Source: Nocardia transvalensis (lineage in GTDB: Bacteria; Actinomycetota; Actinomycetes; Mycobacteriales; Mycobacteriaceae). Taken from it: a stretch of 64,000 nucleotides of DNA. Below the pieces are notes generated by a model. It saw nothing but the letters and a program-made list of their open reading frames with translations. It did not search any database and was not told the origin of the DNA. Both the position numbers and the translations under genes were made by a program. The stretch lies in assembly GCF_015477765.1 (NCBI RefSeq), contig NZ_JADLQQ010000001.1, positions 1 through 64,000 of the forward strand, written 5' to 3'. Positions 1-64,000 of the stretch are shown here, in pieces; positions within the stretch are counted from its first letter, which is position 1, and each line of letters begins with the position of its first letter.

Positions 1-132
1 AGGCAAGCCAATGTGAGAGCCACACCAACGACGACGGTGGGCAGCCGAATGAGAGAGCACCCCCACCGGGCACCTGAACCGAATCCTGGCCGGGATCCGA
101 TCTACACACCAGTCTCTAACTAGCCGACGACA

Positions 133-1140
133 GTGATCATGGAACGGGTCGGCTGGCAGCGCGGCCGGACAGTGTTCTTCGAGCGCGTCGCGCAGCTGCG
201 ACCGTTGTTCAGACCACCAGATCCTGCCTCGCGCACCGAGTACCAGGCCGGCGAACTCGCCCAATGCGATCTCTGGTTCCCGCCGGTGGACATCCCGCTC
301 GGGTTTGGCCATGCAGGTCGACCACCGGTGCTGGTGATGGTGATGGTGTCAGGATATTCACGGATCATCGCCGCCACGATGATCCCGACTCGGCAGAGCC
401 CGGACCTGCTGGCCGGGCATTGGGCATCGATCTCATCGTGGGGTCGGGTGCCGCGAACGCTAGTGTGGGACAACGAATCCGCGGTCGGCCAGTGGCGCGG
501 CGGCAAGCCGCAGCTGACCGACGCGATGAACGCGTTCCGGGGAACCCTGGGCATCAAAGTGGTTCAGTGCCGCCCTGGCGACCCGGAGGCTAAAGGCCTA
601 GTCGAGCGGGCCAACGGCTATCTGGAGACCTCATTCCTGCCTGGCCGAACCTTCAGCAGCCCAGGCGATTTCAACGTTCAGCTCACCGACTGGTTGGGCC
701 GGGCGAACCAGCGTCATCACCGGCGCTTGGGCTGCCGTCCGATCGATCGGTGGGCTGCGGATCGGGCCGCAATGCTCGAGCTGCCGCCGGTGGACCCGGT
801 CGTCGGATGGCGATCGGCGGTCCGGCTGCCCCGCGACCACTACATTCGTTTGGATTCCAACGACTACTCCGTGCATCCCTCGGTCATCGGGCGCACCGTT
901 GACGTCCGTGCCGGCCTGCAGAAAGTGGTGGTCACCTGCGCCGGTGTCGAGGTTGCACGACATCGGCGGTGCTGGGCCAGCCACCAGACCATCAGCGACC
1001 CCGACCACGTCGCCGCGGCGGCAGAGCTGCGCCGGTCTCGCCGCCTGGTCGCGGTCCCCGCGCTCGACACGACCGTCGAGCACCGCGATCTGTCCACCTA
1101 TGACCGGTTGTTCGACCTCGACAGCGAAGGGATCGCCTGA
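133..1140 (+). CDS. istA: IS21-family transposase IstA, N-terminally truncated
   Basis: This is the catalytic half of an IS21-type transposase, which cuts and joins IS ends with help from IstB. An acidic triad typical of DDE integrases is visible at Asp46 (CDLWFPP), Asp113 (VWDNESAVG) and Glu158 (GLVERANG), followed by the usual C-terminal region. IstA proteins normally carry a further 70-90 N-terminal residues with a DNA-binding helix-turn-helix. Here the homologous reading begins with PTTVIMERVGW, directly preceded by an in-frame TAG at 121-123, and upstream sequence in all three frames does not resemble IstA. The gene is therefore probably truncated and inactive. GTG133 is only the first available start. 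The stop overlaps the istB ATG (TGATG). Confidence 0.85.
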   Translation: MIMERVGWQRGRTVFFERVAQLRPLFRPPDPASRTEYQAGELAQCDLWFPPVDIPLGFGHAGRPPVLVMVMVSGYSRIIAATMIPTRQSPDLLAGHWASISSWGRVPRTLVWDNESAVGQWRGGKPQLTDAMNAFRGTLGIKVVQCRPGDPEAKGLVERANGYLETSFLPGRTFSSPGDFNVQLTDWLGRANQRHHRRLGCRPIDRWAADRAAMLELPPVDPVVGWRSAVRLPRDHYIRLDSNDYSVHPSVIGRTVDVRAGLQKVVVTCAGVEVARHRRCWASHQTISDPDHVAAAAELRRSRRLVAVPALDTTVEHRDLSTYDRLFDLDSEGIA

Positions 1141-1937
1141 TGGCCACCAAAACCAGCACCAACGGCGCTCGCAACATCGGGTCCGAAATCGCCTATCTCG
1201 CAAGAGCTCTCAAAGCTCCCACCCTCGCCAACGCGGTCGATCGTCTCGCTGAACGCGCGCGAGCGGAGAGCTGGAGTCATGAGGAGTTCCTGGCCGCGTG
1301 CCTGCAGCGTGAGGTCGCTGCCCGCGAAGCCCACGGCGGGGAGGGGCGCATCCGCGCTGCCCGGTTTCCGTCCCGGAAGTCGTTGGAAGAGTTCGACTTC
1401 GACCACCAGCGCTCGCTCAAACGCGACACCATCACCCACTTGGGCACCCTCGATTTCATCACCGCCAAGGAGAACGTGGTGTTCCTCGGCCCACCGGGAA
1501 CCGGGAAAACGCACCTGTCGATCGGGTTGTCCATCCGCGCCTGCCAGGCCGGCCATCGGGTCGCGTTCGCGACGGCCGCAGAGTGGGTCGCGCGGCTGGC
1601 CGAGGCTCATTCCGCCGGAAAACTGCAGGCAGAGCTGATCAAGCTAGGCCGGATTCCGCTTCTCGTGGTCGACGAAGTGGGGTATATCCCGTTCGAGTCC
1701 GAGGCCGCGAACCTGTTCTTCCAGATGGTCTCGTCCAGGTATGAACGGGCGAGTTTGATCGTGACCAGCAACAAACCGTTCGGGCGGTGGGGCGAGGTGT
1801 TCGGCGACGACATCGTCGCCGCCGCCATGATCGACCGCCTGGTCCACCATGCCGAGGTCATCTCCCTCAAGGGCGACAGTTACCGGCTCAGGGACCGTGA
1901 CCTCGGCCGCGTTCCCGCCGCCAAGACCAACGACTGA
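1140..1937 (+). CDS. istB: IS21-family helper ATPase IstB
   Basis: IstB is the AAA+ ATPase that assembles on target DNA and stimulates IstA. The 265-residue protein has the usual IstB length, a Walker A motif GPPGTGKT at about 117-124, a Walker B LLVVDE ending near residue 179, and the sensor-like IVTSNKPF segment. It starts one base inside the istA stop codon, the usual arrangement for this pair. The reading frame is intact, so istB may have outlived the damage to its istA partner. Confidence 0.93.
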   Translation: MATKTSTNGARNIGSEIAYLARALKAPTLANAVDRLAERARAESWSHEEFLAACLQREVAAREAHGGEGRIRAARFPSRKSLEEFDFDHQRSLKRDTITHLGTLDFITAKENVVFLGPPGTGKTHLSIGLSIRACQAGHRVAFATAAEWVARLAEAHSAGKLQAELIKLGRIPLLVVDEVGYIPFESEAANLFFQMVSSRYERASLIVTSNKPFGRWGEVFGDDIVAAAMIDRLVHHAEVISLKGDSYRLRDRDLGRVPAAKTND

Positions 1938-2006
1938 AAACGCTCGCGCAGAGGACATTCTGTGGTGTTCGGGGCGCTCGGGCGTATGCCTCGGCAGACT
2001 GCAGAC

Positions 2007-2471
2007 ATGGGCATGATCGATATCCGACCTGCGGTGGAACGCGATCTCACTTCTGTTGCCGACCTTCGCTGGCGGTGGCTGCTGGAGAACGGAGCCACTC
2101 CCACCACCACGCACGACGAATTCATCCAGTGGTTCGTGAGCTGGGCGCAGGCCAACACCTCATCACACCGCTGCTTGGTCGTCACCGACGACGAGGCGGT
2201 GATCGGCATGGGGTGGCTGGCGATCACGCAGCGCGTGCCGACTCCGGTTGTCCTGGAACGCGCATCCGGTGACGTGCAGTGTGTCTACGTGGTACCTGAT
2301 CGACGCAGCACCGGGCTGGGCGGCAAACTCATCGACGCACTGGTCGATCTCGCACGTCAGCTCGGATTAGAGCGAGTGACAGTACATTCCAGTGTGAGAG
2401 CAATCCCGGCGTATTCCCGTTGTGGGTTCGCGGTATCGAATCGACTGCTGCAGACCGCGCTCAGCCATTGA
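2007..2471 (+). CDS. GNAT-family N-acetyltransferase
   Basis: This is a small cytoplasmic acetyltransferase predicted to move an acetyl group from acetyl-CoA to an unknown amine. The GNAT fold is visible: an N-terminal IRPAVERDL strand-helix start, and the acetyl-CoA-binding motif A (VVPDRRSTGLGG) with the R-x-x-G-x-G/A pattern about two thirds along. The protein ends with the typical YSRCGF segment near the C-terminus. ATG2007 (or the adjacent ATG2013) is preferred to the upstream GTG1962 because IRPA is the normal family N-terminus. No clear ribosome binding site is seen. It lies just behind the IS element and could be cargo or host DNA. Confidence 0.8.
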   Translation: MGMIDIRPAVERDLTSVADLRWRWLLENGATPTTTHDEFIQWFVSWAQANTSSHRCLVVTDDEAVIGMGWLAITQRVPTPVVLERASGDVQCVYVVPDRRSTGLGGKLIDALVDLARQLGLERVTVHSSVRAIPAYSRCGFAVSNRLLQTALSH

Positions 2472-2914
2472 TCTCCCGCAGGGCCACACCGGTCCGTAGA
2501 GAGTCACGACACATAACCGGTATCCCGGGATGCTCATGCCAAAGGGTGGGTCACGGCTGAACCGGACCAGGCGGGTCAGGGTTCAGCCGGACTTGACAGC
2601 AGGTACAGATCGACCGTCCACACCATAATCCCGACAAATCCCACTGCTACGTCTGCCCGTTTCGCATCGACGGCAAGCGCGATTCATACGCCACCGGGGT
2701 CAACGAGATGCATGCGCAAGTCGGCGGTGTCGGTGCTGACCGTGGCGAGTGTCCACACCGTGGCGGTAGCGCAACGTCACCAACACACTGACGGCTCCGT
2801 TCGACGACTTTTCATGCGGCAGCCAAACTGCGCGCACAACAGCGTTCGACTCACGTCACCGCCGCAACACCAGCGACCAGGAAGATCCTCGAACGACCAA
2901 GTAGAAACCCCGGA
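2472..2914. other. Non-coding stretch, nothing recognised
   Basis: I see no gene, RNA or repeat that I can support here. Short open frames exist on both strands but lack ribosome binding sites and have no family resemblance. The stretch lies between an IS remnant and a tRNA gene, a place where decayed integrated DNA is common. Nothing specific identifies such a remnant. Confidence 0.5.
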
Positions 2915-2976
2915 GAAAAGAAATGTCCCTCACTCGCCGGTGCTTTCGCGGTCCCGGATTCGAGTAAGGGACATTT
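2915..2976 (-). terminator. Rho-independent terminator of tRNA-Ala
   Basis: On the minus strand a 15-bp stem with one G-U pair forms between 2976-2962 and 2935-2921, followed by CTTTTC. It begins at the last base of the encoded tRNA CCA end, so it sits exactly where the tRNA transcript should stop. Confidence 0.8.
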
Positions 2977-3051
2977 GGTGGAGCTAAGGGGACTCGAACC
3001 CCTGACCCCCACACTGCCAGTGTGGTGCGCTACCAGCTGCGCCATAGCCCC
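2976..3051 (-). tRNA. tRNA-Ala (anticodon GGC)
   Basis: The minus strand folds as a 76-nt tRNA including an encoded CCA. The acceptor strands GGGGCTA/TAGCTCC pair over 7 bp with one G-U. The anticodon arm is CCACA-CTGGCAG-TGTGG, giving anticodon GGC (Ala). The T-loop is TTCGAAC in a GGGG/CCCC context. The gene is read leftward and is followed at once by a strong terminator. Confidence 0.97.
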
Positions 3052-3171
3052 GTGTTGTGCTTTGTGCCGCCGGGGGCTCCCCGTTGGCCTGAATGAAGTT
3101 ACACCACGGCCGGTCAGGGAAACAAATCGGCTGGTGGGAGGGGTGGTGGAACTGGTGTTCGAAGAGTAATC

Positions 3172-3187
3172 TCGAACGCATGTTCGA
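3172..3187 (+). promoter_or_regulatory. SOS box (LexA operator), perfect mycobacterial consensus
   Basis: TCGAAC-GCAT-GTTCGA is a perfect inverted repeat that matches the mycobacterial LexA operator consensus TCGAAC(N4)GTTCGA. It overlaps the candidate ATG at 3180 of the HNH gene, and lies 20-35 bases upstream of the next start (3207). In M. tuberculosis, several REP13E12-family genes carry such boxes, so DNA-damage induction of this gene is a well-founded inference. Confidence 0.85.
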
Positions 3188-4625
3188 CAGCGGAGAGCTT
3201 CAGGCGATGAGTGATGAGGGGCTGATCGATGCGCTGCGGCGGGCACACGGGGCGGCGGCGTTCGCGCAGGCGGCAGAGGTGTCGGCGGTGCGCGAGCTGT
3301 ATCGGCGGCATCGGGAGCAGGGGCGCGGAGCGCGGCCGGGCGATGCGCGAGCGGGAGAGTTCGCGGCGACCGAGGCGGCGGTGGCCGTGCAGATCTCCGA
3401 ACAGGTGGCGGCGGCGCTGATCGATATCGGCCTGGGGCTGGATGCGCTGCCGCGCACGCGGGAGGCGTTCGCCTCGGGGCGGATCGATCTGGCGCGGGTG
3501 CAGGTGATCGTCGAGACCGCCCGCGATCTGCCGGGCGAGGTGCTCGCGGAACTGGAGCCGAAGCTGATCGAGGCGGCGGCACGGTCGGGCCCGGCCCGGC
3601 TGCGGCAGACGGCGCGGCGGTGGGTGACCAAGCTGGATCCCGACGGCGAGCAGGGCCGCCGGGAGCTGCGCGAACACGACCGCGACGTGCGGATCAAGGC
3701 GGTCCAGGACGGCATGGCGGTCTTCGACGGCCTCCTACCCGCCGTCGGGGCGCAGACGATAGCCATGCGACTGCGAGAGATGAGTCACCAGGTCTGTTCG
3801 GCCGACCCACGGACCATGCCGCAGCGTCGTGCCGACGCCCTGGTCGCGCTCGCCGACGGCTCGGGCGGGCTGCGGTGCGAATGCGGGCGCGGCGAGCGGT
3901 GCCGGGCACCGGAACCCACCGGCACGAGACGACGTCCGCTGATCCAGATCGGCATTTCGGCGGCAAGCCTGCTGGGCACCCACAACGATCCGGCCTTTCT
4001 GGCCGGCTACGGACCCGTCGACCCCGAATTAGCCCGCCGCATCGCCGAATACGCTCAGTTCCAGGTGATTCCGGAACGCACCGACGAGCCTGGCACCACC
4101 GAGGAGGCGATGCGCCGCGATCCGCCGCAATGGCTGGACCGAGAGGTCCGCGCCCTCGACGGCCAGTGCCGTTTTCCCGGCTGCACGATGCCCGCCGCCG
4201 ACGCCGAGATCGACCACAGCGAACCGTTCGATGTCACCCATCCCGGCCGCGGAGGCGCCACGGTCCTGTCGAATCTGGCGGTCCTGTGCTCGCGCCACCA
4301 TCGCTTGAAACAGACCGCCGACGCGCAGGCGATTCCTTGGCGCACAAGGAGATTGGACGCCGACCGGCTGCAATGGACCAGTCCGACAGGCGATGTGCAC
4401 AGCACCGTCCGCGACGGCGCGCGATATCTGTTCCCGCACACCGACACCGAAGCCCCCGAGCTGCCGTGGCCGTCCCCGACCGCGGTTCCGGCCCGTCGGC
4501 ACTCGGCCGCCCTCGATCTCACCTATCCGATCGAGCACCATGCTCCCGTTCATCGACAGCTGTCGCCGATGACCCCCGAAGACGATCTGCCCGGCCGACT
4601 CGCAGCCGAAAGCCCAGGCCGCTGA
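3180..4625 (+). CDS. DUF222/REP13E12-family HNH endonuclease
   Basis: The protein (481 residues from ATG3180) has an N-terminal DUF222 helical domain and a C-terminal HNH nuclease fold. A zinc-knuckle-like CRFPGC is near residue 329, the catalytic DH pair near 344, an Asn in LSNLAVLC, and a final CSRHH near 371. The family is abundant in mycobacteria and nocardiae as the 13E12 repeat proteins; its biological role is not established. The start is ambiguous. ATG3180 gives MFDSGEL, typical of the family, and lies inside the SOS box. ATG3207 has a better ribosome site (GGAGAG, 9-base spacing). The perfect SOS box implies LexA control. Confidence 0.88.
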   Translation: MFDSGELQAMSDEGLIDALRRAHGAAAFAQAAEVSAVRELYRRHREQGRGARPGDARAGEFAATEAAVAVQISEQVAAALIDIGLGLDALPRTREAFASGRIDLARVQVIVETARDLPGEVLAELEPKLIEAAARSGPARLRQTARRWVTKLDPDGEQGRRELREHDRDVRIKAVQDGMAVFDGLLPAVGAQTIAMRLREMSHQVCSADPRTMPQRRADALVALADGSGGLRCECGRGERCRAPEPTGTRRRPLIQIGISAASLLGTHNDPAFLAGYGPVDPELARRIAEYAQFQVIPERTDEPGTTEEAMRRDPPQWLDREVRALDGQCRFPGCTMPAADAEIDHSEPFDVTHPGRGGATVLSNLAVLCSRHHRLKQTADAQAIPWRTRRLDADRLQWTSPTGDVHSTVRDGARYLFPHTDTEAPELPWPSPTAVPARRHSAALDLTYPIEHHAPVHRQLSPMTPEDDLPGRLAAESPGR

Positions 4626-4669
4626 ACGGCTTTCACCGTGCTACCCACCAGCGACCCCGAGGCACAGCG

Positions 4670-4906
4670 ATGGAACTCCCGGACCCTCCTCCGGCGCCCA
4701 CCGTCATCGACGTCGGTGTGGAACGCGAACGCATCGCGGCATTGGAGAACATCCGCCGACGGCTCGAAGCCGAACTGGACAAGGCCGAGGCGGGCTGCGG
4801 CTACGCGGCCATGGCGGCTCAGCTGCGCGACACCGTCAACGCCATTGCCGACGCCCGCAATCGCATCTACGAGGCGCTGTTGAACGACGACCCGTACGAG
4901 AGTTAG
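4670..4906 (+). CDS. Small conserved-looking coiled-coil protein, function unknown
   Basis: The 78-residue product starts MELPDPPPAPTVIDVG and then runs as one long charged helix rich in Glu, Arg and Ala (about residues 18-70), suggesting a short coiled coil. A GAGG ribosome site precedes the ATG by about 7 bases. It follows the HNH gene by 44 bases on the same strand and may be co-transcribed with it under LexA control. I do not recognise the family. Codon use is typical of the neighbouring genes, which supports it being real. Confidence 0.6.
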   Translation: MELPDPPPAPTVIDVGVERERIAALENIRRRLEAELDKAEAGCGYAAMAAQLRDTVNAIADARNRIYEALLNDDPYES

Positions 4907-4980
4907 CCCATCAGTTGCGGGAGACCGCAACCCGGGGGTCGCGCCCGGGCAGCAGGGGATGCCGCCCGGGCGCTCGATCC

Positions 4981-5718
4981 CTACGGCGCGATCTTGTCGA
5001 CCCAGCCGGAGTCGTTCACATCGATCTTCTCGGTGCCGGCGAGCACCGTGGGAGTCTGCACCCGTCCGGCCGCGGCCTTGAGTGCGGCCATGGCCGCCTG
5101 GGTGTGGTTGCGCGCGGAGTCGACCCGCTGTCCCTTGGCGATGCACTGCTGCACCTCCGGCGTGGCGCCGGCATCCTTGGCGATCGCGGCCAGCTCCTCG
5201 TTGGTGAGATTGCCGCCACCCTCGCTCGGCTGTTTCGTGGTGAACAGCGCCGTGTGGAACTTCGAGTACGCCGGTCCGTCGCCGGAGTCGGCGACACATT
5301 CGCTCGCGGCGACGGCGCGCGTGGAGTAGTCCTTACTGCCCGACTGGGGGTCGAGGAAGTTGACCAGCCGGTACCGGACCGCCAGCTTGCCCTGATCGAT
5401 CTTCTGGGCGATCAGCTGGCCGTAGAGATGTTCCAGCGAACCGCAGGCCGGGCACATCGGATCCTCGTAGACATCGATCGTCTTGGCGGCGTTCGATTTA
5501 CCGAGCACGATCGCGCCGTCGGAGTCCAACAGGGCGGTGACGGCCTGTTCATGGGCCGCTCCGTAGCCCTCGCCCTGCACCTTCGCGTCGTTGTCACTGT
5601 TCCAGCGCACGACGAGCACCACGATCAGCGCGATCACCACCAGCGCGACGACACCCAGGGCGTAGGTGGTGCGGCTGGACATCGGTCGCGGCGTGTACTT
5701 CGATCCCGAGGAATTCAC
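4981..5718 (-). CDS. Membrane-anchored DsbA-like thioredoxin-fold protein
   Basis: The 245-residue protein has one N-terminal membrane helix (about residues 18-38) followed by an extracytoplasmic thioredoxin fold with the active-site motif C-P-A-C near residue 88. This fits the DsbA_4-type oxidoreductases of actinobacteria, which form or rearrange disulfides in exported proteins. GTG5718 (MNSSGSKYTPRP) is preferred because family members start with such a short basic segment before the helix; ATG5682 is an alternative. The gene stands alone, with an MFS gene upstream on the same strand. Confidence 0.85.
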   Translation of the reverse strand: MNSSGSKYTPRPMSSRTTYALGVVALVVIALIVVLVVRWNSDNDAKVQGEGYGAAHEQAVTALLDSDGAIVLGKSNAAKTIDVYEDPMCPACGSLEHLYGQLIAQKIDQGKLAVRYRLVNFLDPQSGSKDYSTRAVAASECVADSGDGPAYSKFHTALFTTKQPSEGGGNLTNEELAAIAKDAGATPEVQQCIAKGQRVDSARNHTQAAMAALKAAAGRVQTPTVLAGTEKIDVNDSGWVDKIAP

Positions 5719-5780
5719 GGCGTCCACTCTGCCAAAACCGGGACGCACACCCGAACTCGACACGGCCCCGACACGCGCGG

Positions 5781-7001
5781 TCAGGCGCGGGCGTCCACCA
5801 CCGCCCGTCGGCGCATCGGCTCGGGCACCAGCAGCCAGGCGCCGGAGGCCACCACCAGCAGCGCACCCGTGACCGCGAGCGCGACGCCGAACGAAATCCG
5901 TTGCGCGAGAGCGCCCACCGCGATCGGCCCGAGCACCGTGCCCAGGTCAGCGGCCATCTGATAGCCGGCCAGCACCGGGCCGCCCCGCGCCCGGGGCCCG
6001 ATGATGTCGGCGACGGCGGCCTGCTGAGCGGGGGTGTACATCCCCGAGCCGAGCCCGGCCACGAACGACGCGACCAGCAGCCACGCCAGATTCGGCGACA
6101 CGCCCAGCGCGATCGTGCCGACCGCACACACCAACGTCCCGATCACCACGAACGGCTTGCGCCCCAGCCGATCCGACAGCCTGCCGGAGGCGAACAGCAC
6201 CGCCGCATTGCCCGCCGCGAACACCGTCAACGCGACCCCGGCCAGCTCGCGCGACTGGCCGAGCACCTCCACCACGAGCAGCGGCACCAGCGCCATCCGC
6301 ACCCCGAAGACGGCCGCGCCGTTGGCGAAGTTGGACCACAGCACCGCCCAGTACGCCGGGCGCTGCAGCGCCTGCCGGAAGTTCATCACGCGAACCGCGT
6401 CGGACGCCTCGGGCGCGGCCAGTTGTGAGTCGCGCAGACTCCAGTAGACGACGGCCGTGGCGGCCAGCAGGACGATCGCGTAGATGAGGAAAGGCACCCG
6501 CAGCCCGAATCCCACCAGCGCCCCGCCGATCAGCGGTCCCCCGAGCGAGCCGACCAGGAAGCTGGTGGACCACAGCCCCGAGACCCGCCCGCGTTCACCC
6601 GGCGGCGACATCCGGATCACCAGCCCCAGCGACGACACGGTGAACATTGTGGATCCGATGCCGCCCAGCGACCGCAGCACGATGAGCTGCCAGTAACTCT
6701 GCGCGAACGCGCACGCACCGGTGGACAGCGCGACGATCAGCACTCCGCTCAAATACACCGACCGCTCCCCCAGCCGCTGCACCAGCCGCCCGCTGACCGG
6801 CGCGAACAGCAGCCGCATCAACGCGAAGGCGCTGACGATCGCCGAGGCCGCCGCCACACCCACCCCGAAGCTGCGCGCATACTGCGGCAGCGCGGGCGCC
6901 ACCAGGCCGAACCCGATCGCGATCAGAAACGACGCGCCGACCAGCACCCAGATCTCGACCGGCAACCGCGCGGGCCTGGCTTTCGTCACCACACACACCA
7001 T
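5781..7001 (-). CDS. MFS transporter (DHA1-like drug/metabolite exporter)
   Basis: The 406-residue protein has twelve predicted membrane helices in two six-helix halves. The MFS motif A appears in both loops (GRLVQRLGERSV in the first half, GRLSDRLGRKP in the second). The motif placement is that of proton-coupled 12-helix exporters, but the substrate cannot be read from sequence. It is followed at 63 bases by the DsbA-like gene on the same strand. Confidence 0.85.
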   Translation of the reverse strand: MVCVVTKARPARLPVEIWVLVGASFLIAIGFGLVAPALPQYARSFGVGVAAASAIVSAFALMRLLFAPVSGRLVQRLGERSVYLSGVLIVALSTGACAFAQSYWQLIVLRSLGGIGSTMFTVSSLGLVIRMSPPGERGRVSGLWSTSFLVGSLGGPLIGGALVGFGLRVPFLIYAIVLLAATAVVYWSLRDSQLAAPEASDAVRVMNFRQALQRPAYWAVLWSNFANGAAVFGVRMALVPLLVVEVLGQSRELAGVALTVFAAGNAAVLFASGRLSDRLGRKPFVVIGTLVCAVGTIALGVSPNLAWLLVASFVAGLGSGMYTPAQQAAVADIIGPRARGGPVLAGYQMAADLGTVLGPIAVGALAQRISFGVALAVTGALLVVASGAWLLVPEPMRRRAVVDARA

Positions 7002-7098
7002 TCATCCACGTCTGTCCCAACCCCCGTACCGCCCGCCGGTATTTCCGTGACCACCCGACCGGCCGACCCCTATCGCACGCCGAGCCGCGAGACGCCAC

Positions 7099-8736
<1,638 letters not shown>

Positions 8737-8854
8737 GCTCGGGCCTCCTTTCCGTATCGCCTGCGCCCGGCTGGTCATCAGGATCACGGCCCCACCCGCC
8801 CCACCGAACCCAGGAGGGATACCGTATCGAATCGCACCGACAGCCCCTGACGCG

Positions 8855-9259
8855 TCATCGTCGCGCCCCGACGTCCGGATTCCAGACCTGCACCGGCGAC
8901 AATGCGACGGTGCCGGAGTCGAACAGTTCGGCGTTGGCGGCCACGAAATCGCGCAGCAGTTCCGCGTCGTCGACGATCATCACCAGGACCGGCAGGTTCT
9001 CGGCCAGATCGACCATCCGGGCGGTATGGATGCGCGAGGACACGCCGTAGCCCTCCACCCCGCGCCACACGCTGGCACCGGCCAGGCCCGCATCCCGGGC
9101 GCGCCGGACGATCTCGTGATACCGGGGCCGATGTTTCCAGTGGTCGTCCTCGCCCAGCAGCACGGTCAACCGGGCCGCCGGACGCCACCGCGGATCCGGC
9201 TGCCACGCATCGGCTTCCGTCACGATCTGTACGACGGGATCCGCCGGTACCTCGCTCAT
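8855..9259 (-). CDS. DUF190 (PII-like) protein
   Basis: The 134-residue product has the DUF190 pattern: a basic strand ARLTVLLGEDDHW, a helix with RARDAGLAGASVWRG, the EGYGVSSRIHT loop, and an LPVLVMIVDD strand. DUF190 proteins have a PII-like ferredoxin fold and are usually encoded beside CrcB/Fluc fluoride channels, which suggests a link to fluoride export. No crcB gene is present here. It precedes pgm on the same strand by 118 bases. Confidence 0.85.
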   Translation of the reverse strand: MSEVPADPVVQIVTEADAWQPDPRWRPAARLTVLLGEDDHWKHRPRYHEIVRRARDAGLAGASVWRGVEGYGVSSRIHTARMVDLAENLPVLVMIVDDAELLRDFVAANAELFDSGTVALSPVQVWNPDVGARR

Positions 9260-9918
9260 TGCCTGCCCCCAATCGTCGTGCCGTTGCCGTAGCGCGTCGC
9301 CACACCCGATTCGAGCAGTTTACGAACTTTGCCGTCGGCGCCGACGGGGTGGTGGAAACGGCCAGCACACCCGGATGTCCACAGCGGTCCCGAGGGACGG
9401 TGGTCCGTGGCCCGACCCGCCGCGCACGCCCGGCGACGACCGCCGCCGAACCCTGCCGCGGCCATGGCCCCCAGCGTCCGTTTCGCTTGCGGCAGCCGGA
9501 GACTCGCGCCGGCGCGAGCGATCGCCCGCGGCCCGCCGCCGGGTGCGATCGCCGGCGGCACGAGCGGCCCGACCGCCCGGGCGCCGGCTGGCGAAACCAC
9601 CTGGAGGACCTCCTACCCGAGACCGAAACCTATCGAGTCATGCTAACTGCCAGCGACCCCCGACCGACCGGCATGCACCCGTGAATCGGCCCGACGATTC
9701 CGCATCCCCGCACGCCACCGGCGCACCGGCGCAGCGTCCAGCACCCTTACCCGCGCACGGCGCGTCGCGCCGGGGGCGATCTGTACGGTCCGGCGCGGCG
9801 ATAGGGGGTGCGGCTGGGAAACTGCTGTAATAGCCTCATTCGATAAGTCCCATCCGGTCGGTTTGCGGGACGGTTCGACATCCGGCTTCATCCCCACACG
9901 GGCGACACAGGAGTGACG
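9260..9918. other. Long very G+C-rich intergenic stretch without a convincing gene
   Basis: Between the DUF190 start and the lipase start I find no supported gene. A minus-strand open frame (9600-9256) ends in an ATGA overlap with the DUF190 start and has a plausible last 25 residues, but its first part is compositionally biased and matches nothing I know. The position is where crcB genes would be expected from the mycobacterial gene order. No fluoride-riboswitch fold is evident. Confidence 0.4.
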
Positions 9919-11142
9919 ATGGCGGCTGATCGGGTTCTACGTAATGCGCGACGGCGCGGCTTGCGCGGTCCCGCAGCGGTTTTGGTGGCGACAGTGGTCT
10001 CGGCGCTGGCATCCGGGCTGTCCGCGCCGCCCGCCCAGGCGGCGATCTACCCGCTGCCCGACCCGGACGGGTTCTACGCCGCGCCGCCGAATGTGGGCGA
10101 CTATCAGCCCGGCGACGTGATCCGCAGCCGCCCGGTGGCGGCGAACGGATATCCGGGCGCGGTCGCGTGGCAGCTTCTCTATCGATCGACCAATTCCGCC
10201 GACGAGCCGATCGCGGCGGTGACGACGCTGCTGCTGCCCGGCGGGGGCGGCAACCGACCGCTGGTGTCGTATCAGCCCTTCGTGAATTCCCTTGGGCTGC
10301 AGTGCGCGCCGTCGCACACCCTGTTCAACGGCGCACTGCAGGAGGCACCGGCGCTGAATCTGCTGCTGGCCCGCGGCTGGGCGGTGGCGGTGCCCGATCA
10401 CCTCGGCCCGGTCAGCGCCTACGGGGCGGCCCGGCTGGGCGGGCGGCTGACCCTGGACGGCATCCGGGCGGTCAAACGATTCGCCCCGGCCGGACTGGCC
10501 GACAGCCCGGTGGGCCTGGCCGGTTACTCCGGCGGCGGCATGGCGACCGGGTTCGCGGCCGCCCTGGCCCCCGAGTACGCGCCGGAGCTGCCGATCATCG
10601 GCGTGGCCATGGGCGGGGTACCGGTGAACATCGGCAAGCTGGCGCTGGATGTGGGCGCGGCCCCGAGTCCGCTGTTCGGGTTGGGCTTTGCCGCCGCGGT
10701 CGGGCTCGAGCGCGAGTATCCGTCGGTGATGTCGCTGGACGACAACCTCACCCCGGCCGGGTTCGAGCTGCGCGACCGGATCGCCAACGCCTGCACCGAC
10801 CAGATCATCAACGCCGCCGCCAACAAGAGCTACTCCGACTACATCCACGGCGGCATGGACGCGGTCAACGGCGACCATATCCGGGTCCTGCACGAGAACA
10901 GCCTCGAGACCTACCCGGGTGTCCCGCGCGCCCCGATCTATCAGTGGGCAGGCGGCGCCGATCAGGTGAATCCGTGGCTGGCCCGCGATGTGGCGGGCCG
11001 GTATTGCGCCTCCGGCGGCCGGGTCCTGTTCGAGATCATTCCCGGCGCCGATCATGGCACCGCGATCGCACCCGGCGCGGTCAATGCCTTCAACTATCTG
11101 GGCGACCGGTTCGCCGGACTACCCGCGCCTGTCAACTGCTGA
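9919..11142 (+). CDS. Secreted lipase (LIP/secretory lipase family)
   Basis: This is an exported alpha/beta-hydrolase of the secretory-lipase family (PF03583), expected to hydrolyse acylglycerols or other esters outside the cell. A signal peptide with basic start, hydrophobic core and a likely cut after PPAQA covers about residues 1-42. The nucleophile elbow G-Y-S-G-G-G lies near residue 204, and the late PGADHG supplies the probable catalytic His. Several Cys near the ends suit a secreted fold. ATG9919 is chosen over GTG9913 because AGGAG lies 5 bases before it. A strong hairpin follows the stop. Confidence 0.88.
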   Translation: MAADRVLRNARRRGLRGPAAVLVATVVSALASGLSAPPAQAAIYPLPDPDGFYAAPPNVGDYQPGDVIRSRPVAANGYPGAVAWQLLYRSTNSADEPIAAVTTLLLPGGGGNRPLVSYQPFVNSLGLQCAPSHTLFNGALQEAPALNLLLARGWAVAVPDHLGPVSAYGAARLGGRLTLDGIRAVKRFAPAGLADSPVGLAGYSGGGMATGFAAALAPEYAPELPIIGVAMGGVPVNIGKLALDVGAAPSPLFGLGFAAAVGLEREYPSVMSLDDNLTPAGFELRDRIANACTDQIINAAANKSYSDYIHGGMDAVNGDHIRVLHENSLETYPGVPRAPIYQWAGGADQVNPWLARDVAGRYCASGGRVLFEIIPGADHGTAIAPGAVNAFNYLGDRFAGLPAPVNC

Positions 11143-11154
11143 ATCACGAAAGTG

Positions 11155-11193
11155 GCTGCGCCCCCGCCCGATACATTCGGACGGGGGCGCAGC
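11155..11193. terminator. Bidirectional hairpin terminator
   Basis: A perfect 12-bp stem (GCTGCGCCCCCG/CGGGGGCGCAGC, 11155-11166 with 11182-11193) lies between the convergent lipase and MFS genes. There is no T-tract, but its position suits termination from both sides. Confidence 0.7.
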
Positions 11194-11213
11194 GCTTCCG
11201 GCAAGCTCGGAAA

Positions 11214-12713
11214 TCAGTGCACGAGAACCGGTTCACCCTCGGCGGGCGCGGGCACCGTATTCGGCATCAGGATCGCGGTGATCACGGCCCCGACGATGAA
11301 GAATCCGGCGGCCCACCAGAAGCTGGTGGTGTAGCTCTCGATCGCCGCCTGCGCGACGGCCAGCGGAGTGGGCTGACGGGTGGACATATAGTTCGTCGCG
11401 GCCGAGGACGCGATGGTGCTCAGCAACGCGGTACCGATCGAACCACCCACCTGCTGGCTGGTGTTGACCATGGCCGAGGCCACACCCGCATCCTCGTGGT
11501 GCACACCGGCGGTCGAGCCCTGGAACGCGGGCGCCATCGCGGCACCCAGGCCCAGGCCCAGCAGGATCAGCGCGGGCAGGATGTGGGTCGCATACCCGGT
11601 GTCCAGCCCGATGCGGGTCAGCCACACCATTCCCGCGGCGGCGACCAGGAAGCCACCGCTCACCGTCACCTTCGGGCCGATCCGCGGCAGCAGCAGCGAG
11701 GGCGCGGTGGTGGACGAGGCGATCATCGCCGCCACCATCGGCAGGAAGGCCACACCGGTCACGATCGGCGAGTATCCGAGGGTCAGCTGCATGTAGTAGG
11801 TGAGGAACAGGAAGATCGCGAACATCCCGATGCCCATGACGAACACGGTCAGGTAGGAGGCGCCGCGGGTGCGGTCGAGCACGATGCGCAGCGGCAGCAG
11901 CGGGTGCGCGACCCGGGTCTCGAGCCAGGCGAACACCGCCAGCAGCACCGCACCGCCGATCAGGAAGGCCAGCGTGACCCCGTTGGACCAGCCGTGCGAT
12001 TCGGCGTGTGAGAACCCGTAGACGATGCCGAACAGGGCCGCGCTGACCGCGACCGTGCCCGGGATGTCGAGCTTGGGCCGGTGCTCGGTGGTGTGCTTGG
12101 CCAGCAGCAGGGCGCCGCCGATCAGCGCGACCGCGGCGAAGATCAGGTTGACGTACATCACCCAGCGCCACGACGCCCACTCGGTGAGCGCCCCGCCCAG
12201 CAGCAGTCCGAGCGCGCCGCCGGTGCCGGCGACCGCACCGAAGATGCCGAATGCCTTGGCCCGCTCCTTCGGTTCGGTGAAGGTCACCGTCAGCAGCGAC
12301 AGCGCGGCCGGGGCGAGCAGGGCACCGAACACACCCTGGGCCACCCGCGCGGCCACCAGCATCTCGAAGCCGTTCGCCGCGCCGCCGATCGCGGAGGCCA
12401 CGGCGAAACCGGTCAGGCCGATGAGGAAGGTGTTGCGCCGTCCGAACAGGTCGCTCAGCCGCCCGCCCAGCAGCAGCAGGCTGCCGAAGGCCAACGCATA
12501 CCCGGTGATCACCCACTGCCGATCGCCATCGGTGAAGCCGAGATCACGCTGCGCCTCGGGCAGTGCGATATTCACCACGGTCGCGTCGAGCACAACCATC
12601 AACTGAGCAACGCCGAGGACGGCGAGAACCCACCAGCGCAGAGCGTGCGAGCCGCGTCGGCCCGCTCTGGACGACGACGCCGTCTCGGTCTCCATATCGA
12701 TAGCGGTAGCCAT
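11214..12713 (-). CDS. MFS drug transporter, DHA2 (14-helix, EmrB/QacA) type
   Basis: The 499-residue protein has about fourteen membrane helices. It shows the DHA2 signatures: an early membrane-embedded Asp in VVLDATVVNIALP (motif D1), motif A GGRLSDLFGRR, and motif C GTGGALGLLLGG in helix 5. Such proteins export toxic compounds with protons. ATG12713 has an AAGGAG site about 6 bases away. It is transcribed divergently from the TetR gene across two matching palindromes, so that regulator very probably represses it. Confidence 0.92.
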   Translation of the reverse strand: MATAIDMETETASSSRAGRRGSHALRWWVLAVLGVAQLMVVLDATVVNIALPEAQRDLGFTDGDRQWVITGYALAFGSLLLLGGRLSDLFGRRNTFLIGLTGFAVASAIGGAANGFEMLVAARVAQGVFGALLAPAALSLLTVTFTEPKERAKAFGIFGAVAGTGGALGLLLGGALTEWASWRWVMYVNLIFAAVALIGGALLLAKHTTEHRPKLDIPGTVAVSAALFGIVYGFSHAESHGWSNGVTLAFLIGGAVLLAVFAWLETRVAHPLLPLRIVLDRTRGASYLTVFVMGIGMFAIFLFLTYYMQLTLGYSPIVTGVAFLPMVAAMIASSTTAPSLLLPRIGPKVTVSGGFLVAAAGMVWLTRIGLDTGYATHILPALILLGLGLGAAMAPAFQGSTAGVHHEDAGVASAMVNTSQQVGGSIGTALLSTIASSAATNYMSTRQPTPLAVAQAAIESYTTSFWWAAGFFIVGAVITAILMPNTVPAPAEGEPVLVH

Positions 12714-12758
12714 GGACTCTCCTTCGACGGAGTGGGGCGGGAATGATTGAAAGTCAAA

Positions 12759-12818
12759 CGGAGGCACTACCTCCGCTTCACTGAAGAAGCTACCACCATA
12801 ACGGAGAGAATGCCTCCG
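12759..12818. promoter_or_regulatory. Two 17-bp palindromic operators between MFS and tetR
   Basis: Site 1 is CGGAGG-N5-CCTCCG at 12759-12775. Site 2 is CGGAGA-N5-CCTCCG at 12802-12818. The two have the same length and arms, with one mismatch in site 2, and lie 43 bases apart in the divergent promoter region. They are the obvious binding sites of the adjacent TetR protein, allowing control of both genes. Confidence 0.8.
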
Positions 12819-12848
12819 GTTAATCCCGTTGCTTGCTAGCATGAAGGT

Positions 12849-13541
12849 GTGAATCGCGCCACTTCCCCGTCCCCACCTCGGCATATGTCCGCGCCGCGAC
12901 GCCTGCGCGCCGATGCCGCCCGCAACCAGCAACGGATCCTCGCCGCCGCTCGCGAACTGTTCGCCGAACGCGGTCTCGAGGTCACCCTCGACGATGTGGC
13001 CGAGGCCGCACATGTGGGCGTGGGCACGGTGTACCGCCGCTTCGCCAATAAGCGCGAACTCATCGAGGAGGTGTTCGACCAGCACGTCTCCGCGATGGCC
13101 GAGGCGACCGAGAAGGCCGCCCGCCACCCCGATCCCTGGATCGCGATGGTCGAGCTGTTCGAGTGGTCCTGCCAGCACATGGCGGGTAACCGCGGTTTCA
13201 GCGAGGTGATGCTGGAGCTGCCGGATGCGATGGAACGGTTCAAGTCGGTGCGCGAGCGGATCGAGCCGGCCATCCACACGCTGATGGAGCGCTGCCATGC
13301 GGCCGGAGTGCTGCGGCCGGGCATCACCGGCACCGATTTCTTCGCCATGGTCAACATGGTCGAGTCGATGGCCGCCTTCTCCCGCCCGGTCAATCCGGAC
13401 ACCTGGCGGCGCTATATGGCCCTGGTCCTCGACGGCGTGCGCGCCGATGGCATGCCCAGACAGCCCCTCACGGTGCCGCCGCTCACCGACGACGAGATCA
13501 CCCGCGCCAAGGCGGAGGTGTTCTGCCTCCGCAAGCGTTGA
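12849..13541 (+). CDS. TetR-family transcriptional regulator
   Basis: The 230-residue protein has a TetR N-terminal DNA-binding domain (helix-turn-helix with VTLDDVAEAAHVGVGTVYRRF) followed by a longer ligand-binding region (TetR_C type with repeated Met and Phe). It is divergent from the DHA2 exporter and faces two matching palindromes, so it is probably an autoregulated repressor of that exporter. GTG12849 is weakly supported (GAAGG just upstream); ATG12885 (MSAPRRLRAD) is an alternative. Confidence 0.9.
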   Translation: MNRATSPSPPRHMSAPRRLRADAARNQQRILAAARELFAERGLEVTLDDVAEAAHVGVGTVYRRFANKRELIEEVFDQHVSAMAEATEKAARHPDPWIAMVELFEWSCQHMAGNRGFSEVMLELPDAMERFKSVRERIEPAIHTLMERCHAAGVLRPGITGTDFFAMVNMVESMAAFSRPVNPDTWRRYMALVLDGVRADGMPRQPLTVPPLTDDEITRAKAEVFCLRKR

Positions 13542-13597
13542 TACTCACACTCGGCAAACGGTAGCGCCGCTCACACCCATACCCTAAAGTTGGACAC

Positions 13598-14896
13598 ATG
13601 ACCAACTCGTGGGTGAACTGGGCCGGGGACCAGCGGTGCGCACCGGCCGAGGTCGCCACCCCCCGATCGGCCGAAGAGGTGGCCGCACTGCTCGAGCGGG
13701 CCGAGGCCGCCGGGCAGGCCGTGCGCGTGGCGGGCGCGGGACACTCCTTCTCCGATACCGTGCTGACCGACGGCATGCTGCTGAATCTGTCGCAGCTCAA
13801 CCGCATTCTGCAGGTGGACCGGGCCAGTGGGCTGGTCCGGGTGGAGGCGGGCGCCACCCTCAACGAGCTCAGCAACGCACTGCATCCGATGGGCCTGGCC
13901 TTTCCGAATCTGGGCGATATCGACGTGCAGACCATCGCCGGGGCCACCGCCACCGGCACCCACGGCACCGGCGCGGGGTTCCAGAACATCTCCGCCGCAC
14001 TGCATTCGGTGGAGCTGATGCTCGCCGACGGCAGCCGGGTCGAACTCGACGAGACATCGGACCCCGACGGCTGGCGGGCGGCCCGGGTGAGCCTGGGCGC
14101 GCTCGGCGTGGTCACCGCGGTGACACTGCAGATGGTTCCGTCGTTCGTGCTCGAGGGCGTGGAGCGGCCGGTTCCGGTCGAGGAGGTGCTCGCCGAGCTC
14201 GACGGATACGTCGACGGCAACGATCATTTCGAGTTCTATATGTTCGCCCACAGCCCGCTGGCGATGACCAAGCGCAACAACCGGGTCGCCCTGCCCGAAC
14301 AGCCGCGCGGCAAGGCGGTGGACTGGTTCGCCGACATCCTCATGTCGAACTACACCTTCGATGCACTGTGCCGGGTGAGTCGCCGTCGGCCGCAACTGAT
14401 TCCGTGGATCCACCGCGGCGCGGCCTACGCGGGCAGCTACCGCCGCCAGGTCGACCGGTCCTACCGGGTCTTCGCCTCACCCAGGCTGATTCGCTTCACC
14501 GAAATGGAATATGCGATTCCGCGCGAACACGCGACGGAGGCGATTCGGGAGATCAAACAGCTCGGTCAGCGGTTCGAGTCGCCGATGCCGACCGAGGTGC
14601 GTTTCGTCGCCCCCGACGATGCCTTCCTCTCCCCCGCCGGTGGCCGCGACACCTGCTATATCGCGGTGCATCAATACCGGGGCATGGACTACGAGCCGTA
14701 TTTCCGTGCCTGCGAGGCGGTTTTCGATCGCTTCGACGGCCGTCCGCACTGGGGTAAGCGGCATTTCCAGACGGCGGCGACGCTGCGCGAACGCTATCCG
14801 CACTGGGATCGTTTCCAGGAGGTGCGGCGGCGCTTGGATCCCAAGGGCCGCTTTGCGAATCCGTATGTCGAGCGGGTGCTCGGGGCGCTGGACTGA
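13598..14896 (+). CDS. FAD-linked aldonolactone oxidoreductase (gulono-/arabinono-lactone type)
   Basis: The 432-residue enzyme belongs to the vanillyl-alcohol-oxidase flavoprotein family, near L-gulono-1,4-lactone dehydrogenase (M. tuberculosis Rv1771 type). The FAD domain shows VAGAGHSFSD, then ATGTHGTG. The C-terminal catalytic domain ends with the family hallmark HWGKRHF and a final RFANPYVE. It should oxidise a sugar lactone at the C2/C3 position; the physiological substrate in actinobacteria is uncertain. Its last 103 bases overlap, antisense, the end of the DUF6286-AmaP fusion gene. Confidence 0.9.
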   Translation: MTNSWVNWAGDQRCAPAEVATPRSAEEVAALLERAEAAGQAVRVAGAGHSFSDTVLTDGMLLNLSQLNRILQVDRASGLVRVEAGATLNELSNALHPMGLAFPNLGDIDVQTIAGATATGTHGTGAGFQNISAALHSVELMLADGSRVELDETSDPDGWRAARVSLGALGVVTAVTLQMVPSFVLEGVERPVPVEEVLAELDGYVDGNDHFEFYMFAHSPLAMTKRNNRVALPEQPRGKAVDWFADILMSNYTFDALCRVSRRRPQLIPWIHRGAAYAGSYRRQVDRSYRVFASPRLIRFTEMEYAIPREHATEAIREIKQLGQRFESPMPTEVRFVAPDDAFLSPAGGRDTCYIAVHQYRGMDYEPYFRACEAVFDRFDGRPHWGKRHFQTAATLRERYPHWDRFQEVRRRLDPKGRFANPYVERVLGALD

Positions 14897-15969
14897 GCCT
14901 CGGTCAGATGCACCTCCATGGTCACCGGAACGGCATCGACCTCGAGTGCCTGACGCAGGCGCGGCACGGCGTGGGTGAGGATGCGGTGGCGTAGCGCCGC
15001 CACGTCGGCGTCGGGTGTCGTCGTGACCACCAGGTGCAGTTCGGGGGCGACGCCCGGGCCCAGCAGCCATGCCGAGGCCGAGTGGACTCCGGCGTAGGTC
15101 TCGATGTCGGCCATGACGGGCATGGCGGCCGTGGTCGAATCCAGGGTGATGACGTCCTCGGCGCCCGGCACCCGAGCCCGCCAGCGTGATCCTGCAGGAA
15201 TTCGACGCACCTGCAGGCTCACCCAGTACACGCACGCCAGTCCCACCGCGGCCGCGACGGCGACGATGGTCCACTGCATCCAGGCCGGCGGCGGGGACAC
15301 CTCGGCGATCAGCGGTGCGCTGGTGTCGACCCAGCCCAACAGGGCGTAGTGCGCGGCGAGCAGATAGCCGCCCAGCGCCAGGCACAGCACGCCGATCACC
15401 CCCAGCAGGGTGCGGTTGAGCCGGGCCGGGCGATTGTGCGGAGCTCCGTCGGCGGGCATCTGCCGCAGCGCCGCGGGCAGGCGCGAGGTCGCACACGGCC
15501 CGATCCGGGACAGGCGCTCCTCGACGGCAGCGCGGACCGAATGCGCCAGTTCCACACCGCCGTCGTGCCGGGCCGTGATGCGAATACGCTTGCGGCGCAG
15601 GCGGACTCGCGCCGACCGCACACCGTCGACCGATTGCGCCGCCGCGCGCAGGGCCTCGTGCAGGCCGCGGCGGCCCACCCCGGCGGTCACCTCGTCGTCG
15701 GCCACCAGGGGCACCACGATCGAGCGTCCCGGCAGCACGGCCAGGGCCACCAGCATCACACCGGCGGCGAGCGCGGCCACGCCCACCCCGGCTCCCCGCG
15801 GATCGCCCCAGGTGGTTTCGTGCAGGCGGTTCATCACGCCGTCGTAGGAGATGAATTCGCTTGCTCCGGTGAGCCTTTGGATCAACGACAGGGCCACGAT
15901 CACACATCCGGCCAGCAGCGTCAGCGCCACCACGACCGCCGGCACCACGCGTCGCGGGCGACGCCTCAT
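14794..15969 (-). CDS. DUF6286-AmaP fusion membrane protein
   Basis: The 391-residue reading joins two proteins that are separate genes in the paralogous cluster at 16967-18078. Residues about 1-185 match the DUF6286 protein (basic MRRRPRR start, two membrane helices, then a VVPL-containing soluble domain). From about NRPARLNR it matches the AmaP-like protein (two more helices and a C-terminal cytoplasmic domain). AmaP anchors the alkaline shock protein Asp23 to the membrane in staphylococci. There is no stop between the halves, although an internal ATG (MPADGAP) could also start the second half. The start overlaps the upstream Asp23 stop (ATGA). The end runs 103 bases into the convergent oxidoreductase gene. 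Confidence 0.8.
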   Translation of the reverse strand: MRRRPRRVVPAVVVALTLLAGCVIVALSLIQRLTGASEFISYDGVMNRLHETTWGDPRGAGVGVAALAAGVMLVALAVLPGRSIVVPLVADDEVTAGVGRRGLHEALRAAAQSVDGVRSARVRLRRKRIRITARHDGGVELAHSVRAAVEERLSRIGPCATSRLPAALRQMPADGAPHNRPARLNRTLLGVIGVLCLALGGYLLAAHYALLGWVDTSAPLIAEVSPPPAWMQWTIVAVAAAVGLACVYWVSLQVRRIPAGSRWRARVPGAEDVITLDSTTAAMPVMADIETYAGVHSASAWLLGPGVAPELHLVVTTTPDADVAALRHRILTHAVPRLRQALEVDAVPVTMEVHLTEAQSSAPSTRSTYGFAKRPLGSKRRRTSWKRSQCG

Positions 15970-16316
15970 CGCCTGCCTCGTGCGGGATCCACCAGCGGCA
16001 GGGCGGCGATCTCGATATGCATACGAGAGATCGTCAGCCCGGCGCGTTGGCGCACCCGCTCGGCGATATGGCGGCGGCACACCGTGGCGATCTGCCAGAC
16101 CGGCATGGGATAGCGGATCGGCAACCGCACCGACAGCGTCGCGGTGTTGCCACGAATTCGCGCATGCACGGTGACCTCGGGGGCGACACCGGTGATTTCG
16201 CGGGCCGCCGCCACCGCGGCCGCGGCCACCGTCACGCTGTCGACCGTACGAAGCCTCGGCGGTTCGAACGCGGATTCGACGGCCGCAGAGGGGATGTCGG
16301 TCACCGTGCTCGTCAT
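15966..16316 (-). CDS. Asp23/Gls24-family envelope stress protein
   Basis: The 116-residue protein has the Asp23 domain: an Ala-rich helix with AREITGVAPEV, the strand pair TLSVRLPIRYPMPV, and the final helix-strand TISRMHIEIAAL. Asp23 proteins polymerise at the membrane through an AmaP-type anchor and counter envelope stress. ATG16316 follows AGGAGGAG. It overlaps the DUF6286-AmaP fusion by ATGA, so both are translated together. It is a paralogue of the gene at 18075-18404. Confidence 0.85.
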   Translation of the reverse strand: MTSTVTDIPSAAVESAFEPPRLRTVDSVTVAAAAVAAAREITGVAPEVTVHARIRGNTATLSVRLPIRYPMPVWQIATVCRRHIAERVRQRAGLTISRMHIEIAALPLVDPARGRR

Positions 16317-16639
16317 CGACTCCTCCTGGTTGTCCGCGAATGCGGCAGTGGTGCATCGGTCCGGCCCCCTCGGTAGCGAAACACTAGCTGCATTGCGGCT
16401 TCTGGGCAGTCGACACGCCCGGAAGAACATAATTCGTCGCGGTCCAATCGCCCGATTTAGCAGGGCTCGATTAGCACCTATTTCCGAATGGACACCACAT
16501 AATTCGCCGGTAGAGGCCCGATCCGCAGGTCGAGGTGTCATTTCCACCGTTTCGTTGACACGCCCGAACGCGCGAGCTCAGGATTGAAGGTATGGCCGTT
16601 GTCTGAACGGTTGCTATTCAAATCGACACGGAGGTTTCG

Positions 16640-16894
16640 ATGGGCACCAAGATGGGCGGCAAGGCTGATCAGAATGCCGACAAGGGCCGCAAGGCCATGA
16701 ACGAACAGGCCCAGCGGGGTCAGCAGGCCCAGCAGGCGCAGCGGGGTCAGCAGGCACAGGGCATGCGGCGCGATGCGGATCGCCGCGACGACGATCGGGA
16801 CATGGACCGGGACATGAACCGGCCCGGCGGCCAGAACATGGGCCGCAACATGGACGACGCAGCCCGCAAGAACAAGGACAGGCTCGCCCACTAG
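16640..16894 (+). CDS. Small hydrophilic Gln/Arg/Asp-rich protein
   Basis: The 84-residue product is intrinsically disordered in character: Lys/Gly-rich at first, then a perfectly duplicated nonapeptide QAQRGQQAQ encoded by two 27-bp DNA repeats (16706-16732 and 16733-16759), then alternating Asp/Arg/Met blocks. It has a clear CGGAGG ribosome site and a strong terminator behind it, so it is a real single-gene unit. It sits between two Asp23 modules and resembles small desiccation/stress hydrophilins in composition only. I do not recognise a family. Confidence 0.7.
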   Translation: MGTKMGGKADQNADKGRKAMNEQAQRGQQAQQAQRGQQAQGMRRDADRRDDDRDMDRDMNRPGGQNMGRNMDDAARKNKDRLAH

Positions 16895-16909
16895 CGCCTG
16901 TCACAGAAT

Positions 16910-16954
16910 CGGCTCGCGGCTCCTGACCACCTCGCGGAGCCGCGAGCCGTTTTC
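16910..16954 (+). terminator. Strong rho-independent terminator
   Basis: A perfect 14-bp stem (16910-16923 with 16936-16949) is followed by TTTTC. It ends the small hydrophilic gene. Its inverse orientation also lies just behind the leftward AmaP gene, so it may serve both. Confidence 0.9.
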
Positions 16955-16966
16955 AGTTTCCCGGAA

Positions 16967-17542
16967 TCAGCGGGCGCCCACCGTGCGGCCGCGGTCGGCC
17001 AGGCGCCATTCGAGGGTGACGGGGATGATGTCGACCTCGAGGGCTTGGCGCAGGCGCGGGACGGCGTGGCCGAGGATGCGGCGGCGGACCGCGGTGAGGT
17101 CGGCGTTCGGTTCGGCCGTGACGATCAAGTGCAGTTCGGGTGCGCGGCTCGGACCGGAGAGCCGGGCCACCGCCGAGCGGACGCCGTCGTAGGACTCGAT
17201 ATCGGCGGCGACCGGCGCGGCGGCGGTCTCGGAGCGCAGCAGGGTCACACCGGCGCCGGCGGGTGCGTCGAGTCGCCACTGCGTCGGCCGCGGCAGACGG
17301 GAGACCTGGGCGGCGAGCCAGCGCAGGCTGGCCAGGGCCACGATCACCGCACCGACGACGACCGACCACAGCACCCACTGCGGCGGGGCGCCGGTGCCCG
17401 GAACCAGCGGCGCGTCCGGATCCGCCCAGTGCAGCCGCCCCAGGTGGGCGGCGATCGCGTAACCGCCCCCGGCCGTCAGTAGCAGGCCGATCAGACCCAG
17501 CAGAACCCGATTCAGCCGGGCCGGACGGTTGACCGTGCTCAT
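16967..17542 (-). CDS. amaP: AmaP-like Asp23 membrane anchor
   Basis: The 191-residue protein starts MSTVNRPARLNRVLLG and has two membrane helices (about 10-33 and 58-80). A cytoplasmic domain follows with DIESYDGVRSA and a C-terminal VPRLRQALEVD helix. This layout is that of AmaP, the alkaline shock response membrane anchor that tethers Asp23. It is the last gene of the leftward operon and overlaps the DUF6286 gene by ATGA. Confidence 0.8.
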   Translation of the reverse strand: MSTVNRPARLNRVLLGLIGLLLTAGGGYAIAAHLGRLHWADPDAPLVPGTGAPPQWVLWSVVVGAVIVALASLRWLAAQVSRLPRPTQWRLDAPAGAGVTLLRSETAAAPVAADIESYDGVRSAVARLSGPSRAPELHLIVTAEPNADLTAVRRRILGHAVPRLRQALEVDIIPVTLEWRLADRGRTVGAR

Positions 17543-18078
17543 CGCTCACCCCCCGCCTTCGCCGGACGCAGCCTGGTCTCGATCCGCGGGAACACCCGCG
17601 GCGCGATCCGCAGCAGCCGCTGTTCGATCGCGGCCCGCACGGCCTCCGGCAGCGCGTCGACGCTACCTTGCCCGGATCGACCCTTGACTCGAACCTTCTT
17701 GCGCCCCATCCGGATTCGCGACGATTCCAGCCCGTCCACCGTGGCGGCGGCATCGCGCACCGCCCCGCGCAGACTGCGCCGCGCGATCCCGGCGTCCACC
17801 CCGTCCTCGGATTCCAGGGGCACCACGACCGATCGGCCCGGCAGCAGCGCGACAGCGAGCAGCGCCAGCCCGACCACCACGGCCGCGATACCCACCACGA
17901 GCACTCGCACGCTGTCCCAGGTGGTGTCGTGCAGGTAGTTCGCCACACTGTCGTAGGAGACGAATTCCCTGGCGCCGCTGAGCCTTTGGATCAGCGACAC
18001 CGCCACCACCACCGATCCGGCCAGCAGCACCAGCACCACCACGACGGCGGGCACGATGCGGCGCGGTCTGCGAATCAT
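17539..18078 (-). CDS. DUF6286 membrane protein of the Asp23 cluster
   Basis: The 179-residue protein has a basic start (MIRRPRRIVPAVV), two membrane helices (about 8-33 and 57-78), and a soluble part with GRSVVVPLESEDGV and a basic patch RMGRKKVRVKGR. DUF6286 proteins are known only from their neighbourhood with Asp23 and AmaP genes in actinobacteria; their function is undescribed. The gene is coupled by ATGA overlaps to the genes on both sides. A fused homologue exists at 14794-15969. Confidence 0.82.
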   Translation of the reverse strand: MIRRPRRIVPAVVVVLVLLAGSVVVAVSLIQRLSGAREFVSYDSVANYLHDTTWDSVRVLVVGIAAVVVGLALLAVALLPGRSVVVPLESEDGVDAGIARRSLRGAVRDAAATVDGLESSRIRMGRKKVRVKGRSGQGSVDALPEAVRAAIEQRLLRIAPRVFPRIETRLRPAKAGGER

Positions 18079-18404
18079 CGGACTCTCCTCTCCCCGGTGC
18101 CGGTCGGCAGCGCCGACACCTCGATATCCACCCGCGGTACCGACAGCCCGGACAGTTCGCCGGTGCGCCGGATCAGATGTGTGCGGCATTCCTCGCTCAC
18201 CCGCGCGACCGGCTGCGGGTACCGGACCGGCAGCCGCACGTGCAGGGTGGCCGAGTCCCCGACGACTCGCGCCGCCACCTGCACGTCCGGGCCCACCCCG
18301 GCCACCTCGCGCGCCGCGCGGGCCGCGATCCGCCGCACCGCGCGCTCACCGACGGTGGTCCTCCCCGGCAGTTCGGCCGGCACCGGCGCGGTCACGGCGG
18401 TCAT
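18075..18404 (-). CDS. Asp23/Gls24-family envelope stress protein
   Basis: This 109-residue Asp23-domain protein has VRRIAARAAREVAGVGPDV, the strand LHVRLPVRYPQPV, and a final VDIEVSAL. It is paralogous to the gene at 15966-16316, and each stands immediately before a DUF6286 gene. It overlaps the small DUF2273-like gene before it and the DUF6286 gene after it by four bases each. Confidence 0.85.
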   Translation of the reverse strand: MTAVTAPVPAELPGRTTVGERAVRRIAARAAREVAGVGPDVQVAARVVGDSATLHVRLPVRYPQPVARVSEECRTHLIRRTGELSGLSVPRVDIEVSALPTGTGERRVR

Positions 18405-18589
18405 CGCCGGCTCCGTGGGCGATCGGAGCGAATCAGCCCGGACAGGTCGACCTCGCCGTCGAGCCAGCGGCCGATGAGCAGGCCGAGCCCGCCGAAGACC
18501 AGCACGATGGCGAAGGCGCCGAAACCGCCGAAGGCAGCGGCGAATCCGAGGGCCAGCCCGAGGACCAGACAGATCGTGGTGGCGTTCAT
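18401..18589 (-). CDS. Small DUF2273-like membrane protein
   Basis: The 62-residue product is two close hydrophobic helices (LVLGLALGFAAAFGG and AIVLVFGGLGLLIGR) with a basic tail. This is the pattern of the DUF2273-type small membrane proteins often found in Asp23 operons. In staphylococci such a partner sits beside asp23 and amaP. ATG18589 follows the upstream Asp23 stop after one base, and its own stop overlaps the next Asp23 gene. Confidence 0.75.
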   Translation of the reverse strand: MNATTICLVLGLALGFAAAFGGFGAFAIVLVFGGLGLLIGRWLDGEVDLSGLIRSDRPRSRR

Positions 18590-18590
18590 C

Positions 18591-19082
18591 TCACTGCACC
18601 CGATCCCGGCCGGATTGCTGTTCCTCGTCGTCGTAGTCCTCGATGTAGACGTCGTTGACATTGATATTGACCTCGACGACCTCGAGCCCGGTCATCTGCT
18701 CGATCGCGGTGACCACATTGCGGCGCACCGCCCGCGCCAATTCGGCGATCGCCACCCCGTACTCGACGACGAGGTCGAGGTCGACGGCGGCCTGCTTTTC
18801 CCCGACCTCGACCGAAACACCCTGTCCCACACTGGCGGACGCCCCCGGGATGCGGTCGCGCAGGGCGCCGAACGCCCTGGCCGCCCCGCCGCCGAGGGCG
18901 TGCACGCCGCGCACCTCGCGCGCGGCCAGCCCGGCGATCTTCTGCACGACGGTGTCGGCGATGGTGGTGGTGCCCTTGTCGGTGACCAGGGCGCTGTTCT
19001 TCGCCGAGGTGTCGCGGGCGGATTTGCCGTGGTCGCCGCCCTTGGCGTTCTCGGTGGCCTTCTCGGTGGTCGTGCTCGTCAT
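18591..19082 (-). CDS. Asp23/Gls24-family envelope stress protein (long form)
   Basis: This 163-residue protein is the most canonical Asp23 of the locus. A Thr/Lys-rich N-terminus is followed by TTIADTVVQKIAGLAAREVRGV, the acidic strand VDLDLVVEYG, and VNINVNDVYIED at the end. Asp23 forms a membrane-associated network in firmicutes. ATG19082 has GGGAGAA before it. A 94-base gap separates it from the upstream gene, so it may also have its own promoter. Confidence 0.9.
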   Translation of the reverse strand: MTSTTTEKATENAKGGDHGKSARDTSAKNSALVTDKGTTTIADTVVQKIAGLAAREVRGVHALGGGAARAFGALRDRIPGASASVGQGVSVEVGEKQAAVDLDLVVEYGVAIAELARAVRRNVVTAIEQMTGLEVVEVNINVNDVYIEDYDDEEQQSGRDRVQ

Positions 19083-19176
19083 AATGTTCTCCCGATTCCC
19101 TTGCGGTACAGCGGATAACGACCTTCATTCCGATCGACACGACCGCGCGTGAAACGTCACGGCCCAGGCACGTGAT

Positions 19177-19518
19177 CTAGGTAACTGAGGAATTGCCAGT
19201 ATTCGAGTCTTTGAACGCGTCCGCATCGAGATCGGTGACGACGATCCGCAGCGCGGCGTCGGCCCACTCCGTATCGGTCACGATGTCGCGGACGAGCTCG
19301 GTGAGCCGTTCCAGCAGGGGCGGCAGCGGCAGCGCGGTCGCGACCACCTGAACTTCGACGGATCCGGGCGAGAGATCGATGGCGGCACGCCTGCGGTCCC
19401 ACGGCAGCCAGTCGGCATCGGGCAGCGCCAGTGGCACTGCCGGGCGCAGTCCGGCCACCGATTCCACGGCCGCCACGAGCCGATCGATCACATCCCCCTC
19501 GGTGGTCACAGCAGTCAC
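19177..19518 (-). CDS. Asp23-cluster protein of unknown function
   Basis: The 113-residue product starts with GTG19518 inside a GTGA overlap with the upstream Asp23 stop. It has an acidic, largely soluble sequence with WLPWDRRRAAIDLSPG, the strand VEVQVVATALPLPPLL and a final IVVTDLDADAF. The strand-helix spacing (SVEVQVV, LLERLTELV, LRIVVTDLD) resembles a divergent Asp23 domain, but that is inference. Its coupling shows that it belongs to the sigma/Asp23 operon. Confidence 0.7.
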   Translation of the reverse strand: MTAVTTEGDVIDRLVAAVESVAGLRPAVPLALPDADWLPWDRRRAAIDLSPGSVEVQVVATALPLPPLLERLTELVRDIVTDTEWADAALRIVVTDLDADAFKDSNTGNSSVT

Positions 19519-19892
19519 GACTCCCCCGGCTCGATATCGAGGACGGCCACCGCGACGGCGTCCACCTCCACTCCGGTCTGTTCGGTGACCGCGCGCGCGA
19601 CCCGCTGCTGGACGGCCTGTCCCACCTCGCCGATCCGGGCACCCGCCGACATGGCGAGATCGACCTGAATATTCAGCCATCCGCCCGCTCGCCGCACCCG
19701 CACACCCGGCGACGGCGCCGACTCCTGCCCGGTCCACAGCTGCCGTCCCGACCGCGCCAGATGCCCGACCAGCCCGAGCACGCCCGGTTCCAGCCGCAGC
19801 ACGCCCGGCACCGCGGCGGCGGCCCGGGCGGCGACGCCGGCGATCACCGCATCGGCGACCACGTATTCGATCTGCGGCGCGACGGCGGTCAC
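19515..19892 (-). CDS. Asp23/Gls24-family envelope stress protein
   Basis: This 125-residue Asp23-domain protein has VIAGVAARAAAAVPGV, the strand LNIQVDLAMS and a final VAVAVLDIE. It begins with GTG19892 overlapping the stop of the zinc-finger-Asp23 gene (GTGA), so the two are translated together. It lies in the sigma-proximal part of the operon. Confidence 0.83.
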   Translation of the reverse strand: MTAVAPQIEYVVADAVIAGVAARAAAAVPGVLRLEPGVLGLVGHLARSGRQLWTGQESAPSPGVRVRRAGGWLNIQVDLAMSAGARIGEVGQAVQQRVARAVTEQTGVEVDAVAVAVLDIEPGES

Positions 19893-20473
19893 CGCTCCTC
19901 CTCGTAGATGTCGACGACGGTGATGTCGAGGCGTTCCAGGGCCAGGCCGATGCGCGCCGAGAGCGCCGCGCGCACCCGCTCGCGCACGCGGGGAATCAGC
20001 TCCTCGACACCGCGACCGCCCATGCGCACCGCGATGGTCATCTCGACCGCGATGGTCTGTTCACCGTCGGCACCGGGCCCGCGGCCGTGCACGTGGCAGC
20101 TGCGGGCTCGCACACCGTCGACGGTGTCGGCCGCATACCGCAGCACGACCGCGACCGCCTGCTCGCTCACCTCCAGCGTCCCGGGGTGCGGGGTCGACAG
20201 CGCCAGTGTGCGGCCGCGCCGCACCTCCGCCCGGACCGCGGACATGATGCGGCCGAACAGATCCGGGGGCGGCGGATCGGGCTCCTCGATCAGTTCCCGC
20301 GTCGCCGTGCGCAGGGTGAACAGGCTCTCCCGCGCCGCGGCGCAGTGCGGGCAGCTCGCCTCGTGGTCGTCGGCCCGTCCGGCCTCGACCGCGTCGAGGC
20401 GTTGCCACACCTGTTCCAGGCCGCGACCGCACGGCAGCAGATAGTCGTTTTCGGTGGCGCTGGTCACCGCCAT
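19889..20473 (-). CDS. Zinc-finger anti-sigma-like N-terminus fused to Asp23 domain
   Basis: The 194-residue protein has two parts. Residues about 30-60 carry HEASCPHC, the H-x3-C-x2-C motif of zinc-binding anti-sigma (ZAS) domains. Residues about 95-194 form an Asp23/Gls24 domain ending LDITVVDIYEEER. It overlaps the ECF sigma gene by ten bases, the usual place for a cognate anti-sigma factor. The inference is that it restrains the sigma factor and senses Asp23-scaffold or redox state. There is no membrane helix, so any membrane link would come through the Asp23 partners. Confidence 0.8.
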   Translation of the reverse strand: MAVTSATENDYLLPCGRGLEQVWQRLDAVEAGRADDHEASCPHCAAARESLFTLRTATRELIEEPDPPPPDLFGRIMSAVRAEVRRGRTLALSTPHPGTLEVSEQAVAVVLRYAADTVDGVRARSCHVHGRGPGADGEQTIAVEMTIAVRMGGRGVEELIPRVRERVRAALSARIGLALERLDITVVDIYEEER

Positions 20474-21030
20474 GGCTGCATCACCTCCGCCAATTGCGCC
20501 CGGGCCCGTGCGATGCGACCGCGCACCGCGGTGGTGTTGGTGCCGACGATCTCGGCGATCTCCTCGTAGGAGCGCCCGTGCACCTCACGCAGCAGCCAGC
20601 AGGCCCGTTGTTCCGGTGTCAGCTGCGCCAGCGCGGCCTCGAGGGCCGCCAGCTGGCTGCTGACCTGCACCGCGTGATCCGGCCGGGTCTCGGTCCGCGG
20701 CGATTCGGTGGAGTCGGGGTCCACGTCGGCGGGGACCTTGCGCGACCTGAGCACATTGAGACAGCGGTTGGTGGTCATCCGATACAGCCAGCCCGCGAAT
20801 GCCGCATCGTCGTGCAATTGGCCAATGCGCCGCCACGCGGTCAGGAAGACCTCCTGGGTGACGTCCTCGGCCTCGGACCGGTCGGCCAGCATCTTCGCCG
20901 CCAACCGGAACATCGCCCCCTGGTAGCGCAGCACGAGCTGCTCGTAGGCCCGGACATCGCCGTCACGCGCCCGGCCGGCCAGGGTCGCGTCGTCCAGCGC
21001 TGCCTCGGGTGCCGTCGCCGTCGTGGTCAC
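20464..21030 (-). CDS. ECF RNA polymerase sigma factor
   Basis: The 188-residue protein has sigma region 2 (YEQLVLRYQGAMFRLA followed by the DVTQEVFLTAWR helix) and region 4 (LTPEQRACWLLREV, then YEEIAEIVGTNTTAVRGRIARA). GTG21030 follows a strong GGAGGAGGTG site. It heads the leftward Asp23 operon and overlaps the zinc-finger-Asp23 gene. A possible self-recognised promoter, AACTT-N16-CGGATA, lies about 60-90 bases upstream on the same strand. The sigma factor probably directs envelope-stress expression of this locus. Confidence 0.92.
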   Translation of the reverse strand: MTTTATAPEAALDDATLAGRARDGDVRAYEQLVLRYQGAMFRLAAKMLADRSEAEDVTQEVFLTAWRRIGQLHDDAAFAGWLYRMTTNRCLNVLRSRKVPADVDPDSTESPRTETRPDHAVQVSSQLAALEAALAQLTPEQRACWLLREVHGRSYEEIAEIVGTNTTAVRGRIARARAQLAEVMQPWR

Positions 21031-21203
21031 TCGGGCACCTCCTCCCACTGCTCCTCCGATCGACACCGGGGAGCGGGAATCGTCATGCAGAATTATCCGT
21101 GATCGTTGTCTCGAAAGTTGCTGCGTGACGTTCGCGAGTCTCGGTCTGTCCTGGTAGATGTCCGCGCCCACCCGGGCGCGACCGAATGGATACGGAGATT
21201 TCC

Positions 21204-21410
21204 ATGGCTTTGAACGACAAGATCAACAATGCGGCGGAGGACCTGGGCGGGAAGGCCAAGGAGGCCGCAGGGTCGGTGACCGGCGACGACCGGTTGCGGG
21301 ACGAGGGTAAGGGAGATCAGCTCGAGGCCGGAGTGAAGAAGGCCGCCGAGGATGTCAAAGACGCCGCCCGCACCGTGGCCGACAAGGTGAAGAACGCCTT
21401 CAAGAGGTGA
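21204..21410 (+). CDS. CsbD-family stress protein
   Basis: The 68-residue hydrophilic protein shows the CsbD hallmark: KINNAAEDLGGKAKEAAGSVTGDDRLRDEGKGDQ read in segments, then a Lys/Ala-rich amphipathic helix. CsbD genes are general-stress (sigma-B type) targets in other bacteria, with unknown molecular role. ATG21204 has CGGAGA six bases ahead; the earlier ATG21186 lacks a site. It is divergent from the ECF sigma gene and therefore shares its control region. Confidence 0.88.
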   Translation: MALNDKINNAAEDLGGKAKEAAGSVTGDDRLRDEGKGDQLEAGVKKAAEDVKDAARTVADKVKNAFKR

Positions 21411-21431
21411 ACTGAGAGTTGTCTGACGACC

Positions 21432-22790
21432 TCAGCTCGGTGTCGCGGGCTGGGGTCGCCGCATATCGGAGGCCGATTCGAGCTTGCGGCCCTTGGTCTC
21501 CGGCGCACCCCAGACGCAGATCAGGAAGCCGACGGCGGTGAGTGCGGCGGCATAGAGCATGGTGCGGCCCAGGCCCTGGTGGTCGAGCGACCACGGCAGC
21601 AGATAGGTGCCCACCGCGGCGCCGATCCGACTGGCCGAGGTCGCGACCCCGACCGCGGTGGCGCGGATATGGGTGGGGAAGAGCTCGTTCGGATAGGTCC
21701 AGTCGAGCACGTTCGGACCGCCGCAGAAGAACGCGTAGACGCACAGCATGGTGAAGGCCAGTGCGGTCGGCATGGTCGGCCAGACCCCGATGAACAGGGT
21801 GGGCAGCACCATCAGCCCGAACGCCCAGACGATGGTCTTGCGCCGGCCGATGGTGTCGATCAGCCGCATCGCCGGGAGGCATCCGATCAGGAACACCAGG
21901 CTGATCAGGGCCGTGCCGAGGGTGTCCATCCAGGTGCCCGACGGCATGCCGAAGGCGGCCAGGATCTGCGGGCCGAAGGTGAGCATCGCGAACAGCACGG
22001 CCACCTGGCAGAGGAAGAATCCGCTGCAGAACAGCGTCCGCTTGAGGTAGACGGGGCTGAACAGTTCGCGCAGCGAGCCGTGGACCACGGGCCGCTCGCT
22101 CGCCTCGATCAGCTCCTTCGGGTCGATGCGGGTGCCGAGGAACTTCTCGATCATCGCCGCGCCCTTGTCGGCCTTCCCGTGCTGAGCCAGCCAGCGCGGC
22201 GATTCGGGGGCGGTGTTCTGCCGGATGATCAGGAAGAACGCGCACAGCAGCGCCGCGCTGGCCAGCTGCCAGCGCCAGCTGCCGTCACCGCCGAAGGTGA
22301 GGGCCAGATATCCGACGATGTAGGCGAGCACGGCCCCGGCGTACCAGGCCACGATCTGGAAGCCGAGCAGTTTGCCGCGCTGTTTGAGCGGCAGCCACTC
22401 CGCCAGCAGGGAGGTCGCGATCGGATAGTCCGCGGAGACGGCCATGCCGAGCACGAACCGCAGCACCACGATCAGCCAGGTGGATTCGGCCCAGAACGAC
22501 AGGATCGAACACAGTCCCATGACCACCAGGTCGGCGGTGTACATCACCTCGCGGCCGACCCGGTCGGTGAGCACGCCGAACAGGGCGCCACCGACGAACA
22601 TGCCGACCAGTGCGGCCGCCCCGATCAGCTGGATGTCGGTGGTGCTCAGGTCGAGGTCGCCCTTCATGCCGATCAAGGCGGTGCCGACGATGCTGAGGAT
22701 GTAGCCGTCCAGCAGTGGTCCGCCGGAGCAGGCCACGGCCAGCCATTTGTGAAAGGAGGTGAACGGTGCGTCGTCGATCACGGTGCTCAT
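21432..22790 (-). CDS. MFS transporter, sugar/metabolite-porter type
   Basis: The 452-residue protein has twelve helices and the sugar-porter-like signatures: DGYILSIVG in helix 1, GVLTDRVGREVMY (motif A), PIATSLLAEWLPLKQRG in helix 4, PESPRWL at the end of the first half, and PETKGRKLE at the C-terminus. The substrate is unknown. ATG22790 has GAGGAGG upstream. It converges with the CsbD gene with 21 bases between them and no visible terminator. Confidence 0.87.
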   Translation of the reverse strand: MSTVIDDAPFTSFHKWLAVACSGGPLLDGYILSIVGTALIGMKGDLDLSTTDIQLIGAAALVGMFVGGALFGVLTDRVGREVMYTADLVVMGLCSILSFWAESTWLIVVLRFVLGMAVSADYPIATSLLAEWLPLKQRGKLLGFQIVAWYAGAVLAYIVGYLALTFGGDGSWRWQLASAALLCAFFLIIRQNTAPESPRWLAQHGKADKGAAMIEKFLGTRIDPKELIEASERPVVHGSLRELFSPVYLKRTLFCSGFFLCQVAVLFAMLTFGPQILAAFGMPSGTWMDTLGTALISLVFLIGCLPAMRLIDTIGRRKTIVWAFGLMVLPTLFIGVWPTMPTALAFTMLCVYAFFCGGPNVLDWTYPNELFPTHIRATAVGVATSASRIGAAVGTYLLPWSLDHQGLGRTMLYAAALTAVGFLICVWGAPETKGRKLESASDMRRPQPATPS

Positions 22791-22960
22791 GGCAGTGTCC
22801 TCCTCGGCGTTCCCCTCCGCCAACGGATCCGGTCGATCCGTTGGCAAACTTCTGGAGAACTTACTCCGGGCACGCCGGGAACACCAATGACACACGTCGC
22901 CGCGGTGCTTTCGTTGACCAACCGCAGGCTGGGGGCGTGCCCCTGACGGCGATCCACGAA

Positions 22961-23335
22961 CTACACCTGCACGCCCTGATCTGCTGCGGGATCCTGGGTT
23001 TCGAACTCGACCTCGACGCAGCCGCGCAACGGATGGCCCACCTGCAGTGCGCTGGAACGGAAATCGTTCCAGCAGTGCTCAGGCCATCGACACTCGAACT
23101 TCGGAAAGCTTTGCAGCGCAGCAATAATAGCACCCAGTTGGCCGTCATCGGACCGGATAGAGCGGGCCATGCGCAGCCGCAAGGTCACCATATCGGCCAC
23201 CGCGGACCAGTCGTGCCATCGGCGTGCCGTCGGGTGAGCGAAAAAGTAGCGCACCAGATTCCCGTCGGCCTCGTCGTCCAGCAACCCGACAGCCGGACGA
23301 AATCGCGCCAGGCGCCCTGGCAGTGCCCGGATAAC
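22961..23335 (-). pseudogene. Fragment of an MmyB-type XRE regulator (ligand-binding domain)
   Basis: The minus strand encodes, without start, a segment resembling the MmyB-like ligand-binding domain of XRE regulators (PF17765): DEADGNLVRYFF, HDWSAVADMVTLRLRMA, WPEHCWNDFRSSALQVGHP and VEVEFETQDPAADQ in the family order. A TAG at 22963-22961 ends it. The helix-turn-helix half is missing, replaced by the region upstream of the YceI gene. I read it as a decayed gene remnant. The call rests on recognised motif order, not on an alignment. Confidence 0.6.
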
Positions 23336-23377
23336 GCAGGTCTGGATATCCGGACCGTGGTCCGCAAATCTGTACCC

Positions 23378-23917
23378 ATGACGACTTCCGAACAGACCCT
23401 GAAGGCCGGTTCCTGGCCGCTGGACCCCGCTCACTCCTCGGTCACCTTCGCCGTGCGCCACCTTGGCATTTCCAAGATTCGCGGGCGGTTCAACCGGTTC
23501 GAGACCGGCTTCGTGGTGGACGAGACCGGCGCCGCGCGGATCTCGGCGACGATCTACCTGGACTCCTTCGACACCGGCAATGCCGACCGGGATGGCCATG
23601 TGCGCAGCGCCGATCTGCTCGATGTCGAGAACCGCCCCACGCTGACCTTCACCGCCACCGAGCCGGTGCGCATCGCCGAGGACTTCCAGGTGACCGGCGA
23701 GGTGAGCGTCGGCGGGAAGACCAATCCGGTGACCCTGGACGTCGAATGGGGCGGCATCCAGGTATTCCCGCCCACCGGCGACCGCCACATCGGCTTCACC
23801 GCCACCGGCACCCTGCAGCGCTCCGACTTCGGCATCGGCACCGCCATCCCGTCGGCCATGCTCAGCGACAAGATCGCTATCGAACTCGACATCCAGCTCA
23901 TCGAGCCCAAGGAGTAG
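23378..23917 (+). CDS. YceI-family lipid-binding protein
   Basis: The 179-residue protein has the YceI lipocalin-like barrel pattern: AGSWPLDPAHSSVTFAVRHLG, the IRGRFNRFETGF strands, FDTGNADRDGHVRSADLLDVE, and TPVTLDVEWGG-type strands. Such proteins bind polyisoprenoid-like lipids; here there is no signal peptide, so it is cytoplasmic, as for many actinobacterial members. A tandem repeat array follows its stop. Confidence 0.92.
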   Translation: MTTSEQTLKAGSWPLDPAHSSVTFAVRHLGISKIRGRFNRFETGFVVDETGAARISATIYLDSFDTGNADRDGHVRSADLLDVENRPTLTFTATEPVRIAEDFQVTGEVSVGGKTNPVTLDVEWGGIQVFPPTGDRHIGFTATGTLQRSDFGIGTAIPSAMLSDKIAIELDIQLIEPKE

Positions 23918-23925
23918 TCCGGCCA

Positions 23926-24098
23926 CCACGTCAGCCCGGCATGCCAACCAACACGTCAGCCGGGCATGCCAGTCCACACTCCGTCCCGGCATGGGGCCAA
24001 CACGTCAGCCCGGCATGCCGGTCAACACGTCAGCCCGGCGTGCCGGCCGACACGTCAGCCCGGCATTCCTGCCCACACGCATCCCGGCATGCTTTCTG
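23926..24098. repeat. Seven-copy 25-bp tandem repeat
   Basis: Units begin at 23926, 23951, 23976, 24000, 24025, 24050 and 24075, with a 24-25 bp period. The consensus is ACACGTCAGCCCGGCATGCC plus five less conserved bases. Each unit contains the self-complementary core CCGGCATGCCGG in whole or part. The last unit runs into the terminator-like hairpin at 24082-24104. The array lies between the convergent yceI and luxR genes. Confidence 0.9.
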
Positions 24099-24104
24099 CC
24101 GGGA
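24082..24104. terminator. Hairpin with TGCTTTC loop
   Basis: TCCCGGCA pairs with TGCCGGGA around the loop TGCTTTC, between the convergent yceI and luxR genes. A second hairpin with the same loop and related arms occurs at 33199-33219, so this may be an interspersed REP-like element doing terminator duty. Confidence 0.65.
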
Positions 24105-24956
24105 TCAGGGCAGCAGTCCTAGGCGGCGGGCGCGGACGACGGCCTCGTGGCGACTGTGGGCGCCGAGTTTGGTCATGGCGCTGCGCAGGTAGCTCTTCAC
24201 GGTTTCCGGGCGCAGCGAAAGCCGCTGGGCCGTCTCGGCATTGGTACAGCCGAGGGCGACGTGGGCGAGCACGTCCAGTTCGCGCGGCGCCAATGCCGGG
24301 GCCTCGTCCGGGATTTCCGGTCCCGCCATCAAGCGGGCCAGACGGTCGGACAGGTCCCGCAGGCGCGTGCGCGTCCCCGCGTCGGTCGTCGCCTGGGCGA
24401 TGCCGCGGACCTCGGCGTGCATATCGCGGAGTTGTTCGGCGACAACGGGATTCGGGCCGGTGGGGGCGGCGGCCTCGCGCAGGCGCAGGCGGCGGTCCAC
24501 CTCGTCGCGGATGGCCAGTTCGACCGCCAGGCGCCGGCTCGCCCGCACCACCAGATCGGCGGCACGGTCGCCGATCGGTCCCACATCGCGGCTGGCGACA
24601 TAGAGCACGGCCCGCGATTCGCCCTGCACGACCACCGGCACACCGACCACCGCGCGCAACCCCTCGGTCAGCACCGGAGCGTCGTAGTGGTGGGTGATCG
24701 TGGAGGCGATGCGGTAGTCCGACACCGAGGCGGGGCGCTTGGTGGCGACCGCGGCGCCGCCGACTCCGGAGGCGGGCGAAACCGCCAGCCCCCGCATGGC
24801 ATTGGTGCGGGTGCCGAAGAACTCGCTCAGGATCAACGTGCCCCCGTGCACCTGACCGCCGAATACCACCGGCATGCGGGACACATCTGCCACCTGCCGC
24901 AGCACCCCCCGCAACGCATCCGCATCCCGCGGTCGCAACAGGTCGACGCTGCTCAT
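24105..24956 (-). CDS. GAF-LuxR transcriptional regulator
   Basis: The 283-residue protein has an N-terminal GAF-like sensor ([18 protein letters not shown] and [19 protein letters not shown]), a middle helical part, and a C-terminal LuxR helix-turn-helix ([25 protein letters not shown] and [13 protein letters not shown] in order). It is transcribed divergently from two acyl-CoA ligase genes and probably controls them in response to a small ligand. An inverted repeat lies between the two starts. Confidence 0.88.
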
Positions 24957-24961
24957 CGCGG

Positions 24962-24979
24962 TACCCCTTTCCGGGGGTA
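24962..24979. promoter_or_regulatory. Candidate operator between luxR and the acyl-CoA ligase genes
   Basis: TACCCC-N6-GGGGTA forms a perfect 6-bp-arm inverted repeat in the short divergent region. A TATATC hexamer near 25007 could be a -10 element for the rightward genes. The site is a reasonable target for the GAF-LuxR protein, by position only. Confidence 0.45.
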
Positions 24980-25024
24980 GTGGACGGAAAATGTGACCTG
25001 AATCCTATATCTGTGAGTTCGTCT

Positions 25025-26701
25025 ATGGGCCGGTCTCGACCGGCCAGTTATACACACGGAGTATGGGACGCGCCGCTACTCGGCGATACGATCGGCGCGA
25101 ATCTCGACCGCACGGTGGCCCGCCTGCCGGACCGCGAGGCGCTGGTCGACCGGGCGAACGGGGTGCGGTGGAGCTACCGCCGATTCGCCACCGAGGTGGG
25201 GACGGTGGCGCTGGGCCTGCTGGCCGCCGGCATCGGCAAGGGCGATCGGGTCGGCATCTGGGCGCCCAATCGCGCCGAATGGACCCTGGTGCAGTACGCG
25301 ACGGCGAAGATCGGCGCGATCCTGGTCAACATCAATCCGGCCTACCGTGTCCACGAGCTGCAATATGTGGTGCGGCAGGCCGGGATTCGACTCCTGGTCG
25401 CGGCGCGGGAGTTCAAGGGGTCCGACTATGTCGCGATGATCGAGCAGGCGCGGCCGCACTGCCCGCAGCTCGAACGGGTGATCCTCCTCGACAGCGACGA
25501 CTGGACGGCGCTGCTGGACACCGGCCGTGCGGGCAATCCGGCGGATCTGGCCGCGGCGCAGGGCGAACTGTCACCCGACGACCCGATCAACATCCAATAC
25601 ACCTCGGGCACCACGGGATTCCCCAAGGGCGCGACGCTGTCGCATCACAACATCCTCAACAACGGCTACTTCGTCGGCGAGCTGTGCGGCTACACCGAGG
25701 ACGACCGCATCTGCATCCCGGTGCCGTTCTACCACTGCTTCGGCATGGTCATGGGCAACCTGGCGGCCACCACCCACGGCGCGGCGATGGTGATCCCGGC
25801 CCCGGGCTTCGATCCGCGCGCAACCCTGGAAACCGTTGCCGCCGAGCGGTGTACCTCGCTGTACGGGGTGCCGACGATGTTCATCGCCGAACTGGCCGAC
25901 CCGGATTTCGAGTCCTACGACCTGTCCTCGCTGCGCACCGGCATCATGGCCGGTTCGCCCTGTCCGGTCGAGGTGATGAAGCAGGTGATCGAGCGGATGG
26001 GCATGACCGAGGTGTGCATCTGCTACGGCATGACCGAGACCTCCCCGGTGTCCACCCAGACCCGCCGCGACGATTCGCTGACCCAGCGCACCGCCACCGT
26101 GGGGCGGGTCGGCCCGCATGTGGAGATCAAGATCATCGACCCGGCCACCGGCCTCACCGTGCCCCGCGGCGAACCGGGTGAGCTGTGCACGCGCGGCTAT
26201 TCGGTGATGCTCGGTTACTGGAACGAGCCCGAAAAGACCGCCGGGGCCATCGATTCCGCGCGCTGGATGCACACCGGCGACCTGGCCACCATGGACCACG
26301 ACGGGTACATCGCGATCACCGGACGCATCAAGGACATGGTGATCCGGGGCGGGGAGAACATCTATCCGCGCGAGATCGAGGAGTTCCTCTACACCCATCC
26401 CGATATCCTCGACGCCCAGATCGTGGGCGTGCCCGATCCCAAGTACGGCGAGGAGCTGGTGGCCTGGATCCGGATGCGCGAGGACAGACCGGCTTTGGAC
26501 GCCGACACGCTGCGCGAGTTCTGCACGGGCAGACTCGCCCACTTCAAGATTCCCCGCTACGTGCACATCGTCGACGAATTCCCCATGACGGTGACCGGCA
26601 AGATCCGCAAGATCGAGATGCGCGAGATCTCCGCGAACCTGTTCGGCCCGAAAAACGTGGCCTCCACAGGGAACTCCGATCGGACAGGAGAGTCACAATG
26701 A
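25025..26701 (+). CDS. AMP-forming acyl-CoA synthetase (FadD-like)
   Basis: This enzyme activates a carboxylic acid to its CoA thioester through an acyl-adenylate. The ANL-superfamily motifs are clear: [12 protein letters not shown] (P-loop), CYGMTETSP (motif A5), TGD (A7), and near the end [13 protein letters not shown] and the catalytic Lys in VTGKIRKIE. The closest known types are medium/long-chain FadD35-like ligases; the acid is not predictable. ATG25025 and GTG25013 are possible starts without clear ribosome sites. Its stop overlaps the second ligase start (ATGA). Confidence 0.9.
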
Positions 26702-28401
26702 CCTCGAATACCGAGCTGTATCGCGCGGCCCGCGACCATCTCGTCGCCGTGTCGACCGATTACGACGCCGCCGTGCGCACCTTCACCTGGCCGACGCTGA
26801 CGGGCCGATTCAACTGGGCCACAGACTGGTTCGACGTCATCGCCCGCGGCAACCACCGCACCGCGCTGTGGATCGTCGAGGAGGACGGCCGCGAACAGCG
26901 GGTGAGTTTCGACGAGATGGCCGACCGGTCCGATCGCGTCGCGACCTGGCTGGCCAGATGCGGTGTGCGCAAAGGCGATCGGGTGATCCTGATGCTCGGC
27001 AACCAGGTCGAACTGTGGGAGTCGATGCTGGCCGTCGCCAAACTGGGCGCGGTCATCATGCCCGCCACGTCGGCGCTCGGCCCGGAGGACCTGAGCGACC
27101 GGATAAGCAGGGGTGCGGTCGGTTTCGTCATCGCCAACAGTGTCGATACCGCGAAGTTCGTGGCCGTCGGCGGGCACTACACCCGGATCGTGGTGGGCGA
27201 ACCGGTCCCGGGGTGGCACGCCTATTCCGAGGCCGTCACGATCGACTCTGCGGGCCCCTTCCAGGCGGTCACGAATGTCGACGACCCGCTGCTGGTGTAC
27301 TTCACTTCCGGCACCACGAGCAAGCCGAAAATGGTGCAGCACAACCAGATCAGTTATCCGGTCGGCCACTTGAGCACCATGTACTGGCTTGGGGTGCGGC
27401 CCGGCGACGTGCACCTGGCCATCAGCGGCCCCGGATGGGCCAAACACGCCTGGAGCTGTTTCTTCGCACCGTGGATCGCCGAGGCGACGATATTCGTCTA
27501 CAACTACGGCCGATTCGACCCCGCCGCCCTGCTGTACCACCTGCGCCGCGCCCGCGTGAACACCTTCTGCGCGCCGCCGACGGTGTGGCGCATGCTGATT
27601 CAGGCCGACCTCGGTGAGCGTCCGGAGGGTCTGCGCGAGATCCTCGGTGCGGGTGAGCCGCTCAATCCCGATGTCATCACCCGTGTCGAGAAGGCGTGGG
27701 GGCTCACCATCCGGGACGGCTTCGGTCAGACCGAAACCACGCTGCAGGTGGGCAATACGCCCGGGCAGCCGGTCAGGCCCGGGTCCATGGGTCGCCCGGC
27801 GCCCGGAGTTCCGGTGGTGCTGGTCGACCCGATCACCGGTGACCTCGCCGACGAGGGCGAAATCTGCCTGGATCTGGCCGCCCACCCGGTCAATCTCATG
27901 ACCGGGTATCTGAAGGACCCGCAACGCAATTCGGCGGTGATGGCGGGCGGCTACTACCATACCGGCGACGTCGCCGCGCGCGACGCCGACGGCTACATCA
28001 CCTACATCGGCCGCACCGACGACGTCTTCAAATCCTCCGACTACAAGGTGTCCCCTTTCGAGCTGGAGAGCGTGCTCATCGAACATCCGGCGGTGGTGGA
28101 GGCCGCGGTGGTGCCGCAGCCCGACGACACCCGCCTGACCGTCCCCAAGGCCTACATCGCGCTGGCCGCCGGCTGGGAACCCGATGGCGAGACCGCCCGC
28201 GACATCCTCGAGTACGCCCGTGACCGGCTCGCGCCGTATCTGCGGGTGCGCCGGGTGGAGTTCTACGACCTGCCCAAAACCATCTCCGGCAAGATCCGCC
28301 GCGTCGAACTGCGCCGTCGCGAGGAGCAGGCGCATGCGGCGGGCCTGCCCATCGAGACCGAATACCGCTACGAGGAGTTGCTGCCGCAAACCACCTCCTA
28401 G
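26698..28401 (+). CDS. AMP-forming acyl-CoA synthetase (acetyl/medium-chain MACS-like)
   Basis: The 567-residue enzyme belongs to the acetyl-CoA/medium-chain acyl-CoA synthetase branch. It has [39 protein letters not shown] and the catalytic KTISGKIRR. It starts within the stop of the preceding ligase after an AGGAGAG site, so both enzymes are made together, probably for successive or alternative activation of short branched or aromatic acids. The regulator is likely the divergent GAF-LuxR protein. Confidence 0.92.
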
Positions 28402-28713
28402 TGCCGTACCCTGACGGGTGCTGTTCGCAGCTCGGCCCCCTCACGTGTTTCCGTCTCTCGGAAATTGGCGCGTTTGCCCGAATGTGGCGCGTTCGGCGCT
28501 GGTCCCTCGGCCATCGAGCCGCCAGACTGGCATGCGTGCCCGCCGCGAGGCACCGCCCGTCGTCCTCGGATCCGTCTCCCCTCCACCTGACGCGATCCAT
28601 CCTCCCGGGACGACGGGTCGCCCGCGGTGTCGGTTCGGTGCGCGCCGCGGTCTCCTCCGCGGCGCCTCGGATCCTGATCGACCGTATGTCCCTACGACCG
28701 ATTGGAGAACGCC
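28402..28713. other. Intergenic stretch with a short direct repeat
   Basis: No gene is supported. A direct repeat, TGGCGCGTTt at 28466 and TGGCGCGTTc at 28485, has a 19-base period (about two helical turns), as expected for an activator dimer site. It might serve the small gene at 28714, but this is only a position-based guess. Confidence 0.4.
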
Positions 28714-28905
28714 GTGTTGGAAACCTGCGAAAGTGCCACCGCGTACGTGATCGCCGAACTGGAGGCCAAGGGCACCGCGACCCGGCATGATTTCGACGTA
28801 CCGGCCATCGTCGCCACCTCGCATGCGATCGCCGAGGGCTGGGACTTCACCGCGATCGACCGCACCACCTTCTGGAATATCGTGGCCGGCAATCTCAAGA
28901 TCTAG
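28714..28905 (+). CDS. Small hypothetical protein (63 residues)
   Basis: The product starts with GTG28714 (ribosome site GGAGA, 5-base spacing), is soluble and mildly acidic, and has an alternating helix pattern ATAYVIAELEAKG followed by WDFTAIDRTTFWNIVAG. I do not recognise a family. Its TAG stop lies in a CTAG shared with the stop of the convergent AraC gene, so the two coding regions overlap by four bases. Composition and start signals favour a real gene. Confidence 0.6.
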   Translation: MLETCESATAYVIAELEAKGTATRHDFDVPAIVATSHAIAEGWDFTAIDRTTFWNIVAGNLKI

Positions 28906-29909
28906 CGCCGGTGATCCAATTCGCCGCTGCGGTGGGCGCGCGCGACGACCGACCAGCGTTGCGCCGCCCGCCGCACGGAGGCGGCATCGGCGTAGCCGAG
29001 CAGTTCGGCCTGGCGCTCCCGGCTGACCGGCCCGGCGGCCGCCGCGCGGGCGAGGCGGGCTCGATCCAGTTCCTGCCGCCACGTGGTTCCGGCCTCGGCG
29101 AGGCGGCGCTGCAGCGTGCGCGGGCTGGTAGCCAGTCGCCGCGCCACCCGCTCGAGCGACACCTCGCCGTCCTCGAATGCCTCCGCCAGCGTCGCGGCCA
29201 CCCGCTCCGGCCACGCCTTGGCCAGCGGCGGCGGGGGTGGCAGCGCCGCGGCCAGCGGCTGCAGCACCTCGGCCAGCGCCGGATCGGCGGTGGTCAGCGG
29301 CACGTTCATATCGGCGGCCCGGAACGTCATGGCATCGACGGGAGCGCCGAATTCGATGGCGGCGGTGCCGAACACCTCGATGTAGGTGCGCGTGTTGCGC
29401 GGGGCGCGCTGGCGCAGCGATACCCGAATCGGATCCAGCCGGACGTTCACACAGGCGCGGGCCCTGGTCAAGACGGCCACCAGACCCCATAGCTGGGTGT
29501 GGTCGCGCCCGCGGCCGACGCCGTCGATCATGTCCAGGTACAGCGTTGTCTCGCCGTCGTTTTCGGCCACCAGATCGAATCGGTGATTGGTGGTGACTGC
29601 GGTGACGTACGGTCCGCAGGTGGCCAATCCGGCGCCGACCGTGGGGGCGGTGGAGAACAGGTAGTCGTAGAGCCGGGTCGCGGTCAGTTCATATCGGCTC
29701 GCGACATGCAGGGCGACATCCGGATCGTCGAGCCACCGTTCGCCGAGTTCCCAGAGCCGCGAGAAGGTGTCGCTGGGCACATGCACACCCGGACCGTCCA
29801 TCGCCCACTCCGGCAGCCCGCATTCGCGCACCAGCCGATCGCCCGCCAATCCGGCGTCGGCCAGCTGTGCGATGACGAAGCGATGCAACAGCGTCTGATC
29901 GGTCCCCAT
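28902..29909 (-). CDS. AraC-family regulator with N-terminal PF12625 domain
   Basis: The 335-residue protein has an N-terminal 'arabinose-binding domain of AraC' type region (LHRFVIAQLADAGLAGDRLV and the LTATRLYDYLFSTAPTVG segment) and a C-terminal AraC helix-turn-helix pair starting VSLERVARRLATSPRTLQRRL. Proteins of this architecture sense fatty-acid- or carbon-derived ligands. ATG29909 has GGGAGGGG ahead. It converges with the 63-residue gene and shares CTAG as both stops. Confidence 0.88.
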   Translation of the reverse strand: MGTDQTLLHRFVIAQLADAGLAGDRLVRECGLPEWAMDGPGVHVPSDTFSRLWELGERWLDDPDVALHVASRYELTATRLYDYLFSTAPTVGAGLATCGPYVTAVTTNHRFDLVAENDGETTLYLDMIDGVGRGRDHTQLWGLVAVLTRARACVNVRLDPIRVSLRQRAPRNTRTYIEVFGTAAIEFGAPVDAMTFRAADMNVPLTTADPALAEVLQPLAAALPPPPPLAKAWPERVAATLAEAFEDGEVSLERVARRLATSPRTLQRRLAEAGTTWRQELDRARLARAAAAGPVSRERQAELLGYADAASVRRAAQRWSVVARAHRSGELDHRR

Positions 29910-30080
29910 ACCCCTCCCAGCGTCGGCGTTTCGAACCATATTCGTACCGAAGTTTGTGCAGAACGCTATTCGCCCGCAGTCGTTCCCGAACCGTAATCCT
30001 GGTACTTGTGGTCACAAACACTTCGGCGCTGTCCGATTCGTTCAAGACTGGCCACGGGACCGGCTCCTACCGTTCGACGT

Positions 30081-30461
30081 ATGACTGCTCGACTCAACGT
30101 GATCGGCGTGGTTGTCGCCGATCTGGACGCCGCACTGTCCTTCTATCGCCGACTGGGGCTGGAGTTCGGGGAACCGATCGGCGGCCACATAGAGGCGGCG
30201 CTGCCCGGTGGGTTCCGGCTCGCCCTCGACACCGAGGACAACGTCCGCGAATTCCATCCGGGGTGGGAGGGCGGGCCCGGGCGGATCGGCCTGGCGTTCG
30301 GCTGCGACACCCCCGCCGAGGTGGATGCGCTGTATGCGGAGCTCACCGAGGCCGGGTATCACGGCGAACTGAAACCGTTCGACGCGGTGTGGGGCCAACG
30401 CTACGCCACCGTGCACGATCCGGACGGCAACGGCATCGACCTCTACGCCGCGCTGTCCTGA
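30081..30461 (+). CDS. VOC-family (glyoxalase/bleomycin-resistance-like) protein
   Basis: The 126-residue protein has the VOC fold: [22 protein letters not shown] at the start and [16 protein letters not shown] at the end, as two beta-alpha-beta-beta-beta units. Members are metalloenzymes or ligand-binding resistance proteins; the His and Glu metal ligands are only partly evident. The last 19 bases overlap the convergent AraC-type gene. Confidence 0.85.
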
Positions 30462-31174
30462 CCCCCGCGGGACAGCAGCCGTCCCAACGACTTTCCGGCC
30501 AGCTCGCGGACCTCTCGCGCCAGGTGCGCCTGATCGGCGTATCCGGCGCGGAACGCGGTCTCCGCGAACGGGATTCCGTCGCGGGCCAGCGCCAGCGCGC
30601 GCTGCATCCGCAGCACCCGGGCCAGCATCTTGGGCCCGTACCCGAAGGCCGCCACCGACATTCGATGCAACCGGCGGGCCCCGAGACCGACCTCGTCGGC
30701 GGTGGCGGCCACCGACTCACCCTCGGCCAGCCGATGCACGATCCGGCGTAGCCGTGGATCGGCAGGTTCGGTTTCGGCAAGACGACGCCGGGCGATGCTC
30801 TCCAACCCGATCAGCGGATCCGGTGCGGCCGCGACGGTTCCGATCAGCTCCCGCACCCGCGCCTGCGGCCAGATATCGGTGAGTTCGGCCCGGCGGTCCA
30901 ACAGTTCGTGCGCGGGAACGCCCAGCAGCGCGGGCGCGGTCCCCGGAAAGAACCTGATCCCGCTCACCGTCGTCCCGGCGGGGACCGTCGTCGAATACCC
31001 GCGCGTGTCGGGGCCCGCGACCAACAACCGCTCCCCGATCCACAGCAGATCCATACAGCCGTCGGGCAGGACGGGATCGTCGTCGCCCGCGGTGATCGTG
31101 CGCGTCCACACCACGGCTCCCTCGACCCGCCGCGCGGGCCGTTCCCGATAGGCCGGGGGCGGATGGATCACCAC
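30443..31174 (-). CDS. AraC-family regulator with DUF6597-like N-terminus
   Basis: The 243-residue protein has an N-terminal domain with [22 protein letters not shown], as in DUF6597 sensor domains, and a C-terminal AraC domain ([18 protein letters not shown], then [17 protein letters not shown]). It converges with the VOC gene and overlaps its end by 19 bases. This suggests functional pairing, though convergent genes need not be linked. Confidence 0.88.
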
Positions 31175-31318
31175 ATTTCGAGACTAGCGCGGCCTCGGCA
31201 TCGCACGCGATCGCAGCAATCCCTCTAGTCTGAGTACGACCGCGCTGTCGGTCCGTTCGGCAATTACTCTGCACCACCGTCTCGACCAGCCGTATCAGTC
31301 GAAGGAGGACGCGAGTTC

Positions 31319-33142
31319 ATGGGCGGCACCGCGGAGGTGGATCGGATTCCGGATCGCCGCGAGCGCCGCAGACAACGCGGCGACGCCTACCGGCTCACCG
31401 CGATCGGCGGGGTGGCGACGCTGTCGCTGAATGCGCTGTCGAGCCTGGCCTACGGCCCGGAGGCAATGCTGGCGGCGCTGGTCACCGTCGGTGCGTCGGC
31501 GGTGCGGTACACGGTCCCGGTGGCGGTCGTGGTCGCGGTCCTGCTGCTGGTGCTGATGCTGTCCTACCGCCAGGCCGTCGCGGTATTCCCGGACGGTGGC
31601 GGTTCCTACGGCATTGCCAAACGCCAACTGAGCCGGGGAGCGAGCCTGGGCGCGGCGGCCGCGATGGTGATCGACCAGGTGCTCACGGTGGCGATCGGTG
31701 TGGCGGCGGCCGCGGCGGCGCTGGGCAGCATGTTCTCGATCGTCGCGGACCATCTACTGGTGACGGCCCTGATCGGGTTGGCCGTGCTCACGCTGCTGAA
31801 CCTGTTCGGGATCGCCGAATCGGCCAAGGTGCTGTCGGTGCCGACACTGCTCTATCTGGTGGTGCTCGGCGCGATCATCGTGGGCGGGCTGATCCGCACC
31901 CATCCGGTCGCGGAGATCGGCACACCGGCCGATCTGCACGACCTGCCCGGGGTGATCGGGCCGCTGGTACTGCTGCGGGCTTTCGCGGCCGGAACCTCGA
32001 CGCTGACCGGGGTGGAGACGGTTGCCGATGGCGCGGCGGCCTTCCGCGCACCGGCCGTGCGGCGCGCCCAGCGCGCCGAGGTGACGGTGGGTCTACTGCT
32101 CGGGGTGCTGCTGCTCGGAATCGCGAAAGATATTGCGACACATGAGATATTGCCGCGCGACGGCGTGACGGTGCTGGCGCAGTTGGCGGCCGCGGCCTTC
32201 GGCACCGGAATCCTGTTCTACATCGCCAATCTCGTGATCGCCGGAGCGCTGGGGGTGGCGGCCGGGACGGGCTTCGGCCGACTGCCGGTGCTGTTGAGCG
32301 AGCTGGCGCGCGACCATCGGATGCCGCACCTGTTCGCCCTGCGCGCCGAACGTCCGGTCTATCGGTACGCGGTCGTGGCGCTGGCGGTGCTCGCGGCGCT
32401 GGTCCTGTCGATCGCCGATGCCCGGGTGGACCGGCTGCTGCCGCTGTATGCGGTGGCCGTCTTCGTCGGATTCACCCTCACCCAGGCGGGGCTGATGCGG
32501 CATTGGGTCGACGAGCACGGCCCGCGCTGGCGGTGGAGGGTCCTGCTGAACGCCATCGGCGCCGCGGCGACCGCCCTCGCCGCCCTGGTGTTGTTCGTCG
32601 CGGAGTTCACCGCCGGGGCCTGGCTGCTGATATTTCTCGCACCGGCGCTGATGCTGCTGTTCGACCGGACCGAGCACTACTACCGGGAGGTCGCCAATTT
32701 CCTGGGCATGGGGACGACCATCCCTGCGCCGCAGACCGATCCGGCGCAGCAGACGACGGTGGTCGTCCCGGTGGTCGCGGTCAGCTGGCTCACGCGGCGG
32801 GCATTGGAGGCCGCGCGGCGCATGGGCGACGAGGTACACGCGGTCGCGGTCGACATCGACCCCGAGGTCACCGCGACCCTGCGCAACAGATGGCAGGAGT
32901 GGGACCCGGGCGTGGACCTGCGCGTGCTACCCAGCCCCTGCGGCCGCTTGATCGAGCCGATCGTGGATTACGCCGACGAACTCGCCGCCCCGGACCGCCT
33001 GGTGATCGTGCTGCTGCCACGAATCGAATCACGCCGCAGGCGCTACCGCCTGCTGCACAACCAACGCCTCCCGCTGATCACCAGGGAACTACGCGCCCGC
33101 ACCGACGCCATCGCAGCGACCATCACCTTCCACGTGGATTGA
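31319..33142 (+). CDS. KimA-like APC-family potassium importer
   Basis: The 607-residue protein follows B. subtilis KimA (YdaO) closely in order: LSSLAYGPEAML, SYRQAVAVFPDGGGSYGIAK, VIDQVLTVAIG, LTGVETVADGAAAFRAP, LARDHRMPHLFALR and LLPLYAVAVFVGFTLTQ. About twelve membrane helices precede a C-terminal cytoplasmic USP-like domain of about 130 residues. KimA imports potassium with protons and is inhibited by c-di-AMP. I see no c-di-AMP riboswitch in the 144 bases upstream. AAGGAGG precedes the ATG. The neighbouring mscL makes an osmotic-adaptation pair. Confidence 0.85.
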   Translation: MGGTAEVDRIPDRRERRRQRGDAYRLTAIGGVATLSLNALSSLAYGPEAMLAALVTVGASAVRYTVPVAVVVAVLLLVLMLSYRQAVAVFPDGGGSYGIAKRQLSRGASLGAAAAMVIDQVLTVAIGVAAAAAALGSMFSIVADHLLVTALIGLAVLTLLNLFGIAESAKVLSVPTLLYLVVLGAIIVGGLIRTHPVAEIGTPADLHDLPGVIGPLVLLRAFAAGTSTLTGVETVADGAAAFRAPAVRRAQRAEVTVGLLLGVLLLGIAKDIATHEILPRDGVTVLAQLAAAAFGTGILFYIANLVIAGALGVAAGTGFGRLPVLLSELARDHRMPHLFALRAERPVYRYAVVALAVLAALVLSIADARVDRLLPLYAVAVFVGFTLTQAGLMRHWVDEHGPRWRWRVLLNAIGAAATALAALVLFVAEFTAGAWLLIFLAPALMLLFDRTEHYYREVANFLGMGTTIPAPQTDPAQQTTVVVPVVAVSWLTRRALEAARRMGDEVHAVAVDIDPEVTATLRNRWQEWDPGVDLRVLPSPCGRLIEPIVDYADELAAPDRLVIVLLPRIESRRRRYRLLHNQRLPLITRELRARTDAIAATITFHVD

Positions 33143-33160
33143 GATCCGGCATTCCAGGCT

Positions 33161-33219
33161 TTCCTCCCCTCTCCGGCGGGCGGAGCCTTCCTCCCCTCTC
33201 CGGCCTGCTTTCGGCCGGA
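33161..33219. repeat. Direct repeat plus TGCTTTC-loop hairpin
   Basis: TTCCTCCCCTCTCCGG is repeated exactly at 33161-33176 and 33188-33203 (27-base period). The hairpin TCCGGCC-TGCTTTC-GGCCGGA (33199-33219) overlaps the second copy. The loop matches the hairpin at 24082-24104. It probably ends the permease transcript and looks like an interspersed element. Confidence 0.7.
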
Positions 33220-33290
33220 ATCAATTGCCGGAAATTCGCCCGTTAGACTTCGCCGACGTAGAGAAGGCCGGTTCGGATTGTGGGGTCGAC

Positions 33291-33734
33291 ATGCTCAAAG
33301 GGTTCAAAGACTTCCTGATGCGGGGGAACGTCATCGACCTGTCGGTCGCGGTCGTGATGGGTACCGCGTTCACGGGGGTGGTCACCTCCGTCACCAAGGG
33401 CGTCGTCGAACCTCTCCTTGCGGTGATGGGCAGCAGCAGCCAGCTCGGACTCGGCGTCCAACTGGTGTCCGGCAAACCCGCGACTTTCGTCTCACTCGGC
33501 TCCATCATCACCGCGGCCGTCAATTTCGTCATGGTGGCCGCGGTGCTCTACTTCGTGCTCATCCTGCCGATGAAGACTGTGCAGAAGCGGTTCGGCGGCA
33601 AGAAGAAGACCGTCGTCGAGCCGACCCAGACCGCACTGCTGATCGAGATCCGGGACCTGCTGGCCGTCCAGGCCGAGCAGCGCGAGACCGGCCCGAGCGG
33701 GGTCGGCGTGAGCAGGCTGGTGGATCGGAACTGA
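33291..33734 (+). CDS. mscL: Large-conductance mechanosensitive channel MscL
   Basis: MscL opens under membrane tension to release solutes on hypo-osmotic shock. The 147-residue protein starts MLKGFKDFLMRGNVIDLSVAV, the MscL signature, and has two membrane helices (about 15-40 and 68-95) and a C-terminal helical bundle region after KTVQKRFGGKKK. ATG33291 is chosen because it is the conserved family start. Its stop is four bases from that of the convergent hutI gene. Confidence 0.97.
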   Translation: MLKGFKDFLMRGNVIDLSVAVVMGTAFTGVVTSVTKGVVEPLLAVMGSSSQLGLGVQLVSGKPATFVSLGSIITAAVNFVMVAAVLYFVLILPMKTVQKRFGGKKKTVVEPTQTALLIEIRDLLAVQAEQRETGPSGVGVSRLVDRN

Positions 33735-33738
33735 GGAA

Positions 33739-34926
33739 TCAGGGGGCGGCGGGAACGACGACCTGGTCACCTCGGTGCCAGACCGCCCAGGTGAGTGGCA
33801 CACCGGGGCGATAAGCCAGATGCACGGCCGACGGGGCGTCGAGGACGTGGAGGTCGGCGCGGGCTCCCGGACGCAGGACACCGACCGCACCGTCGGCATC
33901 GAGATCGCGACCGAGGGCGAGCGCACCACCCGCGGTGGCGGCCCAGATCGCTTCCGCGATCGACAGTTTCATCTGCAGCACCGCCGTGGCGACGCAGAAG
34001 GCCATGGACGTGGTGTAGGAGCTGCCGGGATTCGCGTTGGTGGCCAGGGCGATTCGCGCCCCCGCGTCGATGAGGCGGCGGGCCGGGGCCAGGGGTTGGC
34101 GGGTCGACAGGTCGCAGGCCGGGAGCAGGGTGGCGACGGTGGTGGCCGAAGCCAGCGCCTCGACGTCGGCGTCGGTGAGGTGCGTGCAGTGATCGACACT
34201 CGCGGCACTCTGCTCGACCGCCAGTCGCACACCCGGTCCCGGGCCGAGCTGATTGCCGTGCACACGCAGCCCGAGGCCGCGGGATCGGCCCGCGGCGAGA
34301 ATCCGCGCGGACTGCTCGGCATCGAAAGCACCTGTCTCGCAGAACACATCGATCCAGCCGACATGCTCGGCGACCGCGTCCAGCATCGGACCGCAGACCA
34401 GATCCACGTACTCCTCGGCCGACAGCTCCGGCGGCACGATATGGGCGCCCAGGAAGGTGACCTCGTCGGCCACCTCCGCGGCCAGTGCGGCACACCGCTT
34501 CTCGTCCCCGACGGTGAGACCGTAACCGGTCTTGGTCTCCAGGCACGTGGTGCCCTGCCGCAACGCCTCCTGCCGCAATCGGTGCAGATTCACCGCCAGC
34601 ACCTCGTCCGAGGCCGCGCGGGTGGCCTCGACGGTGGTGCGAATTCCCCCGGCCGAGTACGACTGCCCGGCCATGCGCGCCTCGAACTCGGCGGTCCGAT
34701 CGCCCGCGAACACCAGGTGGGTATGGCTGTCCACCCAGCCGGGCAGCACCGCGCGGCCCTCCACATCGACGCGCTCGTCGGCCGCGGGCTCCTGGTCGGC
34801 GGGCCCCACCCAGCGCACGCGGTCATCCTCCAGCACGACGGCCGCGTCGCGCAGGGCACCGAATTCCTCTGTGTTGGTGGTGAGTTCACCGATGCCGGTG
34901 ATCAGCATGCTGCGCGTATCGCTCAT
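33739..34926 (-). CDS. hutI: Imidazolonepropionase
   Basis: HutI hydrolyses 4-imidazolone-5-propionate to N-formimino-L-glutamate, the third step of histidine degradation. The 395-residue amidohydrolase shows the metal site H-T-H in [16 protein letters not shown], the [13 protein letters not shown] region, and HGNQLG and DHCTHL with further metal ligands. It is the last gene of the leftward hut operon. Its ATG overlaps (ATGA) the end of a decayed second hutF 3' end, not hutF itself. Confidence 0.95.
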
Positions 34927-34989
34927 CGCCACTGTGCTCCGATCTCGTCCTCGTCGCGGACTACCCAGCCACCGGCGACCGTAACGCCG
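34923..34989 (-). pseudogene. Duplicated, decayed 3' end of hutF
   Basis: The minus strand encodes [20 protein letters not shown] followed by a stop that overlaps the hutI ATG. HutF ends with the same words, IAGRWVVRD and later REIGALW, with a 15-residue segment between them. At DNA level GCCGGT, GTCCGCGACG and GAGATCGGAGC recur in both. There is no start codon or long frame, so it is the stump of a second hutF copy or of an older hutF replaced by recombination. Confidence 0.7.
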
Positions 34990-35029
34990 GGGAATTTCCC
35001 TGGCTCCCGAATTCCCGGCTTCGCGCGGC

Positions 35030-36325
35030 TCATGTCCAGAGCGCTCCGATCTCGCGGTCGAGGTCGCTCGCCACATCGTGCACCGTCCGGTGGCGACCGT
35101 CGCGGACGACCCACCGACCGGCGATCATCACGTCGGTGACGTCAGCCGCGGTTGCGGCATAAAGGATCCCGGGGCCGAGCGCGCCTGCGGTGCGGGCGGA
35201 TTCGGTAGTGACGTGGACGAGGTCGGCGCCCTGGCCGGGAGCGAGGGCGCCGAGGTCGGGCCACCCGGAGGCACCGTGTGCGGTGGCGGCGGTCAGCAGT
35301 TCGGTGACGTCGAAACGGCCCCGGTGGCCGCTGGCGAGGCGCTCGTGGAGTTCGAGCGCGCGGGCCTCGAACCAGGGGTCGATCACCGAATGCCCGTCAC
35401 TGCCCAGGCACAACCGGACCCCGGCATCGGCCAGGCGGCGGGCGGGGCCGATCCCGTCGGCCAGGTCGGCCTCGGTGCTCGGGCACAGGCTCGCCCAGCA
35501 CTCGGAGAGGGCGGCGATGTCACCGTCGGTGAGGTGTGTTGCGTGCACGGCGACGGTGTGCGGCGTCAAAGCCCCTGCGCCGGATAGTAATTCGGTCGGC
35601 GTGCAGCCGTGCCGGGCCAGGCATTCCTCGTTCTCGCGCGGCTGCTCCGACAGATGCACGTGCAGGGGGCCGTCGGCGGCGGCACGAACGACGATCGGCA
35701 TCTGGTCGGCGGGCACCGCCCGTACGGAATGAATCGCGGCCCCGGTCCGCACCAGATCGCCTGCGGGCCGGAAACTTTCGACACGACGAGCCCACGCCTC
35801 GGCGTCACCGTCGTCGAACCGGCCCTGCACACCCTCGGTCGGCTTGCCGAAACCTCCCGCGACATAGCACACGTCGAGCAGAGTCAGCCTGATCCCGGCC
35901 TCGGCCGCGGCCGCGACGAGCGCATGGGAGAACTCGTTGGGGTCCGCGTACCGCTTCCCCGGCCCGGGATGGTGCAGATAGTGGAACTCCGCAACGCTGG
36001 TGTACCCGGCGAGCACCATTTCGGCATAGACCGCCCGCGCCAACCGGTAATACGCGTCCGGCTCCAACCGCTCGGCGACGGCGTACATCCGTTCCCGCCA
36101 CGTCCAGAAGCTCCCCCGATCGTCGAAGGTGCGCCCCCGCAGCGCGCGATGGAACGCATGGGAGTGGGTATTGGCGAAGCCGGGCACCACGATTCCGGAC
36201 AGCACTGTGCCACTCGGGCTTTGCCCCGCACTCACGGAAGTGATCACGCCGCCGTCGATCTCGAGGCGCACACCCTCGGCCACCCCGTTCGGCAACCATG
36301 CCTGCCGACACCAGTGGGTACTCAT
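35030..36325 (-). CDS. hutF: Formimidoylglutamate deiminase
   Basis: HutF converts N-formimino-L-glutamate to N-formyl-L-glutamate and ammonia, marking the five-step histidine pathway. The 431-residue amidohydrolase has the metal site in [17 protein letters not shown], then [25 protein letters not shown] and [12 protein letters not shown]. Length and motifs fit the HutF family, not a guanine deaminase. It overlaps the M20 hydrolase gene by ATGA. The 103-base gap before hutI holds a decayed copy of its own 3' end. Confidence 0.94.
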
Positions 36326-37533
36326 CGGTTCCCGCCTGCCGCCAACCTCGCCAGCACCCGGGCCAACTCTCGCGCACCATGGTCGACGTCCCCGGGTTCT
36401 GCGTACTCCTCCGGCGCGTGACTGATGCCCGAGGGGTTGCGGACGTAGAGCATGGCCGTGGGCACGAAGGGCGCCAGAACCGCGGCGTCGTGGCCCGCAC
36501 CGGTGGGCAGCACCGGAGCATCGCCGAGCAATGTCACCAAGTCGTCGCGCAGGGCCGGGTCGAAGGCGGCGGCGCCCTCGTAGGACTCCTCTCGCACCTC
36601 CACCGCGCAGCCCTCGAGTTCCGCTGCGGCGCGCGCCTTTTCGGCGATCTCGGCTACCAGGTCGCGGGCGCTGCCGGGTTCGGGGACGCGGGCATCGAGC
36701 CAGACATCGACCCGCGACGCGATCACATTGGTACCGCCGGGAGTGGGAACGAGGCGCCCGACGGTGGCGCGGGCATCGGGGACGCCCGCGGCCAGACGCC
36801 GTGCGGCCGAGACCAAGTCGGCGGCCGGAAGCATCGGGTCGCGGCGATCGTCGAGCAGCGTCGTCCCCGCGTGGTTGCCCTGGCCGGTGAAGGTGAACCG
36901 CCACCGGCCGTGCGGGATGATGCCGCTGCCGACCGCGATCGGCGCATCCAGGTGGACCAGTCCCCTGCCCTGTTCCACATGCAGTTCGACGAATGTGCCG
37001 ATGCGCCCCAGGGCTTCCTCGTCGCGACCGAATCTGCCGGGGTCGAAGCCGCAGGCCCGGGCGGCCTCGGCGAAGGTGTCGCCCGCCCCGTCACGCAGCG
37101 CCAGCGCCCGATCGGGCGCCAGCGTCCCGGTGAGCAGCCGCGACCCCAGGCACGGCACCCCGAACCGCCCGCCCTCCTCTTCGGCGAACACCACCACCGC
37201 CAGCGGTCGCGACGGAGAAAACCCCTGTCCGCGCAGGATATCGACCGCCGCCAGCGCACTGACCACGCCGAGCGGCCCGTCGAAGGCACCGCCACCGGGC
37301 ACCGAATCCAGATGGCTGCCGGTCACCACCGCATCCGGGCCCGGCTCCCCCCACCAGGCCCAGAGATTGGCATTGCGATCGGTGTGCACATCCAAACCAC
37401 GCGCACGCGCCGCCGCCACGAACCACTCCCGCAGCTCGAGTTCGGCCGGCCCGAACACATGCCGCGAATAGCCGCCACGCACCGGATCGGCGCCCACCCG
37501 CTCGATCTCGGTGAGCAACCCGTTCGCGCTCAT
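36322..37533 (-). CDS. M20-family amidohydrolase (allantoate/N-carbamoyl-amino-acid hydrolase type), probable N-formylglutamate hydrolase
   Basis: The 403-residue protein belongs to the M20 dizinc amidohydrolases. It has [20 protein letters not shown] with the first metal ligands, the catalytic [18 protein letters not shown], and a late [11 protein letters not shown]. By motif it resembles allantoate amidohydrolase and N-carbamoyl-L-amino-acid hydrolase. Its position between hutU and hutF, coupled by ATGA on both sides, with no hutG in the cluster, suggests that it removes the formyl group from N-formylglutamate, or acts on a related intermediate. That substrate is inference. Confidence 0.88.
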
Positions 37534-39182
37534 GGCTGCCACATCGGAATCCGCACGTCCCGTTCGCGTGCAACCGATTCCGCCTCCGCATACCCCGCGT
37601 CGACGTGCCGCAGCACGCCCATTCCCGGATCGTTGGTGAGCACCCGCTCGATCTTCTGCGCGGCCAGTTCCGTGCCGTCGGCGACGGTGACCTGTCCGGC
37701 GTGGATGGACCGGCCGATGCCGACGCCGCCCCCGTGGTGGATCGACACCCAGCTCGCCCCGGATGCGGTGTTGACCAGGGCATTGAGCAGCGGCCAGTCG
37801 GCGATGGCATCCGAGCCGTCGGCCATCGCCTCGGTCTCCCGATACGGCGAGGCCACCGAACCGCAATCGAGATGGTCGCGGCCGATCACCACGGGTGCGG
37901 CCAGCTCGCCACGCGCCACCATCTCGTTGAACCGCATCCCCGCGCGGTCTCGTTCCCCGTAGCCGAGCCAGCAGATCCGCGCGGGCAGCCCCTGGAACGC
38001 CACCCGCTCACCCGCCATCCGAATCCACCGGGCCAGCGACTCGTTCTCCGGGAACAGCTCGAGGATGGCGCGATCGGTGGCGGCGATATCGGCGGGATCA
38101 CCCGAGAGCGCGGCCCACCGGAACGGGCCCTTCCCCTCGCAGAACAGCGGGCGAATATAGGCGGGCACGAATCCCGGGAAGTCGAACGCGCGGTCGTATC
38201 CGCCCTGTTGGGCCTCGCCACGAAGGGAGTTGCCGTAGTCGAACACCTCCGCCCCACGGTCCTGGAACCCGACCATGGCGGCGACATGAACCGCCATCGA
38301 TTCCCGTGCGCGCCGGGTGAATTCGTCGGGCTTCTTCCCGGCGTAGTCATCCCAGTCCTCCAGCGCCACTCCGATCGGCAGATAGGCCAGCGGGTCGTGC
38401 GCCGAGGTCTGGTCGGTGACGATATCGACCGGCACATCGCGGCGCAGCAGTTCCGGCAGCACCTCCGCGGCATTGCCGATCAGCCCGACCGACAGCGCCC
38501 GCCGCTCCTGCTTGGCCGCCAGCACCCGCCGCAGCGCATCGTCGAGGTCGTCGGCGATCTCGTCGAGATACCGGGTCTGCACGCGCCGCTTCGCATGCAG
38601 CGGATTGCAGTCGATACACAGTGCCACACCGTCGTTCATGGTGACCGCCAGCGGTTGCGCACCACCCATACCGCCCAGACCCGCGGTGACGGTGAGGGTT
38701 CCGGACAGGCTGCCGCCGAATCGCTTGGCCGCCACGGCCGCGAACGTCTCGTAGGTGCCCTGCAGGATGCCCTGCGTGCCGATGTAGATCCACGATCCGG
38801 CGGTCATCTGGCCGTACATGGTCAGCCCGGCCGCCTCGAGCCTTCTGAACTCCGGCCAATTCGCCCAGTCCGGAACGAGATTCGAGTTGGCGATCAACAC
38901 CCGCGGCGCCCACTCGTGGGTGCGCAGCACACCGACCGGCTTCCCCGACTGCACCAGCAGCGTCTCGTCGGCGGCCAGATCGGTGAGGGTGCGGGTCAGC
39001 GCGTCGAAGCTGGCCCAGTCGCGCGCGGCCTTCCCGCGACCGCCGTAGACGACCAGATCCTCGGGCCGCTCGGCCACCTCCGGGTCGAGGTTGTTGTGCA
39101 GCATGCGCAACGCGGCCTCGGTCTGCCAGGTGCGGGCGGTCAGGGTGGTACCGCGCGCGGCACGGACGGTTCGCGTCGTCAT
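37530..39182 (-). CDS. hutU: Urocanate hydratase (urocanase)
   Basis: HutU adds water to urocanate to give imidazolonepropionate, using tightly bound NAD+ as an electrophile. The 550-residue protein shows [29 protein letters not shown], the NAD-binding [12 protein letters not shown], and the late [11 protein letters not shown] and [20 protein letters not shown] active-site loop ([13 protein letters not shown]). It is coupled by ATGA overlaps with hutH upstream and the M20 gene downstream. Confidence 0.97.
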
Positions 39183-40726
39183 AGGGACACCTCACGATCG
39201 AGTACGGAATTCACGGCGCCGGAACGGATCAGCTCGGTGACCGCGGCGATATCGGGCGCCAGATGGCGGTCCGGGCCCGGCCCCGGCACCTCGGCGCGCA
39301 CCAGATCACGCACCGCCCCGGTCAGGGACGCGGGCTCCAGCGGGGCACGCAGATCCAAAGCGCGTGCGGCGGTGAGCAGTTCGATGCCCAGCACGGTGGT
39401 CAGCCCGGCCACGGCGCGACGCAGTTTGCGTGCCGCCGACCAGCCCATGGACACATGGTCCTCCTGCATGGCGCTGGACGGAATGGAATCGACCGACGCC
39501 GGAACGGCCAGCCGCTTCAGCTCCGACACCACTCCGGCCTGGGTGTACTGGGCGATCATGTAGCCGGAGTCGACACCGGGGTCATCGGCCAGGAACGCCG
39601 GAAGACCATGGGAGCGGTGCACATCCAGCATTCGGTCGGTGCGCCGCTCGGCGATGCTCGCGACGTCGGCGACCGCGATGGCGAGAAAGTCGAGCACATA
39701 CCCCACGGGCGCGCCGTGGAAGTTGCCGTTGGATTCCACCCGCCCGTCGTCGAGCACCACGGGATTGTCGATGGCGGCGGCCAATTCGCGTCCGGCGACC
39801 GTCTCCGCATGGGCCACCGTGTCGCGGGCCGCCCCGTGCACCTGCGGTGCGCAGCGCATCGAATAGGCATCCTGCACGCGCGGGCAGTCGTCACCGCGAT
39901 GGCTGGCCACGATCGGCGAACCGGCCAGCGCGGCCCGCATCAGCGCCGCCGACCGGGCCTGCCCCGGATGCGGGCGCAGTTCCTGCAGATCGGCGGCGAA
40001 GGCCCGATCGGTGCCCAGCAGTGCCTCCACGCTCATAACCGCGGTCAGATCCGCCACATCCAGCAGCCGATGCAGATCGGCGATGGCCAGCAGCAGCATG
40101 CCGAGCATGCCGTCGGTGCCGTTGGTCAGCGCCAGGCCCTCCTTCTCGGCGAGCACCAGCGGCTCGATACCGGCGTCCACCAGGGCGGGTCCCGCCGCCA
40201 CCACCGTGCCATCGCGGTCGAACACCTCACCCTCGCCGGTCATCGCCAGCCCGACCGCGGCCAGCGGCGCCAGGTCGCCGGAACAGCCCAGCGAGCCATA
40301 CTCCGGCACCACCGGAACCAGTCCGCTGTTGAGCAGCCGGGCCAGCGTGACCGCGGTCTGCGGGCGAACTCCGGTGTGCCCGCTCATCAGCGTGCGCAAC
40401 CGCAGCAGCATCATCGCCCGCACCACCTCCGGCTCCACCGGGTCCCCGGCACCGGCCGCATGCGAGCGCATGAACGAACGCTGCAGGGCGACGCGGCGAT
40501 CCGGCGGGATGTGGCGCAGCGCCAGCGCACCGAAGCCGGTGGAGATGCCGTAGGCGGGGCGGGCGCTGTCGGCCAGGCCGTCGATGTGGCGGCGGACCGC
40601 GGCTATCCGTTCCAGGGCGTCGTCGGCAAGGGTCACCTCGGTGCCGTCCCGGGCGACGGCGAGCACCTGCTGCGGGGTCAACGGCTTCGTGCCCACCAGC
40701 ACCCGGTCGATTCCGATTCGCGTCAT
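39179..40726 (-). CDS. hutH: Histidine ammonia-lyase with Cys-Ser-Gly MIO triad
   Basis: HutH removes ammonia from histidine to give urocanate, the first step of the pathway. The 515-residue protein has YGISTGFG near the N-terminus, [12 protein letters not shown] with the residues that form the MIO cofactor, and [11 protein letters not shown] later. The triad reads Cys148-Ser149-Gly150, whereas Ala-Ser-Gly is the standard form, and the His usually after LAPL is Ala. ATG40726 ([10 protein letters not shown]) is preferred over ATG40747. It is the first gene of the leftward operon, with a palindromic operator upstream. Confidence 0.94.
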
Positions 40727-40778
40727 GGACCCATTCCATCGGTTCATCCCGTCGGGATCGAGCAGTCCCGGACGGAAT

Positions 40779-40798
40779 CTGTCTGGGATTCCAGACAG
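40779..40798. promoter_or_regulatory. Palindromic operator between hutH and the IclR gene
   Basis: CTGTCTGG-GATT-CCAGACAG is a perfect inverted repeat with 8-bp arms, 17 bases before the IclR GTG and 53 before hutH. By position it is the operator through which the IclR-type protein regulates the hut operon and itself. Confidence 0.8.
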
Positions 40799-40814
40799 TT
40801 GCTACAGTGCGCCC

Positions 40815-41642
40815 GTGGGATCCAGCAGTGACGTTCCGGGGCTGCGACGCGGGCTGCAGGTGCTCGGCCTGCTGGCACGCCGCGCCGGGCCGGTTCCGGC
40901 GGCGGTCGTGGCGCGCGAACTCGGCCTGCCGCGCTCGACGACCTACCACCTGCTGGGCGAATTGCAGGCGGCCGGATACGTCGTCCATTTGCCCGCCGAA
41001 CGCAAATACGGACTGGGTATCGCGGCCTTCGAACTCGGCTCGGCGTATCTGCGCCACGATCCCCTGGAACGGGTGGCCGCCCCGCTGCTGCGCACCCTCG
41101 TCGACGCCGTCGGTCACACCGCGCATCTGGGGATCCTGCACGGCAACGAATCGCTGTATCTGATCGAGCAGCGCCCGCCGCGGCCGCAGACCCTGGTCAC
41201 CGATGTGGGTGTGCGGCTGCCCGCACACCTGACCGCCACCGGTCGCGCGATGCTCGCCCATCTGACCCGCCCGCATGTGCGGGCCCTGTTCCCCGGCCCG
41301 GCCGCCTTTCCGATGCGCACTCCGCGCGGCCCGCGCACTCTCGCCCAGCTGCGGCGGCTGCTGCGGGCCGAGGCCCAGCGCGGGTGGGCGGTCGAAGACG
41401 GCTTCGTCACGGCGGGTTTCGCGACGGTCGCCGATGCCGTCTTCGATCACGGGGGCAGGCCCATCGCGGCGGTCGGTGTCACCGTGCGCCACCACTGTCC
41501 GGACGAGTCCGCGGTGTGCGGGCAGACCTGGCCCGAGCTCGCCGCACAGGTCAAGACGACCGCGGCGGCACTGACCGCGGCCCTGGACGGTCGCCGCCGC
41601 GAATTCGAGTACCGCACTACTCGCGCCACTGCCCGCCACTGA
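40815..41642 (+). CDS. IclR-family regulator, probable hut operon regulator
   Basis: The 275-residue protein has an N-terminal winged helix-turn-helix (ARELGLPRSTTYHLLGELQAAG) and an IclR effector domain (HTAHLGILHGNESLYL, LTATGRAMLAHL and CPDESAVCGQTWPELAAQV). It is divergent from hutH with a perfect palindrome between the genes, so it very probably represses the hut operon and responds to histidine or urocanate. GTG40815 begins the homologous part. Confidence 0.9.
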   Translation: MGSSSDVPGLRRGLQVLGLLARRAGPVPAAVVARELGLPRSTTYHLLGELQAAGYVVHLPAERKYGLGIAAFELGSAYLRHDPLERVAAPLLRTLVDAVGHTAHLGILHGNESLYLIEQRPPRPQTLVTDVGVRLPAHLTATGRAMLAHLTRPHVRALFPGPAAFPMRTPRGPRTLAQLRRLLRAEAQRGWAVEDGFVTAGFATVADAVFDHGGRPIAAVGVTVRHHCPDESAVCGQTWPELAAQVKTTAAALTAALDGRRREFEYRTTRATARH

Positions 41643-41657
41643 GCGCAGGCTCGAAAC

Positions 41658-42560
41658 GTGGCTCAGCACAAACTCTTCTGCATTCCGGGCACCTGGGAGG
41701 CCGTCGCGGCGGCCGAGCGGCACGGCGGCATCGATCCGGGCACCGAGATCGGGATGCTGACCGGTGTCACCGATCTGCTCGACCGCGCGGTCTTCGACGT
41801 GGTGTATGTGAACTATCCGGCCAGTTTCGGTCCGGTACCGTGCGGTGGTGCGAGCCTGCTGAACGCGCTGGGGCGGCCCTCCTATCGGCAGTCACGGGAT
41901 ATGGGGGTCGCGGAGGTCGTGCGGCTCATCCGCGCCCATCGGGGCAGCTTCGGCATTCTCGGCTACAGCCAGGGCGGCGCGGTGGCGTCGCTGGTGGGCC
42001 GGAAGCTGGTGTCCGGAGAACTGCGGGACCGGCTGCCCGACTGCCGCTGGCTGCACACGTTCGCCTCACCGCACCGCACGCCCGGGCACACCTTTCCGCT
42101 GGGCAACCAGCTTGTCGGACAGGGCATTTCCGGTGATTCCGTGAGCGGTTTCGGCAGCATCGACTGGTTCGACTACTGCCTGCCCGGCGATATCTACGGC
42201 GACGCGGACCTCAGAGACACCTATCTGCACCTGGGACACGACCTTGCCATCGAACTGTCGCTGGTGGACCCGTACACGATGATCTCCCGCATCGCCGACA
42301 GCCTGCTGTTCGGTCGCCTGCGCGACGCCATCCTCGAACTCGGCGAAGACCCCCTGCAGATGGTCCGCAAGGTCGCCATCACCACCGCCACCCTGGTGAC
42401 GTTCCTGCAGACCTTCCCGCACGACAAATACGGTGTGCGAGAGATAGTTCCGGGCCTCACCGCCCTGCGCCACTCGGCCAACCACCTGAACTTCTGGGGC
42501 CCGCGCACCATCCTCTGCGAGGACGCCCATCCACCGGTGGCAGCCCTGATGTGCCGCTGA
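41658..42560 (+). CDS. Alpha/beta-hydrolase, cutinase / PE-PPE / phage-LysB type
   Basis: The 300-residue protein has an early FCIPGTWEAV strand and the nucleophile elbow GYSQGGAVAS near residue 99. It also has FASPHRTPGHTFPL and a late NHLNFWGP with a probable catalytic His. The order fits the cutinase-like PE-PPE-domain esterases and mycobacteriophage LysB, which cleave mycolyl esters of the cell wall. There is no signal peptide. Its stop is two bases from that of the convergent TetR gene. Confidence 0.75.
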   Translation: MAQHKLFCIPGTWEAVAAAERHGGIDPGTEIGMLTGVTDLLDRAVFDVVYVNYPASFGPVPCGGASLLNALGRPSYRQSRDMGVAEVVRLIRAHRGSFGILGYSQGGAVASLVGRKLVSGELRDRLPDCRWLHTFASPHRTPGHTFPLGNQLVGQGISGDSVSGFGSIDWFDYCLPGDIYGDADLRDTYLHLGHDLAIELSLVDPYTMISRIADSLLFGRLRDAILELGEDPLQMVRKVAITTATLVTFLQTFPHDKYGVREIVPGLTALRHSANHLNFWGPRTILCEDAHPPVAALMCR

Positions 42561-42562
42561 GG

Positions 42563-43129
42563 CTAGCTCGCCACGAAGTGGACCGTGGCGACCATGCGGC
42601 GGGCCAGGGCTTCGGGGTCGTCGCCGCCGAGGGACGAATCGGTCAGGGCCCCTTCCCGCCACAGCGAGGCGAAGCCGTGGACCAGGGACCAGGCCGCCAG
42701 TTCGGTGGCGGGGCGGTCCTGCGCGGCGACGCCCAAACCCTGGACGCCGGAACGCAACAGCTCGCCGGAGCGGGTGCGGGCGGTGGCCAGTTGTTCGTCG
42801 TCCGACCGCAGCAGGTCATGGCGGAACATGACGTCGAAGTGGCCGGGGTGGCGGCGGGCGAAGCGGATGTAGGCGATCGCCACCTCGCGGAAATCGCCTG
42901 CGACAGGGCGCATTTCCTCGGCGAGCAGCTCAAACCCCTCGACGGCCAAGGCGGTCAGCAGGCCCTGCCGGTTGCCGAAGTGGTGGGCGGGGGCGGCGTG
43001 GGAGACACCGGCCCGCTGCGCCAATGCGCGTAGCGACACCGCATCGATGCCCTCGGCGGCGATCTGGTCGGCCGCCGCCCGCAACAGGGTCGCGCGCAGG
43101 TCGCCGTGGTGGTAAGCGCTCTTGGTCAC
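42563..43129 (-). CDS. TetR-family transcriptional regulator
   Basis: The 188-residue protein has a TetR helix-turn-helix (VSLRALAQRAGVSHAAPAHHFGNRQGLL) and a WHG-like C-terminal domain with FRHDLLRSDD and LVHGFASLW. It is divergent from the DoxX gene across about 100 bases that contain a strong rightward promoter, so it probably represses that gene. The half-sites TTGACA and TGTCAA flank the promoter. Confidence 0.9.
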   Translation of the reverse strand: MTKSAYHHGDLRATLLRAAADQIAAEGIDAVSLRALAQRAGVSHAAPAHHFGNRQGLLTALAVEGFELLAEEMRPVAGDFREVAIAYIRFARRHPGHFDVMFRHDLLRSDDEQLATARTRSGELLRSGVQGLGVAAQDRPATELAAWSLVHGFASLWREGALTDSSLGGDDPEALARRMVATVHFVAS

Positions 43130-43157
43130 CCCTCGATGGTCGACGAGGAACTAGACA

Positions 43158-43186
43158 TTGACAAGTTTGCAGGTCATCCCTAATCT
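43158..43186 (+). promoter_or_regulatory. Near-consensus housekeeping promoter of the DoxX gene
   Basis: A perfect -35 TTGACA (43158-43163) and a TAATCT -10 (43181-43186) are separated by exactly 17 bases, 42 bases before the DoxX GTG. A TGTCAA lies just downstream (43193-43198), making an inverted pair that could be the TetR operator. Confidence 0.7.
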
Positions 43187-43228
43187 AGCCACTGTCAAGA
43201 TTCACTGCCTGATCTTCAGGAGCCCCCG

Positions 43229-43663
43229 GTGGCACCCCTGCTCGTTCTCCTCGTCACCACCGGACTCGCCCGTCTCGCCGGGTGGCTACGCCTCGTCGAA
43301 TGGCTCGATTCCTGGCCGCATGCCGTCCGCGTCGGATTGGCCGCCATGTTCCTGCTCACCGCGACGGCCCACTTCCTGCCGCCGCGCCGCGACGCGCTCA
43401 TCGCCATGGTGCCGCCACGGCTACCGTCACCCGCTGGCCTGGTCACCCTCACCGGCGTTCTCGAATTGGCCGGTGCCATAGGGCTTTTGATCCCGCCGGT
43501 CGCTCCGATCGCCGCACTCTGCCTGGCCACGCTGATGGTGGTGATGTTCCCCGCCAACGTGCGTGCCGCGCGGGCGGGCATCGGCGTCAAGACCATGCCG
43601 CTGCCCGCCCGCACTGTCGTTCAGGCGATGTTCATCGGCGCGTGCCTCCTGGCCGCGCTGTGA
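43229..43663 (+). CDS. DoxX-family membrane protein
   Basis: The 144-residue protein has four predicted membrane helices and the DoxX pattern with RVGLAAMFLLTATAHF, LVTLTGVLELAGAIGLLI and VVMFPANVRAA. DoxX proteins are small quinone- or thiol-redox-linked membrane proteins; the exact role is unclear. GTG43229 follows CAGGAG. It is divergent from a TetR regulator that probably controls it. Confidence 0.85.
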   Translation: MAPLLVLLVTTGLARLAGWLRLVEWLDSWPHAVRVGLAAMFLLTATAHFLPPRRDALIAMVPPRLPSPAGLVTLTGVLELAGAIGLLIPPVAPIAALCLATLMVVMFPANVRAARAGIGVKTMPLPARTVVQAMFIGACLLAAL

Positions 43664-43677
43664 CCTCGCGCATGCGA

Positions 43678-44631
43678 TCACTGCAGCGCGGGCAGGACCT
43701 CCTTCTCCCACGCCTGGAAGAAGCCCTCCATATCGGGCCCGATCTGCTGCACGTAGACCTCGTCGACCCCTGCGTCGAGGAACTGCCGCACCTGGCGGAT
43801 ATGGCGTTCGGGGTCCGGTCCGACCGCGAAGTGGCTGCGCGTGGTCTCCTTCGGCACCAGCGACATCGCATCCTCGAAATCCCGCGGGCGCGGCAGCGTC
43901 TGCCCCAGCTGCCCGGGCAGCAATTCATTGGCCCACAACCGATGTGCCGCCTCGAGCCCCGCCTCCTCGTCGCGGTCCCAGCTCACCTTGGTCCCGGCCT
44001 GCACCGGCCGGTCCCCGCCCCCGGACTCCCGGAACAGCCGCACCAGATCCGCATCCGGCATCGCCGTGCAATAGCCGTCACCGATCCGCCCGGCGAGCCG
44101 GGTGGCCATCGGCCCGAAACCCGAAACATAAATGGGCACCGGCTCTTTCGGGCAGGTATAGATGCGCGCCTGCTGCACCTGATAGAACCGTCCGTCGTGG
44201 TCGACCATCTCGCCGCGGTGCAGGGCCCGGATCAGCTCGACCGCCTCCTGCAACATCTCCAGCCGGGTCGGCGGAGACGGCCACGGATCACCGAAGATAT
44301 GTTCGTTGAGCGCCTCACCGCTGCCGACGCCCAGCACGAACCGGCCATCGAGCTGAATGGCGGCCGTCGCCGCCGCCTGCGCAATGATCGCCGGATGAAT
44401 CCGCATGGTCGGACAGGTCACGGCCGTCGTAACCGGCAGATCGACGGCCTGCGACAGCGCCCCGATCACCCCCCAGACGAACGGGCTGTTCCCCTGCGCA
44501 TCGTTCCACGGGTGGAAGTGATCGGAGATCCACAGCCGCGAAAACCCGGCCTGCTCGGCCCGCTTCGCCTGCTCCACCAGCTCATTCGGCCCGAACTGCT
44601 CACTGGCAAGAAAATATCCGATACTCGTCAC
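43678..44631 (-). CDS. F420-dependent oxidoreductase, luciferase-like (TIGR03557 / Fgd-like)
   Basis: The 317-residue TIM-barrel protein starts MTSIGYFLASEQFGPNELV and continues WISDHFHPWNDAQGNSPFVW, TTAVTCPTMRIHPAIIAQA and LGVGSGEALNEH. This order is typical of the F420-dependent glucose-6-phosphate dehydrogenase-like subfamily. Such enzymes transfer hydride to or from deazaflavin F420, a cofactor common in nocardiae; the substrate is unknown. It converges with the DoxX gene. Confidence 0.9.
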   Translation of the reverse strand: MTSIGYFLASEQFGPNELVEQAKRAEQAGFSRLWISDHFHPWNDAQGNSPFVWGVIGALSQAVDLPVTTAVTCPTMRIHPAIIAQAAATAAIQLDGRFVLGVGSGEALNEHIFGDPWPSPPTRLEMLQEAVELIRALHRGEMVDHDGRFYQVQQARIYTCPKEPVPIYVSGFGPMATRLAGRIGDGYCTAMPDADLVRLFRESGGGDRPVQAGTKVSWDRDEEAGLEAAHRLWANELLPGQLGQTLPRPRDFEDAMSLVPKETTRSHFAVGPDPERHIRQVRQFLDAGVDEVYVQQIGPDMEGFFQAWEKEVLPALQ

Positions 44632-44659
44632 AGCGGCCGACTACCCGATGCGGGCGGGG

Positions 44660-45502
44660 CTACACAGCCCGAACGCGAGTCTCCAGCGCCTTACGGATCA
44701 GCTCCCGCGCCGCGTCTCCGGTGACGGACTGTTTCGCCAGCACATCGAACGCCCGTCCGTATTGGGCTATCTCTCGCGGCTGGGTGATCGTCAGCTCGGC
44801 CGTCACGGTTTCGACCATGACCCTGTTGTTGTCGAACATGATGAAATTCGAGGTAGGCACTCGGTATCTTGCATCGGCCGGAACAATGCCCAGCGTCACG
44901 CGAGGCATTCCGACCACGGCCAAGAGCCGGTCCAGCTGTCCGAGCATAATTCGATCGTTGCCTACCGTGGTCCTCAATGCTTGCTCCGCTACAACAAAAT
45001 GGAACTTGTGGTTACGACGGTAGAGGATCTGTTGGCGCTCCATCCGCTTGGATACGCCTTCATCCAGATCGTTTGGCACGTTCTGGAACTCGATAACGTT
45101 GCGTAGGATCTCTTCGGCGTATTCCGCCGTCTGCAGCAATCCCGGTATCAGACGCGGCTCATACCATCGCATTACCTCGGTTTCGGCTTCGAGTTTGATC
45201 GAGAGTTGTTGCCTCCGTTTGGTGCCGGTGCCCAATACACGCCTCCATTCCATCCAGGCAGCCTCAATGTTCCGCAGAGTGGCTATCAGGTCGGGTAGTT
45301 GGCTCTCACTGCCTGTGTGGGAACACCAGGCCCGGATATCAGCCTCCGTGGGCTTGGTCTTGCCGTATTCAATCTTGCTGACCTTGGTTTGATGCCAACC
45401 GGCACGGCGGGCAAGCTCGGTACCGCTGATCTCTGCATCTAGGCGAAGCTCCCGGAGCCGTGCGCCGAGAGCTTCCTGTGCCTCGTGAAGTGAACTGGTC
45501 AC
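44660..45502 (-). CDS. XRE helix-turn-helix regulator with DUF5753 domain
   Basis: The 280-residue protein has an N-terminal XRE helix-turn-helix (ISGTELARRAGWHQTKVSKIEYGKT) and the DUF5753 domain (YEPRLIPGLLQTAEYAEEIL, and late FIMFDNNRVMVETVTAEL). Such WhiJ-like regulators are numerous in actinobacteria and act with small partner proteins in development or phage-related control. GTG45502 overlaps the DUF6879 gene stop (GTGA), placing it third in a three-gene operon. Confidence 0.9.
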   Translation of the reverse strand: MTSSLHEAQEALGARLRELRLDAEISGTELARRAGWHQTKVSKIEYGKTKPTEADIRAWCSHTGSESQLPDLIATLRNIEAAWMEWRRVLGTGTKRRQQLSIKLEAETEVMRWYEPRLIPGLLQTAEYAEEILRNVIEFQNVPNDLDEGVSKRMERQQILYRRNHKFHFVVAEQALRTTVGNDRIMLGQLDRLLAVVGMPRVTLGIVPADARYRVPTSNFIMFDNNRVMVETVTAELTITQPREIAQYGRAFDVLAKQSVTGDAARELIRKALETRVRAV

Positions 45503-46017
45503 TGGTTGGCATACTCTCTGAACGGCATTGCCAGCGGCCAGACTCGATGCTTGACCTTGCGGGCGTAATCCACAATGCGTGGATCGGTGGTCACTGCCGC
45601 GCCTGCCCATCGGCCAGACGGCTCGAACACGGTGAACCCCAGCACGTCGTTATCGAAAAGCCACCAATCGTCAGTTGTCAGTTCACTAAACTTGATCGAA
45701 TGCCTTGGTAGATAGCGGATCTCCTCACCTGCGCGAGTGTTCTGGAGGGCGACTTTCAGCGACCAGCGCACGTAATCGGTGTGCGGCACCGTGACCACGC
45801 GAGCGCGGTGCACTTTCACACCGCGCGCCGTGGTCTCCGTAATCAGGTCCAGCCACTCTTGCAACCATGCGTAGTCGTCTGGCTGATCATTCAGAAACCG
45901 GCGGAACGGTTCTGATTCTTCGGGTGTCTCGTAAGAGTCCTTTACCTCCAGATGGAACGCTTCATTCTTCGCCTCGCGAAACAGGTCGTTGAATGCCTCA
46001 CCGTGCACCAGCAGCAT
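45499..46017 (-). CDS. DUF6879-family protein
   Basis: The 172-residue protein shows the DUF6879 pattern: FNDLFREAKNEAFHLEVKDSY at the start, then ITETTARGVKVHRARVVT, DYVRWSL, and late DWWLFDNDVLGFTVFE. DUF6879 proteins are actinobacterial partners of XRE-DUF5753 regulators and their biochemical role is not described. It overlaps the upstream small gene by 20 bases and the regulator by four, so the three are translated as a unit. Codons are less G+C-rich than the rest of the window. Confidence 0.82.
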   Translation of the reverse strand: MLLVHGEAFNDLFREAKNEAFHLEVKDSYETPEESEPFRRFLNDQPDDYAWLQEWLDLITETTARGVKVHRARVVTVPHTDYVRWSLKVALQNTRAGEEIRYLPRHSIKFSELTTDDWWLFDNDVLGFTVFEPSGRWAGAAVTTDPRIVDYARKVKHRVWPLAMPFREYANQ

Positions 46018-46330
46018 TGCCGTAGAATCTCCTCTCCAGCTTGGCGACCTCGATAGCCATCTCATCGGGGTAGATATCCATCTGCGCCAGTGCCTCGAGG
46101 TCGGTAACCGGTGCACCGGACAGGGTGAATGTTCCCCGGCCGGTGTCGGTGAGGGTCACACCGATGAACGTGTCCGGCAGGGCGAATCCGAGTAGCGAGT
46201 GAGGGATCTCGATGGTTCCCGGCGTGCTCGTCTTCCACCCCTGCACGACATAGGTGCTGCTATCCGTGGCGTACAGCGAGGGACAGCCACCCCCTTGGCT
46301 CCCACCCTTGCCGAGGAAATGTAACCGCAT
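45998..46330 (-). CDS. Small conserved protein of the XRE/DUF6879 operon
   Basis: The 110-residue product begins MRLHFLGKGGSQGGGCPSLYATD, then STYVVQGWKT, IPHSLLGFALP and TLTDTGRGTFTLSG. The pattern is familiar from actinobacterial loci with XRE-DUF5753 regulators, but I know no functional name. The start has GGAGG nearby and is the first gene of the operon. The divergent region of 268 bases leads to two other very small genes. Confidence 0.75.
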   Translation of the reverse strand: MRLHFLGKGGSQGGGCPSLYATDSSTYVVQGWKTSTPGTIEIPHSLLGFALPDTFIGVTLTDTGRGTFTLSGAPVTDLEALAQMDIYPDEMAIEVAKLERRFYGNAAGAR

Positions 46331-46598
46331 GGTTGGCCTCCAATCGGATCATGCGCGTTCATGCTCGCGCGCTCCCCATGATCCCTCGCTGTTGTCGGCT
46401 CTGTGCGCAGATCAACGAGTTTGAGCATATTCAGGCATGAGCCTAGACCGCTGAATCTGCGGTTTGTAGCGTCGGTTATGGCGCGCTCGGGGCTGGTGGA
46501 GCTCCCGCAGGGACTGAGTTGCAGACGGCCCCTACGGTTCCGACCTGATCGGCTCCCGGCCCCGAGCCGCCTCACCAACGACCGAGTAGGGGCCGGGT

Positions 46599-46775
46599 AT
46601 GAATTGGCGTACAAGGCTTTTCGAGTTCCCCGGGGGCGTTTTGGAGATCCGGGACTACGGGGATCCCGACCCGGAGAGCGGTCCAGGCGTATACCTGGAG
46701 CTTTTCAGGCGCGTCGGCAGTGCCTCCCCGATGCCCGATGACCAGGACGACGAGACCGGTATGGAGGCGTCGTGA
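46599..46775 (+). CDS. Very small acidic protein (58 residues), divergent from the XRE operon
   Basis: The product reads MNWRTRLFEFPGGVLEIRDY, then DPDPESGPGVYLELFRRVG, and an acidic tail DDQDDETGMEAS. A GGGGCCGGG stretch precedes the ATG. Its TGA overlaps the GTG of the next gene, a coupling that supports both being real. I do not recognise the family. It faces the DUF6879 operon across the shared control region and could be a partner of it. Confidence 0.6.
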   Translation: MNWRTRLFEFPGGVLEIRDYGDPDPESGPGVYLELFRRVGSASPMPDDQDDETGMEAS

Positions 46776-46930
46776 GCTTGCTCGGCTGGCCTATCGGCCT
46801 GTTCATCGCGATCGGCATCCCCCTGGGAGTCCTTGTCGTGGCGACGTTCTGGCCGCAGAGTGTGTCCAAAGGCAGGTCTGTGCAAGAGATCCGGGCACGG
46901 ATCGACCGCGAGGACGCCGAGGGGGACTGA
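46772..46930 (+). CDS. Very small single-helix membrane protein (52 residues)
   Basis: GTG46772 overlaps the preceding stop (GTGA). Residues about 5-27 (GWPIGLFIAIGIPLGVLVVA) form one membrane helix, followed by a charged cytoplasmic tail RSVQEIRARIDREDAEGD. The gene ends seven bases before the convergent fetB stop. The family is unknown. The coupling and clean amphipathic tail favour a real gene. Confidence 0.6.
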   Translation: MSLLGWPIGLFIAIGIPLGVLVVATFWPQSVSKGRSVQEIRARIDREDAEGD

Positions 46931-46937
46931 GACGGGT

Positions 46938-47714
46938 TCAGACCGGCAGCGCCACCAGCCGTTGTGCCGGGTCGAACAGGGATCGCTCGGCCACCCGGGC
47001 GGCGGCGAGGGCGGCCAGGGCGGTGGCGGCCAGCAGCATGTACATGACCACGATCTGGTAGCGGATGGCGGTCAGCGGGTCCACCCCGGCCAGGATCAGG
47101 CCGGTCATGGCGCCGGGCAGGCTGATCAGGCCCACCACCTTCGTGGCGTCGATGGTCGGAACCAGCGCGGTGCGCAGCGCCGACCGCCGGTACGGCAGAA
47201 ATGCCTCGCGTGCCGACAGGCCCAGACACAGCCGCGCCTCCACGGCCGGCCGCGCCTCGCGCGCGTCTTCGTGCAAGCGGCGCAACGCGATTCCGGTCGC
47301 CTGCATGGCGCCGGAGACGACCATGCCACCCACCGGCACCACGACCCGCGCTTCGGTGGAGATGATGCCGAGCCCGATCAGCGCCCCGAGTGTCAGCACC
47401 GCGCCGAACGCCACCCCGATGGTCGCCGACCGGATCGCATGCGGCAGCCCGGCGCCGCGGCGACCGGCCACCTGTCCGGCGATGACGATCATCAGCACCA
47501 CCCAGCCCAGCGCGCCCGGTAATCCGGTGTGGCGGAACAGGAACAGCAGTACCGCACCCACTGCGACCAGTTGCACACCCGCCCGGACCGCGGCGATCAC
47601 CAGTTCCCGAGTCACCTGCAGATGTTGCCGATAGGCGATGGCGGCGGCCAGCGCGACCAGCAGCAGCGAGGCCGCCACCCCGCCCCAGCCCGGCACCGAA
47701 AGATCTTGTGTCAT
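46938..47714 (-). CDS. fetB: ABC transporter permease, FetB/UPF0014 type
   Basis: The 258-residue membrane protein has about seven helices and the FetB signatures: YRQHLQVTRELVIAAVRAGVQL, VIAGQVAGRRGAGLPHA and PTIDATKVVGLISLPGAMTGLILAG. In E. coli FetAB exports iron and helps in oxidative stress. ATG47714 overlaps the stop of the ATPase gene, so the two form a transporter operon. Confidence 0.9.
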   Translation of the reverse strand: MTQDLSVPGWGGVAASLLLVALAAAIAYRQHLQVTRELVIAAVRAGVQLVAVGAVLLFLFRHTGLPGALGWVVLMIVIAGQVAGRRGAGLPHAIRSATIGVAFGAVLTLGALIGLGIISTEARVVVPVGGMVVSGAMQATGIALRRLHEDAREARPAVEARLCLGLSAREAFLPYRRSALRTALVPTIDATKVVGLISLPGAMTGLILAGVDPLTAIRYQIVVMYMLLAATALAALAAARVAERSLFDPAQRLVALPV

Positions 47715-48400
47715 TGCATCTTCCGTTCGTCGAGGGCGCCGAGCGGGGACAGCCGGCCGCCCTCCAGCATCAGGATGTCGTCGGCGACCGTACCCACGAA
47801 GCCGCTGTCGTGACTGACCAGGACCGCGGCCCCGCCCGCGCGGCAGTGGGCGCGGATCAACTCCGCGATCACCGCGGCCGCCGCCTCGTCCAGCGCCGAG
47901 GTCGGCTCGTCGAGCACCAGCACCTCGGGCCCGACGGCCAGCGCGCGGGCCAGGCAAACCCGCTGCGCCTCACCGCCGGACAGCTCACAGCAGCGGCGGT
48001 GCGCAAAGGTCTCCGGCAGGCCCACCCACGACAGCAGCTCACCCACCTGCTGATCGGTGAGCGCTGGCCGACCCACGCGCACCTCGTCGATCACGATGTC
48101 GGCCAGCAGCGTCGGCCGCTGCGGCACCAGCCCGACCCGGCGCCGCAATTCGAGGACGTCGATATCGGTGATCGGCACACCGTCGAGCAGGATGCGCCCG
48201 GTCGTGGGCTCGGCCAACCGGTTCAGCAGCCGCAGCAGGGTCGTCTTGCCGACCCCGCTCGGCCCCACCACCGCCGTACATCGGCCGCCCGGCACGGTGA
48301 CCCAGATGTCGGCGAACACGGGCGTCTCCCCGTGGCTGACCCCGACCTGCTCCAGAACGATGCTGTGCACGGCCCCACCATGCCCCAGATCGGGCGGCAT
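47711..48400 (-). CDS. fetA: ABC transporter ATPase, FetA type
   Basis: This is the partner ATPase of FetB. Walker A is GPSGVGKTT, the signature LSGGEAQR, and Walker B VLVLDEPTSALDE, with a Q-loop VGLVPQRP and the switch His in VLVSHD. The 229-residue length from ATG48400 suits FetA. The start is uncertain: GTG48370 gives a more usual N-terminus, while ATG48400 is the first ATG in a sensible place. The pair likely exports iron or another metal. Confidence 0.88.
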   Translation of the reverse strand: MPPDLGHGGAVHSIVLEQVGVSHGETPVFADIWVTVPGGRCTAVVGPSGVGKTTLLRLLNRLAEPTTGRILLDGVPITDIDVLELRRRVGLVPQRPTLLADIVIDEVRVGRPALTDQQVGELLSWVGLPETFAHRRCCELSGGEAQRVCLARALAVGPEVLVLDEPTSALDEAAAAVIAELIRAHCRAGGAAVLVSHDSGFVGTVADDILMLEGGRLSPLGALDERKMQ

Positions 48401-48483
48401 CGCATCATGGGCACGCGCCGCCGTCGGAGATATGTGTGACACACCGTTCGGCTATTCGCACTCGCCGCCGATATCCTGCTGGC

Positions 48484-48915
48484 GTGGCAAAACTGAAAGT
48501 CTCCGTCGATGTGCCCATCTCCCCCGACGAGGCCTGGGCGCATACGTCGAATCTGCGCGAGCTGGACAAGTGGCTGGTCATGCACGAGGCCTGGCGCAGC
48601 AGCGTGCCGGAGGAGTTGACCCCCGGCACCGAACTGGTCGGGGTCGCCTCGGTCAAAGGGCTGCGCAACCGGGTGCGCTGGACCGTGCGCACCGCCGAAC
48701 CGCCCCGCCGGCTGGTGCTCAGCGGAGCCGGTAAGGGCGGCACCAAATTCGGGCTGCAGCTGCTCGTCGCGCCCAAGGGCGACGGGTCGGAGGTCACCGT
48801 GGACATCGATCTCGGCGGGCGGCCGCTGTTCGGACCGATCGGTGCGACGGTGGCGCGGGCACTGAGGGGCGATATCGATCGTTCGCTCGCGCGCTTCGTC
48901 GAGCTGTACGCGTAA
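48484..48915 (+). CDS. SRPBCC-fold protein, Rv0910-like
   Basis: The 143-residue protein starts MAKLKVSVDVPISPDEAWAH and has LDKWLVMHEAWRSSVPEE, VRWTVRTAEPPRRLVLSG and LGGRPLFGPIGATVARAL, all close in order to M. tuberculosis Rv0910. SRPBCC proteins bind hydrophobic ligands; Rv0910 has been reported as a toxin-like protein with an adjacent antitoxin. No antitoxin gene is seen here, so the toxin role is not supported for this copy. Confidence 0.82.
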   Translation: MAKLKVSVDVPISPDEAWAHTSNLRELDKWLVMHEAWRSSVPEELTPGTELVGVASVKGLRNRVRWTVRTAEPPRRLVLSGAGKGGTKFGLQLLVAPKGDGSEVTVDIDLGGRPLFGPIGATVARALRGDIDRSLARFVELYA

Positions 48916-48967
48916 TCCGCCGCGCCCGGGCACGTCCGCGATGCCTGGATGACGGTCGCCAACACGG

Positions 48968-48981
48968 TGTAACATGTTCTA
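48968..48981. promoter_or_regulatory. KstR-like operator
   Basis: TGTAACATGTTCTA matches the KstR consensus TnnAACnnGTTnnA at every fixed position. It lies 91 bases before the SDR gene. KstR represses sterol and related lipid catabolism genes in mycobacteria and rhodococci, so lipid-responsive control of the dehydrogenase is plausible. Confidence 0.65.
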
Positions 48982-49071
48982 GTTCTGCGCTGACGGGATG
49001 CGAATCTCTATTTACTTAGCGACGCGGCGCCGGTTAATCTGGCGCCGACGCAGAGCAGAAGGGAACGTCAC

Positions 49072-49833
49072 ATGCAGATCGACAATGCCGTTGCCGTGGT
49101 CACCGGTGGAGCGTCCGGACTGGGCCTCGCGACCGTCCGCGAATTGCACAGCCAGGGCGCCAAGGTCGTCATCCTGGACCTGCCGTCGTCCAACGGTGAG
49201 GCCATCGCCGAGGAGCTCGGCGAGAGCGTCGTCTTCGCACCCACCGACGTCACCAGCGAGGACCAGGTGAGTGCCGCCCTGGACGCCGCCGACAAGCTGG
49301 GCGCCCTGCGAATCGCGGTGAACTGCGCCGGTATCGGCAACGCGATCAAAACGGTGAGCAAGAAGGGTGCGTTCCCGCTGGCCGACTTCACCAAGATCAT
49401 CAACGTCAACCTGATCGGCACCTTCAACGTCATACGCCTTGCCGCCGAACGCATCTCGGCCACCGAGCCGGTCGGCGAGGAACGCGGCGTCATCATCAAC
49501 ACCGCCTCGGTCGCGGCCTTCGACGGCCAGATCGGCCAGGCCGCCTACTCCGCCTCCAAGGGCGGCATCGTCGGCCTGACCCTGCCCGTCGCCCGCGACC
49601 TGGCGAGCCTGAAGATCCGCGTGGTCACCATCGCCCCCGGCCTGTTCCACACCCCGCTGTTCGCCACCCTCCCCGACGAGGCCATCGCCTCCCTCGGCGC
49701 CCAGGTCCCGCACCCCTCCCGCCTCGGCGACCCCGCGGAATACGCCGCCCTGGCCCGCCACATCGTGGAAAACCCGATGCTCAACGGCGAGACCATCCGC
49801 CTCGACGGCGCCATCCGCATGGCGCCCCGCTGA
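49072..49833 (+). CDS. SDR dehydrogenase, 3-hydroxyacyl-CoA dehydrogenase type 2-like
   Basis: The 253-residue protein has the classical SDR pattern: the NAD(H) motif [17 protein letters not shown], and the catalytic Ser...YSASK tetrad with INTASVAAF before it. The C-terminus ends [17 protein letters not shown], very like M. tuberculosis Rv1144 and HSD17B10-type 3-hydroxyacyl-CoA dehydrogenases. It should oxidise a beta-hydroxyacyl-CoA or hydroxysteroid with NAD+. The KstR-like box upstream supports a lipid-catabolic role. Confidence 0.92.
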
Positions 49834-49877
49834 CGTCGTCACACGCCACGCGAACGAGCCACGTGACGCTGACATGC

Positions 49878-49912
49878 CAGGCCCGGCCGGGCATACACCG
49901 CGGCCGGGCCTG
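49878..49912. terminator. Bidirectional hairpin terminator
   Basis: CAGGCCCGGCC (49878-49888) pairs with GGCCGGGCCTG (49902-49912) over 11 bp between the convergent SDR and PepSY genes. No T-tract follows; termination from both sides is inferred from position. Confidence 0.65.
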
Positions 49913-49925
49913 CTGAATCGTCGGA

Positions 49926-50285
49926 TCAGTCGTCGTCGACGTGATTGGCGATCACATTGCCGTTGTTCGCATCGATCTGCACCTCGTGCTCGAGGCCGTC
50001 GGGAGTATCGATATCGACCTCCCAGACCAGCGTGCCGCGTTCGTGGTCGAGGTCGACCGAATCCACAGTGCCACCGGGAACGGCCTCCTTCGCCTTCTCC
50101 ACGGCCTGATCCATGCTGACCGCGGGATCCGCCGTGAGCCGCGGGCCGTGGCTCGCGGTCAGGCGAGGAGCCGAGATATCGGCCGCGTCCGCCACCGCGG
50201 CACCGGCGACGAGGGTGGCGGCGGTGACCGCCGTGCCCGCCAGCAGCCAGCGGGTGCCGGATGTCCAGCGACGAGCGAAAGCCAT
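49926..50285 (-). CDS. Exported PepSY-domain protein
   Basis: The 119-residue protein has a signal peptide or anchor (about 12-34, WLLAGTAVTAATLVAGAAVADA) and one PepSY domain: SMDQAVEKAKEAVPGG, then VDLDHERGTLVWEVDIDTPDG and VQIDANNGNVI. PepSY proteins are extracytoplasmic modules thought to inhibit or bind proteases or sense envelope state. It is divergent from a two-component system and shares its control region with phosphate-box-like repeats, so it is a probable target and possible modulator. Confidence 0.88.
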   Translation of the reverse strand: MAFARRWTSGTRWLLAGTAVTAATLVAGAAVADAADISAPRLTASHGPRLTADPAVSMDQAVEKAKEAVPGGTVDSVDLDHERGTLVWEVDIDTPDGLEHEVQIDANNGNVIANHVDDD

Positions 50286-50346
50286 GGTGAAACCTCCTGT
50301 GCGAGTGCCAGTTCCGTACTGCGATTCCCACTGTCGCAGTGCCCGG

Positions 50347-50387
50347 CTGAAGCCTTCCTGAAGACACCTGAAACTTCCTTCAGGAAG
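50347..50387. promoter_or_regulatory. OmpR-type direct repeats in the PepSY/response-regulator region
   Basis: CTGAAG at 50347, CTGAAG at 50358 and CTGAAA at 50368 make three direct repeats spaced 11 and 10 bases. This is the spacing bound by OmpR/PhoB-class regulators. An overlapping inverted repeat, CTTCCTGAAG (50354-50363) and CTTCAGGAAG (50378-50387), adds symmetry. Autoregulation and control of the PepSY gene are inferred. Confidence 0.7.
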
Positions 50388-50406
50388 CGTCTGACAGGCT
50401 GTAGGG

Positions 50407-51084
50407 ATGCGTCTGCTGATCGTGGAGGACGAGAGGCGTCTGGCCGAGACACTGGCGAAGGGCCTGGCGGCCGAGGGATTCGCGGTGGATGTCGCCTACG
50501 ACGGCACCGACGGGCTGCACCGCGCGAGCAGCGGCGACTACGATTTGATCATCCTCGACATCATGTTGCCGGGCCTGAACGGCTATCAGGTCTGTGCCGC
50601 GCTGCGGTCGGACGGGGTCGAGACGCCGGTGCTGATGCTGACCGCCAAGGACGGCGAATACGACGAGGCGGAGGGCCTGGACACCGGCGCCGACGACTAT
50701 CTGAGCAAGCCGTTCTCCTATGTGGTGCTGCTGGCCCGCATCCGCGCCCTCTTGCGCCGCCGCACGCGCGGCGGGGCCCCGGTGCTGAGCGTCGGCGACC
50801 TGACCGTGGATCCGAATACGCACGCCTGCCGCCGGGGCACGCAGGAGATCACGCTCACCGCCAAGGAGTTCGCGATCCTCGAGCAGCTCGCACTGCGCGC
50901 CGGGGAGATCGTGTCCAAGGGCGATATCCTGCGCCACGTCTGGGATTTCGCCTACGACGGTGATCCGAACATCGTCGAGGTCTACATCAGCGCACTGCGC
51001 CGCAAGATCGATGCGCCGTTCGGGCGCCGCTCGATCCTGACCGTGCGCGGCGCCGGGTACCGTCTGGTGGCCGACGATGGCTGA
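50407..51084 (+). CDS. OmpR-family response regulator
   Basis: The 225-residue protein has a receiver domain (LLIVEDERRLAETLAKGL, phosphoacceptor Asp in IILDIMLPG near residue 51, LTAKD, SKPFSYVVLL) and an OmpR/PhoB winged helix (ITLTAKEFAILEQLALRAG and IVEVYISALRRKID). It is translationally coupled to the histidine kinase (8-base overlap). It probably binds the direct repeats upstream of its own gene and the PepSY gene. Confidence 0.96.
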   Translation: MRLLIVEDERRLAETLAKGLAAEGFAVDVAYDGTDGLHRASSGDYDLIILDIMLPGLNGYQVCAALRSDGVETPVLMLTAKDGEYDEAEGLDTGADDYLSKPFSYVVLLARIRALLRRRTRGGAPVLSVGDLTVDPNTHACRRGTQEITLTAKEFAILEQLALRAGEIVSKGDILRHVWDFAYDGDPNIVEVYISALRRKIDAPFGRRSILTVRGAGYRLVADDG

Positions 51085-52525
51085 GCTGCTGCGGCATCGG
51101 CCGTGGTGGTGGAGTTCGGTGCGGGCCCGCACGACGGCGGGCGCGACGGTCGTGGTGGCCGCGGCACTGATCGCGGCGGGCCTGGTGGTGCTGACCGTGT
51201 TGCGGCACAACCTGATCAACAGTGCGGGCCTGCAGGCCGAGACGACCGCGCGCGAGGTGGCCGCGCAGATCGCCGCGGGTACCGACCTGTCGAATCTGAA
51301 GCTACCCGACGCGGATAATCAACCGGTGCAGGTGATTTCGGCCGACGGCAGGGTACTGGCGGCCGACGACGATCTGCGTAATCACGGACCCATGGCCGAC
51401 TTCGTCACCGCCGCAAAGCACGACGATGACGATGACGACGATGATGATGACGACGACGTCGCCTCTCGCGTCCACGAGTCCGCGACGGGTTCGGTGGTCT
51501 TCCGCGATATGCAGTTGCCGATAGCCGAGGAGCACACCGGCAGCCGCGACTTCCGAGTGGCGGGACTGCGATCGACCACGCCCGACGGTCGACACCTCAC
51601 GATCTATGCAGGATCCTCCCTCGCCACCGCGGACCAAGCGCTCGCGGGAGTCGGTCGTGCCATGTTGATCGGCCTGCCGCTGCTGCTCGTCGTGGTGGCG
51701 GCGGTGACGTGGCTGGTCACCCGCCGCGCGCTGCGGCCCGTGGAGGCGATTCGCACCGAACTGGCCGAGATCATGGACGGCGATCTGTCCCGCCGCGTCC
51801 CCGAACCGGCGTCCCGGGATGAAATCGCCCGGCTGGCAACGACCACCAACGCAACCCTCGCCGCCCTGGAGCAGTCCGCCGACCGCCAGCGCCGCTTCAT
51901 CGGCGACGCCTCCCATGAGCTGCGCAGCCCCATCGCCAGCCTGCGCACCCAACTCGAGGTCACCCGGGCCCATCCGCACCTGCTCGATCTGGACGGGCTG
52001 CTCGACGACACCGTGCGGCTGGAACAGCTGGCCGCCGATCTGCTGCTACTGGCGCGCCTCGACGCCGGGGAACGGCCCCGGCGCGACCGCATAGACCTCG
52101 TCGAACTGGTTCGCGCCGACGCGAGCCAACGCGTCGGCGATCGCCACCCTGTCGACATCAGCACACCCGGTGAGCCGGTGACCGTGCTGGGCAGCCGCAT
52201 TCAACTCGGCCGCGTGCTGACCAACCTCGTCGACAACGCCCAACGCCATGCGACCACCGTCGTGCGGGTCACGGTGACCGGTACCGGCGACACGGCCGTC
52301 CTGGAGGTCATCGACGACGGACCGGGCGTCCCGCCCGCCGACCGCGAGCGCATCTTCCAGCGTTTCGCCCGCCTCGACGACGCGCGCACTCGCGACGCGG
52401 GCGGCACCGGCCTCGGACTTGCCATCGTCCGCGACGTCGTCACGCGCCACGACGGCACGATCCACGTGACCGACGGCCCCGAAAACGGTGCCCGATTCGT
52501 CGTCATGCTCCCCCGAATACGCTGA
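51077..52525 (+). CDS. Sensor histidine kinase with poly-Asp sensor domain
   Basis: The 482-residue kinase has two membrane helices (about 19-42 and 195-215) flanking an extracytoplasmic sensor of about 150 residues, then HAMP, the H-box GDASHELRSPIAS with the phosphorylated His near 280, the N-box LVDNAQRH, and G-boxes DDGPGVPP and GGTGLGLAI. The sensor contains twelve consecutive Asp (116-127), with more acidic residues nearby. The domain length is normal otherwise. A divalent cation or antimicrobial peptide is a reasonable guess for the signal. Confidence 0.95.
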   Translation: MAELLRHRPWWWSSVRARTTAGATVVVAAALIAAGLVVLTVLRHNLINSAGLQAETTAREVAAQIAAGTDLSNLKLPDADNQPVQVISADGRVLAADDDLRNHGPMADFVTAAKHDDDDDDDDDDDDVASRVHESATGSVVFRDMQLPIAEEHTGSRDFRVAGLRSTTPDGRHLTIYAGSSLATADQALAGVGRAMLIGLPLLLVVVAAVTWLVTRRALRPVEAIRTELAEIMDGDLSRRVPEPASRDEIARLATTTNATLAALEQSADRQRRFIGDASHELRSPIASLRTQLEVTRAHPHLLDLDGLLDDTVRLEQLAADLLLLARLDAGERPRRDRIDLVELVRADASQRVGDRHPVDISTPGEPVTVLGSRIQLGRVLTNLVDNAQRHATTVVRVTVTGTGDTAVLEVIDDGPGVPPADRERIFQRFARLDDARTRDAGGTGLGLAIVRDVVTRHDGTIHVTDGPENGARFVVMLPRIR

Positions 52526-52554
52526 GCAACAAAGCATCCCGTCGAATCCGGCGC

Positions 52555-52752
52555 TCAGCGCCGACGTCCCCACCGATTGCGCGTACGCCACTGGCCGCGT
52601 GCGGGGATGCGGGCACTGAACCCCGCGAGGTGCAGGGCCATGCCGAGCAACCCGAGGATCAGAAAGACCTCGACCCCGAAGGTCATGGCCCTGTCGACGA
52701 GTTCCAGCAACAAGGCGATGGCGAACAGAACTGCGGCTGCGATGGCGAACAT
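52555..52752 (-). CDS. Small two-helix membrane protein
   Basis: The 65-residue product has helices FAIAAAVLFAIALLLELV and VEVFLILGLLGMALHLAG, then a basic tail with repeated Arg (RTRNRWGRRR). ATG52752 is preferred to the longer frame from 52797, as MFAIAAAVLF is a natural start. I do not recognise the family. It converges with the histidine kinase gene at 29 bases. Confidence 0.6.
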   Translation of the reverse strand: MFAIAAAVLFAIALLLELVDRAMTFGVEVFLILGLLGMALHLAGFSARIPARGQWRTRNRWGRRR

Positions 52753-52845
52753 AGTGGGGTGGTACCCAGACGGGGACCGTTCAGTCGAGCCGACCATTCG
52801 GTGTGCAGGCCCGCCCCGGCTGACGGGCCTCCACCGTGCGCCGGG

Positions 52846-53661
52846 TCAGGCCTGTTCCCACAGTGCCGGGGTGGCGTCGGGGGTCCAGTTGGGGTCGTGG
52901 ACGGTGTGTGCCTGCAGGCAACGGTAGCGAGTTCCGTTGTATGTCACGGTATCTCCTATCCGATAGGAAGCATGTGCCTGCCATTGCCGGGCATCGGGGG
53001 TGCCGCCGGTCGAGGTCGGCGGCGTGGTCGTCGGGCTCGAGGAAGGTGGCGTGGGTGTCGGACTCGAGGAGGGCGGGGTGGTCGGTGCCGGGGTGGTCGT
53101 CGGCGGGTTGCTGGGCGTGGGGGTTGCGGAGGGTGGCGCGGACCCGTCGCCGCCGATCTGCAGGTCCACACACGAATAGAAGGCGTTTTCGGTATCGCCG
53201 ATATTCCAAACGGCGAGCAATTTCTGGCGGCCGCTGAATTGACCGAGGTCGATGGTGTGGGTGACCTTCTCACCCGGCTGCTCGTTCTTTCCGTCGATGA
53301 ATCCCACCCGGGTGTCGCCGATGTAATACTCCCAATTGGCAGTACGGTGCTGGGCGGTATTGGTCCAGGTGAAATCGACCGATCGGCCCACCGATTGCGC
53401 CCGCCAGCCTTTGTTGTCGTCGTCCAACTCTTCGAACCGCGTATTGCCGCCGCTGCAGCTGTGCGAGCCCTTCGGCGCCTCCACACTCTGTGGCTCATAG
53501 GTGATCTCGCCGCACGACACCACGTGCTGCGCGCACTGCGCCTGGCGGCTCAGCGGCGACGACACATAGCCGTGTGCCCAGGCCGTGGCCGGTAATACCG
53601 TCACCATCGCCGCTGGCACAGCCACCGCGGCCCCGATCGCCGACAGCATCCGAATTCTCAC
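52846..53661 (-). CDS. AA10 lytic polysaccharide monooxygenase with CBM5/12
   Basis: This secreted copper enzyme oxidatively cleaves chitin or cellulose. The signal peptide ends ATAWA, so the mature protein begins with His1 (HGYVSSPLSRQ), one half of the copper histidine brace. The second His is in TAQHRTANWEYY, and the axial Phe in AFYSCVDLQI. A Pro/Thr/Ser linker of about 45 residues follows, then a C-terminal chitin-binding CBM5/12 (ARQWQAHASYRIGDTVTYNG, ending PALWEQA). The gene is divergent from the chitinase and probably works with it. Confidence 0.95.
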   Translation of the reverse strand: MRIRMLSAIGAAVAVPAAMVTVLPATAWAHGYVSSPLSRQAQCAQHVVSCGEITYEPQSVEAPKGSHSCSGGNTRFEELDDDNKGWRAQSVGRSVDFTWTNTAQHRTANWEYYIGDTRVGFIDGKNEQPGEKVTHTIDLGQFSGRQKLLAVWNIGDTENAFYSCVDLQIGGDGSAPPSATPTPSNPPTTTPAPTTPPSSSPTPTPPSSSPTTTPPTSTGGTPDARQWQAHASYRIGDTVTYNGTRYRCLQAHTVHDPNWTPDATPALWEQA

Positions 53662-54349
53662 GATGAACTATCTCCTTCACGCGTCGTCGGACGGCAGGGG
53701 CCGGCGTGCCGCCATAAAATTCTTCCGATTATCCGTGATCACACCGTTGCCGATTTGTGATCTGCTCGGACCTTAGAAGGAGCCCTCCAGATGGTCAAGC
53801 GACCAGCGAGTATTGTTCAGCAATCTACAAACGCTTCCCGCCCGAATTCCGCTGTTCGTCGTAGTTTGCTACGAAATTTCGACGAGGGGCTGTCGCATAC
53901 ACGCCATGTGTCACAGGGTGCGCGACGGCCTCGGAGCACGGGTCAGCGGCACAGGCGGTCTCGGTGCCGCCGAAAAAATTCCGGGCCGCCTGATCGATCC
54001 GATCGGCGCGCTGACCACGGCCGCGCAGCGCCGCCGCATCTCTGCGGCGCTCCCTGATTCGAGACGCGCACCAGGCTGATCGGCATCGATCAGCAATCCC
54101 GGTGGTGGCGAAAGCTTTCCGCATTCTTCGTCACACGCCGCGCGGCACCTGTGCAGCGTGCCATGATTTAGACGGTTGCCCGGCCCAGGGATGGCCTGGT
54201 GACAGTCGGCCGAGACATATTCTCGTACAACAGTTCTCAGTTCTGACTCTGGTGCGCAGCGCGCCGTCTGCGGCGGATCGACGCTGTATCGACCGAACCG
54301 GCTGTTGTGCAATGCCATTCGATATACGTCACCCCAGGGAGGAACCCCC
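53662..54349. other. Divergent LPMO/chitinase control region, 688 bases
   Basis: No gene is supported in this region: the open frames lack ribosome sites and start in low-quality contexts. It separates the leftward LPMO from the rightward chitinase, so it should carry both promoters. I see no clear DasR-type palindrome or 12-bp chitinase direct repeat. A GGAGG site lies immediately before the chitinase ATG. Confidence 0.5.
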
Positions 54350-56368
54350 ATGCGGACGACGAAATACCCGGCGATCCTCGCACTGATCGCGAGCACGGTG
54401 ATCGGTATCGCCCTGGCGTTGGTCGCGCCGTTCGACGCCTCGCGCACCGCGGCGGCCCCGCCCACCTCCGGCGGCACCAAGATCGCCTACTACACCCAGT
54501 GGTCGGTCTACCAGAACGCCTACTACCTGAAACATGTCGACACCACCGGCGTCGCAGGCAAACTCGATTACCTCAACTATGCCTTCGCCAATATCCATCC
54601 ACAGGACCTCACCTGCTTCGAGGCGAACAAGGCGGCCAACCCGGACGAGAACGATCCGAACGCCGGCGACGGTGCGGGCGACTCCTACGCCGACTACGGC
54701 AAGACGTTCGACGCATCCTCCAGCGTCGACGGCACCGCCGACAAGTGGGATGACCCGATCGTCGGAAACTTCAAGCAACTCAAGCAACTCAAGGCGAAGC
54801 ATCCGAAACTGAAGGTGCTGCTGTCCATCGGCGGCTGGACGTACTCGAAGTACTTCTCCGACGTCTCCGCCAGCGACGCCGCCCGTAAGAAGTTCGTCTC
54901 CTCCTGCATCGACATGTTCATCAAGGGCAATCTGCCCAAGCAGAACGGCTACGGCGGCCCCGGCACCGGCAAGGGTGTTTTCGACGGCTTCGATCTGGAC
55001 TGGGAGTACCCGGGCGGCGGCGGCCACCTCGGCAACCATGCCTCCCCGGCCGATCGGGCCAACTTCACGCTCTTGACGGCGGAGTTCCGCAGGCAGTTGG
55101 ACGAGCAGGGCACGGCCGACGGCAAGCGTTACGCGCTGACCGCCGCCGTCGCGGCCGGGCAGGACAAGATCCGCCACTACGAGACCGACAAACTGGGCCA
55201 GCATCTCGACCTGGTCAACCTCATGACCTACGACATGCACGGCGCGTGGGAAGCGAAGGGCCCGACCAACTTCCAGAATCCCATCTACAGCCGGCCCGAC
55301 GACCCGATGACTCCGGTCCCGCCGGGCAACGACAAGTACAACATCGACGTAGCGGTCAAGGCGTGGATCACCGGCAACAGCGCCTACGGCATTCCCGGCG
55401 GCTTCCCGGCGAACAAGCTGACCCTCGGATTCCCGTTCTACTACCGAGGCTGGACGGGTGTGCCGGCGGGCAATGAACACGGACTCTTCCAGCCCGCGTC
55501 GGGACCGGCACCCGGTGCGCCGAATTCCGGGAACGTTCCGGGCGTGCGGATGTACAAGGAACTGGGCGGGACAGTCGACAATCCGCAGCGCACGTTCTTC
55601 GACAAGAAGGCGCAGGCCGCCTACTTCTACGACGGCACGAACTGGTGGACCGGCGACTCGCCCGAGGCCATCAAGGCCAAGGCCGATTACCTGCACTGCC
55701 GCGGACTCGGTGGGGCGATGATGTATTCGCTCGAGAGCCTGGATCCGCGCACGACACTGTTCAACGCGGTAGTCGACGCCGTCAACGGCAGCGCACCGAA
55801 CTGCGACTCGCCGACGACGACAACCACACCGCCGACGACAACGACCACGACGGTGCCGCCGACGACAACGACAGTGCCGCCTACTACTACGCCTCCGACG
55901 ACGACTCCGACCACGACCACCACACCGCCGACGACCACTCCGCCCACCACCACGCAGCCGCCCGGCGGCACCGGAGTAATCAACGGAGACTTCGAGTCCG
56001 GTGCCCTGTCCCCCTGGACCTGCACGGGCAATCTCGGCTCGATCGTCACCACCTCGGTCCACGGCGGCAAGTCGGCGTTGTCCGCCGCTCCGACCGACCG
56101 GGACACCGCCCAGTGCTCCCAGTCGGTCACCGTCGAACCGAACCGTCCCTACACGCTCTCGGCCTGGGTGAACGGCAACTACGTCTACCTCGGCGTCACC
56201 GACAGCGGCACCACCGACACCGCCAATTGGACCCAGTCCACCGGTGGTGCCTATCAACAGCTGTCGACCAAGTTCACCACCGGTCCCAGCACCACGAAGG
56301 TCACCGTCTGGCTTCACGGCTGGTACTCCCAGGGCGCCTATTACGCCGATGACGTCACGCTGAAGTAG
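54350..56368 (+). CDS. Secreted GH18 chitinase with C-terminal carbohydrate-binding module
   Basis: The 672-residue enzyme starts with a signal peptide (about 1-35), then a GH18 barrel. Its DGFDLDWEYPGG contains the catalytic D-x-x-D-x-D-W-E, preceded by LLSIGGWTYSKYF and followed by LMTYDMHGAWE and the late GAMMYSLESLD. A Pro/Thr linker of about 60 residues leads to a CBM4/9/16-like beta-sandwich (GVINGDFESGALSPWTC to the C-terminus, YYADDVTLK). It hydrolyses chitin with retention and is the natural partner of the divergent LPMO. A strong terminator follows. Confidence 0.96.
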   Translation: MRTTKYPAILALIASTVIGIALALVAPFDASRTAAAPPTSGGTKIAYYTQWSVYQNAYYLKHVDTTGVAGKLDYLNYAFANIHPQDLTCFEANKAANPDENDPNAGDGAGDSYADYGKTFDASSSVDGTADKWDDPIVGNFKQLKQLKAKHPKLKVLLSIGGWTYSKYFSDVSASDAARKKFVSSCIDMFIKGNLPKQNGYGGPGTGKGVFDGFDLDWEYPGGGGHLGNHASPADRANFTLLTAEFRRQLDEQGTADGKRYALTAAVAAGQDKIRHYETDKLGQHLDLVNLMTYDMHGAWEAKGPTNFQNPIYSRPDDPMTPVPPGNDKYNIDVAVKAWITGNSAYGIPGGFPANKLTLGFPFYYRGWTGVPAGNEHGLFQPASGPAPGAPNSGNVPGVRMYKELGGTVDNPQRTFFDKKAQAAYFYDGTNWWTGDSPEAIKAKADYLHCRGLGGAMMYSLESLDPRTTLFNAVVDAVNGSAPNCDSPTTTTTPPTTTTTTVPPTTTTVPPTTTPPTTTPTTTTTPPTTTPPTTTQPPGGTGVINGDFESGALSPWTCTGNLGSIVTTSVHGGKSALSAAPTDRDTAQCSQSVTVEPNRPYTLSAWVNGNYVYLGVTDSGTTDTANWTQSTGGAYQQLSTKFTTGPSTTKVTVWLHGWYSQGAYYADDVTLK

Positions 56369-56386
56369 GTCCTGCACGAAAGGGTG

Positions 56387-56425
56387 ACCCCGGTCCGCGA
56401 CTCGCCGTGCGGACCGGGGTTTCTT
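56387..56425 (+). terminator. Rho-independent terminator of the chitinase gene
   Basis: ACCCCGGTCCGC (56387-56398) pairs with GCGGACCGGGGT (56409-56420), followed by TTCTTC, 18 bases after the chitinase stop. Confidence 0.85.
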
Positions 56426-56531
56426 CGTCGCGCGACAGCGTTGCCGACGCCTGCGGAAATGCCCGAAGGGAAATACACCGATTTCACCTCTGTACCGGAC
56501 ATAGTGGACAAACTGACCGGAGCGGGGGTCC

Positions 56532-58139
56532 ATGGAAGGCGGTGTGGAGTTGCTCGTGCGAATGCGGTCGCTCGACAGACGGCGGGCGGCGATCATGGCG
56601 GTCGGGACGGTCCTGTTGGTCCTGCTCACCTCGACAATCATCAGCGCCGGTCGCGGTGAGCCCTCGGGGCTGTCGCTGCGGGGCCTGCCGGAACGACGCC
56701 TCGGAGCGGCCGCGCTGGCGGGACTGGAATTGCGGGTGGACGCCCGCGGTCACGATCCACACACCATGCGGCTGACGCTCGACGATGCGACCGTGCCGGG
56801 CCGAGTCGACGGCGACGCGGTGGTCTATCGCCCCGGGCAGCTGAGCGATGGTAAGCACACCTTCGTCGCGGAGATCCCGCCCGACGGGCCGTTCAGATTC
56901 CTGCGAACCGGTCCGGGAACGTCGGCGACGTTCACGGTCGACACCGTGCCGCCGGAGCTGGACGTGGTTCAGCCGGACACCGTGGCCTCGTTCCGTCAGC
57001 CGGTGACGGTGCGCGGCACGGCGACCGGGGCCGAGCGCGTATCCCTCGGCACGCGGTCGGTGGTGCCGGGTTTGGACGGACGCTTCGAGATCTCGGTGCC
57101 GCGTGCGCCGGCCGGCGCCGAGGTGGTCGCGGTGGACGACGCGGGCAATACGACGGTCCGTGCGCTCAGCGCCGCCGTGGATCTTCGCGGGATGAAGGCG
57201 GTCCATGTCACGGCGCATGCATGGTCCTACGATCCGCTGCGCGAGGCCGTGCTCGAGCTGGCGCGGCAGGGCCGGATCAATACCGTGCAGCTCGACATCA
57301 AGGACGAGGACGGCGTCGTCGGCTACGACTCGCAGGTCCCGCTCGCCCGGGAATCGGGTGCGGTCGAACCGATCTACGACGCGCCCGCCACCCTGCGTCA
57401 CCTGCACGACCTCGGGCTACGGGTGGTGGGGCGGATCGTGGCATTCCGCGACCCGGCCCTGGCAGGCTGGGCCTGGAACGCCGGCCACCACGACTGGGTG
57501 ATCCAGAACCCGTCCGGACAGCCGTATTCCAGCAAGTACGGGCCCATCGCGTTCACCAATTTCGCCCATCCGGAGATCCGCGATTACAACATCGCCCTCG
57601 CGGTGGAGGCCGCCCGGCTCGGCTTCGACGGCATCATGTACGACTACGTCCGCCGCCCCGACGGCGACCTGTCCAGCATGCACTTCCCGGGCCTGATCGA
57701 TACCCCGAGCGCCGCGGTTGCCGATTTCCTCCGGCAGAGCCGCGACCCGGTGCACGACGCGGGGGCTCATCTGAGCGCGGCCGTCTACGGCATCGCGGTC
57801 AATCGGCCCGAGCAGATCGCCCAGGACATTGCCGCCATCTCCCGCCACGTCGACTTCATCGCCCCGATGCTGTACCCCTCGCACTGGAACCCGGGCGAAT
57901 ACAACGTCCCCAACCCGAACGCCCAGCCCTACGACATCGTCCTGCGCTCCCTCCAAGATTTCCGCGCCCGCACCACCACCCCGATCATCCCGTGGCTGCA
58001 GGACTTCACCCTCGGCTACGCCTACAGCGACGCCGAGGTCGCCGCCCAGATCGAGGCCACCCACGCCGCCGGGATAGACAGCTTCTTCTTGTGGAGCCCG
58101 ACGGTGACCTACCACGGTGGAGCCCTCGCCCCGAGCTGA
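56532..58139 (+). CDS. Membrane-anchored glycoside-hydrolase-like protein (DUF4015)
   Basis: The 535-residue protein has an N-terminal membrane helix (about 20-38) and a beta-sandwich region with Ig-like repeats. It ends in a TIM-barrel domain of the DUF4015 putative glycoside hydrolase family (INTVQLDIKDEDGVVGYDS, GRIVAFRDPALA, GFDGIMYDYVRRPDG, FIAPMLYPSHW, PWLQDF). The family is related to GH13-type barrels and its substrate is not known. It lies between a chitinase and a phospholipase, suggesting a cell-surface role in polysaccharide use. A 15-bp hairpin follows it. Confidence 0.85.
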   Translation: MEGGVELLVRMRSLDRRRAAIMAVGTVLLVLLTSTIISAGRGEPSGLSLRGLPERRLGAAALAGLELRVDARGHDPHTMRLTLDDATVPGRVDGDAVVYRPGQLSDGKHTFVAEIPPDGPFRFLRTGPGTSATFTVDTVPPELDVVQPDTVASFRQPVTVRGTATGAERVSLGTRSVVPGLDGRFEISVPRAPAGAEVVAVDDAGNTTVRALSAAVDLRGMKAVHVTAHAWSYDPLREAVLELARQGRINTVQLDIKDEDGVVGYDSQVPLARESGAVEPIYDAPATLRHLHDLGLRVVGRIVAFRDPALAGWAWNAGHHDWVIQNPSGQPYSSKYGPIAFTNFAHPEIRDYNIALAVEAARLGFDGIMYDYVRRPDGDLSSMHFPGLIDTPSAAVADFLRQSRDPVHDAGAHLSAAVYGIAVNRPEQIAQDIAAISRHVDFIAPMLYPSHWNPGEYNVPNPNAQPYDIVLRSLQDFRARTTTPIIPWLQDFTLGYAYSDAEVAAQIEATHAAGIDSFFLWSPTVTYHGGALAPS

Positions 58140-58148
58140 CCGCGATGG

Positions 58149-58182
58149 CCGCGGGCCCGGTCCCGGTGGACCGGGCCCGCGG
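58149..58182. terminator. Bidirectional 15-bp hairpin terminator
   Basis: CCGCGGGCCCGGTCC (58149-58163) pairs perfectly with GGACCGGGCCCGCGG (58168-58182) around the loop CGGT, between the convergent hydrolase and phospholipase genes. Confidence 0.75.
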
Positions 58183-58222
58183 TAGCTACCGGACCGGCAT
58201 CACCTCGGCTCGCCGTCGGCGG

Positions 58223-58672
58223 TCAGAAGAACGACCCGCCACCGGCGCTGTGCACCGCCTGCCACGCGTACTGGGCGTTGTCGATGCAGCTGCCCACGAC
58301 GTCGGGCGGATACTTGTCCCCGCAGGCATTTCGCATCTGCTCCAGGAACTGCCCGTCGATCCATTCCTTCGTCTCAGCCGTCGGGCTGAGCTTCAACGCG
58401 CCGTGGTTGCCGTAGTTGCGGTAACCGAAATCGTGCTGGAGACAGGCGTTGGCGAAGATGGGCTCGGTCGGCCCGCTGCAGCCATCCGTGCTCCAGTCGA
58501 ACCGCGGATCCTTGGCAGCGTTGGCGAAGTCGTCGGCAGACATGTTCATGTAGTTGTCCGCGACAGCCCGCAGATCGTCCGCGGATGCCGAACCCGCCCC
58601 GACAACACCCGACAACACCGTCGCCGCGGCGGCAGCGGCAACGACAGCCGCCCGCGTGATCGGATTCCTCAT
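58223..58672 (-). CDS. Secreted prokaryotic phospholipase A2
   Basis: The 149-residue protein has a signal peptide (cut near SASA-DDL) and the prokaryotic PLA2 domain (PF09056). The catalytic His-Asp pair lies in ACLQHDFGYRNYG, the calcium-loop region in TDGCSGP, and four Cys fit two disulfides. It releases the sn-2 acyl chain from phospholipids. ATG58672 follows GGGGGAGG. In pathogens such enzymes contribute to membrane damage; that role here is inference. Confidence 0.92.
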   Translation of the reverse strand: MRNPITRAAVVAAAAAATVLSGVVGAGSASADDLRAVADNYMNMSADDFANAAKDPRFDWSTDGCSGPTEPIFANACLQHDFGYRNYGNHGALKLSPTAETKEWIDGQFLEQMRNACGDKYPPDVVGSCIDNAQYAWQAVHSAGGGSFF

Positions 58673-58852
58673 TTGTGTCCTCCCCCGTTCATGGGTCTTT
58701 CAGTTGTCCCTAGCTTTGACGCAGCCCCTCCCGAATCGGTTCCCTGCCGACCACCGAAAGTTCGGAACCCCTCCCGCACCGATGAATTCGGTGAACGGAC
58801 GAGGTCTACACCTACAGCCCACACACCTGTGAACACGGTCAGGGAGGACCCC

Positions 58853-59542
58853 ATGAGCACCACAGCACTGCCGCCCGTCGTCGACACCGAGACCTGGCAG
58901 CGGGAACTCGACGCGCTGCGCCGCCGGGAGAAGGCCGCGACCCGCGAGCTCGACGCGATCGCCGCCCAGCGCCGCCGCCTGCCGATGGTCGAGATGCCCG
59001 ACTACACCCTCGAGGGCGAGGAGGGACCGGTTCGGCTGGTGGACCTCTTCGGCGGCATGTCACAACTGATCGTCTACAACCACATGTGGTTCCCGGGCGA
59101 GCAGTGGCAATGCAGCGGCTGCACCGGATTCACCTCGCAGTTCACCCGATTGGAGTTCCTGACCAACTACGACGCCCGCTTCGTCATCGTCACCCAGGGC
59201 CCGATCGCCGAGGCCCTCGCCTACAAGCGCCGAGTCGGAAACAAGATGCCCTGGTACTCCACGGCACACAGCCCGTTCGGCACCGACGTCGGCGCCCCAC
59301 CCGGCGGCGAATTCGCCATCAACGTCTTCCTCCGCACCAACAACACCGTCTACCGCACCTGGCACACCACCGGCCGCGGCGTAGAACAACTCAGCCACAC
59401 CTTCCCCCTGATCGACCTACTCCCCTACGGCCGCCAGGAGGAATGGCAAGACTCCCCCGAGGGCTGGCCCAAGTCCCCCACCTACAGCCGCTGGAGCAGT
59501 TCCCAAGACATAGCCGCCGCCTACGGCGACCCGGATGCGTGA
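58853..59542 (+). CDS. DUF899 thioredoxin-like protein
   Basis: The 229-residue protein has the DUF899 pattern: an N-terminal helix with REKAATRELDAIAAQRRRLPMV, then a thioredoxin-like fold with LIVYNHMWFPGEQWQCSGCTGF and the conserved late FAINVFLR...VYRTW and FPLIDLLPYGRQEEW. Such proteins are cytoplasmic and redox-related, without a known substrate. AGGGAGG precedes the ATG. A perfect hairpin after the stop separates it from the convergent ssrA. Confidence 0.88.
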   Translation: MSTTALPPVVDTETWQRELDALRRREKAATRELDAIAAQRRRLPMVEMPDYTLEGEEGPVRLVDLFGGMSQLIVYNHMWFPGEQWQCSGCTGFTSQFTRLEFLTNYDARFVIVTQGPIAEALAYKRRVGNKMPWYSTAHSPFGTDVGAPPGGEFAINVFLRTNNTVYRTWHTTGRGVEQLSHTFPLIDLLPYGRQEEWQDSPEGWPKSPTYSRWSSSQDIAAAYGDPDA

Positions 59543-59552
59543 CGGAACGACA

Positions 59553-59580
59553 AAGGCCCGGTCCGTGTGGACCGGGCCTT
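59553..59580. terminator. Bidirectional hairpin between DUF899 gene and ssrA
   Basis: AAGGCCCGGTCC pairs with GGACCGGGCCTT (12 bp, loop GTGT). On the minus strand it is followed by TTTGTC, so it works as a terminator for ssrA, seven bases after the tmRNA 3' end. Confidence 0.85.
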
Positions 59581-59586
59581 CGAGAG

Positions 59587-59956
59587 TGGAGCTGCCGGGA
59601 ATCGAACCCGGGTCCTCCGCCGCTTCTCCAGGGCTTCTCCGTGTGCAGTTCGCTGTGCCTCTGCTCGGATCTCTCGGTCACGCGAACAAGCCGAGATGAC
59701 GATCCCAGTCGCTGTGTGGTGTCCCGTCCGTCTCCGCGACCGAGGCGGACGGTGAGCCCTCTAGCTGATGCCAGGGACCGGGCCGAGGGCGAACCCGGGC
59801 TGACAGACACGCTCTACTGCTTAGGCAGCGAGAGCGTAGTCGCGCTGAACTTTAGAGTCGGCGCTTATTTGGTTACAGCGACGCTTACGGTGGTCTCCTG
59901 CCTGCACCGACACGCTTCCCCTGAATCGACGTACGCAGTCGAAACCGTTCAGCCCC
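59587..59956 (-). ncRNA. ssrA: Transfer-messenger RNA (tmRNA)
   Basis: The minus strand gives a 370-nt tmRNA. GGGGCTG at the 5' end pairs with CAGCTCC at the 3' end, a T-arm with GGGTTCGATTCCCG lies near the 3' end, and CCA is not encoded. The tag frame (59862-59821) reads ADSKVQRDYALAA, then TAA; charged tmRNA adds an Ala first. The YALAA end targets proteins to ClpXP-type proteases. Its partner smpB lies 1.2 kb upstream on the same strand. Confidence 0.97.
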
Positions 59957-60276
59957 GTCTGTGTTATCGAATCAGATGACCCCGGCCAGTGGCCGGGCTG
60001 TCCATACTAACACCCGTTGTTGACGGTTCATTCCACCGCCGGACACCAGCTGCGACGTGGTCTGCGTCACGCGCCCGGCCCCCTCGTCCCCTAGTCTGGG
60101 ACCGCTCGATCCGAGTTCCGAATGTCCGGTCCGGAATGTTCATGGATGGGCTCTGACCTCGCCTTTCTTCTCTTCTCATGGAAATTGAGGTCGGCGGTGC
60201 CGCGATGAAGTTCCTAGATTCGAATCGCGTCGGCATCTCATCGACGGAGGGGAGATGAGATGCCGGCGGTCGGACA
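59957..60276. other. ssrA promoter region and non-coding stretch
   Basis: No gene is seen in this 320-base stretch. It should hold the ssrA promoter near 59970-60010; GATAAC at 59974-59969 on the minus strand is a possible -10, with no clear -35. The hairpin GGCATCTCAT/ATGAGATGCC (60232-60241 with 60255-60264) lies 13 bases after the EamA stop and probably terminates that gene. Confidence 0.55.
60232..60264 (-). terminator. Hairpin terminator after the EamA transporter gene
   Basis: A perfect 10-bp stem with a 13-base loop lies just after the leftward EamA gene. There is no T-tract. Confidence 0.55.
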
Positions 60277-61140
60277 TCATGCCGTGGCGATCAGAGCGAC
60301 CGAGCCCAGTGCCAGCACCATGCCGATCTGTTGTAGCGGGCCCACCCGCTCGCCCAGCAGCACCATCGCCAGCAGGACCGTCGCCGCCGGATACAGCGAG
60401 CCGATCACGCTCACCAGCGACAGCATCGAGCCGTGAAAGGCGTAGAGCATGGCCACGTTGGCGATGACGTCCAGCACGCTCACGTAGGCCGCCAGCCGCA
60501 GCGGCTTACCGGTCGGCGCATGGAAATGCCCAGTGGCCAGGGCCGCGACCCACACGACGACGGTCGCGGCCAGACGCGAGGACACCAGCGGCCACAGGCC
60601 CGCCGGTCCGGCCGCCTCGTGCAGGAAGACGAACGCGAAGCCGAAGGCGATGCCCGAGCCCACGGTGAGCAGCGCGACCCGGCGGTCGAAGCGCAGTTCG
60701 CGCCCGCCGGTGATCTCCTCGGTGACGGCGTCGGGCGATTCCTTGCTGACCAGGACCACCGCCACCAGCGCGCAGCCGATGCCGACGTAGGCGGCCGGAT
60801 TGGCGCGCTCGCCCGAGACCAACCCGATCACCACCGGAACTCCGGCGACCAGCACCGCGGTCAGGGGCGACACCACCGCCATCGGACCGGTCGCCAGCGC
60901 GGCGTAGAACCACCACACGGCCAGTCCGCTGGCCACACCCGCCGCGGCGCCCCAGCCGAGCGCTGCCATATCCACCTGGGCGTGGACCAACGGCGCGATT
61001 GCGGCCATGAGCAGCACCGACAGGGGGTAGGAAACGATGACGATGCGCAGGGCGGCGACCCGGCGTGAGGCCACCCCGCCCACGAAGTCGCTGACCCCGT
61101 ACCCGAGGGCCGCCACCAGCGCCAGCAGCAGCGCCGTCAC
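60277..61140 (-). CDS. EamA-family (DMT) transporter
   Basis: The 287-residue protein has ten membrane helices in two EamA repeats, the first from [19 protein letters not shown] and the second from [19 protein letters not shown], ending [19 protein letters not shown]. These drug/metabolite transporters export amino acids, nucleosides or similar solutes; the substrate is unknown. GTG61140 overlaps the smpB stop (GTGA), so it is cotranslated with smpB, an arrangement that may only reflect compact gene order. Confidence 0.88.
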
Positions 61141-61610
61141 TTCATGCCCTTTACCCGCCGGCCGAGCTCGCGCGTCACCTCCCGCTCCGCGGTGCGACGA
61201 GCCAGATCCTGGCGCTTGTCGTAGTCCTGCTTACCCTTGGCCAGGGCCAGCTCGACCTTCACCTTGCCGTCGGAGAAGTACATCGACAGCGGCACCAACG
61301 TCTGCGAGGTCTCCTTCGTCTTACCAGTGAGCTTGTCGATCTCGCGGCGATGCAGCAGCAGTTTGCGGGTGCGTCGCGGGGCGTGGTTGGTCCAGGTTCC
61401 GTGCCCGTACTCGGGGATGTGCAGCCCGCGCAGCCACACCTCCCCGTCGTCGATGGTGGCGTAGGCGTCCACCAGCGACGCCTTACCCTCGCGCAGGCTC
61501 TTCACTTCGGTACCGACCAGCGCGACCCCGGCCTCATAGGTCTCCAGGATCGTGTAATTGTGCCGCGCCTTCCGGTTGGTGGCGATGACCTTGCGCCCCT
61601 TCTCCTTCAT
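61137..61610 (-). CDS. smpB: SsrA-binding protein SmpB
   Basis: SmpB binds the tRNA-like part of tmRNA and places it on stalled ribosomes. The 157-residue protein has the OB-fold pattern [35 protein letters not shown], and ENHAP-like [17 protein letters not shown], then the Lys/Arg-rich C-terminal tail. ATG61610 is the normal family start, with AGAAGGG upstream. ssrA is 1.2 kb downstream on the same strand. Confidence 0.97.
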
Positions 61611-61818
61611 GTTCCCTTCTCTACACCGTTTGCCCGGCCGGGAGGCATCCACGCTCCCGCCGGGGCCAGTCCCGTTCCCACCGCACCGCCCAACCCGCGT
61701 CACCCGGGCCGGAATGCCCAACCAGCTTACGGATCCCCCTGCCGCCACCCCGGCACCAGTCAACGGCGCCGGGACCAACTTTCTTCCGGCACGATCACCC
61801 GGCGGTCGGGCGGCAGGG

Positions 61819-62466
61819 TCAGGTGTGGTCGCGCGGGTCCAGGATCACCTGGGCGCCCGGGGTGGCGGCGACCTGGAGGGTGCGCAGGTGCAGCAGGGCG
61901 GGGTTCTCCCGCAGGAGGCGGGCGGTGTTGGCCAGCGAGCGCAGGGCCGCGGCCTCGGCGCGGGCCCGCTCCAGGTCGGCGCGGCCGCGCTCCTTGGCCA
62001 GCACCGTCTCCAGGGCGGCCTTGCGCAGCTCGCCCGGCAGCATCAAGTCACGCGCGCGCACGTTCGACACCTGGATTCCGAGGTCGGTGACCGCAGCGGC
62101 CACCTCGGCGGTGCCGGTCAGCAGGGTGCGGTCGGCGAGCAGATCGTCGAGGGTGTGTGCGGCGACCTTGTCGCGAGCAACCTCCTGCACCGCGGCATAG
62201 AGCACCGACTCGGAGTACTGGGCGCCGGTGGTGAAGGCGACCGGGTCGGTGACCGTCCAGTTCACCGTGAAGCTGGCCCGCAGCGACAGGCCGTCGCGGG
62301 TGAGGAGTTCCTGCCCGGTGACCTGCAGCTGACGCGGGCGCATGTCGATCTCGACCAGCGTGCAGCGACGCCGGTCGTAGCGGTGACGGCCCGGCTCGAG
62401 CACCTTGTCGAGCTTGCCGTCGCGATACAGCAGCGTGCGCTGCCAATCCATGACAGTGGTGTGCAT
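61819..62466 (-). CDS. Short SPFH/band-7 (slipin-like) protein
   Basis: The 215-residue protein is a slipin/SPFH domain ([78 protein letters not shown]) plus a following coiled-coil helix rich in Ala, Glu and Arg. The usual N-terminal membrane hairpin is missing, so it may be peripheral or depend on a partner. ATG62466 follows GGAAGGAG. A tRNA-like remnant lies upstream. Confidence 0.85.
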
Positions 62467-62606
62467 GACCGAACTCCTTCCCCCACTCGGTGGCCGACAC
62501 GGATGCGTCCTGCCCGGTCGCGCCGACGCGGCGGGAGCATCCTCCGCCGAGGCGGAGAGCCCGCAGGGCCGTGCCGGCGCATCCGACCGGAGCAGGACGC
62601 ATCGAA

Positions 62607-62664
62607 AGGGATTCGAACCCCGACAGACTGAAAGGTCTGTGCCAACCAGAATGGCTGGTCGCCC
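62607..62664 (-). pseudogene. Decayed tRNA-like element (tRNA-Glu-like)
   Basis: The minus strand has the order of tRNA parts: a D-arm-like ACCAG/CTGGT pair (62661-62643), an anticodon-arm-like ACAGAC-CTTTCA-GTCTGT hairpin (62640-62623) whose loop resembles that of tRNA-Glu(TTC) minus one base, and a T-arm with GGGGTTCGAATCCC (62620-62607). No acceptor strands pair and no CCA is present, so a functional tRNA is unlikely. Confidence 0.5.
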
Positions 62665-62757
62665 GAGACGGGGTACGCGGTCCGGAGATTCCGGTGCGCC
62701 CCTGGCTGCGACCGAAGACAACGGTAGACAACCGGCCTCGGGCGCGCGAGCGATTTT

Positions 62758-62982
62758 CTAGCCGCCCGGACGGATCTGGAGGTAGAGCACCAGAACGGCG
62801 ATGAAGATCAGCACCAGCACCACGGTGGACGCCCGCGGCCTGCCCCGGACCCGGCTGGCATGCGGGCGCAACCACCCGACGTCCACCGATCCATCGATCG
62901 GGCGGCCGCTCCGGGCGGCGACATCCGGCGCCTCACCGCCGCGGGAGTCGGAGGACTCGTCAGTGCGATCGTCGTCGAACAC
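62758..62982 (-). CDS. Small tail-anchored protein, LYLQIRPGG family (copy 2)
   Basis: The 74-residue product has a charged N-terminal region (FDDDRTDESSDSRGGEAP), a basic segment, one membrane helix at the C-terminus (STVVLVLIFIAVLVL), and ends YLQIRPGG. GTG62982 lies six bases after the stop of the next gene upstream, which is a paralogue with the same ending. The pair is probably an operon of C-tail-anchored proteins, with the short C-terminal end outside the cell. Confidence 0.7.
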   Translation of the reverse strand: MFDDDRTDESSDSRGGEAPDVAARSGRPIDGSVDVGWLRPHASRVRGRPRASTVVLVLIFIAVLVLYLQIRPGG

Positions 62983-62987
62983 GCGGG

Positions 62988-63221
62988 CTACCCACCCGGC
63001 CGAATCTGCAGATAGAGGACGAACAGCGCGACCCAGGCCGACATCAGCAGCAGGGTCGACACACGCGGCCCACCCAGCAGTTTTCGTGACCACAGCCGGT
63101 GTCTGCGGACCGGCGGGTCTGCCTCCGCCGCCCGGGGCTGTGGCGGCTGGGACACCGTAAAGGTGCTCCGATCCGTCGGCAGACCGTCCCCGCGGATCAC
63201 CTCGTCGTCACCGAGCGCCAT
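62988..63221 (-). CDS. Small tail-anchored protein, LYLQIRPGG family (copy 1)
   Basis: The 77-residue product begins MALGDDEVIRGDGLP, continues with a Pro/Arg-rich segment, and ends with a single membrane helix STLLLMSAWVALFVL and YLQIRPGG. It is the first gene of a tandem pair with the same C-terminal design. No strong ribosome site is seen before ATG63221; a TATAAC hexamer about 30 bases upstream suggests a nearly leaderless transcript. I do not recognise the family. Confidence 0.7.
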   Translation of the reverse strand: MALGDDEVIRGDGLPTDRSTFTVSQPPQPRAAEADPPVRRHRLWSRKLLGGPRVSTLLLMSAWVALFVLYLQIRPGG

Positions 63222-63374
63222 ATTCAAACGGTACCCGGATAGGTGACTGTTATAAACGCAGTTCACACCGCGTACCGCCGCCCCGGCAAACCGGTCAATT
63301 GTCCATTTCGCCCTGTTGCCGCCGGAACGCCTTCCGACACAGGTCTTCTCGACCTCGGGCAGAGCTCACGGGGC

Positions 63375-64000
63375 TCAGTATCTGTCGTCCGGCGGCGGTT
63401 CGAAATCCCAATCCGGCGGCGGTTCGTGATCCCACTGCGCCGGTTCCGGAATATCGGCTGCCTGGGCGGACCGGGAATTCGATGCCGGAGCAGGTGCGGG
63501 TCGCGCTGCCGACGACTTGGTCGGCGGTGTGGCGCGAGGATCGGCGGATGCGGGCGAGGCACCCTCGGACGCAACGACTTCCAGCACGCCCTCGCCGTAT
63601 TTGGCGCGCTTGTTCTCACCCACACCACCGATGGATCCGAGTTCGGCGAGCGTGGCGGGCTTGCGGGTCGCGATCTCGCGCAGGGTGGCATCGTGGAAGA
63701 CGACGTAGGCGGGCACACCCTGTTCCTTGGCGACCGAGGCACGCCAGGCCCGCAGGCGCTCGAACAGATCGGCGTCGCCGGGGGCGAGGTCGGCGGCGGC
63801 GAGGCGAGATGCCTTGGCCCGCGGGGCCTTTGCGACCTTGGCGCGCTCCGGCTCGCGGCGCAGCATCACCTTTCGGCCACGGAACAGCACGTCGTCGCTG
63901 GCCTCGGTGAGGGTGAGCACACCGTAATCGCCGTGCACCGCCAGCAGCCCCTGGGCGAGCAGCTGGCGGATCACCCCACGCCATTCGGTATCGCGCAGAT
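63375..64000 (-). CDS. recQ: ATP-dependent DNA helicase RecQ, C-terminal part (cut by window edge)
   Basis: The frame is open to base 64000, so the gene continues beyond the window. The visible part contains the end of the RQC winged helix (EWRGVIRQLLAQGLLAV), then a Lys/Arg-rich linker, an HRDC domain (LFERLRAWRASVAKEQGVPAYVVFHDATLREIA, then LGSIGGVGENKRAKYGEGVLEVV), and a long disordered Pro/Ala/Ser tail ending PPPDDRY. RecQ unwinds recombination and fork structures. The helicase motor lies outside the window. Confidence 0.88.
   Translation of the reverse strand, partial: LRDTEWRGVIRQLLAQGLLAVHGDYGVLTLTEASDDVLFRGRKVMLRREPERAKVAKAPRAKASRLAAADLAPGDADLFERLRAWRASVAKEQGVPAYVVFHDATLREIATRKPATLAELGSIGGVGENKRAKYGEGVLEVVASEGASPASADPRATPPTKSSAARPAPAPASNSRSAQAADIPEPAQWDHEPPPDWDFEPPPDDRY

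Follow-up and report, generated by a model that had tools for sequence, protein, structure and literature searches.

The window, that is, the whole stretch of 64,000 nucleotides of Nocardia transvalensis DNA that was analysed, carries on its minus strand a run of genes in the order ECF sigma factor, fusion protein, aspB, orfX, a 94-base gap, aspC, small membrane protein, aspD, DUF6286 protein and AmaP-like protein. The genes and predicted elements are as follows, from upstream to downstream.

21099..21112, minus strand: CRP-like box (G[AT][GT]A-N6-TCAC) upstream of the predicted sigma promoter; pattern in 37/39 loci
21062..21085, minus strand: predicted ECF promoter of the sigma cassette, TGACG-N14-GTGTC, facing the sigma gene
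20464..21030, minus strand: ECF sigma factor, regions 2 and 4 (Pfam Sigma70_r2 E 1.4e-16, r4_2 E 2.6e-15)
19889..20473, minus strand: zinc-finger anti-sigma-type/Asp23 fusion, 194 aa, no transmembrane-like stretch
20216..20431, minus strand: predicted class I anti-sigma half of the fusion (C15, H37, C41, C44 and helices)
19907..20179, minus strand: Asp23 domain of the fusion, residues 99-189 (Pfam and profile-profile comparison)
19515..19892, minus strand: Asp23 protein aspB, over the Pfam cut-off; 4-base overlap with the fusion
19177..19518, minus strand: orfX, coupled gene, no Pfam match, conserved across loci
19172..19185, minus strand: CRP-like box (G[AT][GT]A-N6-TCAC) upstream of the predicted scaffold promoter; pattern in 20/34 loci
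19136..19159, minus strand: predicted ECF promoter of the scaffold operon, TGACG-N14-GTGTC, facing aspC
18591..19082, minus strand: main Asp23 scaffold protein aspC (PF03780 E 4.5e-32)
18401..18661 (start possibly 18589), minus strand: small membrane protein, DUF2273-like (weak, E 0.63), with hydrophobic stretches
18075..18404, minus strand: short Asp23-like protein aspD (20.8 bits, below cut-off; profile probability 99.8 to aspC)
17539..18078, minus strand: DUF6286 membrane protein (E 6.6e-24), with hydrophobic stretches
16967..17542, minus strand: AmaP-like membrane protein (NF033218, 36.6 bits against a cut-off of 55)

The product of the first gene contains sigma-70 regions 2 and 4 only, as is characteristic of ECF sigma factors, and the gene shares ten bases (20464-20473) with that of the fusion. 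An earlier note on this DNA had described this overlap together with an H-x3-C-x2-C motif at the N-terminus and an Asp23 domain at the C-terminus of the second protein; the coordinates of the sigma gene and of the overlap are confirmed, and the motif is located at H37, C41 and C44. The further Asp23 proteins that it placed downstream are likewise found, aspB and aspC over the cut-off and aspD at 20.8 bits. Among the membrane proteins that it named, DUF6286 is identified clearly, the DUF2273-like match is weak, and the product of 16967-17542 misses the curated AmaP cut-off and is thus AmaP-like only. The assignment of all these genes to one operon probably needs amending to two promoters, a second one being predicted before 19082. 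The coupled gene orfX, absent from that first reading, has no family match; it is present in 36/38 named loci, where it is coupled to aspB. The proposal that it is a degenerate Asp23 protein is not supported, with a best profile probability of only 10.6.

Other genes lie around this run. A CsbD gene (21186-21410, plus strand) is divergent from the sigma gene, and tblastn places a divergent CsbD just upstream of sigma in 17/38 named loci. A second module on the minus strand (14477-16547) comprises, by eye, Asp23-like, DUF6286-like and AmaP-like parts, the latter two in one open frame (14794-16356); further second modules were found by tblastn in L014, L015 and L017.

The pairing of sigma and fusion genes is conserved. 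The sigma gene is directly upstream of the fusion gene in all 38 named loci, which derive from Nocardia, Amycolatopsis and one Pseudonocardia MAG, and overlaps it by 10 bases in 34 of them; the two are also adjacent in all 25 distant loci (L055-L079), which come from the genomes outside the genus that matched best. The 4-base overlap between the fusion gene and aspB recurs in 36/36 loci where both were found. This conservation across rows and loci excludes a chance origin of the ligand motif or the overlap. The fusion is encoded next to an ECF sigma gene, as class I anti-sigma factors are.

The N-terminal half of the fusion displays the anatomy of such factors. In addition to the motif that had been noticed, C15 is a likely fourth zinc ligand, and C15, H37, C41 and C44 are identical in 158/158 near-relative rows. 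These rows include near-duplicates; 119 of them are database relatives (out of 306), and the others are the window and the 38 loci. The predicted model shows helices within residues 19-63 followed by a helix of the sigma-2-binding type at residues 72-85 (RIMSAVRAEVRRG), an arrangement that corresponds to the helical bundle, linker and fourth helix of class I zinc anti-sigma factors; helix 4 residues I76, M77 and V80 are identical in 158/158 aligned rows. In class I anti-sigma factors, helix 1 touches sigma 4 and helix 4 touches sigma 2, and a zinc motif is present in about 72% of the soluble class I domains, as stated in a passage of PMC7406223. None of the curated anti-sigma models matched the fusion above its cut-off (NF052375 scored 17.7 bits against 100), and zf-HC2 is not among the Pfam families listed.

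The C-terminal half scores 26.9 bits against PF03780, just below the cut-off of 28, and passes it at 29.3 bits in the genome search with the neighbours in frame; 69/78 relatives match the family at E<=1. Profile-profile comparison relates this half to aspD (probability 92.0), aspC (90.2) and aspB (62.7). Residues S103, R112, D116, R124 and D188 are identical in 158/158 aligned rows. Foldseek, run with the model of the fusion, listed structures that resemble its Asp23 half, among them OsmC/Ohr proteins and the C-terminal domain of MamM, and a sequence-profile search gave no convincing relative in the PDB (best E 0.18).

Zinc-ligand conservation, which the earlier note had left to be checked, is complete among near relatives and fails in some distant ones, where ligands are lost and the rest is kept. 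The full ligand set is retained in 23/25 distant loci, the histidine being lost in L077 and L078. In L082, L083, L085 and L088 the zinc finger is gone and sigma, helix 4 and Asp23 are kept; L104 and L105 were also scored as lacking the finger, by score alone. Several relatives join the parts into single chains. L081 consists of sigma 2, sigma 4, helix 4 and Asp23 without the zinc site, and P0127, by eye, contains everything. In P0131, P0132 (Nocardia paucivorans) and P0133, again by eye, sigma 2 is joined to helix 4 and Asp23; the zinc finger is absent, and sigma 4 is either lacking or shortened. Some of these single chains may be decaying. Given the class I contacts of helix 1 with sigma 4 and of helix 4 with sigma 2, the losses and joins follow the expected contacts. 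The model of one natural fusion folds the sigma factor compactly, as in the SigW-RsiW complex, though it also matches the structure of a sigma factor determined in the absence of any anti-sigma protein.

Helix 4-Asp23 proteins also occur apart from a sigma gene. In ten genomes of family f21 (L086, L090, L091, L092, L107-L109, L111, L112 and L115), the examined stretch has no sigma gene; what it encodes, divergently from aspC, is a protein that combines a remnant of helix 4 with an Asp23 half. These proteins may be paralogues, because G204 and G157 carry a second helix 4-Asp23 match besides the sigma-linked one.

Very probably the fusion acts as a soluble anti-sigma factor on the product of the overlapping gene, a role that the earlier note had proposed and that is supported by inference from gene coupling, class-I-like anatomy, natural sigma fusions and the modelled shape of sigma. 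Instead, the fusion could be a subunit of the Asp23 scaffold whose N-terminus binds zinc and which has no more in common with sigma than a stress operon. The sub-threshold scores of all anti-sigma models and the helix 4-Asp23 proteins of loci without a sigma gene fit that explanation, which we regard as very unlikely in view of the overlap conserved across families, the retention of helix 4 where the zinc site is lost, the several natural sigma fusions and a modelled sigma factor as compact as in some anti-sigma complexes.

The variants bear equally on what an anti-sigma factor of this type would sense. If the protein were a redox switch like RsrA or ChrR, acting through thiols or zinc, C15, C41 or C44 would be oxidised, zinc expelled and sigma released, with the Asp23 half only stabilising or localising the protein. 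Redox-sensing zinc anti-sigma factors have the same four-ligand pattern and are soluble, as this protein is predicted to be, and the ligands are invariant among near relatives; against this, sigma, helix 4 and Asp23 persist in the four loci devoid of a zinc finger, the histidine is dispensed with in two others, and the genes of the predicted target operon are for Asp23 and membrane proteins rather than thiol enzymes. We consider a redox switch unlikely. Because some relatives without the zinc finger keep the sigma-2-binding-type helix and Asp23, the Asp23 half is the likelier sensor, and sensing through it is, in our estimate, about an even prospect.

The fusion was found in 65/118 genomes of the genus, the nearest named relative being from Nocardia (84% identity). 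Within the family of the window, 8/121 genomes matched, seven of the same genus and one with a weak Asp23-only match; the class-wide search matched 49/394 genomes in 24/137 genera, weak matches counted. The neighbourhood, whose conservation the earlier note had thought worth following across the order, recurs in other families of the class. A search of the phylum with a diverse alignment gave mostly Asp23-region matches. Of 45 matched genomes outside the genus, 38 were covered (G002, G122, G145, G235, G371, G423 and G456 were left out); L084 was set aside by eye as another anti-sigma type, and the match in L087 and L093 is an ordinary Asp23 protein. Alignment A1 includes one stray six-residue row (L008:1-20), and the rows of alignment A4 were picked by trial for correct alignment, the misaligned A3 being unused.

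Of the 118 genomes of the genus, 67 encode scaffold Asp23 (E<=1e-10), and every one of the 65 fusion-bearing genomes is among them; the co-occurrence has a p value of 1.7e-31 over the 118 genomes, but it concerns one linked locus. Locus L128 has the scaffold operon, with neither sigma nor fusion detected. In L129 (5094-5960) the sigma gene is open and the scaffold operon is kept, and by eye the fusion, aspB and orfX are reduced to a short remnant; TGACG-N15-GTGTC precedes aspC (L129:5775), and the loose pattern finds no site before the sigma gene. This may be a natural strain in which sigma is unrestrained. In seven Amycolatopsis loci aspC is absent from the examined stretch.

The predicted promoters of the sigma cassette and of the scaffold operon share one motif. 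With spacers of 13-16 bases it is found upstream of sigma in 31/39 rows and of aspC in 13/34 (0.9% and 0.2% in shuffles), and with one loosened position per box in 34/39 and 20/34, respectively, the rows coming from related species and hence not being independent. Some orfX and aspC start codons are miscalled, and the aspC calls of L038, L039, L043 and L045, which are aspB, are retained in the n of 34. The motif precedes the other seven genes tested in 0 or 1 rows. In distant families a looser motif occurs before aspC in 12/34 rows (0.03 expected), before sigma in 2/33 (0.09) and before d6286 in 2/13 (0.04). Elsewhere the motif is at chance level: inexact matches in the window number 28 against 39.8 expected, and the whole genome contains 16 exact TGACG-N14-GTGTC sites against 13 for the reversed control, so that no regulon is seen past the two promoters of the locus and a wide one with the exact motif is rejected. 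The second module at 14477-16547 has no match even with up to 2 mismatches. Since one motif stands before sigma and aspC and is otherwise at chance, the sigma factor probably drives its own gene and the scaffold operon, a use of the motif that we infer from its position and sharing; control of the scaffold operon in particular appears likely. The tie between the sigma factor and the Asp23 scaffold, also put forward in the earlier note, is likewise indicated, by the shared motif and by the fact that none of the 118 genomes of the genus has the fusion and lacks scaffold Asp23. Upstream of both predicted promoters lies the box G[AT][GT]A-N6-TCAC, which we take to belong to the CRP/GlxR-like family; block shuffles lead to an expectation of 0.18 (sigma) and 0.15 (aspC) upstream regions. 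A second regulator probably acts at both promoters.

These observations are best explained by a mechanism in which the fusion would hold the ECF sigma factor inactive, with its zinc bundle predicted against sigma region 4 and helix 72-85 against sigma region 2. Freed sigma would transcribe its own cassette and the operon of the Asp23 membrane scaffold. The Asp23 half probably binds to the Asp23 subunits of the scaffold itself, and sigma activity would then track the supply or the assembly state of the scaffold: sigma would be held when scaffold is sufficient and released when it is depleted or disturbed, until the scaffold is restored by negative feedback. As a whole, this explanation is somewhat better than evenly probable in our judgement. 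Our estimates for anti-sigma function, control of the scaffold operon, sensing through the Asp23 half and sign of the feedback already take account of the SigG1 match and of the Amycolatopsis loci that lack aspC. The negative sign, which corresponds to the earlier note's suggestion that loss of scaffold integrity frees sigma, is proposed tentatively and rated above the opposite one.

The opposite sign would result if envelope stress caused the Asp23 half to draw the fusion into the membrane scaffold, with sigma let go as a consequence. PspA holds and releases PspF in this recruit-and-release fashion. The anatomy and the promoter data fit this course of events equally, and the scaffold operon encodes DUF6286 and AmaP-like membrane proteins. 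In Staphylococcus aureus, AmaP anchors Asp23 at the membrane, as reported in part of PMC6954212. The present data agree with either sign; recruitment would, however, let more scaffold release more sigma, a positive loop requiring another brake, and we consider it rather improbable. A broader view of the preferred scaffold-feedback mechanism, which we advance with reserve, is that sigma is restrained by a subunit of the scaffold whose synthesis it directs: an Asp23 scaffold protein would have gained a helix that binds sigma, the cell would read the assembly state of the membrane scaffold directly through it, and the single chains would be scaffold-gated sigma factors.

A comparison with known systems corrects the earlier note, which knew of no described system of this kind. 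A passage of a 2022 review (PMC8999054, citing Casas-Pastor et al. 2021) states that ECF286 and ECF292 adjoin Asp23-family proteins predicted as anti-sigma factors. An ECF sigma factor beside a soluble Asp23-family protein with this predicted role is found here as well, and the kind is thus already known, as a prediction. By contrast, that passage mentions no zinc-finger fusion, shared promoter, scaffold loop or single chains. Beyond its sentence, the open-licence literature searched, which leaves most subscription papers outside its scope, yielded no description of the fusion, and nothing on its zinc-finger/Asp23 anatomy, a shared promoter, a dispensable zinc finger, single chains or co-occurrence; these features are what the present analysis adds.

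The soluble zinc anti-sigma factors ChrR, RsrA and RshA, and RsiW with respect to wrapped binding, share the C..H-x3-C-x2-C pattern, the bundle with a further helix and the adjacent sigma gene. Their C-terminal partner is a cupin (ChrR) or none, whereas here it is Asp23, and the zinc finger is absent in some relatives. In the phage shock response, PspA similarly belongs to a membrane scaffold and at the same time keeps in check the regulator of the operon that encodes it; that regulator, PspF, is an enhancer-binding protein instead of a sigma factor, and we know of no proteins shared between the two systems. Asp23 of S. aureus is an output of SigB and not part of an anti-sigma factor, and the AmaP-like protein of the present locus lies below the AmaP cut-off. 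The two scaffolds are alike in combining Asp23 proteins and small membrane partners in one envelope-related operon (PMC6954212, in part).

The molecular function of Asp23 is called still unclear in the same part of PMC6954212. A sigma factor tied to the Asp23 scaffold by promoter and domain would offer a ready way of following the signals that the scaffold perceives. Matches to the system, weak ones included, occur in 24 of the 137 sampled genera of the class. If the proposed mechanism is true, scaffold status would join the inputs of anti-sigma factors.
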